From Clostridia bacterium (lineage in GTDB: Bacteria; Bacillota; Clostridia; Christensenellales; Borkfalkiaceae): a stretch of DNA of 50,457 nucleotides. Under the pieces are notes generated by a model that was not told where the DNA came from, did not search any database, and saw nothing but the letters and a program-made list of their open reading frames with translations. This document shows, one piece after another, positions 1 to 50,457 of the stretch (positions are counted from its first letter, which is position 1; each line of letters starts with the position of its first letter). Made by a program: the position numbers and the translations under genes. The DNA lies in the NCBI GenBank assembly GCA_021203865.1, contig JAJQAJ010000048.1, positions 1 through 50,457 of the forward strand. The letters are read 5' to 3'.

Positions 1-90
1 TTGGCGGTGGAGCGAGAGCGCGGTTTCGTAGAAGCCTATATCCCGCTCTTTAGAGCCGCTACCATTGCTCCCGGAGATTTTACCGTGTAG
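1..90 (+). CDS. C-terminal end of an unidentified protein (5' truncated by window edge)
   Basis: The reading frame starting at base 1 is open for 29 codons and stops at TAG 88-90. The visible tail ends in IAPGDFTV. The stop lies 39 bases before the start of the DegV-family gene, with no terminator between them, so the two are probably co-transcribed. I do not recognise a family from this fragment, and the frame could be fortuitous. Confidence 0.4.
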   Translation: MAVERERGFVEAYIPLFRAATIAPGDFTV

Positions 91-129
91 AATGCGGATG
101 TGAAAGGTTTCACTGAAAGGAGGAAGGGG

Positions 130-1020
130 ATGGGAAGCTTCGTCATCACGGCGTCGTCGACGTGCGATCTCACAAAAAAGAAGCTTGAAAGCATGGACGT
201 GCCGTACGGTAAATATCATTACACACTTGACGGCCGTGAGCGCGAGGACGATTTTTTCACCTCGATTTCGGCGGCGAAGTTCTACGGAAGCCTTGACGCT
301 GGGGCGTCGTCGGTCACATCTCAGGTCACGCCGGAAGATTTGGGCGCCATGTTTGAGAGCCGCCTTTCAAGAGGTGAGGACATACTCCACATAGAATTTT
401 CATCCGGGCTTTCGGGCGGATACGAGTCCGCCGTCGCGGCGGCGAACGTCATGAGGGCAAGATACCCGGAAAGGAAGATTTACGTCGTGGACAGCCTCGC
501 GGCGTCGTCCGGATACGGGCTTTTGGTTGACAAGGCGGCTCGCCTTAAAAAAGGAGGCATGGGCATAGATGAGCTATACGCGTGGCTTGAGGAAAACAAG
601 CTTCGCGTGCGGCACTGGTTTTTCATCCCGAACCTTTCCTATCTTAGAAAAGGAGGCAGAATTTCCGCCGCGGCGGCCGCGGTCGGCACGATAATGCGCA
701 TCTGTCCCGTCATGGACGTTTCGGCGGAAGGTAAGCTTGTCGTGAGAAAGAGGGTCATGGGTAAACGGCTCGCGATGAAGGAGGTCTTTTCGCGTATGTG
801 CGAAGAGGCGGAGGGCGGGACAAATTACGCGGAGAAGGTTTTCATCTGCAACGCGCGTCGGCCCGAGGCGGCAAGAGAGCTCGCGGGAATGGTCGAGGCG
901 AAATTTGGGCACATGCGGGGCAGAGTTTCAATCTATGAAACGGGCGCGGTCATAGGCTCGCACACCGGTCCCGGCGTCGTTTCACTATTCTTTTTCGGAG
1001 AAACGAAGAGAGACAAATAA
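130..1020 (+). CDS. DegV family protein (FakB-type fatty-acid-binding protein)
   Basis: DegV/FakB proteins bind a fatty acid in the cytoplasm and present its carboxylate to the kinase FakA, which makes acyl-phosphate for phospholipid synthesis. Family motifs are present: an N-terminal strand with TASSTCDL, the TSQ segment (SSVTSQVTPEDL), SSGLSGGYESA, and the basic loop LRKGGRIS. The protein is 296 residues, close to the usual 280-300. I chose ATG 130 because AAAGGAGG (116-123) precedes it at good spacing; an in-frame GTG at 100 has no ribosome binding site. The matching kinase, FakA, is encoded in this window at 38135. The family call is secure; the fatty-acid preference cannot be read from the sequence. 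Confidence 0.9.
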   Translation: MGSFVITASSTCDLTKKKLESMDVPYGKYHYTLDGREREDDFFTSISAAKFYGSLDAGASSVTSQVTPEDLGAMFESRLSRGEDILHIEFSSGLSGGYESAVAAANVMRARYPERKIYVVDSLAASSGYGLLVDKAARLKKGGMGIDELYAWLEENKLRVRHWFFIPNLSYLRKGGRISAAAAAVGTIMRICPVMDVSAEGKLVVRKRVMGKRLAMKEVFSRMCEEAEGGTNYAEKVFICNARRPEAARELAGMVEAKFGHMRGRVSIYETGAVIGSHTGPGVVSLFFFGETKRDK

Positions 1021-1060
1021 AGTTGATATGTTTAGCGGAACCCCTTCCTTAGACATATGG

Positions 1061-1093
1061 CGGCCCTCCGATTTTAGGATGGCCGTCTCTTTT
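1061..1093 (+). terminator. Intrinsic terminator after the DegV gene
   Basis: CGGCC-c-TCC pairs with GGA-t-GGCCG around the loop gatttta, followed by TCTCTTTT. The stem has one internal mismatch. It separates the rightward DegV gene from the converging glycosyltransferase. Confidence 0.6.
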
Positions 1094-1097
1094 CGCG

Positions 1098-2222
1098 TCA
1101 ATTTTTTGTTTTCCCGATTTCGGAAAGGAACATTTCCTCGGCTTTTTTAAATGACTTTTCTATCGTGAAGCCGAGCGCGTATTTTGCGTATGTCTTCCCG
1201 TACAGCTCGCGCTCCTTTGGGTTCTCATACCAGAAGTCTATTTTTTTGGCGAGGTCTTTCGCGTCGTCCGCGTGGAAAAGCGACAGCCCCGTGAGCGCGA
1301 ACTGCTTTGTGGCGGAAGATTTGCTGTCCGAAATCACCGGCACGAGCCCGCAGGCTATCGCTTCGAGGCAGGCTATTGCCTCAATCTCCACGCTCCCGGT
1401 GTGAACATAAAGGTCGCTTTGGGCGACCCTTTCCGCAAGATCTTTCGTCGGCAGAAACTCGTCCTCTATTGAAAGGTCGACGCCCAGTTTTTTCGCGAGC
1501 CTCAGATATTTTTCTTTTTTTGTCCCACGGCCGAAAAGATTAAGATGTATGTCCTTTCTGTGCGAACTTTTTCCTACGGCCGTGATGAGAACGTTTTGCC
1601 TTTTGTCCGAGGAGAGCCTTCCCGTCATGGTTATCACAAAGCCCGCGTGCGGCTCTTTTTTTTCTGCGGGCCGGAAGACGGGCTCGTATCCGTTTGATAT
1701 GACTAAAAGGTTCGGGTTTTTGAAGCCGTGCCGTATGAGCTCTCCCTTTATGAACTCCGAGGGACAGTGCACCGTGTCAAAGAATCTGTAAAAGCTTTTG
1801 TAATAATACCGGTATATGAGGTGCGTGAGTCCGGGCAGTTTTTCTATGTGCCCGCCAAAGGTTATGTTTTCCGGCTGCACGTGTATCGCGGCCGTCGTGG
1901 GCTTGCCCATTTTGTCGGCGAGTTTTTTGGCTTTTTTTTCGAGTTTGAACTGCAAAACGAAATGTATGACGTCCGCCCATTCAAAATATGGCCGTATCTT
2001 TTCTTCGTCGAATTTTGCGAACACGGTCTCGTTTCTTTTCGCCACCCATGAAAGGAGAGGAATCCGTCTTTTTTTGAGCCGGCAGTCGTTTTCACCTTCC
2101 GCGCCGTGCGCGACTATCCTCACCTCGTGTCCGAGGCTCCGCATTCCCTCGCAGAATCTTTTCGCCGACACCACGGCGCCGCAGCGGGAGTCGAACATGT
2201 CCATGACTACGACTATCTTCAT
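1098..2222 (-). CDS. Glycosyltransferase family 4 (GT-B, diacylglycerol glucosyltransferase-like)
   Basis: Predicted retaining GT-B glycosyltransferase of 374 residues that transfers a sugar from a nucleotide-sugar to a lipid or other acceptor. The N-terminal Rossmann domain begins KIVVVMDMFDSRCGAVVSA and holds the acceptor side; the C-terminal domain starts near GFVITMTGRLSSDKRQ and carries the GT4 donor-binding E-x7-E type segment (EIEAIACLEAIACGLVPVIS). Many Bacillota proteins of this shape are 1,2-diacylglycerol 3-glucosyltransferases, which fits a membrane-lipid role but is inference. The open frame extends upstream to 2372, but ATG 2222 has AAGGGGAAAGAC just before it and begins at the conserved first strand. 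It lies 17 bp downstream of the HNH gene and is probably co-transcribed with it. Confidence 0.85.
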   Translation of the reverse strand: MKIVVVMDMFDSRCGAVVSAKRFCEGMRSLGHEVRIVAHGAEGENDCRLKKRRIPLLSWVAKRNETVFAKFDEEKIRPYFEWADVIHFVLQFKLEKKAKKLADKMGKPTTAAIHVQPENITFGGHIEKLPGLTHLIYRYYYKSFYRFFDTVHCPSEFIKGELIRHGFKNPNLLVISNGYEPVFRPAEKKEPHAGFVITMTGRLSSDKRQNVLITAVGKSSHRKDIHLNLFGRGTKKEKYLRLAKKLGVDLSIEDEFLPTKDLAERVAQSDLYVHTGSVEIEAIACLEAIACGLVPVISDSKSSATKQFALTGLSLFHADDAKDLAKKIDFWYENPKERELYGKTYAKYALGFTIEKSFKKAEEMFLSEIGKTKN

Positions 2223-2239
2223 GTCTTTCCCCTTAAATT

Positions 2240-2683
2240 TTATGTGAACCTTTTGAGCCAGCTTAAATCCAGCGACCATTCGCCTAAAAGCGCGCATCTT
2301 CTCGCGTGGGTCTCTGTCGCCTCCCCGAGCCTTTTTATGTAGTCGGCGTACGAGCAACCGTTCACTTTGCAAAAATGCGCCGCCGCCATGTTCTCTTTTC
2401 CGATTAACTGGGTGCGGCCTATGTGTATCGTCATGTGACAGGCTTTGCAGACGGCGAGAACGTCTTCCAGTTTTTGCACCATGTGCTCTTCGTCATAGGA
2501 CCATCTCTCATGCGCGTCGAGCTTTTCCGTCGATTTTCCGCATATCATGCATCTGCCTTCCGCTCTCGCGTAGGCGTCCCGCCTCACTTTGTCCCACTGC
2601 GCCCTCGTGAGACACGAACGGAGATTTGTTCCCCAGCACGCGTCGGGCACCAGTTCGAAATCCAGTCTGTATTCTTTTTCCAT
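2240..2683 (-). CDS. HNH nuclease-like protein, possibly leaderless
   Basis: A 147-residue protein with a treble-clef HNH-type zinc finger: CMIC (C45, C48), a following His in LDAHERW (H58), then C79-x2-C82-H83-x3-H87 (VCKACHMTIH). Such domains cut nucleic acid with one metal ion, the cysteines holding a structural zinc. Whether this one is an active nuclease or only a zinc-bound fold is unknown. A TTGAAA-17-TATAAT promoter lies directly upstream, with the -10 box ending only 6 bases before ATG 2683, so transcription should begin at or next to the start codon. No Shine-Dalgarno sequence fits an upstream start at 2728, which would overlap the promoter. The glycosyltransferase gene follows after 17 bp. 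Confidence 0.7.
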   Translation of the reverse strand: MEKEYRLDFELVPDACWGTNLRSCLTRAQWDKVRRDAYARAEGRCMICGKSTEKLDAHERWSYDEEHMVQKLEDVLAVCKACHMTIHIGRTQLIGKENMAAAHFCKVNGCSYADYIKRLGEATETHARRCALLGEWSLDLSWLKRFT

Positions 2684-2689
2684 GCCGCC

Positions 2690-2718
2690 ATTATAACCCC
2701 ATATAAGCACGATTTCAA
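2690..2718 (-). promoter_or_regulatory. Promoter for the HNH-glycosyltransferase operon
   Basis: On the minus strand TTGAAA (2718-2713), a 17-base spacer and TATAAT (2695-2690). The -10 box ends 6 bases before the ATG, implying a leaderless transcript. Its -35 box is 9 bp from that of the divergent marR promoter. Confidence 0.8.
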
Positions 2719-2727
2719 GAAAATTCA

Positions 2728-2756
2728 TTGACGGACGCGACGCGCGGCTGTATACT
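2728..2756 (+). promoter_or_regulatory. Promoter for the marR-ABC efflux operon
   Basis: TTGACG (2728-2733), a 17-base spacer and TATACT (2751-2756). The expected start is near 2763, immediately before the two palindromic operator sites. Confidence 0.8.
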
Positions 2757-2765
2757 TTGTATACG

Positions 2766-2792
2766 TTGCGCGCGCAACCATTGCGCGTGCAA
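2766..2792 (+). promoter_or_regulatory. Tandem MarR operator sites
   Basis: Two 12-bp sites of the form TTGCnnnnGCAA: TTGCGCGCGCAA (2766-2777, a perfect palindrome) and TTGCGCGTGCAA (2781-2792, one deviation), each followed by cca, so the repeat period is 15 bp. They sit across the predicted transcription start of the MarR gene. TTGC...GCAA dyads are typical MarR-family operators, so autorepression of the efflux operon is the natural reading. Confidence 0.75.
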
Positions 2793-2818
2793 CCAAATAT
2801 TTTCCGGGAGCGCGTAAT

Positions 2819-3253
2819 ATGGCGACTTTCATGAAAAATCTCAACCGGGTGTCACAGTGCGAGGACCTTTTCAGGGAGCAAAACTTAGGCGACACGGGCG
2901 TGGACGGATATCAGACGAAGTACATTCTGGGAATCGACGAGGGAGGCGAGGGCATATCCCAGGACGCGCTCGCGAAAAAAATATTCGTCAACAAGAGCAA
3001 CGTCGCGAGGCAGCTTTCGCGGCTTGAAGACAAGGGCCTTGTGAGGCGCGGGGAAAACCCCGGCGACAGGCGCGAGGTTTTAGTGTGCCTTACGGACGAG
3101 GGAGTGAAGGTGCTTCGCGAGATAAGGCGGATAAACGCCGAATGGCGTGAAAAAGTGACCGCGGATTTTACGGAAGAGGAAAAGGCGGAGCTTGTGCGGC
3201 TTTCCGAGAAACTTCTTTTGAACGCGACGAAGATAATGGACGGGAGGATGTGA
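2819..3253 (+). CDS. MarR family transcriptional regulator
   Basis: A 144-residue winged-helix dimeric repressor. The recognition-helix region reads LAKKIFVNKSNVARQLSRLE, followed by the wing (GDRREVLVCLTDEG), typical of MarR proteins that sense small phenolic or lipophilic ligands. It is the first gene of an operon with an ABC exporter pair, the standard marR-ABC-ABC arrangement. The next gene starts 1 base after its stop codon. ATG 2819 is used; its ribosome binding site (GGGAG at 2806-2810) is modest. Tandem palindromes next to its promoter suggest autoregulation. The inducing ligand cannot be inferred. Confidence 0.92.
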   Translation: MATFMKNLNRVSQCEDLFREQNLGDTGVDGYQTKYILGIDEGGEGISQDALAKKIFVNKSNVARQLSRLEDKGLVRRGENPGDRREVLVCLTDEGVKVLREIRRINAEWREKVTADFTEEEKAELVRLSEKLLLNATKIMDGRM

Positions 3254-3254
3254 C

Positions 3255-4994
3255 ATGGGAGAGTGCCTAAGGTACCTATGGCCGTACAAAAAGACGGTCA
3301 TCTGGGGGCTTGTCATAAAATTCATAGCGGCGGTCTCCGAGCTCATGCTGCCGCTCATTCTCGACTATCTCATAGACGACGTGGCCGCGGCGTACGATCC
3401 GGCGAACCCGAGAGCGACGATTGTCAGAATAGTCATATTCGGCGTCATAATGCTCGCCTTCGCGGCGATATGCATAAGCGGGAACATAGTCGCGAACAGA
3501 ATGTCGGCGGTATCCTCGGGGAAGATGACGCATGATTTGAGGTACGCGCTTTTTTCCAAAACGTCGCGTCTTCGCTCCGAGCAGGTGGACGGATTTTCCA
3601 TGCCGTCCCTCATATCGAGGCTGACGAGCGACACGTACTATGTCAACAAAACCGTGGCCGAGACCATGCGAATGGGCGTCAGGGCGCCGATACTTCTCAT
3701 AGGCGGGCTGATACTCTGCTTCGTAATAGAACCATTCCTCGCGCTCGTGCTTTTGATCTGCCTTCCGATAGTCACGGTGGCGTTCGTCTTCATAACGAGA
3801 CGCTCCATAAGGCTTTTCAACTCCGTGCAGAAAGACGGCGACGGAGTGGTGAGGTCCATGCAGGAGAACATAACGGGCGTGAGAGTGGTGAAGGCGCTTT
3901 CAAAATCCGACCACGAGGCGAAAAAATTTTCTGGGATTAACGAAAAACTCAGAAAAAACGAATACAGGGCGAACCAGATGACTCTTCTCACGAATCCGCT
4001 CGCGACGCTCATTTTAAACCTAGGGCTTGTGGGGATAATAATTGTGGGGATGTACAGGGAAAGCTCCGCGGGCGACCTTCTCGCCTTTTTGTCGCTTTTC
4101 ACGATAATTCTGAACTCCATGCTCGGTTTTTCCAAGATATTTGTCACCATCTCGAGGGGGATGGCCTCGGGCGCGAGGATAAGAAAGGTTCTCGACGAAG
4201 ATGAGAGGCAGGAGGTTATAGAAGGGGAAGACGCGTCTTCATGCGTGGCGGGCGACAAAAGTTATAAGATAGAGTTCAGGGACGTCTCTTTTTCTTACAA
4301 CGGCGGCGAGGACAACCTTGAACACATTTCGTTCGGCATAAAACCCGGCGGGACCATAGGCGTGATAGGCGGCACGGGATCGGGGAAGAGCACGATAATA
4401 AACCTGCTGCTCCGTTTCTATGACGCGAGGGAGGGCGAGGTGTACGTCGACGGAAGGGACGTCCGCGCGTACGAGCCGGAGGCTCTGAGAGCTAAATTCG
4501 GGGTGGCCTTCCAGAATGATTTCCTCTATTCCGGGACCGTGAGAGACAACATAAAATATTTCAGGGACATATCCGACGAAGACGTCGAGAAGGCGTCGGA
4601 GTGCGCGCAGGCTGACGAGTTCATAAGGACCTTGGACGGGGGCATGGATTTCATGATAGGCCAGAAGGCCATGAACCTTTCCGGCGGGCAGAAGCAGCGC
4701 GTCATCATAGCGAGGGCGCTCGCGGCTAGTCCCGAGATACTTGTCCTTGACGACAGCTCGTCCGCTCTTGATTACGCCACGGACGCGAGGCTCCGCCGCG
4801 CGCTTTCGAGGTGTTATCCCGAATGCACGAAGTTCATAGTCGCGCAGCGGGTCAGCGCGGTCAAGCACGCCGATCTAATAATAGTCATGGATGACGGAAA
4901 GATGGTGGGTGCGGGCACCCACGACGAGCTCGTCGAATCGTGTGAAGATTACCGCGAGATATACTCCGCGCAGATGGGGGAGAAGGTCGCATGA
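3255..4994 (+). CDS. ABC exporter subunit with degenerate ATPase site (permease-ATPase fusion)
   Basis: A 579-residue type IV exporter half-transporter: six transmembrane helices in the first ~310 residues, then a nucleotide-binding domain. Walker A is GGTGSGKST (about 372-380) and the signature is canonical LSGGQ (about 475-479). The residue after the Walker B aspartate is Asp instead of the catalytic Glu (ILVLDDSSS), and the H-loop histidine is replaced by Gln (VAQR). These are the hallmarks of the degenerate subunit in heterodimeric exporters such as TM287/288, BmrCD and LmrCD. It starts 1 base after the marR stop, with GGGAGG inside the end of marR, and its stop overlaps the partner's start. 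Likely drug or lipid export; substrate unknown. Confidence 0.93.
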   Translation: MGECLRYLWPYKKTVIWGLVIKFIAAVSELMLPLILDYLIDDVAAAYDPANPRATIVRIVIFGVIMLAFAAICISGNIVANRMSAVSSGKMTHDLRYALFSKTSRLRSEQVDGFSMPSLISRLTSDTYYVNKTVAETMRMGVRAPILLIGGLILCFVIEPFLALVLLICLPIVTVAFVFITRRSIRLFNSVQKDGDGVVRSMQENITGVRVVKALSKSDHEAKKFSGINEKLRKNEYRANQMTLLTNPLATLILNLGLVGIIIVGMYRESSAGDLLAFLSLFTIILNSMLGFSKIFVTISRGMASGARIRKVLDEDERQEVIEGEDASSCVAGDKSYKIEFRDVSFSYNGGEDNLEHISFGIKPGGTIGVIGGTGSGKSTIINLLLRFYDAREGEVYVDGRDVRAYEPEALRAKFGVAFQNDFLYSGTVRDNIKYFRDISDEDVEKASECAQADEFIRTLDGGMDFMIGQKAMNLSGGQKQRVIIARALAASPEILVLDDSSSALDYATDARLRRALSRCYPECTKFIVAQRVSAVKHADLIIVMDDGKMVGAGTHDELVESCEDYREIYSAQMGEKVA

Positions 4995-6796
4995 GAGAAC
5001 CTAGAATGAATTTGAGTGACAGAAGGGACCTTCCCGTCGAACAGAAAAAAGCGAACAGAAGACACACGCTAAGGACGCTTTTGAGGTATTTAAGGCCGCA
5101 CATGGGCATGGTCATAACCGTTCTCATAGGTGAGGTCGTGTCAATAGTATTGTCCCTTTTGGGACCGTACCTTTGCGGTGTGGCGGTTGAGGACATAACG
5201 AACGGGGATTTTTCACGCATATGGCAAATCTGCGTCGTGCTCATCATAATTTACGCCGTGTCGGAGATAATAAACTACCTGTGCTCCCTCGGCATGGCGT
5301 ACGTCTCAAAAAAAGTGACTTTCAGGATGAGACAGGAGCTCTTTTCCCGGATAGTGCACCTTCCCGTGAGTTATTTCGACTCCCGTCCCGCGGGCGACAT
5401 CATATCGGTTCTCTCCTATGACGTTGACACGGTCGGAGTGTCGCTTTGCGACGACGTAATGCTCGTTCTTAAAAGCGTCATACAGATGGTGGGCTCGCTT
5501 GTCATGCTGATAATAGTCTGCCCCGTGCTCTGTCTCATATTTGTCGTGACCGTGCCGATAGCGCTCATAGCGACAAGGTACATAGCTAAAAGGGTCCAGC
5601 CGCTTTACAGAATGAGGTCGAGAAAATTGGGCGAGCTCAACGGCTACGTTGAGGAGATTCTCGCAGGACAGAAGACCACGAAGGCGTACGGCAGGGAGGC
5701 GGAAACCATAGCCGAGTTTGAAAAACGCAACGTCGAGGCGGTGGACGCGTACACGAAATCCGAATACTTTGGCACGATAACAGGCCCCACCGTGGGGTTC
5801 GTCAACAACCTTTCGCTGACGCTCATTTCGGTCTTCGGGGCGCTGATGTTCATCTTCGGCTCAGGAATTTGGTCGATAACCATATCCCAGATTTCCTCGT
5901 TCATACTCTATTCCAGAAAATTCACGGGTCCCATAAACGAGATGGCGAACGTCATAGGCGACATGCAGTCGGCGATAGCCGCGGCCGAGAGAGTTTTTAA
6001 AACTTTGGACGAAAAGGAGGAAGAGCCCGACGCCGGGGACGCGATAAAGCTTTCTGACGTAAAAGGTGATGTCGAGCTAAAAAACGTCGCCTTCGGCTAT
6101 CTTCCGGACACCCCCATACTCCATGATTTTTCCATGACCGCGGAAAGCGGCAGGGTAATAGCCATTGTCGGGCACACCGGCGCCGGGAAGACGACCGTCA
6201 TAAATCTCCTCATGCGCTTCTACGACGCACTGGCAGGGGAAATACGCGTGGACGGAAATGACATCTACGGCGTCACGAGAAGCTCTCTTCGGGGTTCATA
6301 CACCATGGTATTGCAGGACGCGTGGCTCTTCGCGGGGACGGTCTACGAGAACATAGCCTACGGGAAAGAGGGAGCGACCATGGACGAAGTGGTGGAGGTT
6401 TGCAAAAAAGCCAAGATCCATTCCTTCATCTCAAAGCTTCCGCAGGGCTATGACACCATCCTTTCCGACAACGCGTCGAACATCTCAAAAGGGCAAAAGC
6501 AGCTTCTGACGATAGCCCGGGCGATGCTCATGGACAGTAAGATGCTCATTTTGGACGAGGCGACCTCCAACGTCGACACGAGGACCGAACAGATAATTCA
6601 AGCGGCCATGCAGAGCCTCATGAAGGGCAGGACGTGCTTTGTCATAGCGCACAGGCTATCCACGATAAAGAACGCCGATCACATCCTCGTCATGGACGGC
6701 GGCGACGTCGTCGAACAGGGCACGCACGAAGAGCTCATGGCGGCGGGCGGCGCGTACGCGAAACTTTATGAAGCGCAGTTCCTCTCATCGGTATAG
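4991..6796 (+). CDS. ABC exporter subunit with catalytically competent ATPase site
   Basis: A 601-residue partner half-transporter with six transmembrane helices and an ATPase domain. Walker A GHTGAGKTT (about 394-402), Walker B with catalytic Glu (MLILDEATS) and H-loop His (IAHRLS) are intact, but the signature reads ISKGQ instead of LSGGQ. Paired with the upstream subunit this gives one consensus ATP site (this subunit's Walker motifs plus the partner's LSGGQ) and one degenerate site. The start codon overlaps the preceding stop (ATGA at 4991), so translation is coupled. ATG 4991 is preceded by GGGGGAGAAGG. Expected to export hydrophobic compounds; substrate unknown. Confidence 0.93.
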   Translation: MREPRMNLSDRRDLPVEQKKANRRHTLRTLLRYLRPHMGMVITVLIGEVVSIVLSLLGPYLCGVAVEDITNGDFSRIWQICVVLIIIYAVSEIINYLCSLGMAYVSKKVTFRMRQELFSRIVHLPVSYFDSRPAGDIISVLSYDVDTVGVSLCDDVMLVLKSVIQMVGSLVMLIIVCPVLCLIFVVTVPIALIATRYIAKRVQPLYRMRSRKLGELNGYVEEILAGQKTTKAYGREAETIAEFEKRNVEAVDAYTKSEYFGTITGPTVGFVNNLSLTLISVFGALMFIFGSGIWSITISQISSFILYSRKFTGPINEMANVIGDMQSAIAAAERVFKTLDEKEEEPDAGDAIKLSDVKGDVELKNVAFGYLPDTPILHDFSMTAESGRVIAIVGHTGAGKTTVINLLMRFYDALAGEIRVDGNDIYGVTRSSLRGSYTMVLQDAWLFAGTVYENIAYGKEGATMDEVVEVCKKAKIHSFISKLPQGYDTILSDNASNISKGQKQLLTIARAMLMDSKMLILDEATSNVDTRTEQIIQAAMQSLMKGRTCFVIAHRLSTIKNADHILVMDGGDVVEQGTHEELMAAGGAYAKLYEAQFLSSV

Positions 6797-6849
6797 AAAA
6801 TCCATGAAATATGCGTGCGAAAATCGATGCTTAAATTTCCGGGCCGCGG

Positions 6850-6855
6850 TATAAT
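6850..6855 (+). promoter_or_regulatory. Possible -10 box before the first MATE gene
   Basis: TATAAT at 6850-6855 lies 31 bases before ATG 6887, but no good -35 hexamer sits 16-18 bases upstream. The MATE gene may have its own weak or activated promoter, or may be read from the ABC operon across a 90-bp gap. Confidence 0.4.
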
Positions 6856-6886
6856 TTAACGGAAGATGAAAACGCCCGGAGGGAAC

Positions 6887-8401
6887 ATGGCGGAAGGCGC
6901 TGTAAAGGAAAACAGAATGGGGACGGGCTCCATATGGAAGCTCCTTTTGGTCATAGGCGTGCCGTCTATTGTGTCGCTTGCCGTAAACTCCCTGTACAAC
7001 ATAATAGACACCCTCTTTGTGTCCAGGATGTCTCCTTCCGCGGGCGTGTCGACCGCCGCGCTCACGGCCCTAGGGTACGCTTTTCCCGTCCAGATGATAA
7101 TGGTCGGCATCGCGGTGGGCGTGGGTGTCGGCGCCAACGCCGCGATATCGAGAGCCCTCGGGGAAGGAAACAAAGAAAAGGCCGACAGGATATCCGGCAA
7201 CTCGCTTTTCATAGGCCTTGTGATCTACGCCGTCTTTCTCATCTTTGGGGCGACTCCGCTTGTCGACCTCTATGTCAGAATCTATCGCAGCGCGGACGCG
7301 AACGTCATAAATTACACAGTGACGTACCTTAGGATTTGCTGCTGCCTTTCGGTTTTCCATATATATTTCTGCCTCTATGAAAAGATTTTGCAGGCCACCG
7401 GGAAGTCCTTTCTCAACATGATATCGCTCGTCACGGGCTGCGCCATAAACATCGCGCTGGACCCCGTGTTCATATCGGTTTTGGATCTCGGCATAATGGG
7501 CGCCGCGGTGGCGACGGTTTTGGGCCAGGCCATAAGCTTCGGGCTTAATCTCACGTTCCATCTGAGGTTCAATAGGGAGATAGGAAACTCACTGAAATTC
7601 TGGAAACCTTCTGGGGAGATACAGCGTGAAATTTTCCGCGTGGGATTTTCCGCGATAGTCTCGCAGATCTTACTTTCGCTCATGACGATAATAATGGGCG
7701 TGTTTTTGACGAAAGTCGACAACGCGTTCTTCTGGGTTGAGGAGAATGAAACGTACGCCGCGTCGTACTCGTCGGCTTACAGCACGTTCTACAAGGTTCA
7801 GCAGTTCGCGTTCATGCTGGTATTCGGACTTAGAAGCGCCGTTATATCCATAACGTCGTATAACCACGGGCGGGGATACAAAAAGCGGGTCAAAGAGACG
7901 CTCGGATTCGGTTTCCTGTATGGGCTTGTTCTCATGGTGGTTTGCGTCATTATAGTTGAGACGGCGGCGCGACCGCTCGTGGGTCTTTTCGCCGACGGGT
8001 TCGCGGAAGGCTATGACAGCCTGGGAGCGTATGTGTCAACTCTGGACATATGCGAAAAAGCTGCCAAAATAATAGGCATAAGTTTCCTCTTCGCGGGCGC
8101 GAACATACTCTTTGAAAGCGTGTTCCAGGCTCTGGACTCGGGCGGATATTCACTCATAGTCTCTCTTTGTCGCCAGGCGGTGTTTTTAATACCCATAGTC
8201 GCGGTGGCCACATCGCTCATGGTGAAAAGAGGCAGCCGCGACCTCGAATGGCTTATTTGGGCGTCTTTTTCAATCTCGGAGGCGGCGACCGTCGTGATAG
8301 CGGCCTTCCTTTTTTGGCGCACGTACAGGAAGAAGGTTTTGTCCATGGAGGAAAGGGAGTCTTTCCCGCGCGAAGTTTTTGAAGACGCGGAAAATTCATG
8401 A
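6887..8401 (+). CDS. MATE family efflux transporter (first of a tandem pair)
   Basis: A 504-residue integral membrane protein of about 12 helices, an Na+- or H+-coupled antiporter of the multidrug and toxin extrusion family. Typical features: the N-terminal segment IGVPSIVSLAVNSLYNIIDT, the VGVGANAAISRALGEG loop after helix 2, and a second half with similar topology. ATG 6887 is chosen because GGAGG (6878-6882) precedes it and because the protein then starts like its neighbour, with a short acidic stretch followed by KENRMGT. It is very similar along its whole length to the next gene. Location downstream of marR and an ABC exporter makes a multidrug efflux island. Substrate unknown. Confidence 0.92.
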   Translation: MAEGAVKENRMGTGSIWKLLLVIGVPSIVSLAVNSLYNIIDTLFVSRMSPSAGVSTAALTALGYAFPVQMIMVGIAVGVGVGANAAISRALGEGNKEKADRISGNSLFIGLVIYAVFLIFGATPLVDLYVRIYRSADANVINYTVTYLRICCCLSVFHIYFCLYEKILQATGKSFLNMISLVTGCAINIALDPVFISVLDLGIMGAAVATVLGQAISFGLNLTFHLRFNREIGNSLKFWKPSGEIQREIFRVGFSAIVSQILLSLMTIIMGVFLTKVDNAFFWVEENETYAASYSSAYSTFYKVQQFAFMLVFGLRSAVISITSYNHGRGYKKRVKETLGFGFLYGLVLMVVCVIIVETAARPLVGLFADGFAEGYDSLGAYVSTLDICEKAAKIIGISFLFAGANILFESVFQALDSGGYSLIVSLCRQAVFLIPIVAVATSLMVKRGSRDLEWLIWASFSISEAATVVIAAFLFWRTYRKKVLSMEERESFPREVFEDAENS

Positions 8402-8454
8402 AAAAAGAGTCCGGAATTTGGCAAAAATGATATGAAATAAATTTTTTGATGTTT

Positions 8455-8460
8455 TATAAT
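8455..8460 (+). promoter_or_regulatory. Possible -10 box before the second MATE gene
   Basis: TATAAT at 8455-8460 is followed by a ~90-base leader to ATG 8550. The -35 region is poor (ATGAAA about 17 bases upstream). AT-rich DNA separates it from the first MATE gene. Confidence 0.4.
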
Positions 8461-8549
8461 GATTGAGTAAAAACGTTGTGTTGCGTAATTTGCGCGTAAG
8501 TCCGGACGGGATTTTCGCGCTTTTCTTTTTTAGAGGCCTGGAGGAAAAC

Positions 8550-10073
8550 ATGGAAGAGAACATTGAGGAGAGCTGCCCCAAAGAAAACAGGATGGGAACC
8601 ACACCCGTGTGGAAGATTCTTCTCATCGTCGGCGTGCCGATGATTGTCTCGCTCGCCGTGCAGTCACTTTACAATATCATGGACAGCCTTTTCGTGTCAA
8701 GGATGCCGGAAAGCGCGGGCGTGGCCACGGCGGCTTTGACCGCGCTCGGATACTGCTTTCCCATACAGATGATAATGATAGGCATAGGGATAGGCACGGG
8801 AGTCGGTGCCAACGCTGCGATATCGAGGGCACTCGGGGAAGGCAACAAAGAAAAGGCGGACAGGATAGTCGGCAACACCATATTCGTGGGGTTCATAATC
8901 TATGCCGTTTTTCTCATATTCGGCGCGACTCCGCTTGTCGACCTCTATGTGAAACTCTACCACAGCGCGGACGAGAATGTCATAAATTACACAGTCACGT
9001 ATCTTAGGATCTGCTGCTGCCTGTCCATATTCAATCTCTACTTCAATCTCTACGAAAAAATCTTGCAGTCCACGGGCAAGTCGACTTTTACGATGATATC
9101 GCAAATCTCCGGTGCGGTCGTCAATATAATACTCGACCCAATATTCATAAGCACGCTCGGCATGGGCATAACGGGTGCCGCCATCGCCACCATTTTGGGA
9201 CAGACGGTCGGATTTTCAATGAATTTCGCCTTTCATCTCCGTTTTAACAGAGAGATAGGCAACTCGGTGAAAAATTGGAAACCTTCGGGCAAAATCATGA
9301 AGGAAATTTTCCGCGTGGGGCTGGCGGCGATAATATCGCAGGTCCTCATGGCGGTCCTGACGATAGTCATGGGCGTGTTTCTCACGCGCGCGGACAACCA
9401 GTTCTTCCGCTATGTCGCTGAGGACGGCAAGGAGACGTACGCCGCATCGTATGCTTCCGCATATAGCACGTTCTACAAAGTCCAGCAGTTTAGCCTGTTC
9501 ATGGCTTTCGGGGTGAGGGACGCCGTCACGCCAATCATGGCGTACAATCACGGAAGAGGCAAAAAGAAGCGGGTACGCCAGACCATGTGGTACGGCTTTT
9601 TGTACACGCTCATTCTGATGGTCGTATGCACTATCGTCGTCGAATGCGCGACGGAGCCGCTCATGAAACTTTTCGCGGAAGGCTTTTCGAGCGGCGAGGA
9701 CGTCTTCGGGAACCCCGTATCAACTTTGGAAATATGCGTGAGGGCGGCGCGGCTCATAGGCATAAGTTTCGTCTTCGCGGGAGTGTGCATAATGTGCCAG
9801 GGCGTCTATCAGGCCCTGAACGCCGGCACGCCGTCGCTCATTGTCTCCGTGTGCCGGCAGGTTCTCATAGTCATCCCCATTGTGGCGATAGCCACGTCGC
9901 TCATGGTGTCAAGAAATTCAAGGGATCTCGAATGGCTCCTCTGGGTGTCGTTCATAATCTCCGAAGTGGTGACAGCCATTGTCGCCGTCCTGCTTCTTCG
10001 CCGCGTCTACAAAAGGGAGGTCTCCACGATATCCGAGTACACCGGGATGCGGGAAGACGCCCTCGCAAATTGA
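8550..10073 (+). CDS. MATE family efflux transporter (second of a tandem pair)
   Basis: A 507-residue paralogue of the preceding gene with the same ~12-helix topology, the same VGANAAISRALGEGNKEKADRI loop and the same SALRSC-like region around the central YAASYxSAYSTFYKVQQF segment. The open frame continues upstream to 8463, but ATG 8550 has TGGAGG (8539-8544) five bases away and aligns with the chosen start of the first copy. The two copies are probably a tandem duplication that has since diverged, mostly in the central loop and C-terminus. It ends at a strong bidirectional terminator shared with the leftward GltD-like gene. Confidence 0.92.
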   Translation: MEENIEESCPKENRMGTTPVWKILLIVGVPMIVSLAVQSLYNIMDSLFVSRMPESAGVATAALTALGYCFPIQMIMIGIGIGTGVGANAAISRALGEGNKEKADRIVGNTIFVGFIIYAVFLIFGATPLVDLYVKLYHSADENVINYTVTYLRICCCLSIFNLYFNLYEKILQSTGKSTFTMISQISGAVVNIILDPIFISTLGMGITGAAIATILGQTVGFSMNFAFHLRFNREIGNSVKNWKPSGKIMKEIFRVGLAAIISQVLMAVLTIVMGVFLTRADNQFFRYVAEDGKETYAASYASAYSTFYKVQQFSLFMAFGVRDAVTPIMAYNHGRGKKKRVRQTMWYGFLYTLILMVVCTIVVECATEPLMKLFAEGFSSGEDVFGNPVSTLEICVRAARLIGISFVFAGVCIMCQGVYQALNAGTPSLIVSVCRQVLIVIPIVAIATSLMVSRNSRDLEWLLWVSFIISEVVTAIVAVLLLRRVYKREVSTISEYTGMREDALAN

Positions 10074-10088
10074 TTTTAGAAAAAAAAG

Positions 10089-10126
10089 CCCTCCGGGCGG
10101 CTACCCGAAGGGTTTGTTTTTATTTT
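10089..10126. terminator. Bidirectional intrinsic terminator
   Basis: CCCTCCGGG (10089-10097) pairs with CCCGAAGGG (10104-10112) around cggcta with one mismatch. A T-rich tract follows rightward and an A-run (10079-10087) precedes it, so it can end both the MATE transcript and the converging GltD-like transcript. Confidence 0.85.
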
Positions 10127-10129
10127 TTT

Positions 10130-11356
10130 TTAGTCTGTGAGTCCCTGGAGGTACTCGTGCATGGCCATCGCCACGCGCTTTGAGGTTTCGACCGCTTCCA
10201 CGACGGTCTTCGCGCCTTTGACCACGTCGCCCGACGCGAAAAGCCCTTTTCTGGAAGTTACGCCGTTCTCGTCTATTTTCGCGAGTCCTCTCTCGTTTAT
10301 CTCGAGCCCCTCGGTTTCCGTGAGGATGAGAGGGGAGGGCTTTTGCGACACGCAAATCATGACTGAGTCGGCGGGCATGAGTGTCGCCTCCTCGCTCATG
10401 GAGATGACTTTGTGCGTCTCGAGGTCCACGACGGTGTCTTTGAACATGACGCCCTCGTCGGTTATTTCGACGGGTGCTTTGTAGTAGACAAATTCCGCGC
10501 CTTCAATTTCGGCGTATTCGCGCTCCTCGTCTGAGGCGGTGCACCTGTCGGACCTAAGACAAATCTTTACGCTCCTCGCGCCTTTTCTTAAAGCCGTTCT
10601 CGCGACGTCCATCGCGACGTTTCCGGCACCAATGACTATGACCGTGTCACCGAGTTTATAGACGTCCGGGGTTTCCAGATAGTGTACGCCGTAGTGGACG
10701 TGTCCCAGTGTTTCGCCTTTTATGTTGAGGTTTATGGGGTATGTCACGCCGGTGCCTATGGATATCGCCTTGAAACCGTCGCGGAAAAGCTCCTCCACGC
10801 CGAACGATTTTCCTATCGTGATGTTGAATTTTATCTTGATCCCGAGCTTGTACATGAGCTCTTCATATCTGTCGACGATGGCCTTGGGAAGTCTGAACTC
10901 GGGGATGCCGTATCTTAAAACACCGCCGATTTTCGATTTGCTCTCGTATACCGTGACGTCGTATCCGAGCTGTGCCATCATTATGGAGATGGTTATTCCC
11001 GCGGGGCCCGCGCCGACCACGGCGACTTTGATGCCGTTGGAAGGTGCCTTTTCAAGGTCCAGACAGTCGAGGTAGTGTGAGGACACGAAATTCTCTATCG
11101 TGCTGATTTCGACGGGCGTACCTTTTATGCCGAGCACGCAGTGGCCCTGGCACTGGTTTCCGTGGTTGCACACAGTCGAGCATACGACGGACAGGGGGTT
11201 GTTTTCAAAGAGCATTTTCCCTGCCTCGTCTATGTGGCCCTCCAAGAAGAGGTGGATAAATTCCGGGATGTTTGTGTTTATGGGACATCCCGTCCGGCAT
11301 CTCGGGTTCTTGCAGTGGAGGCATCTTTTTGCCTCAGCGATGACGTTGTGAGCCAT
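10130..11356 (-). CDS. GltD-like FAD/NAD(P) oxidoreductase with two [4Fe-4S] clusters
   Basis: A 408-residue cytoplasmic flavoprotein related to the small subunit of glutamate synthase and to NfnB/SudA. N-terminal cysteine sets CLHCKNPRCRTGC and CSTVCNHGNQCQGHC can hold two [4Fe-4S] clusters. An FAD-binding Rossmann motif follows (VAVVGAGPAGITISI), then an NAD(P)-binding motif (VIVIGAGNVAMDVARTA) and the C-terminal FAD contact (GLFASGDVVKGAKTVVEA). No glutamate synthase large subunit is adjacent, so glutamate synthesis is not supported; electron transfer between NAD(P)H and another carrier is the safer inference. AAAGGAGG lies about 12 bases before the ATG, with a closer GAAGGAA. It is 17 bp downstream of the HIT gene in the same direction. 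Confidence 0.85.
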   Translation of the reverse strand: MAHNVIAEAKRCLHCKNPRCRTGCPINTNIPEFIHLFLEGHIDEAGKMLFENNPLSVVCSTVCNHGNQCQGHCVLGIKGTPVEISTIENFVSSHYLDCLDLEKAPSNGIKVAVVGAGPAGITISIMMAQLGYDVTVYESKSKIGGVLRYGIPEFRLPKAIVDRYEELMYKLGIKIKFNITIGKSFGVEELFRDGFKAISIGTGVTYPINLNIKGETLGHVHYGVHYLETPDVYKLGDTVIVIGAGNVAMDVARTALRKGARSVKICLRSDRCTASDEEREYAEIEGAEFVYYKAPVEITDEGVMFKDTVVDLETHKVISMSEEATLMPADSVMICVSQKPSPLILTETEGLEINERGLAKIDENGVTSRKGLFASGDVVKGAKTVVEAVETSKRVAMAMHEYLQGLTD

Positions 11357-11373
11357 TTCCTTCTAGCCTCCTT

Positions 11374-11793
11374 TTAGAGCGCGGCCTTTATGGCCTCTAT
11401 CATTTCAGCGTACTCCTCATCCGTGAGGTACACCTTGCCGGGGTTCATCGTGAACGTGCCGCCCCATTCGTCCCCATCCTTGTATTTGGGACAGAGGTGG
11501 ACGTGGAGGTGGCATCCGGTGTCACCGTACGCGCCGTAGTTGAGTTTGTCGGGATGGAAGACCTCGTGTATTGCCTTCGCCGCTCTGTTCACGTCAGCGA
11601 AGAACGCGTTCCGCTCTTCGTCCGAGATGTCGACGATTTCGGACACATGGTCCTTGTACGCCACAATGCAGCGTCCGCGTTTGGACTGCTCCTTGAAGAG
11701 GATGAGTTGGCTCACCCCAAGGTCACAGATCTTGATTCCGAATTTCGCGAGCGGCTCTCCGCCCACACAGTATCCGCAGTTCTGATCCTTCAT
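11374..11793 (-). CDS. HIT family (histidine triad) hydrolase
   Basis: A 139-residue HIT-domain protein. The histidine triad CHLHVHLCP places H95, H97 and H99 as the catalytic motif that attacks the alpha-phosphate of nucleotide conjugates. An N-terminal CGYC (C6, C9) suggests the zinc-binding variant of the family. HIT proteins hydrolyse AMP-lysine, adenosine phosphoramidates or dinucleoside polyphosphates; the specific substrate is not predictable. It is upstream of, and probably co-transcribed with, the GltD-like gene. Two tandem dyads lie 28-60 bases upstream and probably control it. Confidence 0.9.
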   Translation of the reverse strand: MKDQNCGYCVGGEPLAKFGIKICDLGVSQLILFKEQSKRGRCIVAYKDHVSEIVDISDEERNAFFADVNRAAKAIHEVFHPDKLNYGAYGDTGCHLHVHLCPKYKDGDEWGGTFTMNPGKVYLTDEEYAEMIEAIKAAL

Positions 11794-11820
11794 TTCTTTT
11801 CTCCCCAGTCATATTGTTAC

Positions 11821-11853
11821 TTGGTTAATTTTAACCATTGGTTAATTTTAACC
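11821..11853. promoter_or_regulatory. Tandem palindromes upstream of the HIT-gltD-like operon
   Basis: GGTTAA-tt-TTAACC occurs twice at a 17-bp period (11823-11836 and 11840-11853). The join between copies is itself a palindrome (TTAACCA/TGGTTAA), so the array can be read in either phase. It lies just upstream of the HIT gene and is probably an operator. The cognate regulator is not evident in the window. Confidence 0.6.
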
Positions 11854-11925
11854 TGCTTTGTTTTGTCTTCGCGGCGCCGGACGGCGCATGCGTTTTACGA
11901 AAAAGCCGTGGGCGGGCGAGGAAAC

Positions 11926-11945
11926 GGGAGAGCAGGCGCTCTCCC
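11926..11945. terminator. Hairpin downstream of the uL15-domain protein gene (possible terminator)
   Basis: GGGAGAGC (11926-11933) pairs perfectly with GCTCTCCC (11938-11945) around aggc. It lies 25 bp past the stop of the frameshifted uL15-like domain. The following minus-strand sequence (GTTTCCTCGCC) is only weakly T-rich, so termination is uncertain. The rest of 11854-11969 shows no gene. Confidence 0.45.
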
Positions 11946-11969
11946 TAAGGTCTCCGTATCTTTTCCCCG

Positions 11970-12425
11970 TTACTTTATCTTTATGACCTTTCCGCCGACA
12001 AGAAGTATCATTTTAATCGCGTCCAAACTGAAATCGTCCGCTTTCACGGTCAGGGCTTTGTCTATCTTCCCTCCGGAAAGTATCTTCACGCGCGTGCATT
12101 TCTTGTCGATGAGCCGTTTTGCCTTGAGTGCTTTGATGTCGACCGTGTCGCCGCTTCGGAAGCTGTCCGATATCGCGCCTATGTTGACAACGCCTTTGGG
12201 CCCCTTCTGGGCCCCGGGTTCGACTCCGACATCGCTTACCAGTATGTAGTTTATGGCGACGTCAGAGATGAGAAGGTCCGCGTCCTCTTCGGAAATTTCC
12301 CCGCGGACGAGATTGGGAATATTTTCAATTTCTCTTTTGATTTCTTCCTCTTCCTCGGGGGTAAGCTCAAAAGATTTTTGAGTTTCAGTCCTCCCGTCTC
12401 TTTCTTCCTTGACGTCAGTTTTTAT
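11970..12425 (-). CDS. uL15-like C-terminal domain in the -1 frame (3' part of the split gene)
   Basis: This frame is open for 151 codons from the A9 run to TAA at 11972-11970. It contains no ATG, GTG or TTG until deep within it, so it can only be made by shifting from the upstream gene. The C-terminal ~70 residues resemble the C-terminal half of ribosomal protein uL15: a GDTVDIKALKAKRLIDKK segment (L15 has a similar gain of an ALKxxGLI helix), then VKILSGGKIDKALTVKAD and a GGKVIKIK end. The first ~50 residues are acidic linker (LTPEEEEEIKREIE) and a conserved-looking segment with GPKGVVNIGAI. From memory, related clostridial proteins carry an uL15-like domain at the end of one continuous frame; this was not checked. 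Confidence 0.72.
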   Translation of the reverse strand: MKTDVKEERDGRTETQKSFELTPEEEEEIKREIENIPNLVRGEISEEDADLLISDVAINYILVSDVGVEPGAQKGPKGVVNIGAISDSFRSGDTVDIKALKAKRLIDKKCTRVKILSGGKIDKALTVKADDFSLDAIKMILLVGGKVIKIK

Positions 12426-13513
12426 TTTTTTTTGCCGTCTTCGTCGCCCGGACCGTATGAATAGTCTTCCGGATGCGCCGCTTCCATCTCCACCTGCGAA
12501 GGCTCTTCCGCCATGTCTCTTTCCGAAACGGTGCCGGTCTCTTTCACCACCACGGTGTCACCGGGACGCACCGCATTTTTTCTTTGCTTCACGAGTTTTT
12601 CCGCGATGAGCTCTTCCAAAGTCTTGGGCTCTATGTCGTAACTGTCCTCGGGAACCGCGCCCTTTTCGCCAACTTCGTATTTTTTCATGAGCGCGTCGAT
12701 GAGGTACACGGCATATTTGACCTTTCTTTTTGAACTGAGCTTCAAGAGCATGGGGATTTTCGCGTAGGCTCTTTTTGCACTCATGTCCGTGCCTTTGTAC
12801 TGGGTGTCAGCGTATTCCTTGGGATCGAGCGCGAGAGCTATGCAGAGCGTTTTGCCTCTGAACATCATCTTGGCTATGGTCTCTCTTCCTTTTGTCACGG
12901 TCTGCGCGCTCCAGGTGTCCTTGATGCGTATTCCTTTGTACGCGCGAATTTCGTTTCTCACGGTGTGATAACGGTCATGAATCTCCGGCGTGGACATCGT
13001 TAGCTTTGCCTTGAAGCTGTAACTGTATGAATAATCGGAAAGTCTCGCGCTAAGAGCCGAATCCACAACCACGGTTCTTTGTTTCTTTTCGGGGGGTTTA
13101 TCTTTCGCGGGCGCTTCGTCGGCTATTCCGAGCTCCTCTAGAACCTCCTCTGACACGGGCTTGGCCACATAGCTGTAATTTTCGGGATTTGTCGCCTCAA
13201 GTTCGACCTGCGAAGGCTCTTCCGGCATTTCCTCTTCCTCGGCGGCCGCGGGCGCCGGCGTTTCAGCCACGACGGGAGCGGGCTTTTCCTCTTCGTCCTC
13301 GTCTTCGTCCGGTTCCTCCTCGTACACGGGGTCGGGTCTGTCTTCGTCGTCGTCATCATCTTCTTCGTCGCCCTCGTATTCATCCACGACGTTGTTTTTG
13401 AAGGACTTCCTCGTGAAGAATATTATCAGAAAGATGAGAACGACTGCCACGACAATTATTATGGCAATTATGGAATATTTCCAGGCATCGGATAGTAATA
13501 ACAAAGAGTTCAT
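12422..13513 (-). CDS. Membrane-anchored acidic protein, upstream part of a uL15-domain fusion
   Basis: A 363-residue 0-frame product. Residues 13-33 form a transmembrane helix right after a short N-terminus, with basic residues (TRKSFKNN) just behind it, so the rest should lie in the cytoplasm. Residues ~42-95 are extremely acidic (Asp/Glu/Pro-rich). A globular region follows at about 165-290 (FKAKLTMSTPEIHDRYHTVR ... RGKTLCIALALDPKEYADTQYKG). A PSQVE-x-EA...PE-x-YSY motif occurs twice, once on each side of that domain. The frame ends GGC AAA AAA AAA TAA; reading on in the -1 frame adds an uL15-like domain. ATG 13513 is preceded by AAGGTAGG. It follows the sugar kinase by 55 bp on the same strand. 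Function unknown. Confidence 0.8.
   Translation of the reverse strand: MNSLLLLSDAWKYSIIAIIIVVAVVLIFLIIFFTRKSFKNNVVDEYEGDEEDDDDDEDRPDPVYEEEPDEDEDEEEKPAPVVAETPAPAAAEEEEMPEEPSQVELEATNPENYSYVAKPVSEEVLEELGIADEAPAKDKPPEKKQRTVVVDSALSARLSDYSYSYSFKAKLTMSTPEIHDRYHTVRNEIRAYKGIRIKDTWSAQTVTKGRETIAKMMFRGKTLCIALALDPKEYADTQYKGTDMSAKRAYAKIPMLLKLSSKRKVKYAVYLIDALMKKYEVGEKGAVPEDSYDIEPKTLEELIAEKLVKQRKNAVRPGDTVVVKETGTVSERDMAEEPSQVEMEAAHPEDYSYGPGDEDGKKK
12424..12434 (-). other. A9 slippery run at the frame junction
   Basis: On the minus strand the 0-frame reads GGC AAA AAA AAA TAA. The heptamer A AAA AAA fits the X XXY YYZ rule for -1 frameshifting, as at dnaX, and nine consecutive A also favours RNA polymerase slippage. 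A -1 shift continues with ATA AAA ACT and stays open for 151 codons. No strong stimulatory hairpin is evident directly downstream. A homopolymer sequencing or assembly error would look the same. Confidence 0.7.
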
Positions 13514-13568
13514 GTCAACCTACCTTAAAATAATATTTTTATTGCTGGCGCCCGAAGACGCTCTGTCG

Positions 13569-14603
13569 TTATCTCCTTATTTCGTACGACTGGTTCATGA
13601 GATTTCTTATCGCCTGCTCGTCGTCCGTTATGTTGAAGTCACCGTGCATCGTGTGCTTTATCACGGATGAGGCCACGGCGAAGTTTACTATTTCATCGGG
13701 GTCCATTTCCATCATGTACGCGTATATGAGGCCGCTCGCGAACGCGTCGCCGCCGCCGACGCGGTCTAAGATGTTGAAACGGAAGGTCTTGCTCTCATAT
13801 GTTTCGCCGTTGTACCACATGAAGGCTTTGAGTGAGTTCTCCGACCCGGAGTGGACATAGCGGATATGGCGTCCTATGACCTTTATGCCGAAACGCGTGG
13901 CTATTTCACGGAAAATTTTGTCCTGGTCTTTGTAGTCGGGAGTGGGGCTGAGCCCGTCCTTCATGTCTTTTTTGTCCGGTCCCAGAAGATTTATGGGCTC
14001 TATGCCGAAGAGGACGTCGACGTAGGGGAGGTACGCCGTTATGCAGTCGCGCGCCTCCTGCCATCCCCAGAGCGCGGAGCGGTAATTGCAGTCGAAACTC
14101 ACGGTGATGTTGAGCTCGTGCGCCGCTTTGAGCGCCATCATTACCATCTCGCGGCAGTTCTGTGAGAGCGCGGGGGTGATGCCGGACAGATGGAGCCAGG
14201 TGAAGCCTTTGAGCTTTTCCTTGAAATCTATTTTGGAATAATCATATATTGCGAAAGCCGAGTTCTTTCTGTCATACGTGACTTTGGACGATCTCACGCC
14301 GAAGCCCTCTTCCAGAAAGTAGATGCCCATGCGTCCTTCCGGGGAATAAATGCTGGGTGAGCAGTGGACGTCGTTTGAGCGGAGGTATCTTATCGCGGCT
14401 TTGCCTATCGAACTGTCGGGCACGACGGTCATGTATGAGCAATCTATCCCCAAATTGGAAAGCGACGCGGCGACGTTGGCCTCCGCCCCGCCGTACGTGA
14501 TGTTAAATTGCGAAGCCGTGCGGACTTTTTCATAGTTGGGAGGGGAGAGTCTCAAAAGAAGTTCCCCCATCGTTATGAACTTTATCTTGCTTTTGTCAGC
14601 CAT
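13569..14603 (-). CDS. PfkB family sugar kinase (2-keto-3-deoxygluconate kinase-like)
   Basis: A 344-residue ribokinase-fold kinase. The N-terminus FITMGELLLRLSPPNYEKV and the following YGGAEANVAASLSNLG are typical of KdgK-type enzymes, which phosphorylate 2-keto-3-deoxygluconate in hexuronate breakdown. The C-terminal GGGDAFASGL supplies the catalytic aspartate and anion hole. The open frame extends to ATG 14648, which coincides with the predicted transcription start; ATG 14603 fits the first strand and is preceded by GGGGGGAA at long spacing, so the start is not certain. A hydroxyacid dehydrogenase gene lies divergently about 500 bp away and may share the pathway. The substrate assignment is from family resemblance only. 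Confidence 0.82.
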   Translation of the reverse strand: MADKSKIKFITMGELLLRLSPPNYEKVRTASQFNITYGGAEANVAASLSNLGIDCSYMTVVPDSSIGKAAIRYLRSNDVHCSPSIYSPEGRMGIYFLEEGFGVRSSKVTYDRKNSAFAIYDYSKIDFKEKLKGFTWLHLSGITPALSQNCREMVMMALKAAHELNITVSFDCNYRSALWGWQEARDCITAYLPYVDVLFGIEPINLLGPDKKDMKDGLSPTPDYKDQDKIFREIATRFGIKVIGRHIRYVHSGSENSLKAFMWYNGETYESKTFRFNILDRVGGGDAFASGLIYAYMMEMDPDEIVNFAVASSVIKHTMHGDFNITDDEQAIRNLMNQSYEIRR

Positions 14604-14655
14604 AGAAAAAATTTCCCCCCATGCGATGTCAAATGATGTCAATTTCATCTAAGTC

Positions 14656-14684
14656 ATTATATCACCCGCTTTTTTGTTTGTACA
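14656..14684 (-). promoter_or_regulatory. Promoter for the sugar kinase operon
   Basis: On the minus strand TGTACA, a 17-base spacer and TATAAT (14661-14656). The start is expected near 14648, giving a ~45-base leader that contains two copies of TTGACATC, possibly an operator. Confidence 0.6.
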
Positions 14685-14703
14685 TACCTATTTTGAAATT
14701 TTC

Positions 14704-14732
14704 TTGCCAATTCAATTCAAATTGCTTATAAT
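14704..14732 (+). promoter_or_regulatory. Promoter for the small unknown gene
   Basis: TTGCCA (14704-14709), a 17-base spacer and TATAAT (14727-14732). It is divergent from the sugar kinase promoter. Confidence 0.7.
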
Positions 14733-14784
14733 CGAAATGTACTAGAATTGTGAAATCTTCAAAGTGTGCACGGGTGAGAGCGTC

Positions 14785-15066
14785 ATGAAACTCAAAATAA
14801 CTGTCAATTCGGTGAACGATGACACCCCCTACGGGGGCGAACAGACCCTCGATTGCGAGGCGGGGGAGTTTAGACTTGACGACATTTTCCGCCTGCCCTT
14901 TTTCCGGGTTATAATAGACGACATCATAGACGGCGCCGTGTGTTTCCGCCTCATGGAAGGCGCGGAGGCGCACTATTTTGTGCTGGAGGGGCCGGGTGAT
15001 ACGGCCTCATGGTCGCGTGAGACGCCCCTAGGTGAGGACTCGTTCGATTTCTCGCTGGAAGAATAG
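14785..15066 (+). CDS. Small acidic protein of unknown function
   Basis: A 93-residue acidic protein with no recognised family. It begins MKLKITVNSVNDDTPYGGEQ and alternates short hydrophobic strands with acidic turns (DDIFRLPFFRVIIDDIIDG), which suggests a small all-beta cytoplasmic domain. ATG 14785 is preceded by GGTGAGAG (14773-14780); an in-frame GTG at 14764 is less likely. A well-formed TTGCCA-17-TATAAT promoter upstream supports expression. An overlapping minus-strand frame exists but lacks such signals. Confidence 0.65.
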   Translation: MKLKITVNSVNDDTPYGGEQTLDCEAGEFRLDDIFRLPFFRVIIDDIIDGAVCFRLMEGAEAHYFVLEGPGDTASWSRETPLGEDSFDFSLEE

Positions 15067-15103
15067 AAACTTCGGCGCGCGCTATCGCGCCCGCACCATA
15101 TAC

Positions 15104-15125
15104 AAGAACCAATTTAAGAACCAAT
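15104..15125 (+). repeat. Direct repeat AAGAACCAAT x2 upstream of the dehydrogenase gene
   Basis: AAGAACCAAT occurs at 15104-15113 and 15116-15125, a 12-bp period, 21 bases before the next gene's ATG. It may be a regulator site or a chance repeat. Confidence 0.5.
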
Positions 15126-15145
15126 GAATTTCAAGGAAGTATGAT

Positions 15146-16090
15146 ATGAAAATTTCTGTGGTTGACTTTTACACGGTCGACTACGGCGATTTAGACATCA
15201 CGCCCGTGACGCAGATGGGTGACGTCAGCATATACGGGATGATGGACAGGGAGTCGCTCATCAAAGTCATGAGAGAGAGCGACGCCATAATCGTCAATAA
15301 GGTTGAAATAACCGAAGACCTTCTCGACGCCTGCCCTGGCGTGAAGTACGTCGGCACATGCTCCACGGGCTACAACAACATTGACGTTGACGCGTGCAGA
15401 AAGAGGGGAATAACCGTGTGCAACGTCCCGGGATATTCGACGGACGCCGTCTGCCAGCATGTCTTCGCGCTGCTTCTTTCCTTCGAGAGCAAGACTCATA
15501 GGTACATCCCCTCGGTGAGCGCGGGAGACTGGCAGGCCTCGTCCACATTTTGCTACAACACGTGGCCGACATCGGAGATAGCGGGGAAGACCATCGGGAT
15601 TGTGGGATACGGCGCGATAGGCTCGCGAGTCGCGAAGGTCGCGGACGCGTTCGGCATGAAGGTCATCGTGCACGACATTCTGTCCAGGGACTGCCCGTAT
15701 GAGACGTCGCCTCTTGAAGATCTTCTGAAAAGGTCGGATGTCGTCACGTTGCATTGTCCTCTCACAAAAGATAACGTACGGTTCATGAACAAAAAGACCC
15801 TGTCGCTAATGAAAAATGACGCGGTCCTTATAAACACCGCGAGGGGTGCCCTCGTCGACGAGGAGGCCGTGACCGAAGCGCTCAAATCGGGTTCCCTCAG
15901 GGGTTTTTGCGCCGACACACTGACCGAGGAGCCGCCAAAAAACGGAAGTCCCCTCATAGGACTTGAAAACTCGCTCATAACGCCGCACATCGCATGGTGT
16001 CCAAAGGAAGCGCGCCAAAGGCTCGTTAAAATCATCGCCGAAAATTTCACCGCGTTCAGGGACGGCCACCCGCAGAACGTCGTGACCTGA
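15146..16090 (+). CDS. D-isomer-specific 2-hydroxyacid dehydrogenase
   Basis: A 314-residue NAD(P)-dependent oxidoreductase that interconverts a 2-oxoacid and a D-2-hydroxyacid. The cofactor motif is GIVGYGAIGSRVAKVADAFG. Catalytic residues are visible as Arg in NTARGALVD, Glu in the following LTEEPP region and His in ITPHIAWCPKEAR. The substrate loop near residue 75 reads VGTCSTGYNNID. The closest familiar group is glycerate/hydroxypyruvate reductase, but lactate- or glyoxylate-type activity cannot be excluded. AAGGAAG precedes ATG 15146. The gene ends at a strong terminator. Confidence 0.88.
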   Translation: MKISVVDFYTVDYGDLDITPVTQMGDVSIYGMMDRESLIKVMRESDAIIVNKVEITEDLLDACPGVKYVGTCSTGYNNIDVDACRKRGITVCNVPGYSTDAVCQHVFALLLSFESKTHRYIPSVSAGDWQASSTFCYNTWPTSEIAGKTIGIVGYGAIGSRVAKVADAFGMKVIVHDILSRDCPYETSPLEDLLKRSDVVTLHCPLTKDNVRFMNKKTLSLMKNDAVLINTARGALVDEEAVTEALKSGSLRGFCADTLTEEPPKNGSPLIGLENSLITPHIAWCPKEARQRLVKIIAENFTAFRDGHPQNVVT

Positions 16091-16107
16091 ATATCCGGAA
16101 AATCCGT

Positions 16108-16136
16108 TCGCGCGGGGCGTCCCGCGCGACTTTTTT
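16108..16136 (+). terminator. Intrinsic terminator after the hydroxyacid dehydrogenase
   Basis: TCGCGCGGG (16108-16116) pairs perfectly with CCCGCGCGA (16121-16129) around gcgt, followed by CTTTTTTG. Confidence 0.92.
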
Positions 16137-16156
16137 GTGAAATTTTACTTGTAGGC

Positions 16157-16184
16157 TTGATTTTTCTTTTTTTGGCGTTATAAT
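16157..16184 (+). promoter_or_regulatory. Promoter for the cytidylate kinase-like gene
   Basis: TTGATT (16157-16162), a 16-base spacer and TATAAT (16179-16184), about 37 bases before ATG 16221. Confidence 0.7.
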
Positions 16185-16220
16185 CAAAACAATCGAAACC
16201 GCTTTATCGGAGGCGCTTTT

Positions 16221-16820
16221 ATGAAAAGAATCATAACAATAAGCAGGCAGTTTGGCAGCGGCGGAAGGACCATAGGCGCGGAGGTCGCGAAAAAACTGGG
16301 GATACCCTATTACAACCACGACATCATAGCCAGGGCCTCGGAAAAGATTGGACTCTCTCCCGAATACATCGAGAAGAACAGTGAGGACAAGGGTTCGGCG
16401 AGCAACTGGTTCGGCAACGCCATGGCCGCCATGAACCCCATAGGCACCATAAACAACGGGGATCTCGTCTGGGCCACCCAGAAAAAGATAGTCGAACAGG
16501 TGGCCGCCGAAGGTCCCTGCGTGATTGTCGGAAGATGCGCTGACTACATCCTCAAAGACAGGGACGACGTCATCAAAGTTTTCGTCTATGCCCCCAAGGC
16601 CTTTCGTGCCAACAGAATCGTCGAGATTTACGGGGCGACCGATGAGATGCCGGAAAAAAGGCTCAAGCGCATGGACAAGAGGAGGGCGGCTTACTACCGT
16701 TACTACACGGACATGGAATGGGGCGAAGCCAAAAACTATGACCTCTGCCTCAACAGCGGCGCTCTCGGAATCGAGAAGTGCGAGGACATTCTCGTAGACC
16801 TCTACAAAACCATGAAATAA
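16221..16820 (+). CDS. Cytidylate kinase-like family protein
   Basis: A 199-residue P-loop kinase of the cytidylate-kinase-like family. The N-terminus ITISRQFGSGGRTIGAEVAKKLG holds a modified P-loop (FGSGGRTIG instead of GxxGxGK), followed by a Tyr-Asn-His-Asp segment and a C-terminal LID-like region rich in Arg (KRLKRMDKRRAAYYRYYT). CPCVIVGRCADYIL-like sequence is the strand that follows. The classical cytidylate kinase, Cmk, is larger; the phosphoryl acceptor of this family is not established. CGGAGGCG lies about 9 bases before ATG 16221. Stands alone between two terminator-like hairpins. Confidence 0.88.
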   Translation: MKRIITISRQFGSGGRTIGAEVAKKLGIPYYNHDIIARASEKIGLSPEYIEKNSEDKGSASNWFGNAMAAMNPIGTINNGDLVWATQKKIVEQVAAEGPCVIVGRCADYILKDRDDVIKVFVYAPKAFRANRIVEIYGATDEMPEKRLKRMDKRRAAYYRYYTDMEWGEAKNYDLCLNSGALGIEKCEDILVDLYKTMK

Positions 16821-16834
16821 AAACACCGGGTGTG

Positions 16835-16862
16835 GGGCATCGCTGCGGGCGGTGCCCTAATT
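16835..16862 (+). terminator. Possible terminator after the cytidylate kinase-like gene
   Basis: GGGCATCG (16835-16842) pairs with CGGTGCCC (16850-16857) with one G-T pair, followed by TAATTTC. The T tract is weak. Confidence 0.45.
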
Positions 16863-16908
16863 TCACGCCCTTTTCACGTAAAATTTCACCGCGGTTCGTC
16901 AAATGCCG

Positions 16909-16938
16909 TTGACAGATTACCTTTTTTAGCGATATTAT
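16909..16938 (+). promoter_or_regulatory. Promoter for the arsR-cadA operon
   Basis: TTGACA (16909-16914), an 18-base spacer and TATTAT (16933-16938). The transcription start is expected near 16945, inside the first operator dyad. Confidence 0.75.
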
Positions 16939-16972
16939 ATGAATAGTTATTCATATGAACCTATGTTCATAT
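16937..16972 (+). promoter_or_regulatory. Overlapping ArsR/SmtB operator dyads
   Basis: ATATGAATA-gt-TATTCATAT (16937-16956) is a perfect 9-2-9 inverted repeat of the ArsR/SmtB type. A second dyad, ATATGAAC-ctat-GTTCATAT (16953-16972), overlaps its right arm by 4 bp. Both cover the predicted start of transcription, so repression without metal is expected. Confidence 0.85.
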
Positions 16973-16986
16973 ATAAGGAGGCCGTC

Positions 16987-17340
16987 ATGAAAGAGACGAA
17001 GGAAATAATCGAGCTTCACGAAACGCGCGTGAAGGAAGCGAAGGCGAACATGCTGCCGGAGGAGGACATAGCCACTTTGGCCGCGCGGTTCAAGGCAATT
17101 TCGGAGCCCTCAAGGCTTTCCATACTTCTTGCGCTCTCATATGGGGAGCTTTGCGTGGAGCACATCACGGAGGCAGTTGGGGGAAATCAGAGCGCGGTCT
17201 CGCACCAGCTTAAAATTCTCAAAGACAACAAGATAATAAAGGCGAGACGGGACGGGAAGAACATATATTATTCCATTTCGGACGAGCATGTCGTCAGAAT
17301 GATAGAGCTTTCCAAGGAGCATCTCGGATGTGAGGAGTAA
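16987..17340 (+). CDS. ArsR/SmtB-family metal-sensing repressor (CadC/CzrA-like)
   Basis: A 117-residue winged-helix repressor that should leave DNA on binding Zn(II), Cd(II) or a similar ion. The core is FKAISEPSRLSILLALSYGELCVEHI, with recognition helix NQSAVSHQLKILKD and wing ARRDGKNIYYSIS. The ELCVEH segment corresponds to the alpha-3 metal-site region, and the last helix has D-x-H-x10-H-x2-C, matching the alpha-5 zinc site of SmtB/CzrA with Cys in place of the last Glu. ATG 16987 is used because AAGGAGG (16975-16981) precedes it; an upstream start at 16939 would lie within the operator. It is followed 12 bp later by the metal ATPase it presumably controls. Confidence 0.9.
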   Translation: MKETKEIIELHETRVKEAKANMLPEEDIATLAARFKAISEPSRLSILLALSYGELCVEHITEAVGGNQSAVSHQLKILKDNKIIKARRDGKNIYYSISDEHVVRMIELSKEHLGCEE

Positions 17341-17352
17341 GGGAGGCGCGTC

Positions 17353-20154
17353 ATGAATGAAACGGCGGCAAAGACAGCGAGAAAGTACACGATTCAACTG
17401 AAAGGTCTTGACTGCGCGAACTGCACGGCGCAGTTGGAGGAAAAGCTTAGGCGTCTTCCGGGCGTCGTCAGGGCGTCCATAGACTTCATGACGGAGAGGG
17501 CGGAGGTCTTCTGCGAAAAAGACGCCATAGACAAAGTGAGGTATGAATGCACTCACTTCGAGGACGTCAAAATAGTGTCCGTCAAGGACGATTTCAGGAA
17601 ATACTCTCTCTTCTTTGAGGGTGAATGCGGTGAAAAGTCATGGGACGGACTCCGTTCGGCTCTGGAAGACGCGGAGGGCGTGGAGGCGGCTGAGGTCTGC
17701 CGGGAGAGCGGCGTGATTTACCTTGACTGTCTTCCCGCGGCCATATCCGCGGCGGAAAATACGTGCCGTTCTTTCGGTGTCGCGGTCATCGGAACGGAGG
17801 AGACTTTCGCGAAAGAACATGTCCTGCAACTCAAAGGTCTTGACTGCGCGACGTGCGCGGCGGAGCTGGAAGGCGTTATTTCCGCGCTCAGGGGAGTCGA
17901 GAGCGCCGTGATAGATTTTGTCACGCAGAAAGCCGTCATAGTCGCGGACGACGAAGGGCTGGAAAGGGCGGTCAGCAGATGCAACAACTTTGAGGACGTC
18001 AAAGTGGTCGGCGACAGCCGGAAGAGTCTTTACGACAGAAAAATCAAAATAAAGAATCTCTGCTGCGCGAACTGCGGGAGAAGACTTGAAGACATGCTCA
18101 ACAAGATTGACGGTGTCAGCGCCAACGTCGATTTCATGAACATGCGCATAATTCTCAACGCCGACAACCGCACTGCGTACAACAGGGCGATTGACACCAT
18201 AACGGGTTTTGAGGACATCAAAATCGTCGACAGCCTGGACAGGGCGAAAAACGTCTGGAAAGAGCATTCCAAAAACATCATTTCGATATGCGTTTCGCTC
18301 GCTCTGCTCGTCGTGGCACTCATTCTGGATTACGGCGTATCGCGTGAGGAGGGCGACGTCGCGTACTGGATTGCGGTGGGAATATATCTTTGTGCGTATC
18401 TTGCCGCGGCTTACGACGTGCTGTGGCTGTGCGCGAAAAACATAGCGAAGGGGAGAATTTTTGACGAAAACTTTCTCATGACCGTGGCGTCCGTGGGCGC
18501 GCTCGCCCTGGGGTTTGTCACGGGTGAAGGTTTTTACGAGGGCGTCGCCGTCATGCTTCTCTACCAGATAGGCGAGCTTTTCCAAGGCCTCGCCGTGGGG
18601 GCGTCGAGAAACTCCATTTCTTCGCTTATGGACCTTAAAAGTGAAGAGGCGACGGTCATGGCGCCCGGCGGCGGATGCGTCACTGTCGCGCCAGAAGACC
18701 TCATGCCCGGTGACATGATTTTGGTCAAAGCCGGGGAGAAAATCCCGACTGACGGCGTCATACGGAGCGGCTCGTCCGGGATAGACATGAAATCCCTTAA
18801 CGGCGAACCCATTCCGAGGGAAGTGGGAGTCGGCGACGAGGTATTGTCGGGCGGAGTCAATGTCTCCGGGGTGCTGGAGATAGAGGTCACAAAGGAGTAT
18901 AAGAACTGCGCGGTCGCGAAGATTCTGGACATGGTGGAATACGCCACGGCGAAAAAGGCGCCTCCGGAAAAGTTCATAACGAAATTCGCCCGCATATATA
19001 CTCCGATCGTGTGTGCTCTCGCGGTGGTGGTGGCGGCTGTCGTGCCGACTTTCGTCTGTCTCGCCGATTCGGCGTTCGTCTGGCCGACGTATGAGACATG
19101 GATATACAAAGCGCTTGACTTCCTTCTCATATCCTGCCCGTGCGCGCTCGTCATCTCCGTGCCGCTTTCATATTTCGGGGGCATAGGCAGGTGCGCGGAT
19201 TTCGGGATACTCGTCAAGGGCAGCGTCAACATAGATGAACTCGCCAAGGCTGAGATCGCGGCTTTCGACAAAACGGGAACGCTTACGAAAGGCACGTTCA
19301 CGGTGACAAAATTCTCGTCCCCCGAGGCGCTGTCTCTCGCCGCGGCGGCGGAAAAACTGTCGTCACACCCCATAGCCGCGGCTTTCGCCGCAACGGAGAC
19401 GGACGCCATGGCGGAGGACGCCGAGGAAATCGCCGGACGCGGGGTGAAATGTCTTTCGGACGGGAAGGTGCTTTTGTGCGGCAATCTAAAACTTCTTCGC
19501 GAAAACGGTGTCGAAGTCGAAGAGGTCAAAAGTTCGTCCACTCTCGTGTATGTCGCGTTGGGCGGCGAATATGTCGGTGTTGTGTACATTGACGACAGCC
19601 CCAAAGATGGTGCGAGAGAGACCGTTGAGGCTCTCAAAAAGCAGGGGATCAGAAAATGCGTCATGCTCACCGGGGACACGCCGGAAAGAGCGGAGAGCAT
19701 CGCGAAGTCATTAGGACTTGACGAATGCAGGGCGGGACTTCTGCCCGGCGACAAGCTCGGCGCCGCGGAAGAGCTCAAATGCGAGGGAAAGCTCCTCTAC
19801 GTGGGTGACGGGATAAACGACGCGCCCGTCATGGTGGCAGCCGACTGCGCGGTTTCGATGGGAAAGATAGGCTCCGACGCCGCGATAGAGGCGAGCGACA
19901 TAGTTCTTCTCACGGATAGTCTGAATCTTCTCACCAAGGCGAAAAAAATCGCCGTCGGGACGAGGCGGATAGTTTTTGAGAATATAATCGGCTCTCTCGC
20001 CGTCAAGGCGGTCATAATGGTTCTGTCGATTGTCCTCACCGTGCCGCTCGTCGTGGGGATTGTCGGCGACGTCGGCGTCATGATGCTTGCCGTGCTCAAC
20101 GCCATGAGGATAAAGATTTCTTTCAGGGACAAAAAGACGCGCGCCGCGGCGTGA
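17353..20154 (+). CDS. cadA: Zn/Cd/Pb-type heavy-metal-translocating P-type ATPase (CadA/ZntA-like)
   Basis: A 933-residue P1B-type ATPase exporting divalent soft metals across the cytoplasmic membrane. The N-terminus has four ferredoxin-like heavy-metal modules: the first with DCANC (C21, C24), the second (~84-155) without a CxxC, the third with DCATC (C165, C168) and the fourth with CCANC (C238, C241). Downstream are the membrane metal-site CPC (C595, C597; SCPCALVISVP), the phosphorylated aspartate D639 in DKTGT, the His-Pro motif (SSHPIAA) and GDGINDAP. GDVG in the last helices matches the P1B-2 (Zn/Cd/Pb) group. Usual CadA is 700-750 residues with one or two modules. GGGAGGCG precedes ATG 17353. 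It is cotranscribed with the ArsR sensor. Confidence 0.93.
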   Translation: MNETAAKTARKYTIQLKGLDCANCTAQLEEKLRRLPGVVRASIDFMTERAEVFCEKDAIDKVRYECTHFEDVKIVSVKDDFRKYSLFFEGECGEKSWDGLRSALEDAEGVEAAEVCRESGVIYLDCLPAAISAAENTCRSFGVAVIGTEETFAKEHVLQLKGLDCATCAAELEGVISALRGVESAVIDFVTQKAVIVADDEGLERAVSRCNNFEDVKVVGDSRKSLYDRKIKIKNLCCANCGRRLEDMLNKIDGVSANVDFMNMRIILNADNRTAYNRAIDTITGFEDIKIVDSLDRAKNVWKEHSKNIISICVSLALLVVALILDYGVSREEGDVAYWIAVGIYLCAYLAAAYDVLWLCAKNIAKGRIFDENFLMTVASVGALALGFVTGEGFYEGVAVMLLYQIGELFQGLAVGASRNSISSLMDLKSEEATVMAPGGGCVTVAPEDLMPGDMILVKAGEKIPTDGVIRSGSSGIDMKSLNGEPIPREVGVGDEVLSGGVNVSGVLEIEVTKEYKNCAVAKILDMVEYATAKKAPPEKFITKFARIYTPIVCALAVVVAAVVPTFVCLADSAFVWPTYETWIYKALDFLLISCPCALVISVPLSYFGGIGRCADFGILVKGSVNIDELAKAEIAAFDKTGTLTKGTFTVTKFSSPEALSLAAAAEKLSSHPIAAAFAATETDAMAEDAEEIAGRGVKCLSDGKVLLCGNLKLLRENGVEVEEVKSSSTLVYVALGGEYVGVVYIDDSPKDGARETVEALKKQGIRKCVMLTGDTPERAESIAKSLGLDECRAGLLPGDKLGAAEELKCEGKLLYVGDGINDAPVMVAADCAVSMGKIGSDAAIEASDIVLLTDSLNLLTKAKKIAVGTRRIVFENIIGSLAVKAVIMVLSIVLTVPLVVGIVGDVGVMMLAVLNAMRIKISFRDKKTRAAA

Positions 20155-20171
20155 CGGCGTCAAAAGACGCG

Positions 20172-20194
20172 AGGGGCTTTGAAGCCCCTTTTTT
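20172..20194 (+). terminator. Intrinsic terminator of the arsR-cadA operon
   Basis: AGGGGCTT pairs with AAGCCCCT around a very short tg loop (effectively four bases), followed by TTTTTT. Confidence 0.9.
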
Positions 20195-20230
20195 GGTGGC
20201 CGGAATGTCCCGGGGAAGACACGTTTTTTC

Positions 20231-20259
20231 TTGACAGAGCGTCCGTCTTTCATGATAAA
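20231..20259 (+). promoter_or_regulatory. Promoter for the LRR protein gene
   Basis: TTGACA (20231-20236), 17 bases, then GATAAA (20254-20259); TAAAAT two bases further on is an alternative -10 box. Confidence 0.65.
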
Positions 20260-20291
20260 ATTTTTCATGAACTTGGCGAGAGGTGAAAAAG

Positions 20292-22016
20292 ATGAATGTT
20301 TGCAGAAACTGCGGCACGCACTTTGAAGGGAAGTTTTGTCCCGAGTGCGGGGCGAGATTTTTAGACGGGGACATCGGCCTGGTTTCACTGCCGGGCGTGG
20401 ACGCTCACGCGCCTAGCAAGGGTCTTGAATACAGAACGGTAGGGTCCGGATGCGTCGTCGCGGGAGCGGGAACATTTTCCGGCGGGGATCTCGTCATACC
20501 GTCGGAGCAAAGCGGCGTGGCCGTTGTCGGAGTGGCCCCGGAGGCATTTAGGGACGATGAACGCATAAAAAGCGTGTGCCTTCCCCGCAGCGTCGCGAAG
20601 ATGGGGAAAGACGCGTTTTCCGGATGCGCGAACTTAAAAAAAGTCTACGTGAACGGCATCGATTCATGGCTTTTCACCGAATTTGAGAACGCGAGTGCCA
20701 ACCCGCTTTCAAACGGCGCGGACCTTTTCGACGGCGATGAGCTCGTGACAGATTTGTCTCTGCCCTCGGGCGTTCCTTCCGTCGGCGATTTCACGTTTTT
20801 CGGCTGCACGTCGCTCACCCGGTTCACTGCTCCTTACGGCGTCACGTCGATAGGGTTCAGCGCGCTGTGCGAATGCGCGTCGCTTTCGGAAGTGAGTCTT
20901 CCGGGCAGCGTGACTTTCATTGACAAACACGCGTTTGAGGGGTGTCCTAATCTTGTCAAAGTCACCTTGCCCGCGGGTCTCGAGAGAATAAACGACTACA
21001 TGTTCTACAAATGCCGCCGTCTTTCCGAGGTGGAAATTCCCTCTTCCGTCGTCGCGGTAGGCGATTACGCGTTCAGGGAATGCCAACACCTTAGCGAAAT
21101 CGAACTTCCCGACGGTCTCGTGTCGATAGGCGAGTGCGCGTTCAATGACTGCGCGTCGCTTTCGTGTGTTGACATTCCGTCGCGCGTCGTTTCAATAGGG
21201 GACTGGGCGTTCAGGGGAACGGCCATAACGGAGATTGACATTCCGGAGGGTGTGACGTCTTTGGGAGAGGGCACGTTCGCCGTGTGTCACAATCTTTGTG
21301 ACGTCTCACTACCTAAAAGTCTCACCTCAATCGGGAGAAGAACCTTCATAGACTGCCCGAAGATTACCGAAATCGATTTTCCCCGCGGGCTCGTGTCAAT
21401 AGGACCCATGGCGTTCAAGGAGTGTTCGGCTCTGAGGCGCGTGATAATCCCCGAAGAAGTCGTCGACATAGGGTACGACGCCTTTGCGAAATGTCTGTCC
21501 CTCACGGAAGCGGACATTCCGGAAAGCGTGTCCGAGATAGGACACGGCGCTTTTGAGGGATGCGTGTCGCTTAAAACGGTGGACATCCCGGGGGAAGGGG
21601 CGGACATAGGTTACCAGGCGTTTTCCGAATGCAGATCGCTTTCCGTCGCCGCCGTGCCCGTCGGAGCCTGGAACATAGAGCAGAGGTGTTTCAAAGGCTG
21701 CGCGTCTCTTTCGAGCATGACAATTCCCGACAAAATTTACGACATAGGCAATCATGCCTTTTCGGGCTGCACGTCGCTTAAAAGCGTCGTAATGTCAGCT
21801 GATGTTTCCGGAATAGAGAGGGGTGCCTTCGACGACTGCCCGCAGCTTGGCCGAGTGTATTATTTCGGCGATGAGGCCGACTGGGACAGCATATGCATAA
21901 ACAGCGGAAATGACGCGCTTGTGAACGCAGTGAAGTTCTATTACAGCGACACGAAACCCACGGCGGCAGGTAACTTCTGGTATTTTGACGAACACGGTGA
22001 CATACTCATCTGGTGA
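20292..22016 (+). CDS. Zinc-ribbon leucine-rich repeat protein (BspA/LRR_5 type)
   Basis: A 574-residue protein. It starts with a zinc ribbon (CRNCG near residue 4 and CPECG near residue 17), has a ~60-residue linker, then about 15 tandem ~23-residue BspA-type repeats of the form L-x-x-[IV]-x-[IL]-P-x-x-[VL]-x-x-IG-x-x-AF-x-x-C. The last repeat leads into a WDSICINSGN cap and an aromatic tail. There is no signal peptide or transmembrane segment, so it should be cytoplasmic, unlike most BspA-family surface proteins. Such repeats bind proteins; no partner is evident. ATG 20292 follows AGAGGTG; a GTG at 20283 is an alternative. Monocistronic between its own promoter and terminator. Confidence 0.9.
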   Translation: MNVCRNCGTHFEGKFCPECGARFLDGDIGLVSLPGVDAHAPSKGLEYRTVGSGCVVAGAGTFSGGDLVIPSEQSGVAVVGVAPEAFRDDERIKSVCLPRSVAKMGKDAFSGCANLKKVYVNGIDSWLFTEFENASANPLSNGADLFDGDELVTDLSLPSGVPSVGDFTFFGCTSLTRFTAPYGVTSIGFSALCECASLSEVSLPGSVTFIDKHAFEGCPNLVKVTLPAGLERINDYMFYKCRRLSEVEIPSSVVAVGDYAFRECQHLSEIELPDGLVSIGECAFNDCASLSCVDIPSRVVSIGDWAFRGTAITEIDIPEGVTSLGEGTFAVCHNLCDVSLPKSLTSIGRRTFIDCPKITEIDFPRGLVSIGPMAFKECSALRRVIIPEEVVDIGYDAFAKCLSLTEADIPESVSEIGHGAFEGCVSLKTVDIPGEGADIGYQAFSECRSLSVAAVPVGAWNIEQRCFKGCASLSSMTIPDKIYDIGNHAFSGCTSLKSVVMSADVSGIERGAFDDCPQLGRVYYFGDEADWDSICINSGNDALVNAVKFYYSDTKPTAAGNFWYFDEHGDILIW

Positions 22017-22031
22017 CGGAATATTTTGACG

Positions 22032-22058
22032 CCCGGGACTGTATGTCCCGGGTTTTTT
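22032..22058 (+). terminator. Intrinsic terminator after the LRR gene
   Basis: CCCGGGAC (22032-22039) pairs perfectly with GTCCCGGG (22045-22052) around tgtat, followed by TTTTTT. Confidence 0.95.
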
Positions 22059-22205
22059 CGCGTAACGGCGGGTCCTCGCCGGCCTTAAATTTTTCGCCAA
22101 ACACGGAAGTTTCAATTTACATCGCCGCCGAAAAGTTGTAACATACTTAATGTATGCGCTTGGCATTGACCAAAAAAGACGAAAAGACCAAAGTATTGGA
22201 GAGAT

Positions 22206-25200
22206 ATGGGATTAGTAAGTTACATGGCCAGCTCGGACAGCCGTTCTTCTGTCAAGAAACTTGTTAAAATGGCCGAAAAAGTGGAGGCGCTTGAGCCCAA
22301 ATACCAGGCGATGTCTGACGCCGAGCTCAAAAATCAGACGTCGATTTTAAAGGAGCGTCTATCTCACGGGGAGACGCTTGACGACATCCTCTATGATGCG
22401 TACGCCGTCAACCGCGAGGCGAGCTGGCGCGTTCTTAAAATGAAACACTTCCCCGTGCAGATAGTTGGCGGCATCTGCCTACACCAGGGTAGAATCGCCG
22501 AGATGAAGACCGGTGAGGGCAAGACGCTCGTCGCCACCCTGCCCTCATATCTCAACGCGCTGACGGGACGCGGCGTCCATATAGTCACCGTCAATGATTA
22601 CCTCGCGCGGCGCGACGCGGAGTGGATGGGAAGGGTCCAGAAGTTTTTGGGACTCACCGTGGGCGTGGTCGTGCCCGGCATGGACGATGAGGAAAAAAGG
22701 GCGGCCTACAACTGCGACATAGTTTACGGCACCAACAATGAGTTCGGATTTGACTATCTAAGGGATAATCTGAAAACCTCCATTCCCGCCATGGTCCAAA
22801 GGGAGCTCAATTTCTGCATCATAGACGAGGTTGACTCCATCCTCATAGACGAGGCGAGGACGCCGCTCATCATTTCGGGAAGGGGCGGCGAAAGCAGCAG
22901 GCTCTATGAACAGGTGGACGCGCTCGTGAGAAGGCTTTCCGGCGGTTTTGAGGAAGATTACGAAGAGGTCAAAAAGAAAGCTCCCGCCGCGATGACGAAG
23001 GAGGACAAAAAGGTGTCCTCTGAGACCGGTGATGAGAACGAAGAAGACGGCGTCGACGAAGAAGACGACTGGGTTGACGAAAAAAAACTTGACCGCGAGC
23101 GCAAAAAACTCGAAAAAGAGGCAAAGAAGAACGAAAAAGAAGCGAAACGGCGCGAGGGCATGACCGAGGAAGAGAGGGAGAGTGACGACAAGCTCAACAC
23201 CCTCTGGGAGCAGATGAAAAGCTGGGACTACATCGTCAACCGTAAGGACAGGTCGGTCACTATCACGGAAAAGGGCGCAAAGAAGGCGGAGCAGTTTTTC
23301 GGCATCGCCAACCTCGGTGACATAGAGAACGCCGACCTCAACCACCACATACAGCAGGCTCTGAAAGCGCATGAACTTTTCAAACGCGATCAGGACTACA
23401 TAGTGTCCGACGAGGGCGAGATTCTCATAGTCGACGAATTCACCGGCCGTCTCATGGTCGGCAGGAGGTATTCGGACGGGCTCCATCAGGCGATAGAGGC
23501 CAAAGAGCACGTGAAGATAAGGGAGGAGAACAAGACCCAAGCCACGGTCACCTTCCAGAATTATTTCAGACTTTACAAAAAACTCTCCGGCATGACAGGA
23601 ACCGCGAAGACCGAGGAGGCCGAGTTCAGGACCATCTATTCCCTGGACGTCGTCGAGATTCCCACGAACATGCCCGTCATAAGGCACGACATGCCCGACG
23701 TCATATTTTCGACTGTCGAGAGCAAGAAAAAGGCCATAATCGACGAGATAGTCAAGCGCCACGAAAAGGGCCAGCCCGTCCTCGTCGGCACGGTGACCGT
23801 CGAAAAATCGGAGGAGATAGCCAGACTTCTCGTGCGTCACGGCATAAAGCACAACATCCTCAACGCCAAAAACCACGAGCGCGAGGCGGGGATAGTGGCG
23901 CAGGCCGGAAGATATGGAGCCGTGACGATAGCCACCAACATGGCGGGACGTGGCACGGACATTCTTTTAGGAGGAAACCCCGAATATCTCGCCATAAAGC
24001 GCATGAGGGAGGAAAATTTCTCCGAAGAGGCCATAGAGGTCGCCCGTTCGTACGCCGACAGGGAGTTCACGGAGGAGGAGACGGCGGCGAGAGCGAGGTA
24101 CGCCGAGCTTTATGAGCTTTACAAAAAAGAGACCGATGAAGAGAAAAAGAAGGTCATAGAGGCCGGAGGGCTTCTCATTCTCGGCACGGAAAGACACGAA
24201 TCGCGCCGCATAGACAACCAGCTGAGAGGCCGGTCCGGACGTCAGGGCGACCCAGGCGACTCGGTATTCTTCATTTCCCTCGAAGACGACCTCGCCAAGA
24301 GGTTTGGCGGTGAGAGGCTCAAAAACATATATGACACTCTTCTCAACGAGAGCGAGTCGTTGCAGTCAAAGATGCTTTCGAGGTCCATAGAGAACGCGCA
24401 AAAGCAGATCGAGGGCAGGAACTTCGGCATAAGGAAGAGGACGCTCGAATACGACGAGGTCATGAACGAACAGCGCAAGACCATCTACGCCGAGCGCATG
24501 AAGGTTCTCCGCGGTGAGGACATACACGAGCAGATGCTCAAATACATACCCGACTATGTCGCCAAAGTCGTCGGCGAGACCGTGGACACGAGCGCGATGC
24601 CCGAAAAGTGGGACGAGGACGAGCTCAACAAAGCCCTTAAAGAGAGGGTTTTCCCAGACGAGTGTGACTACGTCATCACGAGGAAGAGGCTCGAAAACTG
24701 GGACTACGAAACGGCGATAGAGAAAATAACGAACGCCGTCACGAAGGGGTATGAAAAGAAGATAGAGGAAATAGGCAAGATACTCATCCCGGTCGCCGGA
24801 GGATTTGAGAAAATAAACTTCAGTCAGATAGAGCGCGATGTGCTTCTTCGCACGGTGGACAGAAACTGGGTTGACCACATAGACGCCATGGACCAGCTGA
24901 GAAAGGGCATCGGCCTTCGCGGATACGCCCAGCAGGACCCCGTTCTCGCATACAAAGAGGAAGGGTATGAGATGTTCTCCGACATGATAGAGAGGATCCA
25001 GACATCGTCCATCTACATGCTCCTCAAAGGCAGAATGGTGAACACGAGCCAGCAGAGGCGTCAGCAGCAGCCCGAGAAGACCGCGGAAAAACCCGCGGCG
25101 GCGGAAAAGGCTCCTTCCGAGCCTTCGCAGAAAGCTTTGGCCGCGGAAAATACCGCGGCGGCGGCGAACAGGACTCCGTCGCAGCAAGGCCCCGGCGCCG

Positions 25201-25379
25201 GCAATCTTCTCGATTCGCTGAGAAAAAATCAGCAGCCCCAGGAATATGTGACCAACATGGATTCCGCGCCCGCGCCCGTTAAGGCCAAAAAGAAAATCGG
25301 ACCCAATGACCCCTGTCCCTGCGGCAGCGGGAAGAAATACAAGAAGTGCTGTGGGAGTGTGCTCAACGGCAGCAATTAA
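22206..25379 (+). CDS. secA: Preprotein translocase ATPase SecA
   Basis: A 1057-residue motor that drives unfolded proteins through SecYEG. Walker A is MKTGEGKTLVATL, the DEAD-like box is IDEVDSILIDEARTPLIISG, and the second ATPase half has GTDILLGGNPEYLAIKRM and the arginine-finger region RGRSGRQGDPG. The C-terminus has a SEC-C zinc motif (CPCGSGKKYKKCC). Length exceeds the usual 800-900 because of a charged insertion at about residues 245-340, in the preprotein crosslinking domain before SWDYIVNRKDRSVTITEKG, and a long Ala/Gln/Pro linker before the zinc motif. GGAGAG precedes ATG 22206. prfB starts 3 bases after its stop, the order also seen in Bacillus. Confidence 0.97.
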   Translation: MGLVSYMASSDSRSSVKKLVKMAEKVEALEPKYQAMSDAELKNQTSILKERLSHGETLDDILYDAYAVNREASWRVLKMKHFPVQIVGGICLHQGRIAEMKTGEGKTLVATLPSYLNALTGRGVHIVTVNDYLARRDAEWMGRVQKFLGLTVGVVVPGMDDEEKRAAYNCDIVYGTNNEFGFDYLRDNLKTSIPAMVQRELNFCIIDEVDSILIDEARTPLIISGRGGESSRLYEQVDALVRRLSGGFEEDYEEVKKKAPAAMTKEDKKVSSETGDENEEDGVDEEDDWVDEKKLDRERKKLEKEAKKNEKEAKRREGMTEEERESDDKLNTLWEQMKSWDYIVNRKDRSVTITEKGAKKAEQFFGIANLGDIENADLNHHIQQALKAHELFKRDQDYIVSDEGEILIVDEFTGRLMVGRRYSDGLHQAIEAKEHVKIREENKTQATVTFQNYFRLYKKLSGMTGTAKTEEAEFRTIYSLDVVEIPTNMPVIRHDMPDVIFSTVESKKKAIIDEIVKRHEKGQPVLVGTVTVEKSEEIARLLVRHGIKHNILNAKNHEREAGIVAQAGRYGAVTIATNMAGRGTDILLGGNPEYLAIKRMREENFSEEAIEVARSYADREFTEEETAARARYAELYELYKKETDEEKKKVIEAGGLLILGTERHESRRIDNQLRGRSGRQGDPGDSVFFISLEDDLAKRFGGERLKNIYDTLLNESESLQSKMLSRSIENAQKQIEGRNFGIRKRTLEYDEVMNEQRKTIYAERMKVLRGEDIHEQMLKYIPDYVAKVVGETVDTSAMPEKWDEDELNKALKERVFPDECDYVITRKRLENWDYETAIEKITNAVTKGYEKKIEEIGKILIPVAGGFEKINFSQIERDVLLRTVDRNWVDHIDAMDQLRKGIGLRGYAQQDPVLAYKEEGYEMFSDMIERIQTSSIYMLLKGRMVNTSQQRRQQQPEKTAEKPAAAEKAPSEPSQKALAAENTAAAANRTPSQQGPGAGNLLDSLRKNQQPQEYVTNMDSAPAPVKAKKKIGPNDPCPCGSGKKYKKCCGSVLNGSN

Positions 25380-25382
25380 GTT

Positions 25383-26483
25383 ATGTTCAAGGCGGATGAC
25401 TACAGACTGAAACTAAAATCCCTCGCCGACGTTCTGGCGGAGACAAAATACGCTCTGGATATTGACAATCTCGGAGAAAAGCTTAAAGTATTAAAAGAGG
25501 AAGAGCAAAGCCCCGAGGTGTGGGGCGATTTGGAAAAGAGCAAGTCGGTCGCGAGGCAGATATCTTCAATCGAGGGGAAGATGGCCTCGTATGAGAAGGG
25601 AAAGTACGCCTTGGATGAGGCGAACGCGTTTGTCGACCTCATAGAGGAGGCCGGGGATGACAGTCTCGTGCCGGAGCTCGACAGGATGATTTCCGTCGCC
25701 GAGGATGATCTGGAAAACATGAGGATTAGTGCGCTTCTCAGCGGCAAATACGACGCCTGCAACGCCATTTTGTCTCTTCACGCGGGGGCCGGCGGCACGG
25801 AAGCTTGCGACTGGACGCAGATGCTCTACCGCATGTACATCCGTTACTGCGAGAAATCCGGGTACGTCCTCACCGAACTCGAATCGGAGGACGGCGACGG
25901 CGCCGGTCTAAAATCGGTGAGTTTCAGCGTTGAGGGTGAAAACGCGTACGGTTATTTAAAAGCTGAAAAGGGTGTGCATCGCCTGGTCAGGATCTCTCCC
26001 TTTGACAGCAACAAGAGAAGGCACACATCGTTCGCTTCTCTCGAGGTCATGCCCGAGGTCGAGGATGACGACGAAATAGAGATAAAGGATGAGGACATAA
26101 GGATAGACCTTTTCAGGTCGAGCGGCGCTGGCGGACAGAAGGTCAACAAGACTGAGACGGCCATACGAATCACACATTTCCCCACCGGGATTGTTGTCAC
26201 GTGTCAGAACGAGAGGAGCCAGCTCCAGAACAAAGAAAAGGCCTTCCAGTATCTTCGCGCGAAACTTCTGGAACGGCAGATAAGAGAGCGCGAGGCGGCG
26301 AACGCCGAGATTAAAGGCGAAATAAAAAAGATAGAGTGGGGGAGCCAGATACGTTCATACGTGTTCTGTCCGTACACGCTTGTAAAGGACCACAGGACGG
26401 GATACGAGAACAGTAACGTGCAGGCCGTCATGGACGGCGACATCCAGGGCTTCATAATAGATTACCTCAAAAAAACCGTGTGA
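25383..26483 (+). CDS. prfB: Peptide chain release factor 2
   Basis: A 366-residue RF2 that reads UAA/UGA stop codons and triggers peptide release. The anticodon-like SPF motif is at 205-207 and GGQ at 250-252 (SGAGGQKVNKTETAIR). In many bacteria prfB contains an in-frame UGA near codon 25 that requires an autoregulatory +1 frameshift; here the frame is continuous (DVLAETKYALDIDNLGEKL), so that control is absent. ATG 25383 is 3 bases past the secA stop and has only a weak ribosome binding site, so translational coupling is likely. Confidence 0.97.
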   Translation: MFKADDYRLKLKSLADVLAETKYALDIDNLGEKLKVLKEEEQSPEVWGDLEKSKSVARQISSIEGKMASYEKGKYALDEANAFVDLIEEAGDDSLVPELDRMISVAEDDLENMRISALLSGKYDACNAILSLHAGAGGTEACDWTQMLYRMYIRYCEKSGYVLTELESEDGDGAGLKSVSFSVEGENAYGYLKAEKGVHRLVRISPFDSNKRRHTSFASLEVMPEVEDDDEIEIKDEDIRIDLFRSSGAGGQKVNKTETAIRITHFPTGIVVTCQNERSQLQNKEKAFQYLRAKLLERQIREREAANAEIKGEIKKIEWGSQIRSYVFCPYTLVKDHRTGYENSNVQAVMDGDIQGFIIDYLKKTV

Positions 26484-26508
26484 GAGCGCACGCTTCGGGG
26501 GAAGACAT

Positions 26509-27066
26509 ATGAAATATGAAACATTTCTCAACGACGCGAATCTGAAATTCGCCAAGTATTATCTCAACATCTACAGGAAAGTGCGCAACAAACGCACCGC
26601 GTTGGCTTTTGCCGACAGGATTCTCGTTGACGCGTCTTCCATGGGCGGTGTGCTCGAAACCATGGTCCGCGAGGGTTTCAACGCCGAAGAACTCGACAAA
26701 TTCGAGACGCACCTCAACAACATGAGGTATGTGGTCAAGGTGCTTTACAGGAATAAATACATATCGCTGCGGAGGACCAGAATCTTCCTTGTCGAGGCGA
26801 GAAAGCTCGAATTTTTCGTCAACGACCCGATAGAGGTTTCCAAAATCGCCAACAAGAGAGAGCGCAAGAGACTTGAAAGAATCCTCAGAAAGAAGGCTGC
26901 CGAGGACGCCTACAAGGAAACGTACAACAAATACATGGACGACGTCAATAAGTACGAGGCGGAAGAGAGGACGTCCATGTCGAAAAGCGCGGCGGCGAGT
27001 GTCATCGTCGCGAGTGTCGCCGACAGCGACCCGGACGGCTTCAACGACATATATGTGGAATCTTAA
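26509..27066 (+). CDS. Uncharacterised helical protein downstream of prfB
   Basis: A 185-residue protein with no recognised domain. It is rich in Lys, Arg and Glu, predicted mainly helical, and has a strongly basic stretch at about 115-135 (NKRERKRLERILRKKAAED), which could touch nucleic acid or form a coiled coil. There is no signal peptide. A mildly hydrophobic segment near the end (AAASVIVASVAD) is too short for a confident membrane helix. GGGGAAGA precedes ATG 26509. It lies 25 bp after prfB and before a terminator-like hairpin, so it belongs with secA-prfB. Confidence 0.75.
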   Translation: MKYETFLNDANLKFAKYYLNIYRKVRNKRTALAFADRILVDASSMGGVLETMVREGFNAEELDKFETHLNNMRYVVKVLYRNKYISLRRTRIFLVEARKLEFFVNDPIEVSKIANKRERKRLERILRKKAAEDAYKETYNKYMDDVNKYEAEERTSMSKSAAASVIVASVADSDPDGFNDIYVES

Positions 27067-27077
27067 AAACCGAGTGC

Positions 27078-27109
27078 GGACTGTCGCAGGACATTGCGGC
27101 AGTCCTTTT
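27078..27109 (+). terminator. Terminator or attenuator between the unknown gene and tsaD
   Basis: GGACTGTCGC (27078-27087) pairs with GCGGCAGTCC (27096-27105), including one G-T pair, followed by only TTTT. Some read-through into tsaD is plausible since no clear tsaD promoter is visible. Confidence 0.75.
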
Positions 27110-27140
27110 GACGGGAGGGAAAAATCTTCGCGGTGGTGCC

Positions 27141-28178
27141 ATGTACGATTTGTCAGGTTACAAAATTAAAGATGAGCCCGTCATACTCGGGATTGAATCT
27201 TCATGCGATGACACCGCGTGTGCCGTCATAAAAGGAAGATGCGTGCTTTCCGACGAAGTCATGTCTTCCGCCGCGCTCATGGAAAAATACGGCGGCGTCG
27301 TGCCGGAAATAGCGTCACGCGCGCACACCGACGCTGTCGATCTCGTTACAAAAAAAGCGCTTGAAAAAGCCGGGCTTTCAGTTCGTTGTGTGGACGCCGT
27401 CGCCGCCACATACGGAGCCGGGCTTTTGGGTTCGCTTCTCGTCGGACTGTCGTTCGGGAAGGCTCTCGCCTACGCACTCCGCGTACCTTTTCTCGCCGTC
27501 AACCACATAAGGGGGCACATCGCTTCCGCGTATCTGGAAGATCCGCGGCTTATGCCTCCGTTTGTCACACTTCTCGCGAGCGGCGGGCACACTGCGATAC
27601 TTCACACCGTTGACGAAGAGAGATTTGAGGTTCTGGCGGAGACGTCTGACGACGCGGTGGGTGAGGCGTTCGACAAATGCGCGAGGGTTCTCGGACTTCC
27701 GTATCCCGGCGGGCCAAACATCCAGAGGCTCGCGAAGGAAGGCAGTGCGACGATAACTTTCCCGTCTGCGGAGGTGAGGGACAAATCCGCGCTTAGATTT
27801 TCCTATTCGGGACTCAAGACATCTGTCATGAACTATTGTCAGAGGGCGGAGCAACGTGGGACTGCCGTTGACAGGGCGGACGTTGCGGCGAGCTTCACGA
27901 AGGCCGCGATTGACCCGCTCGTCAAAAGAACGGTGGAGTTCGCGCTCGCGCTCGGGGTGGAGACTGTGACATGCGGCGGCGGGGTCGCCGCGAACGAATA
28001 TCTCAGAGCGGAAATGAGCCGGGCGTGCTCTGAGCATGGGTTAAAATTAATATTGCCGGCTTTGGCGCGATGCACGGACAACGCCGCGATGATAGCGTCG
28101 GAAGGATACAACATGTATATACGTGGCATGTTCTCCGGCATGTCCAAGAACGCGGCCGCGAGAATACCGCTATGGTGA
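27141..28178 (+). CDS. tsaD: tRNA N6-threonylcarbamoyladenosine transferase TsaD
   Basis: A 345-residue ASKHA-fold enzyme that transfers threonylcarbamoyl to A37 of ANN-decoding tRNAs, with TsaB, TsaC and TsaE. Recognised by LGIESSCDDTACAV at the start, the metal-binding NHIRGHIASAYL (His-x3-His) motif, LLASGGHTAI, and the late CGGGVAANEYLR. ATG 27141 is used; the frame extends to a TTG at 27108 that overlaps the preceding hairpin. The ribosome binding site is weak (GCGGTGG). Length is normal. Confidence 0.96.
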   Translation: MYDLSGYKIKDEPVILGIESSCDDTACAVIKGRCVLSDEVMSSAALMEKYGGVVPEIASRAHTDAVDLVTKKALEKAGLSVRCVDAVAATYGAGLLGSLLVGLSFGKALAYALRVPFLAVNHIRGHIASAYLEDPRLMPPFVTLLASGGHTAILHTVDEERFEVLAETSDDAVGEAFDKCARVLGLPYPGGPNIQRLAKEGSATITFPSAEVRDKSALRFSYSGLKTSVMNYCQRAEQRGTAVDRADVAASFTKAAIDPLVKRTVEFALALGVETVTCGGGVAANEYLRAEMSRACSEHGLKLILPALARCTDNAAMIASEGYNMYIRGMFSGMSKNAAARIPLW

Positions 28179-28370
28179 AATATATTTCCGCATGGCCGAG
28201 GGCGCGTCTTTTCCCGACGCGGAAGATACGCCATGTTCCGATCTTCCCGTGATTTTGTCAAGGCTGGTTTAAAGAGCGCGAATGGGCAAAATCTGAAAGC
28301 AGTTTTTTTCTGATGACCGGGGAGTGTCCGGGGGAAATCTCCCCGCACCAACTTACAAGCTCAAACGCGC

Positions 28371-28399
28371 TTGAACACTTTTCAAAAAGATGCTATCAT
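28371..28399 (+). promoter_or_regulatory. Promoter for ileS
   Basis: TTGAAC (28371-28376), a 17-base spacer and TATCAT (28394-28399). Transcription should begin near 28406. Confidence 0.75.
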
Positions 28400-28462
28400 A
28401 GATTTGTAAATAGATATTAATGTGACTTTTATGACCGAAAAGTGCCGGAAAGGTTTTAAACG

Positions 28463-28507
28463 ATGCAAAGCGGACAGGGAAGTTTCATGACATTCAAAAC
28501 GAGGTAG
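28463..28507 (+). CDS. Possible 14-codon leader ORF upstream of ileS
   Basis: ATG 28463 is preceded by GGAAAGG (28447-28453) at good spacing and encodes MQSGQGSFMTFKTR, ending at TAG 28505-28507, three bases before the ileS ATG. Translation could be coupled. It has no Ile codons, so classic isoleucine attenuation is not indicated. Confidence 0.35.
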   Translation: MQSGQGSFMTFKTR

Positions 28508-28510
28508 AAA

Positions 28511-31500
28511 ATGTTTAAAAAAGTGGACACGACTTTGAATTTCGTCGAGAGAGAAAAGGAGATAATCGATTTCTGGAAGAAAAACGACATCTTTGAGGAT
28601 TCCGTGAGTTCCCGTGAGGGTGGCGAGGAGTTCTCTTTTTATGACGGCCCCCCGACCGCCAACGGGAAGCCGCATATAGGACACATTCTGACCCGCGTCA
28701 TGAAGGACATAATTCCAAGGTATGAGACCATGAAAGGGAAACATGTCCTCCGCAAGGCCGGCTGGGACACGCACGGACTCCCCGTTGAACTCGAGGTGGA
28801 AAAATCACTCGGCATCGACGGAAAGCAGCAGATAGAGGAATACGGCATAGAGCCGTTCATACAGAAATGCAAACAGTCCGTGTGGAAGTATAAGAGCGAG
28901 TGGGAGATAATGTCGGACCGCGTGGGTTACTGGGCCGACATGGAAAACCCTTACGTGACTTACGATGATGACTACATCGAGTCAGAATGGTGGGCACTCA
29001 AAACCATGCACGAAAAAGGGCTTTTGTACAAAGGGCACAAAATCGTGCCGTATTGCCCGCGCTGCGGCACGGCGCTTTCGTCGCATGAGGTGGCCCAGGG
29101 TTACAAACTCGTCAGGGAGAACACGGCCGTCGCGAAGTTTAAAGTCAAAGGATCGGAGGGAAGGTATCTTCTCGCCTGGACGACGACGCCTTGGACGCTC
29201 CCTTCAAACGTCGCTCTTTGCATGAACCCCGACAAATACTATGTCGAGCTGAAATGCGATGGCGAGAGCTATATTTTGGCTGAGTCTCTCGCGGGCAACT
29301 TTTTTGACGGTGGAACTGAAATCGTCGAAAGAAAGCTCGGGAAGGAATGGGAGGGGCTTGAATACGAACCGCTCTTTTCCGACACTGCGGAGGAGATAAA
29401 ACGCGTGACGCCCGCGGAAGTCGCGGCGAAGAGTCATTTCGTCGTCACGGACGGTTACGTCACCATGAGCGACGGCACCGGCATTGTGCACATCGCGCCC
29501 GCTTTCGGCGAAGACGACTACAGGGTCGGGAAGCGTTACGCTCTTCCCGTGGTTCAGCTCGTCAATGAAAGGGGCTGTTTCGATGAAAGGGTGCCGGCTC
29601 TCAACGGACTTTTCGCGAAAGACGCGGACAAAGTCATCCTCGACATGCTGGAAAGGGACGGCAAGCTTTTTAAAGTCATCCCGTTCGAGCATGATTATCC
29701 GCATTGCTGGAGGTGCGACACGCCGCTCCTCTATTACGCGAGGTCTTCATGGTTCATAGAGGTGACAAAGGATAAGGATGAGATCATCGCCGCGAACAGG
29801 TCAGTGAACTGGATTCCTGAAAACATCAAAGAAGGCAGGATGGGAAACTTCCTCGAGAACATGATAGACTGGGGGCTTTCCCGCGACAGGTATTGGGGAA
29901 CACCGCTTCCCGTCTGGGTGTGTCCGAAGTGCGGAAAGACAGAAGTTATCGGCAGCAAAAGAGAGCTTCGCGAAAAATGTGGTCTTCCGGCGGACGCGAA
30001 GATAGAGCTTCACCGGCCGTATCTCGATTCTCTCACCTGCGCATGTCCCGCGTGCGGGGGCAGGATGTCCAGAACAAAGGAAGTCATCGACTGCTGGTTT
30101 GACTCCGGGTCCATGCCGTTCGCCCAGTATCACTATCCGTTTGAGAACGCCGAACTTTTCAATTCGACTTTCCCCGCCGACTTCATTTCTGAGGCAGTGG
30201 ACCAGACTCGCGGGTGGTTTTACACTCTCCTCGTCATCAACACCATCCTATTCGGGAAGGCACCCTTCAAAAACTGCATAGTTCTCGGGCACGTCAACGA
30301 CAAAAACGGCATAAAGATGTCCAAGCATAAAGGTAACGTCGTCGATCCATTCACTGTTCTCGACAAGGAGGGCGCGGACGCCGTGCGCTGGTATTTCTAT
30401 ACCTCATCGGCGCCGTATCTTCCGTCGAGGTTTTATGAAGAGGCCGTGGGCGAGGTCCAGAGAAAGTACATAGGGACGCTTTGGAACACATACGCTTTTT
30501 TCACTCTCTACGCTGAGATAGACGGGTACAATCCCTCCCGTTACGACATAAAAAAGGTGAAACTCAGCCTCATGGACAAATGGATTCTCTCGAAGCTCCA
30601 TTCGCTCATAAAGCTCGTCGACGGGGGACTTTCCCGGTATGAGATAACCGAAAGCGCGAGAGCCATGCAGGATTTCGTCGATCTCCTCTCAAACTGGTAT
30701 GTGAGGAGGTGCCGCGACAGGTACTGGGGTCCCGAAATGACGGATGACAAGGCGGCCGCGTACACGACACTCTACACCGTGCTCACGGAATTTTCTCGCC
30801 TCACCGCCCCGTTCACGCCGTTCATTGCCGAAATGATGTATCAGAATCTCGTGGCGGGCGTCATGAAAGACGCACCCTCCTCCGTGCATCTTTGTCCGTT
30901 TCCCGAATGTGACGAAAGTTTCATCGACGTAAATTTAGAGCGCGGCATGGATAGGGTGACGCGCATAGTCGCGATAGGCCGGGCCGCGAGGAATGAGGCC
31001 GGAATCAAAAACAGACAACCTCTTTCTGAGATGATAGTTGTGTCCGGTGAAAACGTCACACTTTCAGAAGACGAAAAGGCCATAATCCTTGACGAGCTCA
31101 ACGTGAAAAATTACAGGGTTTCCGACGACGCCTCGAAGTACATAAGTTACAGATTAAAACCCCAGCTCAAAACCCTCGGCCCCAAATACGGAAGGAAACT
31201 TCCGGAAATCACGAAATATCTTTCCTCATGTGACGCGGCAGCGGTTGTCGCGGCGACGAAGGAGGGAGAGATCGACATAGGTGACGGGGTCATCCTCACG
31301 GCGGACGACATACAGATATTCACGGAGAGTGCGGAGGGGTACGCGTCCTCGGCGGAAAGAGGCATCACCGTGGCGCTCGACACCGCCCTCACCCCGGAAC
31401 TTATCGAAGAGGGGACGGAGAGGGAGATAGTCTCCAGGATTCAGAACATGAGGAAAGAGGCGGGCTTTGAAGTCACCGACAGGATAAGGGTTTATTATGA

Positions 31501-31696
31501 GGCGGAGGGGAAAGCCCTGGACGTCCTGAGAAAAGGTAATTTCGCGTCCGATGTTCTGGCCGTCAGTGTTGAAGAAGGCGTCCAGGACGGAGGCTTCACG
31601 AGACAGCAGAACATAAACGGCGACATGGCGACCATTTCCGTCGTCAGATACGCCGCCGAGAAGATAACGCTTCTTAGAGTCACAATGAAACGTTGA
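28511..31696 (+). CDS. ileS: Isoleucyl-tRNA synthetase, type 2 (eukaryote-like)
   Basis: A 1061-residue class I synthetase charging tRNA-Ile. The HIGH motif is PHIGH (about 54-58, GPPTANGKPHIGHILTR), followed by GWDTHGLPVE, and KMSKS is KMSKHKGN near residue 601. The length and the KMSKHKGN and WDTHGLPVE forms match the long IleS2 class, related to eukaryotic enzymes, rather than the ~920-residue KMSKSLGN class. IleS2 enzymes are generally poorly inhibited by mupirocin; that applies here only by inference. GAGGT (28501-28505) precedes ATG 28511. A flavin-reductase-like gene follows 10 bp later in the same operon. Confidence 0.95.
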   Translation: MFKKVDTTLNFVEREKEIIDFWKKNDIFEDSVSSREGGEEFSFYDGPPTANGKPHIGHILTRVMKDIIPRYETMKGKHVLRKAGWDTHGLPVELEVEKSLGIDGKQQIEEYGIEPFIQKCKQSVWKYKSEWEIMSDRVGYWADMENPYVTYDDDYIESEWWALKTMHEKGLLYKGHKIVPYCPRCGTALSSHEVAQGYKLVRENTAVAKFKVKGSEGRYLLAWTTTPWTLPSNVALCMNPDKYYVELKCDGESYILAESLAGNFFDGGTEIVERKLGKEWEGLEYEPLFSDTAEEIKRVTPAEVAAKSHFVVTDGYVTMSDGTGIVHIAPAFGEDDYRVGKRYALPVVQLVNERGCFDERVPALNGLFAKDADKVILDMLERDGKLFKVIPFEHDYPHCWRCDTPLLYYARSSWFIEVTKDKDEIIAANRSVNWIPENIKEGRMGNFLENMIDWGLSRDRYWGTPLPVWVCPKCGKTEVIGSKRELREKCGLPADAKIELHRPYLDSLTCACPACGGRMSRTKEVIDCWFDSGSMPFAQYHYPFENAELFNSTFPADFISEAVDQTRGWFYTLLVINTILFGKAPFKNCIVLGHVNDKNGIKMSKHKGNVVDPFTVLDKEGADAVRWYFYTSSAPYLPSRFYEEAVGEVQRKYIGTLWNTYAFFTLYAEIDGYNPSRYDIKKVKLSLMDKWILSKLHSLIKLVDGGLSRYEITESARAMQDFVDLLSNWYVRRCRDRYWGPEMTDDKAAAYTTLYTVLTEFSRLTAPFTPFIAEMMYQNLVAGVMKDAPSSVHLCPFPECDESFIDVNLERGMDRVTRIVAIGRAARNEAGIKNRQPLSEMIVVSGENVTLSEDEKAIILDELNVKNYRVSDDASKYISYRLKPQLKTLGPKYGRKLPEITKYLSSCDAAAVVAATKEGEIDIGDGVILTADDIQIFTESAEGYASSAERGITVALDTALTPELIEEGTEREIVSRIQNMRKEAGFEVTDRIRVYYEAEGKALDVLRKGNFASDVLAVSVEEGVQDGGFTRQQNINGDMATISVVRYAAEKITLLRVTMKR

Positions 31697-31706
31697 GGAG
31701 GATGAC

Positions 31707-32210
31707 ATGAAGGATATAGACGTAAAAACGCTTGGCCTAAACGTGTTCGACATGATTGGCGGCGACTGGATGCTTCTCGCGGCCGGAAAGAAGGGAAACT
31801 GCAACGCCATGACCGTGTCTTGGGGACACATCGGCTGCATCTGGGACGACAACTCTCCCACGGTGGTATGCTACGTGAGGCCACAGAGACACACGAAGAA
31901 GTTCATGGACGAAAACGCGTATTTTTCCCTGAGCACGTTCGGACGGGAAAAGAGAGAAGAGATGTCGTACATGGGAAGCCACAGCGGGAAAAACGAGGAT
32001 AAAATAACCGCGACCGGACTTAAAACGGACGAGATTGACGGAACGGTTTATTTTTCCGACGCGAAGCTCGTCTTCATTTGCGAGAAGGTTTACGCCGCCC
32101 CGATAAAGGAAGAGGGGTTCGTCGACAAGGGTATCATCGAAAGAAACTATCCCAAAAAGGATTTTCACACCATGTACGTCGGCAAGATAAAAAGAGTGCT
32201 TGTCAGATGA
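31707..32210 (+). CDS. Flavin reductase-like domain protein
   Basis: A 167-residue FMN-binding split-barrel protein. The motif MTVSWGHIGCIWDDNSPTVV and the following YVRPQRHTKKFM are typical of the flavin-reductase/flavoredoxin-like group; a later GSHSGKNEDKI also fits. Members reduce flavins or carry electrons in anaerobes; the electron partner is unknown. GAGGAGGATG sits directly before ATG 31707, 10 bp after ileS, so it is co-transcribed, though no functional link to translation is apparent. Confidence 0.88.
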   Translation: MKDIDVKTLGLNVFDMIGGDWMLLAAGKKGNCNAMTVSWGHIGCIWDDNSPTVVCYVRPQRHTKKFMDENAYFSLSTFGREKREEMSYMGSHSGKNEDKITATGLKTDEIDGTVYFSDAKLVFICEKVYAAPIKEEGFVDKGIIERNYPKKDFHTMYVGKIKRVLVR

Positions 32211-32290
32211 ACGCCGTCTTTTAGCGCGGGAAGAATTCCCGGACCGCGTGGTATAAAGAAACAAAAAATTTTTTTGAGAAATTTTAACAA

Positions 32291-32336
32291 AAAAACGCCG
32301 ATTTGGGGTTAAAAAACGCCCGTTTCGGCGTATTTT
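32291..32336 (+). terminator. Terminator with alternative 5' arms after the flavin-reductase-like gene
   Basis: GGCGT (32327-32331) followed by ATTTTT can pair with ACGCC at 32316-32320 (compact hairpin). TCGGCGT (32325-32331) can also pair with ACGCCGA at 32295-32301 (longer loop). Either form gives a terminator-like structure. Confidence 0.6.
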
Positions 32337-32382
32337 TGACAGTTTTTGACAAATTTAACCGGGGGTCAGCAAAATTTCGATA

Positions 32383-32411
32383 TTGACAATCTTTTGGCAA
32401 AATGCTATAAT
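32383..32411 (+). promoter_or_regulatory. Consensus promoter for the ppx-maf-mreB-like genes
   Basis: TTGACA (32383-32388), 17 bases and TATAAT (32406-32411): a full consensus match. Transcription should start near 32418. Confidence 0.92.
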
Positions 32412-32482
32412 GCGTCAACGGTGGGGGAGTTTCCCGCGCCGCTTTGCCCGGCATAATGAACAGGGCAGATAAGGAGTTTGAC

Positions 32483-33997
32483 TTGGAAAAAATAGGCATA
32501 ATTGATTTAGGCTCGAATTCGGCTAGACTTGTGATTGTCAATCTCTTCGATGAAGGTTATTTCATGGTCGTGGACGAACTAAAACAGACGGTTCGTTTAG
32601 GTCAGGACATGGAGGCGGACGGCTTTTTGAAGCCTCAGCGCGTGAACGAAACCATTAAGACGCTCAAAATGTTCAGAAGACTCTGTGAAGCGTCCGGTGT
32701 TTCACGCATCATAGCCGTCGCCACGGCGGCAGTCCGTCGCGCGAAAAACCAGAGAAGTTTTCTGGATGAGATACAGGCCAACTGCGGCATTAAGATAAAG
32801 GTCCTTTCCGCGGAAGAGGAAGCTCTTTTGGTGTACCGCGGAGTTATTAACACGATGGACATTCCCAAGGGGATTATTTTGGAGATAGGCGGCGGAGCCA
32901 CAAAAATTGTCTATTACAACCGCAGAAACGTTTTAAACCATGTCACCCTGCCTTTCGGCGCGATGACGCTGACAAGCAAGTTCGCCGACAGTGACCTGAA
33001 ACCCGAGGAGCAGGCGAAAAAAGTTGAAGAGTATGTCGCGGGGGAGCTTTCACAGATAGACTGGCTGCAAAGCCTCGATCCCGACACGCGGCTCATCGGG
33101 GTCGGCGGGTCTTTCAGGAACCTTTTCAAAATCAACAAGATGGTCCGTAAATATCCTCTTGACACGGTGCACAACTATGTCATGGACACCGATGATTTTT
33201 TGTCCGTGTATGACATGATAAAGGTTCTCGATCTCGACAAAAAGAAGAAGATAAAGGGCCTTTCAGCCGAAAGGGCGGACATTTTGCCCGCGGCCTTCGC
33301 CATCATCAAATCGTTCACAGGGCACATAGGCGTGTCCAAAATAACTTTTTCCGGAGCGGGGCTTCGCGAGGGCATAATGTTCAACCAGGCCAATCCCCAG
33401 ACGATGGAAAAGCCGATATCCGATGTTTTGGGGTATTCCCTCAACACGCTCGTCAAATACTACGGCTGCGAAGAGCATCATGTGGAGCACGTTCTGCAGC
33501 TTTCGGGGATACTTTTCAAACAGCTCAGAGTGCTGCACAAGTTCCCGAGGGCGAACCTGCGCATTTTGAAGATAGCCGCCGCACTTCATGACTGCGGAAT
33601 GAGGATAAAGTATTACAACCATCAGCGCCACAGCTGCTACATGATACTCAACTCCACACTCTACGGGGTCACGCACAGGGAGATAGTTCTGGCCGCTTTC
33701 ACCGCGTGCTGTCATAAGCGTGAGGACATTTCGGCTTACGAGTGGGCGAAGTACAAGGACATCTTAAACGATGACGATTTGGAGATTGTCAAAAAACTTG
33801 GTGTCATATTAAGGATAGCGGAAAGTCTGGATAGGTCCATGTCCGGCGTGGTGACGGGAATCGACTGTGACATATTGGGAGACTCGGTCATCATGAAGAC
33901 CACCACGGAGGGTGACGCCGACCTTGAAATAAGGGACGCTCTCTCCGCCGCGGCGGAGTTCAAAAAATCCTTCCACAAAAATCTGGAAATCCTGTAA
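32483..33997 (+). CDS. Ppx/GppA phosphatase with HD domain (exopolyphosphatase-like)
   Basis: A 504-residue ASKHA-fold phosphohydrolase with a C-terminal HD domain, the same architecture as E. coli Ppx/GppA. The phosphate-binding loops are IGIIDLGSNSARLVIV and EIGGGATKIVYY. A later IGVGGSFRNL and an HD-type HDCG (AAALHDCGMRIKYYN, with following His in HRQHSCYM-like region) are visible. Such enzymes hydrolyse polyphosphate or the 5'-phosphate of pppGpp. The start is set to TTG 32483 because AAGGAG (32471-32476) lies 6 bases before it and the family begins right there; ATG 32456 in frame lacks a ribosome binding site. It heads a probable operon with maf and the mreB-like gene. Confidence 0.88.
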   Translation: MEKIGIIDLGSNSARLVIVNLFDEGYFMVVDELKQTVRLGQDMEADGFLKPQRVNETIKTLKMFRRLCEASGVSRIIAVATAAVRRAKNQRSFLDEIQANCGIKIKVLSAEEEALLVYRGVINTMDIPKGIILEIGGGATKIVYYNRRNVLNHVTLPFGAMTLTSKFADSDLKPEEQAKKVEEYVAGELSQIDWLQSLDPDTRLIGVGGSFRNLFKINKMVRKYPLDTVHNYVMDTDDFLSVYDMIKVLDLDKKKKIKGLSAERADILPAAFAIIKSFTGHIGVSKITFSGAGLREGIMFNQANPQTMEKPISDVLGYSLNTLVKYYGCEEHHVEHVLQLSGILFKQLRVLHKFPRANLRILKIAAALHDCGMRIKYYNHQRHSCYMILNSTLYGVTHREIVLAAFTACCHKREDISAYEWAKYKDILNDDDLEIVKKLGVILRIAESLDRSMSGVVTGIDCDILGDSVIMKTTTEGDADLEIRDALSAAAEFKKSFHKNLEIL

Positions 33998-34003
33998 AAA
34001 ACA

Positions 34004-34030
34004 TGCCGCTAAATCAAGCGGCATAAATTT
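34004..34030 (+). terminator. Hairpin between ppx and maf (weak terminator)
   Basis: TGCCGCT (34004-34010) pairs with AGCGGCA (34017-34023) around aaatca, followed by taaatttt. The maf start lies only 13 bases past it, so it may attenuate transcription or affect maf translation. Confidence 0.45.
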
Positions 34031-34036
34031 TGTGAC

Positions 34037-34603
34037 ATGGGAAAATTTTATCTCGCCAGCGCCTCAAAAAGGCGCGAAGAGCTTCTTGGCGGCCTCATAG
34101 AGAAATTCACGGTTTTCCCCGCCGAAATTTCGGAGAAGATTTTGCCCGGCCTTGCCCCGGAGATGAATGCGGAAAAACTCGCCTGCGACAAGATGTCCGA
34201 CGTGAAAGAGAGGCTTTTTGCACTTGACGACACTGACACAATTATCGCCGCGGACACGATGGTGGTGTGCGACGGGGAAATCTTCGGCAAACCCGGAGAT
34301 GAAAAAGACGCCCGGCGCATGCTGCGCGCGCTGTCCGGAAGGACGCATGAGGTCATATCTGGTCTTTGTCTTTTCCGGGGAGGAAGGACGCTCGTCTCCC
34401 ACGACGTGACGCGCGTCACGTTTTTTGACCTTTCGGACGGGTTTATCGACGGGTATGTGAAAAGCGGATCGCCGATGGACAAGGCCGGGGCGTACGGCAT
34501 ACAGGACGGCAACATCGTCAAAAGTTATGAAGGGAGTTATTCAAACGTGGTGGGTCTCCCGATGGAGCTTTTAAGGCAAATGTTAGAGGAAATGTCGAAA
34601 TGA
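34037..34603 (+). CDS. maf: Maf family nucleotide pyrophosphatase
   Basis: A 188-residue house-cleaning enzyme that hydrolyses dTTP/UTP or modified nucleotides to monophosphates. Motifs are LASASKRREELL at the start, the catalytic-region IIAADTMVV, IFGKPGD, RTHEVISGLCLF and MDKAGAYGIQD. ATG 34037 has no clear Shine-Dalgarno sequence. Its stop overlaps the next start (ATGA at 34600), so it is coupled to the mreB-like gene, as maf is next to mreB in Bacillus. Confidence 0.93.
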   Translation: MGKFYLASASKRREELLGGLIEKFTVFPAEISEKILPGLAPEMNAEKLACDKMSDVKERLFALDDTDTIIAADTMVVCDGEIFGKPGDEKDARRMLRALSGRTHEVISGLCLFRGGRTLVSHDVTRVTFFDLSDGFIDGYVKSGSPMDKAGAYGIQDGNIVKSYEGSYSNVVGLPMELLRQMLEEMSK

Positions 34604-35607
34604 TACGTTTGGCTGTTGACATAGGGTCCAAGACCACAAAGATATACAAAATAGGAAACGGCGTGGTGCTTTCGGAGGCCACGTGTGTCGCCGTGGAAAA
34701 AGATTCTCCGGCGCTGAAATGCGTCGCGTTCGGGAACAGAGCCCGGGCGATAGACGGCAAAGCCGCCGCGAGGACCGAAATCATCAATCCCGTGAAGGAG
34801 GGCGACATAGACTCTCCGCGGCTTCTTTCTAATCTCATGAGATATTTCCTTGAAAAGATTGAGATAAAGGCGTCACAGTGCAAGCGGTGCGACGTCCTCT
34901 TTGTTCTGCCGTGCGGATACACGCCGGAGCTCAAAGCGAAATACATAGAGCTCGCGAGGGCCGTGGGACTAGGCAGGGTGTCATTCACCGCTCTTCCCGA
35001 CGCGGCCATCTTAGGGCACAGCGTTAAACTCACGGAGGAGCGGCCGGTATTCTGTCTTGACATCGGACACGCCGTCACCAACATCGCCGCGCTGACTCTC
35101 GGCGGCATTATTTCGGGCGCCACAATAAATCTCGGCAGCGGGAACATAGACGTGCACCTCATCTCCTTCGTCGCGGAGAACTACGGCATCAAAATTGGGC
35201 CCATTACCGCGGAGAGACTTAAAATCACCATAGGCAATCTTCTGGACGGCGACGAAAAGCTCATGGTTGTCGAAGGGACGTCCGTGAGGGACGGAGCGCC
35301 CGCGTCATGCGCGCTGAGAGCTTTCAACATAAAGCCCGTCATAACCCTGTACACGGACAAAATTCTGGAATACGCTGAGCTTGTGATAAACAAACTTCCT
35401 GCCGAGGTCTCATCGGAGATAACCGCGGGAGGAATATACCTCTCCGGCGGCGGCGCGAAGATTGACGGACTTAAAGAATACATTGAGGGCAGGCTCTCCA
35501 TTCCCGTGCGGGTGAGCCGGGATCCCGTTCATTCGTCGGTTATAGGCGCCGGGACCATCTTTTCTTCGGACAGCCTCTATGAGAAGCTCACCTCGGCGGA
35601 CGTGTGA
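34600..35607 (+). CDS. MreB-like bacterial actin homologue with altered ATP site
   Basis: A 335-residue actin-fold protein resembling MreB/Mbl, the cell-wall-elongation filament. Similar segments are LAVDIGSKTTKIYKIGNGVVLSEAT (phosphate 1), LGGIISGATINLGSGNIDVHLI ... YGIKIGPITAERLKITIG (the IB-IIA region) and the adenosine motif IYLSGGGAKIDGL. The phosphate-2 loop, normally DIGGGTTD, reads CLDIGHAVTNIAAL, losing Gly, Thr and the final Asp. No mreC or mreD follows. ATP turnover may be weak, or it may be a specialised paralogue. GAGGAAA precedes ATG 34600, coupled to maf. FtsA- or PilM-like alternatives fit less well. Confidence 0.8.
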   Translation: MIRLAVDIGSKTTKIYKIGNGVVLSEATCVAVEKDSPALKCVAFGNRARAIDGKAAARTEIINPVKEGDIDSPRLLSNLMRYFLEKIEIKASQCKRCDVLFVLPCGYTPELKAKYIELARAVGLGRVSFTALPDAAILGHSVKLTEERPVFCLDIGHAVTNIAALTLGGIISGATINLGSGNIDVHLISFVAENYGIKIGPITAERLKITIGNLLDGDEKLMVVEGTSVRDGAPASCALRAFNIKPVITLYTDKILEYAELVINKLPAEVSSEITAGGIYLSGGGAKIDGLKEYIEGRLSIPVRVSRDPVHSSVIGAGTIFSSDSLYEKLTSADV

Positions 35608-35637
35608 GCGGGGCAAAATTACCCTTTCGCCTTTTGC

Positions 35638-35667
35638 TTGATTTTTGATTTTCCGCTGTGATAGTAT
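35638..35667 (+). promoter_or_regulatory. Possible promoter for the DUF3737 operon
   Basis: TTGATT (35638-35643), an 18-base spacer and TAGTAT (35662-35667). A second TTGATT follows at 35645. Confidence 0.45.
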
Positions 35668-35717
35668 GGTTTCGGTGAGAGCGTTAAAATCTGATACACA
35701 GCGGGCTGGATTTGAAA

Positions 35718-36605
35718 ATGAGCAAAGATTCCCAAAAAGACAAATACACGAGATATGACGGTTTGAGGTTCGGCGAGGAACGCGCCCTGTACGGAGCGCG
35801 GCTTGTCGAACTTTATGACTGCAGGTTTGAGGGTGAGGAAGACGGCGAATCCGCGCTTAAAGAAAGTCAGAAAGTCAGGGCGACGGGCTGCCGTTTCGCG
35901 CTGAGGTATCCGCTCTGGCACGCCGACGGTGTTAAACTGTCGTCATCAGAGTTCACCCCGGATTGCCGGGCCGCCATATGGTACGCGAAGGACGTCCGCG
36001 CGTCCGGCTGCAGATTTTTGGGGATAAAGGCGCTGAGGGAGTGTTCAAAGGTCACGCTGGAGTCGTGCGACGCCGCATCTCCCGAGTTCGGGTGGAAGCT
36101 TAGGCACGTCAAACTTTCTGCCACGGACATCGAATCGGAATACGCCTTTTTTGAATGCAGGGACGTCGAGGCGACGGAGCTCAATCTTCGCGGGAAATAT
36201 TCCTTTCAGTACGTCAAGGACTCCGAATTTCGCGGATGCACGTTCAAAACAAAGGACGCGTTTTGGCATTCCAAAAACGTCACGGTGCATGGGAGTGTAA
36301 TAGACGGGGAGTATCTCGGATGGTATTCGGAAAACCTCACGCTCATAGACTGTCACATCAAAGGCACACAGCCCCTCTGCTACTGCAAAGGACTTAGGCT
36401 CATAAACTGCACGACGGAGGAGTGTGACCTCGCTTTTGAGTATTCGGACGTCGACGCCGGGATAAGCGGCGAAATACTGTCCGTCAAAAACGTCAGAAGC
36501 GGGATTGTGGCGGCTGACAGAATAGGCGAGACAATAATCACTGCCGACAGCAAAGTCGAGTCCCGCGCCAAAATAATCGAGAGGGGAAAGGATTTTCAGT
36601 CATGA
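35718..36605 (+). CDS. DUF3737 family right-handed beta-helix protein
   Basis: A 295-residue protein matching DUF3737 as I recall that family: YDGLRFGEERALYGARLVEL at the start, and a long series of ~20-residue turns rich in C, S and x-C-x-F (CRFEGEEDGES, CRFALRYPLWHADG, CRFLGIKALRECSK, GKYSFQYVKDSEFRGC, TKDAFWHSKNVTVHGS). This is a parallel beta-helix like pectate-lyase folds but without an obvious active site. Biochemical role unknown; it is sometimes annotated as a hydrogenase without support. ATG 35718 is preceded by only a weak GCTGGA; TTG 35712 is possible. Its stop overlaps the next gene. Confidence 0.82.
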   Translation: MSKDSQKDKYTRYDGLRFGEERALYGARLVELYDCRFEGEEDGESALKESQKVRATGCRFALRYPLWHADGVKLSSSEFTPDCRAAIWYAKDVRASGCRFLGIKALRECSKVTLESCDAASPEFGWKLRHVKLSATDIESEYAFFECRDVEATELNLRGKYSFQYVKDSEFRGCTFKTKDAFWHSKNVTVHGSVIDGEYLGWYSENLTLIDCHIKGTQPLCYCKGLRLINCTTEECDLAFEYSDVDAGISGEILSVKNVRSGIVAADRIGETIITADSKVESRAKIIERGKDFQS

Positions 36606-37588
36606 GACAGCTGGGCGGAAAACTTAACGTGTCCGCAATCGGACTCGGGTGCATGGGTTTTTCCCAGAGCTACCCTCCTTTTTTGGAAAAAAACGAGAGC
36701 GTGAAAAACATTCGCGCGGCTTTCGACATGGGCTACACCCTCTTTGACACCGCGGAGGTTTACGGGCCTTTCACCAATGAGGAACTTTTGGGGGAGGCGC
36801 TTCTTCCCATTCGCGATGAGGTTGTCATCGCCACGAAGTTCGGGCACAACTTGCACGGGAGATTTCCGAAAGAGAGGCGTTTAAGCTCTGAAAGAGAGGA
36901 CATCCGTCTCGCTGTGGAAGGCAGTCTCAGAAGGCTTAAAACCGACAGGATAGACATTCTTTACCAGCACAGGGTTGACCCACTCGTGCCCATTGAGGAG
37001 GTGGCGCTCGAGATGGAAAAACTCATGAAGGAGGGCAAGATTTTAAGCTGGGGCCTTTCGGAGGCGAGCGCGAAGACCATACGCGCCGCTCACGCGGTGT
37101 GTCCGGTTACGGTGGTGCAGAGTGAGTATTCGATACTTTACAGAAACCACGAAAAAGACACCATTCCCCTTTGCCGGGAGCTCGGGATAGGTTTTGTCGC
37201 TTTTTCCCCGCTTGGCCGTCAGATGCTCACGGGTGAGATAAAGAAAGATTCAAAATTTCCGGAAAACGATTTCAGACATGACGCGCCGAGGTATCTCGGG
37301 ACCAATCTTGAACGCAACATGGAGCTTGTCGAATTTGTCGGAAAAGCCGCGTCGGAAAAAGGCTGTACCGCGGCCCAGTTGTCTCTCGCGTGGGTTTTGT
37401 CCAGGGGCGACTTCATCGTGCCCATTCCGGGAACGAAGAGAGTTTCAAGGATGAGGGAAAACATGGACGCCGCGTCGCTGACTCTCTCGGGGGAGGAGCT
37501 AGGGCGCCTTGAAAGCGGACTTGACGGCATTGATGTCGCGGGTGAAAGATACAACGCCGTCATGGACTCGATGCTCGACAAAGACTAA
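36602..37588 (+). CDS. Aldo/keto reductase
   Basis: A 328-residue TIM-barrel NAD(P)H-dependent reductase of small carbonyls. The catalytic tetrad is visible as Asp and Tyr in DTAEVYGP, Lys in IATKFGH and His in LYQHRVDP. IGLGCMGFSQSY at the start and GTKRVSRMRENMDA near the end (cofactor binding) are typical of the AKR13-like YghZ/YajO group. The start overlaps the DUF3737 stop by ATGA, so the two are translated as a unit. Substrate unknown. Confidence 0.92.
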   Translation: MRQLGGKLNVSAIGLGCMGFSQSYPPFLEKNESVKNIRAAFDMGYTLFDTAEVYGPFTNEELLGEALLPIRDEVVIATKFGHNLHGRFPKERRLSSEREDIRLAVEGSLRRLKTDRIDILYQHRVDPLVPIEEVALEMEKLMKEGKILSWGLSEASAKTIRAAHAVCPVTVVQSEYSILYRNHEKDTIPLCRELGIGFVAFSPLGRQMLTGEIKKDSKFPENDFRHDAPRYLGTNLERNMELVEFVGKAASEKGCTAAQLSLAWVLSRGDFIVPIPGTKRVSRMRENMDAASLTLSGEELGRLESGLDGIDVAGERYNAVMDSMLDKD

Positions 37589-37624
37589 TTTTTTCCCCGC
37601 CGCCCGGAAGGCGGCCGCACTTTT

Positions 37625-37653
37625 CGCCGAAGATTGCCTTCGGTGTTTTTTTT
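37625..37653 (+). terminator. Intrinsic terminator after the aldo/keto reductase
   Basis: CGCCGAAG (37625-37632) pairs with CTTCGGTG (37638-37645) with one G-T pair, around attgc, followed by eight T. Confidence 0.9.
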
Positions 37654-37693
37654 ACGCGCGCCGCCGCGCCGCCCGTCGATATCACAAAAAAAC

Positions 37694-37722
37694 TTGCAAA
37701 AAATCATGTCATAGTATAAAAT
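37694..37722 (+). promoter_or_regulatory. Promoter for the yloU-fakA genes
   Basis: TTGCAA (37694-37699), 17 bases and TAAAAT (37717-37722), within TATAAAAT. Confidence 0.5.
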
Positions 37723-37742
37723 TCCTATATCGGAGTTAAGTT

Positions 37743-38096
37743 ATGTCAGTCAGCACAAGAAACGTGTTCGGAAAAATTTCAATCTCGGATTACACGATAG
37801 CCAAAGTGGCGTCCAACGCCACCCTTGAGTGCTACGGCATTGTGGAGATGGCCCCCAAGAGATTCAGGGACTCTCTTTACGAGCTCATCCACAAAAAACA
37901 CTCCTATGAAAGAGGCATCAAAGTGACGACCTCCGGAGACAGAATTTTCATAGACGTAAGTGTCATCATAAAGTACGGCGTGTCCATAAACGCCGTCGCG
38001 GAGTCGATGAAGGAGTCAATCAAATACAAGGTTGAAAGGTTCACGGGCATGATAGTTGACACCGTGAACGTCAACATCGTCGGGGTTAAATTGTAA
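37743..38096 (+). CDS. Asp23/Gls24 family protein (YloU-like)
   Basis: A 117-residue cytoplasmic protein of the Asp23/Gls24 family, often a cell-envelope stress or lipid-metabolism associated factor. It reads GKISISDYTIAKVASNATLE at the start and has the hallmark GIKVTTSGDRIFIDVSVIIKYG. In Bacillus and relatives yloU lies directly before yloV (fakA), as here. GGAG (37732-37735) is 7 bases before ATG 37743. Molecular function unresolved. Confidence 0.92.
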   Translation: MSVSTRNVFGKISISDYTIAKVASNATLECYGIVEMAPKRFRDSLYELIHKKHSYERGIKVTTSGDRIFIDVSVIIKYGVSINAVAESMKESIKYKVERFTGMIVDTVNVNIVGVKL

Positions 38097-38134
38097 TTTT
38101 AGCCCTCTTTTGCGTTGTTACCGCAGGTGTGCAG

Positions 38135-39787
38135 ATGCAGAGAACAGTAAACAGCACAGAATTCAGACGGATGATAGTCGGCTGTGCCAAAATGTTAGAA
38201 AACAACAGAGCCAAAATAGACTCTCTGAATGTCTTTCCTGTGCCGGACGGCGACACGGGTACCAACATGTCGCTCACACTTCAGTCGGCGGTCCGGGAGA
38301 TGAACGCGTGCACGTCCAACCGCTTCCAGGAGATATGCGACGCGGTGTCCAAGGGCGCGCTCAAGGGCGCGAGGGGCAACTCGGGCGTCATCTCTTCCCA
38401 GATACTGAGGGGTATGTGTTCCACGCTGGCGGAGGTCGCCAACACCTTTGACACCAAGGTCTTCGCCAAGGCCCTCGAGTCCGGCATGAAGGTGGCGTAC
38501 GGTGCGGTGTCCGTGCCCAAAGAGGGCACCATTCTCACGGTCATAAGGGAGATGAGCGAACAGGCGGGGAAACTCGCTTCAAAGCACAAGTATTTCGAGG
38601 AGTTTTTGCAGGCTCTCATAGAGGTCGGCGACAAGTCGGTCGCCGGGACCCCCGAACTTCTGCCCGTCCTCAAAAAAGCGGGTGTGGTCGATTCCGGCGG
38701 CGTGGGTCTCATGACCATAATGAGGGGCTTCCTTTCAGCATTCACGGGTGACGAGAACGCCGAAATTCCCACGGAAGGCGGGAGTGTGACGGCCACCTCT
38801 TCGGACGATTTCGGCGGGGACAATTCAGAGATAATAAATCTCGATCTCGGTGAAATCGAATTCGCGTACTGCACGGAGTTTTTCGTCATCAACTTAAAAC
38901 AGATGACCACTCTCGCCGACATAACCAAGCTTAAAGAACGTCTCATGGGGATAGGTGATTCGGTAATCTGCATAGGCGATCTCGACCTCATAAAGGTCCA
39001 CGTTCACACCAACACTCCAGGCGTCGCGTTGGGTTATGCGCTGGAGCTTGGCGAACTCGACAGAATCAAGATTGAGAACATGCTGGAGCAGAACCGCGAG
39101 GTGAGGAGAAAGCTTGAGGCTGAGAAGAAAGAGATGGGAATGCTCGCCATCGCCTCCGGGGAGGGACTCGCGGAGATATTTAAAGACCTTCTCGTCGACA
39201 GGGTCATAACCGGCGGCCAGACAATGAACCCGTCGGCCCAGGACATCGCCGACGCCGTGCAGAAGATAAACGCCTCAAACGTCTTCGTCTTCCCCAACAA
39301 CTCCAACATAATCCTCGCCGCGGAGCAGGCGAAGGGTCTCGTCACCAACCGGACCATCCATGTCATCCCCACGAAGAACGTGCCGCAGGGCATAGCCGCG
39401 GCGCTGCAGTTCAACATGGAGGATTCCGTACCCGAGAACAAGACCAACATGACGCACGCCATTGACAACGTTACCGTGGGCCAGGTCACATACGCGGTCA
39501 GAAACACGACCATGAACGGGTTCAACCTTCAGGAAGGGGACATAATCGGACTTGACGCGAAAAAGATTCTCTCCACCGGCACTGACGTCGCGGAGACGAC
39601 GCTCGCGCTCATTGACACGCTGAAAAGCGATGAACATGAGGTCATAACGCTGTATTTCGGCTCGGAGGTCACGGAGGAGGAGGCCGCCGCCATGCAGGAT
39701 AAAGTCGCGGAGAAGTTTCCCGAATGTGACGTGGAATGTCTCTACGGCGGTCAGCCGATCTACTACTATATAATATCTCTTGAATAA
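38135..39787 (+). CDS. fakA: Fatty acid kinase catalytic subunit FakA (YloV, DAK2 domain)
   Basis: A 550-residue kinase that phosphorylates FakB-bound fatty acids. The N-terminal DhaL/DAK2 domain has the Mg-ATP motif NVFPVPDGDTGTNMSLTL and later GALKGARGNSGVISSQI, with VVDSGGVGLMTIM. A middle domain contains a FCTEFFVINL-like strand and DLIKVHVHTN. The C-terminal domain starts near GMLAIASGEGLAEIF and carries the segment VFPNNSNIILAAEQA. GCAGGTG precedes ATG 38135; the in-frame GTG at 38129 is an alternative. Its partner FakB (DegV) is at 130-1020 in the same window. The yloU-yloV-recG order is typical for Bacillota. Confidence 0.94.
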   Translation: MQRTVNSTEFRRMIVGCAKMLENNRAKIDSLNVFPVPDGDTGTNMSLTLQSAVREMNACTSNRFQEICDAVSKGALKGARGNSGVISSQILRGMCSTLAEVANTFDTKVFAKALESGMKVAYGAVSVPKEGTILTVIREMSEQAGKLASKHKYFEEFLQALIEVGDKSVAGTPELLPVLKKAGVVDSGGVGLMTIMRGFLSAFTGDENAEIPTEGGSVTATSSDDFGGDNSEIINLDLGEIEFAYCTEFFVINLKQMTTLADITKLKERLMGIGDSVICIGDLDLIKVHVHTNTPGVALGYALELGELDRIKIENMLEQNREVRRKLEAEKKEMGMLAIASGEGLAEIFKDLLVDRVITGGQTMNPSAQDIADAVQKINASNVFVFPNNSNIILAAEQAKGLVTNRTIHVIPTKNVPQGIAAALQFNMEDSVPENKTNMTHAIDNVTVGQVTYAVRNTTMNGFNLQEGDIIGLDAKKILSTGTDVAETTLALIDTLKSDEHEVITLYFGSEVTEEEAAAMQDKVAEKFPECDVECLYGGQPIYYYIISLE

Positions 39788-39796
39788 GCGAAAGCG

Positions 39797-39821
39797 GGCG
39801 CCGTACGGCGCCTTAAATTTA
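39797..39821 (+). terminator. Perfect palindrome between fakA and recG (weak terminator or attenuator)
   Basis: GGCGCC-gtac-GGCGCC (39797-39812) is followed by TTAAATTT. The T tract is poor, so partial read-through into recG is expected. Confidence 0.5.
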
Positions 39822-39831
39822 TGGGGCGCGC

Positions 39832-41835
39832 ATGGACATCAGGGTGCTGACATATGTGAGCGACAAGAGGGCGAAGGACCTGAATAAACTCGGTATTTTC
39901 TCGGTTGAGGACCTTGTGAAGCTTTTCCCAAGGACATACATGGACATGACGAGGTGCGTGTCCGTTTTGTCATGTTATCACAATGATATCATACTCACAA
40001 AGTGCAGCGTCTTAAGCGTTGAAATGGTGGAGGGCAAGCGGAAGTACGTCAAGGCGACGTGCGTCCAGGAGGGATGTTCTTTCAGCGCAGTCTGGTTCAA
40101 CCAGTTTTACGTGATGAAGACTCTCACGCCGGGCGAGTATTTTTTCTACGGCCGCCTTTACAAAAGATACAATTTCGTGGGCAGCATGGTGAATCCGCTT
40201 TTCGAGAAAGCCGACAGCAACGTTAAACTCACGGGCGTCGCGCCGGTCTATCCGGTCGCCGGCTCGCTGACGCAGGGGGTCATGCGCAGCATCGTGAAGC
40301 AGGCTCTCGGCCGCACGGTCTTAAACAGCGCCATCCCCGGGCCCGTCGCCGAAAGGCGCTCTCTCATGCCGCTTTCCGAGGCGTACCGCAAGGTGCATTG
40401 CCCCATGACTATGGAGGAGACGGACGAGGGAGCGGCGAGAATTGCCCTGGAAGAGTATTTTCTCCTGATTTCAGCGTTCAGGATGGCCAAGGGGGACGGG
40501 AACGGTGCCCGGCCCTGCGTCTATACCGCCACGGCCGCCGACGTCCGCTCTTTCGCGTCGCGGTTTCCCTTCGAGTTCACCAAGGGGCAGAAGGATGCCG
40601 TCAACGCCATATTCAGGGACCTTCGCGGCACGCAGAGGATGAATAGGCTCCTCCAGGGCGACGTGGGATGCGGGAAGACCGCCGTCGCGCTGACGGCGAT
40701 ATATATGGCGGTGAAGTCGGGATTTCAGGCCGCCATGATGTCCCCTACCGAGGTTCTGGCGAGACAGACGGCCGATGTCATGGAAAAATATTTCCCCGAT
40801 TACAAAGTCGCGTATCTTTCCGGCTCCGTCAAAGCGGGAGAGAAGAAGGCGGTGAAGGCGGCGCTCAAGGCCGGGGAGATAGACATTGTCTGCGGGACTC
40901 ACGCCGTCATACAAAAGGATGTCGAATTTAAAAATCTCGCCCTTGCGGTCTGCGACGAACAGCATCGCTTCGGGGTCGCGCAAAGGTCGGAGCTTTCCGA
41001 CAAAGGCGGCATGTGCGACCTTCTGGTCATGTCGGCGACGCCGATACCGAGAACTCTCTCCCTCATTTTTTACGGCGACCTTGACATAACGACCATAAAG
41101 GACAAACCGGAAAACAGACAGAAAATCGACACATCGATTGTGACCCCGGACCAGTACGACTCGCTCATAGAATATGTCGCGGGAATGGTGAGGGGCGGAA
41201 GGCAGTGTTATTTCGTGTGTCCCAGAATAGAAGAGGATGAGGAGGGCACCATAAAATCGGTGACAGAACTTCATGCCGAGCTTCGCGAAAAAATGCCCGG
41301 TGTCGAAATCGCTCTCCTGCACGGACGCATGCCCGACGCCGAGAAAAATGACATCATGCGCGATTTTAAAGACGGGAAATACGCGTGTCTCGTCTCCACG
41401 ACGGTGATAGAGGTGGGTGTGGACGTGCCCGGCGCCACCATCATGGTCATTTACAACGCCGAAAGGTTCGGGCTTTCGCAGCTTCACCAGCTGAGAGGGC
41501 GCGTGGGAAGAGGGGCTGAGAAAAGCCAGTGTTTTCTTTTCATGGGCGCGGACACCCCGGACGCGAAAAAAAGACTCGCCATTATAAAAAATAGTTCGGA
41601 CGGCTTCGAGATCGCGGAAAGCGACATGAACATGCGCGGGAGCGGTGACTTCATAGGTCTCAAACAGAGCGGCAGGATGATGACGGAGCTTAGAAATCTA
41701 AGATTTAGCGTTGACACCGTTTTTGCCGCGAAGGATGTCGCCGAAGAGGTGTTTTCGGGAAATTTCGACTTAACTTCTCTAAGGGCCCTCGCCGAAAAAA
41801 AGTATGAGGCATTAAAGGATGTCGTCATGAACTGA
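39832..41835 (+). CDS. recG: ATP-dependent DNA helicase RecG
   Basis: A 667-residue branched-DNA helicase that reverses stalled forks and processes Holliday junctions. An N-terminal wedge (OB-like) domain includes FPRTYMDMT and YEFxGRLYKRYNF-like sequence; then helicase motif I LQGDVGCGKTAVA (about 275-284), motif II CDEQHRFGVAQRSEL, SATPIPRTLSL and motif VI HQLRGRVGRGAEKSQC. The end (LRFSVDTVFAAKDVAEE) is the usual RecG C-terminus. ATG 39832 has only a weak ribosome binding site (GGGGCGC). Confidence 0.97.
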   Translation: MDIRVLTYVSDKRAKDLNKLGIFSVEDLVKLFPRTYMDMTRCVSVLSCYHNDIILTKCSVLSVEMVEGKRKYVKATCVQEGCSFSAVWFNQFYVMKTLTPGEYFFYGRLYKRYNFVGSMVNPLFEKADSNVKLTGVAPVYPVAGSLTQGVMRSIVKQALGRTVLNSAIPGPVAERRSLMPLSEAYRKVHCPMTMEETDEGAARIALEEYFLLISAFRMAKGDGNGARPCVYTATAADVRSFASRFPFEFTKGQKDAVNAIFRDLRGTQRMNRLLQGDVGCGKTAVALTAIYMAVKSGFQAAMMSPTEVLARQTADVMEKYFPDYKVAYLSGSVKAGEKKAVKAALKAGEIDIVCGTHAVIQKDVEFKNLALAVCDEQHRFGVAQRSELSDKGGMCDLLVMSATPIPRTLSLIFYGDLDITTIKDKPENRQKIDTSIVTPDQYDSLIEYVAGMVRGGRQCYFVCPRIEEDEEGTIKSVTELHAELREKMPGVEIALLHGRMPDAEKNDIMRDFKDGKYACLVSTTVIEVGVDVPGATIMVIYNAERFGLSQLHQLRGRVGRGAEKSQCFLFMGADTPDAKKRLAIIKNSSDGFEIAESDMNMRGSGDFIGLKQSGRMMTELRNLRFSVDTVFAAKDVAEEVFSGNFDLTSLRALAEKKYEALKDVVMN

Positions 41836-41895
41836 AAAAACACGGCGCGCTCTCGTCCGTCAAAAGATCCGGGTTTGCCCTCATGCGGCAGGTGA

Positions 41896-41920
41896 GGTCA
41901 ACGTTTTGACCCCGTTTTTC
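41896..41920 (+). terminator. Possible terminator after recG
   Basis: GGTCAA (41896-41901) pairs with TTGACC (41906-41911) around cgtt, followed by ccgttttt. Confidence 0.55.
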
Positions 41921-41922
41921 GT

Positions 41923-41951
41923 TTGACAAAAATTTTTCTCTTTCGTATAAT
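41923..41951 (+). promoter_or_regulatory. Consensus promoter of the str operon
   Basis: TTGACA (41923-41928), 17 bases and TATAAT (41946-41951). Start near 41958 gives a ~138-base leader, which contains a GTGC/GCAC hairpin, before rpsL. Confidence 0.94.
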
Positions 41952-42095
41952 TTGCAATGCACGTTACGGCGGGCAATGTTTTTTTGTGCGGAAAAAGCAC
42001 GTATAAAAGCTTGATTTCTGCCTCGCGTTTAAGGGTGGCGGGGAAGACATATAATCCACAGGAATTCATTTCCGAGTAAAATAAGGAGGAAAGAT

Positions 42096-42470
42096 ATGCC
42101 CACAATAAATCAGCTTATAAGGCACGGCAGAGAGAGACAGGTGGAGAAGAGCAAATCCCCCATTCTCGACAAGTGCCCTCAGAAAAGAGGCGTGTGTCTG
42201 TCAGTCACGACGACGACGCCTAAAAAGCCCAATTCGGCGATTCGTAAAATCGCCAGGGTTAGGCTGACGAACAAGCAGGAAGGCATCGTCTACATCCCGG
42301 GCGAAGGTCACAACCTTCAGGAGCACTCATCTGTTCTTGTCCGCGGCGGACGTGTGAAGGATCTTCCCGGCGTTCGTTATCATGTTGTGCGCGGAGCTTT
42401 GGACACCGCCGGCATCCCCAAGAGACGCCAGTCCCGTTCGCGCTACGGCACTAAGCGTCCCAAAGCATAA
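42096..42470 (+). CDS. rpsL: 30S ribosomal protein S12
   Basis: A 124-residue S12 that monitors decoding in the A site. It starts [13 protein letters not shown] and contains the streptomycin-site segments [13 protein letters not shown] (Lys at the usual K42/K43-type position) and [12 protein letters not shown]. Sequence gives no classic streptomycin-resistance change in the TTPKKPNSA region. AAGGAGGAAAG precedes ATG 42096. First gene of the str operon. Confidence 0.98.
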
Positions 42471-42663
42471 AAACTGACGCTCAGAACAAATTCCTACTTA
42501 TTCGGATGAAATCCAATGCGGATTATGTTTTACCCTTAACCGGACAAAAGTAGGCAGTATTCGCCTGTCGGCGGAGAAGGTTTGCTACCATCATCATGGC
42601 AAGCAATAGCTTATTTAACGGGTACCATCGGTATACCATTAAAAATCGAGGAGGAAAAACAAC
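42471..42663 (+). promoter_or_regulatory. 193-nt structured intercistronic region between rpsL and rpsG
   Basis: CCTACTT (42492-42498) can pair with AAGTAGG (42548-42554), enclosing a GGAT-gaa-ATCC hairpin. Another stem pairs TTGCT and CCAT with ATGG and AGCAA (about 42583-42606). Two GGTACC/GGTATACC palindromes follow before the rpsG ribosome binding site GAGGAGG. In E. coli, S7 binds this intercistronic region to repress its own synthesis; an analogous element is an inference. Confidence 0.5.
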
Positions 42664-43134
42664 ATGCCCAGAAGAGGTTCAGTACCTAAAAGGGATGTCT
42701 TGCCCGATCCCGTGTACGGCAGCAAGGTTTTGACAAAAGTCATAAACCAAATAATGTATGACGGCAGAAAGGGATGCGCGCAGAACATTGTTTATGACGC
42801 GCTGGACATCATAAGAGAAAAAACCGGCCGTGACCCCATGGAGGTGTTCAACCAGGCCATAGCCAACATAATGCCGGTTTTGGAAGTCAAAGCGAGGAGA
42901 ATAGGCGGTGCAAACTACCAGGTTCCCATCGAAATCAGACCCGAGAGACGTCAGACTCTCGCGATACGCTGGCTTGTCATAAACACGAGAAAGCGTTCGG
43001 AAAGGAATATGTGCAACAAGCTCGCCGCTGAACTCATGGATGCGGCGAACAACACCGGCGGGTCCGTAAAAAAGAAGGAAGACACGCACAGGATGGCAGA
43101 GGCCAACAAGGCGTTCGCACATTTTAGATTCTGA
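42664..43134 (+). CDS. rpsG: 30S ribosomal protein S7
   Basis: A 156-residue S7 that nucleates assembly of the 30S head. It begins [20 protein letters not shown] and contains [24 protein letters not shown] and the C-terminal [23 protein letters not shown] precedes ATG 42664. fusA follows 11 bp later. Confidence 0.98.
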
Positions 43135-43145
43135 CCGGGGGTATA

Positions 43146-45248
43146 ATGGCGAGAGAATACGATTTGTTGCACACCCGCAACATAGGCATAATGGCACACA
43201 TCGATGCGGGCAAGACTACGACGACGGAAAGGATTCTTTATTATACCGGGATCAATCACAAGATGGGCGAGGTGCATGACGGCGCTGCGACCATGGACTG
43301 GATGGTTCAGGAGCAGGAGCGCGGAATCACCATAACGTCGGCCGCGACGACATGTCATTGGGTCAGAAGCGGGCAGAGCAAAGAGGATGAGTGCAGGATA
43401 AACATCATAGACACCCCGGGGCACGTGGATTTCACCGTTGAGGTGGAAAGGTCCCTAAGGGTTCTTGACGGCACGATTGCGACGTTCTGCGCGAAAGGCG
43501 GAGTCGAGCCGCAGTCTGAGACGGTGTGGCGCCAGGCGGATAAATATTCCGTCCCCCGCATCGCGTACATCAACAAAATGGACATTCTCGGCGCGGATTT
43601 CAATCGCGCCGTGAACATGATGAGGGAAAGACTCAACGCCAATCCCGTGCCCGTGGAACTGCCGATAGGAAAGGAAGAAACCTTCAGGGGAATAGTTGAC
43701 CTCGTTGAGATGGAATCCGAAATCTATGACAGTGATGACGGGAAGATTTATCACAAAGACGTGATACCCGAAGACATGCGGGCCGAGGCGGAAGAGGCGC
43801 ACATGCGCGTCATGGAGGCCGCGGCGGACGGCGATGACGAACTCATGGCGAAATTTCTCGAAACCATGGAACTCACGCCCGACGAAATAAGGAAAGGCCT
43901 CAGGGCCGCCACAATAGCGATGAAATGCACCCCCGTGCTCTGCGGTTCGTCCTATAAGAACAAGGGCGTGCAGATGCTTCTGGACGCCGTCATAGATTAT
44001 CTTCCCTCTCCCGTGGATGTCGCCCACGTGAAGGGTGTCAATCCCAGGACCGGGAATGAAGAGGAGAGAAGGACGGACGACGACGAGCCGTTTTCGGGAC
44101 TTGTTTTCAAAATCGCCACCGATCCGTTTGTGGGAAGGCTCGCGTATTTCAGAGCATATTCGGGCGTTTTGGAGAGCGGTTCGTATGTCTACAACTCCAC
44201 GAAGGAGAAAAGGGAGAGAGTGGGAAGGCTCGTTCAGATGCACTCCAACAGTCGCACTGACATCCCGATGATTTATTCCGGTGACATATGCGCCATAGTC
44301 GGTCTGAAAGAGTCCACAACGGGTGACACGCTCTGCGCGGAGAACAAACCCATCGTCCTCGAGCAGATGACGTTCGCGGAGCCCGTTATTCAGCTTTCCA
44401 TAGAGCCGAAGACCAAGGCCGGGCAGGACAAAATGACTGCCGCCCTCGTCAAACTCGCCGAGGAAGACCCTACGTTCCGCACGTACACGGACCAGGACAC
44501 CGGACAGACCATCATCGCCGGAATGGGCGAGCTTCACCTGGACATCATTGTCGACAGACTTCTTCGTGAGTTCAAAGTGGAGGCAAACGTCGGCGCGCCC
44601 CAGGTCGCGTACCGCGAAACCATAAGGAAGGCGGTTGAGGCAGAAGGTCTTTATAAACGTCAGTCCGGGGGCAAGGGTCAGTACGGTCACTGCAAAATAA
44701 GACTCATTCCCAATGAGCCCGGCAAGGGATACGAATTCACCGACAAGACTGTCGGCGGGTCAATTCCCAAAGAATACATTCCCGCGATTGACAAGGGCAT
44801 ACGCGAGGCCGCGAAGAGCGGATTTTTGGCCGGATACGAAGTTGTCGATTTCAAAGTGGAAGTGTATGACGGAAGTTTCCATGAAGTGGACTCATCCGAA
44901 CTCGCGTTCCACATCGCTGGTTCCATGGCTTTCAGGGACGGAATGAAAAAAGCCAACGCCGTGCTTTTGGAGCCCATCATGAAGGTGGAGGTCATTGTGC
45001 CCGACGATTACTTCGGCGACGTGATGGGCAACATCACGGGAAGAAGGGGCACGATTGTTTCAACGGACGACAGGGGCGGAGCAAAAATAGTCGACGCGCT
45101 TGTCCCCTTGTCGGAGATGTTCGGATACGCCACCGATTTGAGGTCGAGAACGCAGGGAAGGGGACAGTTCACGATGCAGTTCGACCACTATTTCGAGGTT
45201 CCCAAATCAGTGTCGGAGAACATCCTCGGTTCCAATTCCAAGAAGTAG
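43146..45248 (+). CDS. fusA: Elongation factor G
   Basis: A 700-residue translocation GTPase. G1 is [16 protein letters not shown]3 is DTPGHVDF, G4 is NKMD, followed by domains II-V ending in [24 protein letters not shown]. Residues are normal for EF-G1. GGGGGTATA-type ribosome binding signal (GGGGG at 43137-43141) precedes ATG 43146. Confidence 0.98.
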
Positions 45249-45271
45249 AAAAAAAACGACGCTAAATTTAT

Positions 45272-45300
45272 TTGTGTTTTTTGGGTAAAGATTTTATAAT
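45272..45300 (+). promoter_or_regulatory. Internal promoter before tuf
   Basis: TTGTGT (45272-45277), 17 bases and TATAAT (45295-45300). The ~105-base leader that follows includes GCAGCT/AGCTGC pairing. Confidence 0.65.
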
Positions 45301-45411
45301 ACATATGTTTCCGAAAGGATGAGTACTGCAGCTAAATTAAGAAATGACAGATAGCTGCGCCGCTTTGGCGGAAGTTATTTCAATAGTAAATAATAACAGG
45401 AGAAACAGAAA

Positions 45412-46629
45412 ATGGCAAAAGCTAAGTATGACAGCTCTAAACCCCACGTCAACATCGGCACCATCGGCCACGTTGACCACGGCAAAACCACGCTGACCGC
45501 AGCTATCACTATGATTATGGCTTGCAAAGGTTTGGCGAAGAAGACGAAGTTCGAAGAGATCGATAAGGCCCCCGAAGAAAAGGCCCGTGGAATAACGATC
45601 AACACCGCACACGTCGAGTATGAGACCGAGAAACGTCACTATGCGCACGTTGACTGCCCGGGACATGCCGACTATGTCAAGAACATGATAACTGGCGCGG
45701 CCCAGATGGACGGAGCGATCCTCGTGGTTGCCGCACCCGAAGGCCCCATGCCTCAGACAAGGGAGCACATCCTTCTTGCCCGTCAGGTAGGTGTGCCTTA
45801 TATCGTCGTTTTCCTCAATAAGACCGACCAGATGGATGACCCCGAGCTCCTTGAGCTCGTCGAGATGGAGCTTCGCGATCTTCTCAACAGCTATGAGTTC
45901 CCCGGGGACGACATTCCCATCATCAAGGGTTCCGCTCTTAAGGCTTTGGAAGTTTCAACTTCGGACCTTCCGCCGGAAGAGATCCTCGCTCATCCCGCAT
46001 GTCAGTGTGTCCTTGAGCTCCTTGACGCCGTTGACCAATACATCCCCACGCCTCAGCGTGACACGGATAAACCGTTCCTTCTTCCCGTCGAGGACGTGTT
46101 CACGATTTCCGGTCGTGGCACCGTTGCGACGGGCAGGGTAGAAAGAGGTAAAGCTCACGTCGGCGATCCCGCCGAGATTGTCGGACTCATCGAAAAACCC
46201 ATGACCACCGTCATCACCGGACTCGAGATGTTCCACAAGAGCGTCGATGAGGCGATCGCGGGCTACAACATCGGCGCGCTTCTTCGTGGCATTGACCGTC
46301 ACGCCATAGAAAAAGGTCAGGTTCTCGCGAAGCCCGGTTCCGTGAAGACATCGACAAAATTCACGGCTCAGGTTTACGTCCTGAAAGCAGACGAGGGCGG
46401 ACGTCATACCCCGTTCTTCAACCACTATCGTCCCCAGTTCTTCATAAGGACGACGGACGTCACGGGCTCCATCGCGCTTCCCGAAGGAATAGAAATGGTT
46501 ATGCCTGGGGACAACGTCGAGATAACGGTTGAGCTCATCAAACCCGTTGCGGTTGAAGAGCAGCTTCGTTTCGCCATCCGTGAGGGCGGTAAGACGGTAG
46601 GCTCCGGCGTCATCGCGAAAGTTCTTTAA
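45412..46629 (+). CDS. tuf: Elongation factor Tu
   Basis: A 405-residue aminoacyl-tRNA carrier. GTP motifs: [28 protein letters not shown] and NKTD (NKVD in most). [23 protein letters not shown] shows domain II/III identity. The sequence uses more CGT and CTT codons than its neighbours, as expected for a very highly expressed gene. AGGAGA precedes ATG 45412. It follows fusA after 163 bp with its own promoter and ends at a strong terminator. Confidence 0.98.
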
Positions 46630-46663
46630 TAGAGAAAAATATGCCTTTTGGTATAGAGAGAAT

Positions 46664-46693
46664 AAAAGGTCTCGGATTCGTCCGGGGTCTTTT
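46664..46693 (+). terminator. Intrinsic terminator after tuf (UUCG tetraloop)
   Basis: AAAAGGTCTCGGA (46664-46676) pairs with TCCGGGGTCTTTT (46681-46693) through a UUCG loop, with three G-T pairs. The 3' arm ends in the T tract. Confidence 0.9.
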
Positions 46694-46724
46694 AGTTTAT
46701 GTAAAAAGCGACCTTTTGATAAGC

Positions 46725-46754
46725 TTGACGGCCCCATGATTTGATGTTACTATA
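46725..46754 (+). promoter_or_regulatory. Promoter for the small charged protein
   Basis: TTGACG (46725-46730), 18 bases and TACTAT (46749-46754); TATAAT overlaps it at 46751-46756 with a 20-base spacer. Confidence 0.5.
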
Positions 46755-46790
46755 ATGTCACAAATGGAAACCATATCGGAGCGGGATTTT

Positions 46791-46982
46791 ATGAGCGGGA
46801 AAAAGAAACAGGAGAGGCTGGAGAAAAAACGCGCGGCCGTGGCAAAAAAGAACGAAGCGGACGCGGAGAAGCTCGAAGAAAGGCAAATAGAAGACTGGAA
46901 GACCATAAGCGAGAAAAAAGCGAGAAAGGCCGCCAAGCGCGCCTACAAAAAAACGTATAAAGATTATCATCTCTATACGTGA
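46791..46982 (+). CDS. Small highly charged helical protein
   Basis: A 63-residue Lys/Arg/Glu-rich protein (GKKKQERLEKKRAAVAKKNE ...) likely to be a single coiled-coil helix. No family recognised. ATG 46791 is chosen because GGAGCGG (46778-46784) precedes it; ATGs at 46755 and 46764 overlap the -10 box or transcription start. A promoter upstream and an operon neighbour 48 bp downstream support that it is real. Confidence 0.6.
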   Translation: MSGKKKQERLEKKRAAVAKKNEADAEKLEERQIEDWKTISEKKARKAAKRAYKKTYKDYHLYT

Positions 46983-47030
46983 AATTTGTCTGTTTACATG
47001 ATCTTTTCGGATTTCATCAGGAGATGAAAT

Positions 47031-47405
47031 ATGATTTGCAAAAATTGCGGCGCTGAAATAGAAGGCGGCTGCTTCCTCTGTCCGAAATGCGGAGCGCCTG
47101 TCAACTATACGTCCCAGACGCTGTATGAGGCCGAACCCGAATACGCGTATGAACCCGACAAACCGAACAAAGTCGGCACGGTGGGGCTCATAATATCGCT
47201 TTTTTCCCTTTTCCTCGGTGAATACTACTGCATCATGAGCGCCGTCGGTGTCATTGTCGGGATTGTCGCTCTTGTCAAGATGAAAAAATGCAACATGCGC
47301 AACTGGACCGCCATCGCGGCTTTTGTCGTGGGGGTTGTTTCGCTCATTGTGTGGATTGTCCTATGGGTAACCGAGTCGGAGTGGATAATGGACGTTTTCA
47401 TGTGA
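47031..47405 (+). CDS. Zinc-ribbon membrane protein (DUF4190-like)
   Basis: A 124-residue protein: an N-terminal zinc ribbon (CKNCG ... CPKCG, residues ~3-21), a Pro/Glu/Tyr-rich linker and two transmembrane helices (about 51-80 and 90-115). The fold resembles the DUF4190 group found widely in Bacillota; role unknown. CAGGAGATG precedes ATG 47031. It converges on a similar larger protein encoded on the minus strand, and both share a terminator. Confidence 0.85.
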   Translation: MICKNCGAEIEGGCFLCPKCGAPVNYTSQTLYEAEPEYAYEPDKPNKVGTVGLIISLFSLFLGEYYCIMSAVGVIVGIVALVKMKKCNMRNWTAIAAFVVGVVSLIVWIVLWVTESEWIMDVFM

Positions 47406-47422
47406 TTTTGAAAGAAAATAAG

Positions 47423-47450
47423 CGGCAGGTTTTATCCCGCCGTTTTTTTT
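47423..47450. terminator. Bidirectional terminator between the two zinc-ribbon genes
   Basis: CGGCAGG (47423-47429) pairs with CCCGCCG (47436-47442) with one mismatch, followed by eight T; on the minus strand the hairpin is followed by TTATTTT. Confidence 0.8.
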
Positions 47451-48159
47451 AACCGTTCATGAGACAGCTGCATGCCTCGGCACACGCGGACATGGCAGAC
47501 GAGAGCAATATTATGTCCACGGAGCTCAGCACCATGTTGAATATTATCATCCATTTCCATCTTTGGGTGTTCCTGTTTCTCATCTGAATCAGTGAGACAA
47601 GACTTATCAGAAATGCCGCCGCGCTTACGATTATCCCCGGTATGAAGAAAAAGAGGTAAGCCACGAAAAAGATGAGCCCAAAGCAGAATGCGGCCAGTCC
47701 GCCGATTGAGAGTCCAAGTGCAATTTTGGTGCGTCTCCCGCAGTGGAGATCGTCAAGGATGCTATTTGTGTCGGTGTTGTAATAGTTGTTTATGATGACC
47801 GGCTTTTCGCTGCCGTCATGTTCTTCTTCGGCAGCAGACGGTGATTCGTCAGACTCCGTAGCTTCATTGCCATATTCATATGTTTTGCCGGGCCGGGCTG
47901 CCAGATACGTTTCCGATGTCTCGGTCGTTTCCCCGTCGGCAATGATTTCTTCGTTGCCGTCGTCAATCCATCTGCAGCTTAACGCGTCAGATAAGTCAAG
48001 TGATTCGTTTTTTGATGTCGTGGCGGCGTTTTCCGCGGGACTTTCTGCCGGCGTGTTTTCTGTCCGTGACGCAGTATCGGCGTCGGATAATTTTCTTCCG
48101 CAAAACGGGCAATACAAATAATTTTCACCGGCCTCTTTCCCACAGTATTTGCAAAGCAT
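47449..48159 (-). CDS. Zinc-ribbon membrane protein
   Basis: A 236-residue protein with an N-terminal zinc ribbon (CKYCG ... CPFCG), a ~110-residue Ser/Glu/Thr-rich disordered linker, and a C-terminal membrane part of about three helices (IALGLSIGGLAAFCFGLIFF, YLFFFIPGIIVSAAAFLISL and IIFNMVLSSVDIILLSS). A cysteine-rich tail (CAEACSC) ends the protein. GGGAGG precedes ATG 48159. Its domain order mirrors the convergent neighbour at 47031. No function known. Confidence 0.82.
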   Translation of the reverse strand: MLCKYCGKEAGENYLYCPFCGRKLSDADTASRTENTPAESPAENAATTSKNESLDLSDALSCRWIDDGNEEIIADGETTETSETYLAARPGKTYEYGNEATESDESPSAAEEEHDGSEKPVIINNYYNTDTNSILDDLHCGRRTKIALGLSIGGLAAFCFGLIFFVAYLFFFIPGIIVSAAAFLISLVSLIQMRNRNTQRWKWMIIFNMVLSSVDIILLSSAMSACAEACSCLMNG

Positions 48160-48283
48160 TTGTCAACCTCCCGGGATTAGGAACGTCAACCATGATATCA
48201 AACTTTTCGTTTTTTTGCAATGATTTTATGTGACAGGCAGGGAAAGCGTTTATTGTCAAAAATTTTGACATCCGAGGTTCCCG

Positions 48284-48907
48284 TCAGTGCGGATGCTCAC
48301 AAAGATTCCTAAGCGTGCAGTTTTGACAGTCGGGTTTTTGGGAGTGACATACCCGCCTGCCGTGATAGATTATAAGGTGGTGGGCCTTTGACCATTCCTC
48401 ACGCGGAATGATCTGTTTCAGCTGTTCCTCGGTTTTTTCCGGTGTGGAGGCGCTGGCGAGTCCCAGTCTGTTTGACACCCTGAAGACGTGTGTGTCCACC
48501 GCGATGGCGTCCCCTCCGAACGCGACGGCGTAAACCACGTTGGCGGTTTTCTGTCCGACGCCGGAAAGTGTTTTGAGTTTTTCCTGAGTTCCGGGCACCT
48601 CGCCGCCATATTTTTCGATGATATCTTTTGACGCCGACAGGATGTGTGACGCTTTCGCTCTGAAAAATCCGCAGGAATATATGTATTTTTCCAGCTCTTC
48701 CCGGGTAAGTGTCAGTATTTTTTCCGGAGTGTTGTAATTTTTGAAAAGTACTTCAGTCACCTTGTTTACCCTTTCGTCCGTGCATTGCGCGGAAAGAATC
48801 ACCGCGACGAGCAGCTCATATGGGGAGCTGTATTTCAACGCCGGCCTTGCGTCCGGATAAAGTCTTGTGAGCTCGGATAAAATTTCATTTGCTGTTGATA
48901 TTTCCAT
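48284..48907 (-). CDS. nth: Endonuclease III (DNA glycosylase/AP lyase)
   Basis: A 207-residue base-excision-repair enzyme that removes oxidised pyrimidines and cuts at abasic sites. The helix-hairpin-helix is LSGVGQKTANVV with catalytic K120, the catalytic D138 is in VDTHVFRVSNRLG, and the [4Fe-4S] cluster cysteines are C187, C194, C197 and C203, at the same positions as E. coli Nth. Length is normal. There is no Shine-Dalgarno sequence; a -10 box ends 6 bases before the ATG, suggesting a leaderless mRNA. Confidence 0.97.
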   Translation of the reverse strand: MEISTANEILSELTRLYPDARPALKYSSPYELLVAVILSAQCTDERVNKVTEVLFKNYNTPEKILTLTREELEKYIYSCGFFRAKASHILSASKDIIEKYGGEVPGTQEKLKTLSGVGQKTANVVYAVAFGGDAIAVDTHVFRVSNRLGLASASTPEKTEEQLKQIIPREEWSKAHHLIIYHGRRVCHSQKPDCQNCTLRNLCEHPH

Positions 48908-48913
48908 GTTTTG

Positions 48914-48942
48914 ATTTTATCACGGCTCTCGGCGGCAGGCAA
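48914..48942 (-). promoter_or_regulatory. Promoter for nth, directly abutting the start codon
   Basis: On the minus strand TTGCCT (48942-48937), 17 bases and TAAAAT (48919-48914), then six bases to ATG 48907. Confidence 0.65.
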
Positions 48943-49298
48943 TCGTGAACTTTGCGTGACGGCAAAAAAACATTGATGATTTACAATTTGGTTGGAAATA
49001 TCCGGGAACTACGCAATGATGCTAGGTTAAAAAAACCTGTTTTCATGTTGCTTGTGCCCGCCGAAGGCAGGGCATGGTCATAAAAATGGTTAAAAATTTT
49101 GTGTGGCTTTTTAGACAAACTTTGACAATACCGTCTAAGTTTCAGATAACAACACCATGCGCATTAGGGCTACTAAAAAAGCTGTAACTAGTGGAAAACA
49201 GGGGTTACTACATTTCACCGGGCTCTTTGATTTGGAAGCTGTAGAATTTACTTTGGCAATCAAAGGCCCCATCGTCAGGGATGTTTGACGCGTAAATT
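48943..49298. other. Gene-free stretch between nth and the DUF3990 pseudogene
   Basis: About 360 bp of AT-rich sequence with no open frame of note, no clear terminator for either side and no recognisable RNA. It may be further eroded coding DNA. Confidence 0.5.
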
Positions 49299-49327
49299 TT
49301 GAGTTGCTGTATTTATTGTGTTACAAT
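49299..49327 (+). promoter_or_regulatory. Promoter of the DUF3990 pseudogene
   Basis: TTGAGT (49299-49304), 17 bases and TACAAT (49322-49327), with a ribosome binding site GAGGTGACAGG before ATG 49363. Confidence 0.65.
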
Positions 49328-49362
49328 GCGAGCATAAGAAAGCAGAATATGAGGTGACAGGA

Positions 49363-49720
49363 TGACGGACAGAGAAATTGCCAACACGATATATTTAGGG
49401 ATTGACGTGAGCAAAGGGCGTTCTCTCAAAGATTATGGAAAGGGGTTCTATATGGCCGTCTCCATGAAAAGGCCATAGGCATGATGCATCAAATGCAGGG
49501 AAGCCTTGAAAAGACACGTCTCAGACGAGGTATGCGAGCACCTTTACGAAATAACTCTGAATGAGAGGGTCATGCGGCGCTTGAATGTCAAGCTCTTTTC
49601 CGACGCCGATGAGGAGTGGCTGCATTTCGTTCTCACACGCAGAAAGTCGGAGGGTTTTTCTTGGTGTTACGACATGGTGATAGGATCTACGAGGTGGAAT
49701 GGAGAATATGATAAAAAGAG
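49363..49720 (+). pseudogene. DUF3990 family protein, frameshifted
   Basis: Three frames together spell one DUF3990-like protein. Frame 1 from ATG 49363 reads MTDREIANTIYLGIDVSKG, then RSLKDYGKGFYMAVSMK, and stops at 49477; frame 2 around 49467-49505 reads EKAIGMMHQMQG; frame 3 from 49506 to about 49700 reads VCEHLYEITLNERVMRRLN, then VKLFSDADEEWLHFVLTRRK and YDMVIGST. Intact members read continuously through DFGKGFY..., a helix, then EHLYEITL and EWLDFVL...YDMVIGP. At least two indels separate the parts. The promoter and ribosome binding site remain recognisable, so decay may be recent. Its cellular role is unknown; such genes often travel with DUF3791-type partners. Confidence 0.75.
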
Positions 49721-49960
49721 AAGGAAAAAGAGGAGCTGTCCATCAGCGCGTCTGTCATAACCGTGACGGGATGCCTTTTGGAACGATGTCCTTTGTCGTA
49801 CGAGCATGCTTTCAAAAAACTTGTCGGGACAATGTTCTATGATTCCTGAATGACTACGAACCAGCTTGTGTCTGGAGCCCGGATGGCACGTGTGCAAAGC
49901 CTGCCTTTGGAGCTGGAAGAGGGAAAGGACAGGATGATTGAGTACATCTTGACAAATGAG
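49716..49960 (+). pseudogene. Eroded small downstream ORF (possible DUF3791-like partner)
   Basis: The frame around 49718-49850 reads KEELSISASVITVTGCLLER, then CPLSYEHAFKKLVGTMFYDS, and stops. Continuation in other frames gives NDYEPACVW-like pieces. The pattern (helix, then AF/A-K-L-V...FYD) recalls small genes downstream of DUF3990, but this is weak evidence. Confidence 0.35.
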
Positions 49961-50457
49961 CCGTGTGCCGGAAACATCGTTTTTTTGCATGTGGCCTCGC
50001 ATAACGTGAAATTTTAGTAATTTTGTCATGGTTTAAAGTCGGCGACGGCTTTTAATTTTAAAAAATTTCCGAATTCACTTTACGTGAAGAGCCTGACGGC
50101 TGCCGAAACTGGATTTTTCCCGAAAAAATCCTAATCTGTCGACATTTGCCTCCGACATGACCCGGAAAATTGAAAGCATGTCACATAGACCTCGCGAAGG
50201 CGGCTCCGGTTTCCATAAACCGGAAATCACCCTGACAATCAACAGCCGTAAAATTTGTTTTGAAAACACCCAAATTTTTAATTTTTTGACTTGACTACAA
50301 GGGGGGCTATTTGATAAGATATTAAAGCTGTCAGCCCTTATTTTAAGAGTGTGATTTAATGCACGTCGGGCCGGGCCGCCGGTTTATATCGGTGAAAAGC
50401 GGAGATTGACAACTGCATAGGAAAGAATTAGTACAATAAGGCAATTCATGATTAATT
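49961..50457. other. Gene-poor window end
   Basis: About 500 bp with no convincing gene. A minus-strand 64-codon frame (50075-50269) lacks coding signs. Promoter-like TTGACT-18-TAAGAT at 50291-50320 and TTGACA at 50406 followed by TACAAT could drive a gene beyond the edge. Confidence 0.45.

Follow-up and report, generated by a model that had tools for sequence, protein, structure and literature searches.

The window, i.e. the whole stretch of 50,457 nucleotides that was analysed, carries on its minus strand a gene interrupted at a run of nine adenines, with a membrane protein encoded ahead of the run and a uL15-like domain encoded behind it in the -1 frame. The features of this locus, with the corresponding ones of the sister species (genome G014) where they bear on the assignment, are as follows.

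13569..14648, minus strand: PfkB-family sugar kinase, the conserved upstream neighbour
12422..13513, minus strand: 0-frame open reading frame of 363 aa (the short form), with its ATG at 13513, ending GGC AAA AAA AAA TAA
13409..13477, minus strand: predicted single N-terminal transmembrane segment, approximately residues 13-35 (from hydropathy)
12587..13036, minus strand: the domain named here 'mid', approximately residues 160-309 (from conservation with G014)
12425..12433, minus strand: the A9 run at the junction, putatively slippery (from the sequence); in G014 this junction has A10
12422..12424, minus strand: TAA stop of the 0-frame, read with A9; a TAA lies directly behind the run in G014 too
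12415..12417, minus strand: TGA stop that shuts the third frame, reached with A8 or A11; the equivalent frame of G014 also ends at a TGA
11973..12425, minus strand: -1-frame extension of 151 codons, the uL15-like tail, with its stop TAA at 11970-11972; 69% identical to that of G014
11982..12191, minus strand: domain of Pfam family PF00828 (uL15/L18e, Ribosomal_L27A), from a profile match
11374..11793, minus strand: HIT-family protein, the conserved downstream neighbour

The short form consists of an N-terminal membrane segment, a long acidic linker, the 'mid' domain and a second linker that leads up to the A9 run. Its one strong hydrophobic segment lies near the N-terminus (19-residue mean hydropathy reaching its maximum, 3.8, at residue 15). 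The 'mid' domain is present in most species of the genus and found no match in a Pfam profile search. The -1 frame starts with ATA (12425-12423), whose first letter is the final A of the run, and the chance of a random frame staying open for 151 codons is approximately 0.0007 ((61/64)^151). The tail matches the uL15/L18e family PF00828 with an E-value of 1.8e-12 (47.9 bits against a cut-off of 21.5), so that the earlier note, which had proposed from the letters alone that A9 joins the frame of a membrane protein to a uL15-like tail of 151 codons, was right in its coordinates and in its domain assignment. The match to the NCBIfam model of rplO, TIGR01071 (E-value 7.4e-11, 42.1 bits), stays below the equivalog cut-off of 77.95; a separate PF00828 match in the same genome (G000:C9:13047-13259) is presumed to be the ribosomal uL15 proper. 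As the note had also observed, the tail frame offers no usable start until late: its first ATG, GTG or TTG is codon 113 in the window, inside the domain, and codon 70 in G014. Separate translation of the tail was considered and rejected, as in neither species does any of these codons precede the domain. AlphaFold models built from two-row alignments reached pLDDT values of 40 and 42 for the tail and the 'mid' domain and were unusable, and our literature search found no paper on membrane proteins with uL15 tails.

As assembled, the window's A9 leaves the two frames interrupted; a run of 7 or 10 would join them. The only other A9 run of the window (10123-10131) lies directly behind the stop of a gene for a 408-aa oxidoreductase-like protein. 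Elsewhere in the window, the plus strand encodes in tandem a pair of multi-pass transporters that resemble each other and, judged by eye, are MATE-like (6866-8401 and 8463-10073).

The ortholog in G014 is located on contig JAJQAK010000031.1 (NODE_1116_length_6503_cov_55), at the same place in the same gene order. Its 0-frame part is 68% identical to that of the window, the identity amounting to 93% for the N-terminus, 70% for the 'mid' domain and 69% for the tail. The two species are sisters yet well separated, as judged from NadE, which is 78% identical between them and at most approximately 65% identical to that of other members (full-length matches). The upstream frame of G014 closes with GAA GAA AAA AAA AAT AAC TGA; the run is thus A10, against A9 in the window, and the tail lies in the +1 frame, to be joined by a run of 9 or 12. 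G014 thus passes the check proposed in the earlier note, which had taken an A run preserved in close relatives together with a broken frame as support for programmed recoding. In both species the two remaining frames are shut at once, by TAA directly behind the run and by TGA a few bases on. Around the run the linker sequences have drifted apart, with large gaps between them, but the run and the stops behind it were kept. No other close ortholog was found among the 93 genomes of the genus, nor by searches with the tail over 201 and 398 genomes of the family, and a GTDB scan returned the G014 record, one distant match and nothing else.

Comparison of the tail between the window and G014 gave pS of 0.61, pN of 0.23 and dN/dS of approximately 0.22 (Nei-Gojobori, NG86), the differences being distributed over codon positions 1, 2 and 3 as 34, 29 and 69; for the upstream part dN/dS is approximately 0.12. 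Neither species has a stop within the tail. These values point to purifying selection on the tail in its own frame, and an unexpressed tail at such divergence should have acquired stops and indels. Together with the interruption kept in G014, this supports the idea of a short and a long product that the earlier note had put forward.

In our view, transcriptional slippage on the poly-A run, giving two protein forms from one gene, is the best single explanation of these observations and a fairly probable one. Read as written, A9 would yield the 363-aa form with the membrane segment, the acidic linker and the 'mid' domain. Stuttering of RNA polymerase on the run, with one A added or two dropped, would bring the uL15-like tail into frame and produce a form of approximately 515 aa, and the stops behind the run (TAA, then TGA) would end the other two frames cleanly. 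In G014, the loss of one A from A10 or the addition of two would lead to the long form. Since RNA polymerase yields a spread of lengths, slippage would explain both species by one mechanism: an enzyme slipping as it does in E. coli would make both forms whatever the DNA length, and the DNA length would be free to drift as long as the run and the two products were kept. We infer that RNA polymerase slips here and that both forms are made, and the tail may then have a role of its own. In E. coli and Buchnera transcriptional insertions rise exponentially with the length of the A run, deletions being rarer (PMC5574713); because insertions outnumber deletions, the window, which needs +1, fits better than G014, which needs the rarer -1 or else +2.

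Criteria for functional A9 slippage have been given by Baranov et al. (PMC1088944). A run of at least nine A/T within the coding frame is present in both species (A9 and A10), whereas an identical run length among homologues is absent (9 vs. 10); the latter is supportive rather than required, as the runs of Nostoc IS elements range from 8 to 10 (PMC1088944). Counting against slippage is the fact that only two species carry the arrangement. Counting against strong slippage is the tolerance of in-frame A9/A10 runs by truA, uvrB, nadE and proA of the same genome; given these tolerated runs, slippage may be modest in this organism.

The census of A9 and longer runs on both strands, performed by a pattern search plus stretches, counted 46 distinct runs in the window's own genome and 29 in G014. 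When the surroundings of all of them were compared, only two proved to occupy equivalent positions in a gene shared by the two species: the junction discussed here and an A10 in nadE. Within a 428-kb sample of the window's genome, coding sequence contained five A9+ runs against 15.3 expected with random synonymous codons (range 8-22 in 60 randomisations), a rough estimate considering that the genes were called mechanically and that a predicted start is close by for two of the five. Runs of A5-A7 were enriched 1.3-1.4 fold in the same coding sequence, and in G014 the depletion of A9+ was weaker and not significant. Such depletion is to be expected where runs of nine are slippery, and from hypermutability too.

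The 'mid' and uL15-like domains co-occur in many genomes of the genus and the family, and the relatives examined that have both encode them in one continuous frame, by open reading frames without any run of A8 or more. Other genes encode a membrane segment followed by 'mid' alone or by the uL15-like domain alone, so that ordinary proteins of either layout, short or long, exist. Other short uL15-like frames were inspected as further cases and discarded, since most of them are located at contig ends or are separate membrane-uL15 genes; an A9 near a 'mid'-domain gene in G014 (C28) proved ordinary, with a stop followed by an RNase J-like gene. In one relative (G267:C96, L204:2322-3831) the 'mid' and uL15-like domains lie in different frames, and the break, which is at no homopolymer, falls within the uL15 region; it is probably an assembly error, the genome being 73% complete. 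In another (G025:C21, L191:2042-4492) a single in-frame TAG separates a protein with two 'mid' domains from a uL15-like tail that has no early start codon, possibly a case of stop readthrough or a broken gene. Besides, uL15-like domains are found inside very large open frames of 5092 to 6374 aa in members of the family (e.g., G257:C5:25758-26012, G188:C3:18351-18716 and G281:C7:69683-69931).

Several other explanations of the interrupted frame have to be considered. Reversible changes of the run length at replication, i.e. DNA-level phase variation, would let A10 cells make the long form and A9 or A8 cells the short one, both assemblies having caught the off state. The different run lengths, both out of frame, agree with this (if the frame is free, the chance of both being off is approximately 4/9), as does the depletion of A9+ runs in so far as hypermutability causes it. 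According to Baranov et al., varying run lengths leave replication slippage open, and sequence alone cannot separate the two (PMC1088944). However, neither species shows an in-frame allele, each being represented by one assembly, and nothing about the product obviously suggests a surface antigen. Moreover, A9 is short for fast replication slippage in cells with intact mismatch repair. We regard phase variation as the main rival, albeit an unlikely one, and it could act alongside transcriptional slippage, not instead of it. The broken-gene explanation, under which production of the tail has ceased and its sequence is decaying, accords with the interruption in both species and with the lack of a uL15-like tail gene in many members of the genus (50 of 93 genomes have one). 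It is hardly compatible with a tail that shows purifying selection when synonymous divergence is nearly saturated and that contains no stops in either species, and we give it very little credence.

As for a homopolymer error, which the earlier note regarded as the main alternative, the gene would be one continuous frame, with a true A10 here and a true A9 (or A12) in G014. The continuous frames of the distant relatives speak for it, but these frames have no run of A8 or more, and two independent assemblies would have to be wrong in the same gene. Such a coincidence is improbable because the other in-gene A9/A10 runs in recognisable genes, four per genome, are all in frame (truA, uvrB, nadE and proA in the window's genome, nadE and three others in G014); these eight controls, named by eye apart from nadE, the only one checked against Pfam, bound the error rate loosely. 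The G014 record, with its SPAdes-style name and coverage of 55, points to short reads. An error is thus improbable in our judgement, the controls and the G014 record having weakened this alternative. The note would have counted relatives with a continuous frame and without a slippery run as evidence against recoding; such relatives do exist among the distant ones, but the closest, G014, is not of this kind. The mechanism that the note had placed foremost, programmed -1 ribosomal frameshifting of the dnaX type on A AAA AAA, did not stand the comparison. A valid heptamer does lie in frame directly ahead of the window's stop; in G014, however, a -1 slip runs into TAA and ends EEKKK-stop, the tail there requiring +1 or -2. 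Furthermore, the downstream structure of the two mRNAs is no better than that of shuffled sequences (z of 0.39 and -0.73), and a Shine-Dalgarno-like stimulator is not evident directly ahead of the run, which makes ribosomal frameshifting highly improbable. Transcriptional slippage, mentioned in the note as having an equivalent outcome, fits both species.

The second run shared by the two species belongs to nadE, encoded at the following positions (Pfam-checked).

G000:C78:2353-4257 (L121/L249): nadE of the window's own genome
G014:C110:277-2175 (L148/L250): nadE of the sister species

In both, TCT-A10-TAGA occurs at codon 298 of approximately 635, between the CN_hydrolase (9-272) and NAD_synthase (333-502) domains; the linkers of the 27 other genus members compared are unrelated and contain at most four A's in a row. 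The frame is intact as it stands; a run of 9 would lead to an immediate TAG, and with 11 A's a stop would follow within approximately 10 codons of the run. At the codon level the conservation of the run is only modestly unlikely, since 10 of the 25 conserved NadE lysines are AAA in both species. nadE is thus a possible second slippage gene, in which slippage would leave the glutaminase half alone. A broader idea, that A9-A10 followed by TAA or TAG serves this small clade of uncultured Clostridia as a deliberate domain switch in more than one gene, for the uL15-like tail and for the glutaminase half of NadE, at set ratios, is tentative and at present rather doubtful.

To our knowledge, proven functional transcriptional slippage is rare in bacterial chromosomal genes outside IS elements. 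The present case is backed by the comparison of two species that are well separated and makes a clean prediction of two products, and the same genomes offer nadE as a further gene in which slippage can be tested. Automated gene calling would annotate a truncated product here and miss the tail, which is a source of mis-annotation. The locus also draws attention to an unstudied group, the membrane proteins with uL15-like tails.

Among known proteins, the tail domain belongs to the ribosomal uL15 family (PF00828/TIGR01071), from which it differs in being the tail of a membrane protein and in falling below the rplO equivalog cut-off. In dnaX, two length forms likewise arise from one gene at an A run, by -1 ribosomal frameshifting in E. 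coli and by transcriptional slippage in Thermus. There the frameshift shortens the product, whereas here it would lengthen it, and a -1 shift of the ribosome does not account for the sister species. In the A9 slippage genes of Baranov et al. (2005; IS elements, mapW and 'pseudo-pseudogenes'), nine A's join overlapping frames and the organisation is kept in non-identical homologues, as it is here, although our gene is not an IS element and its run length is one apart between the homologues (PMC1088944). A similar layout is that of tssM1 (Citrobacter rodentium) and tssM3 (Yersinia pseudotuberculosis): a membrane protein with poly-A just ahead of the stop, a C-terminal domain in another frame, and short and long forms. 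In tssM1, A11 precedes the stop, mRNAs contain 10-15 A's and both forms are needed (PMC4256274). It differs from our gene in the length of the run (A11 vs. A9/A10), in encoding a T6SS protein and in its unrelated domains, and its slippage was proven by mass spectrometry and mutants (PMC4256274), whereas that of the gene described here is predicted. The gene is a probable further member of the known type of transcriptional-slippage genes.
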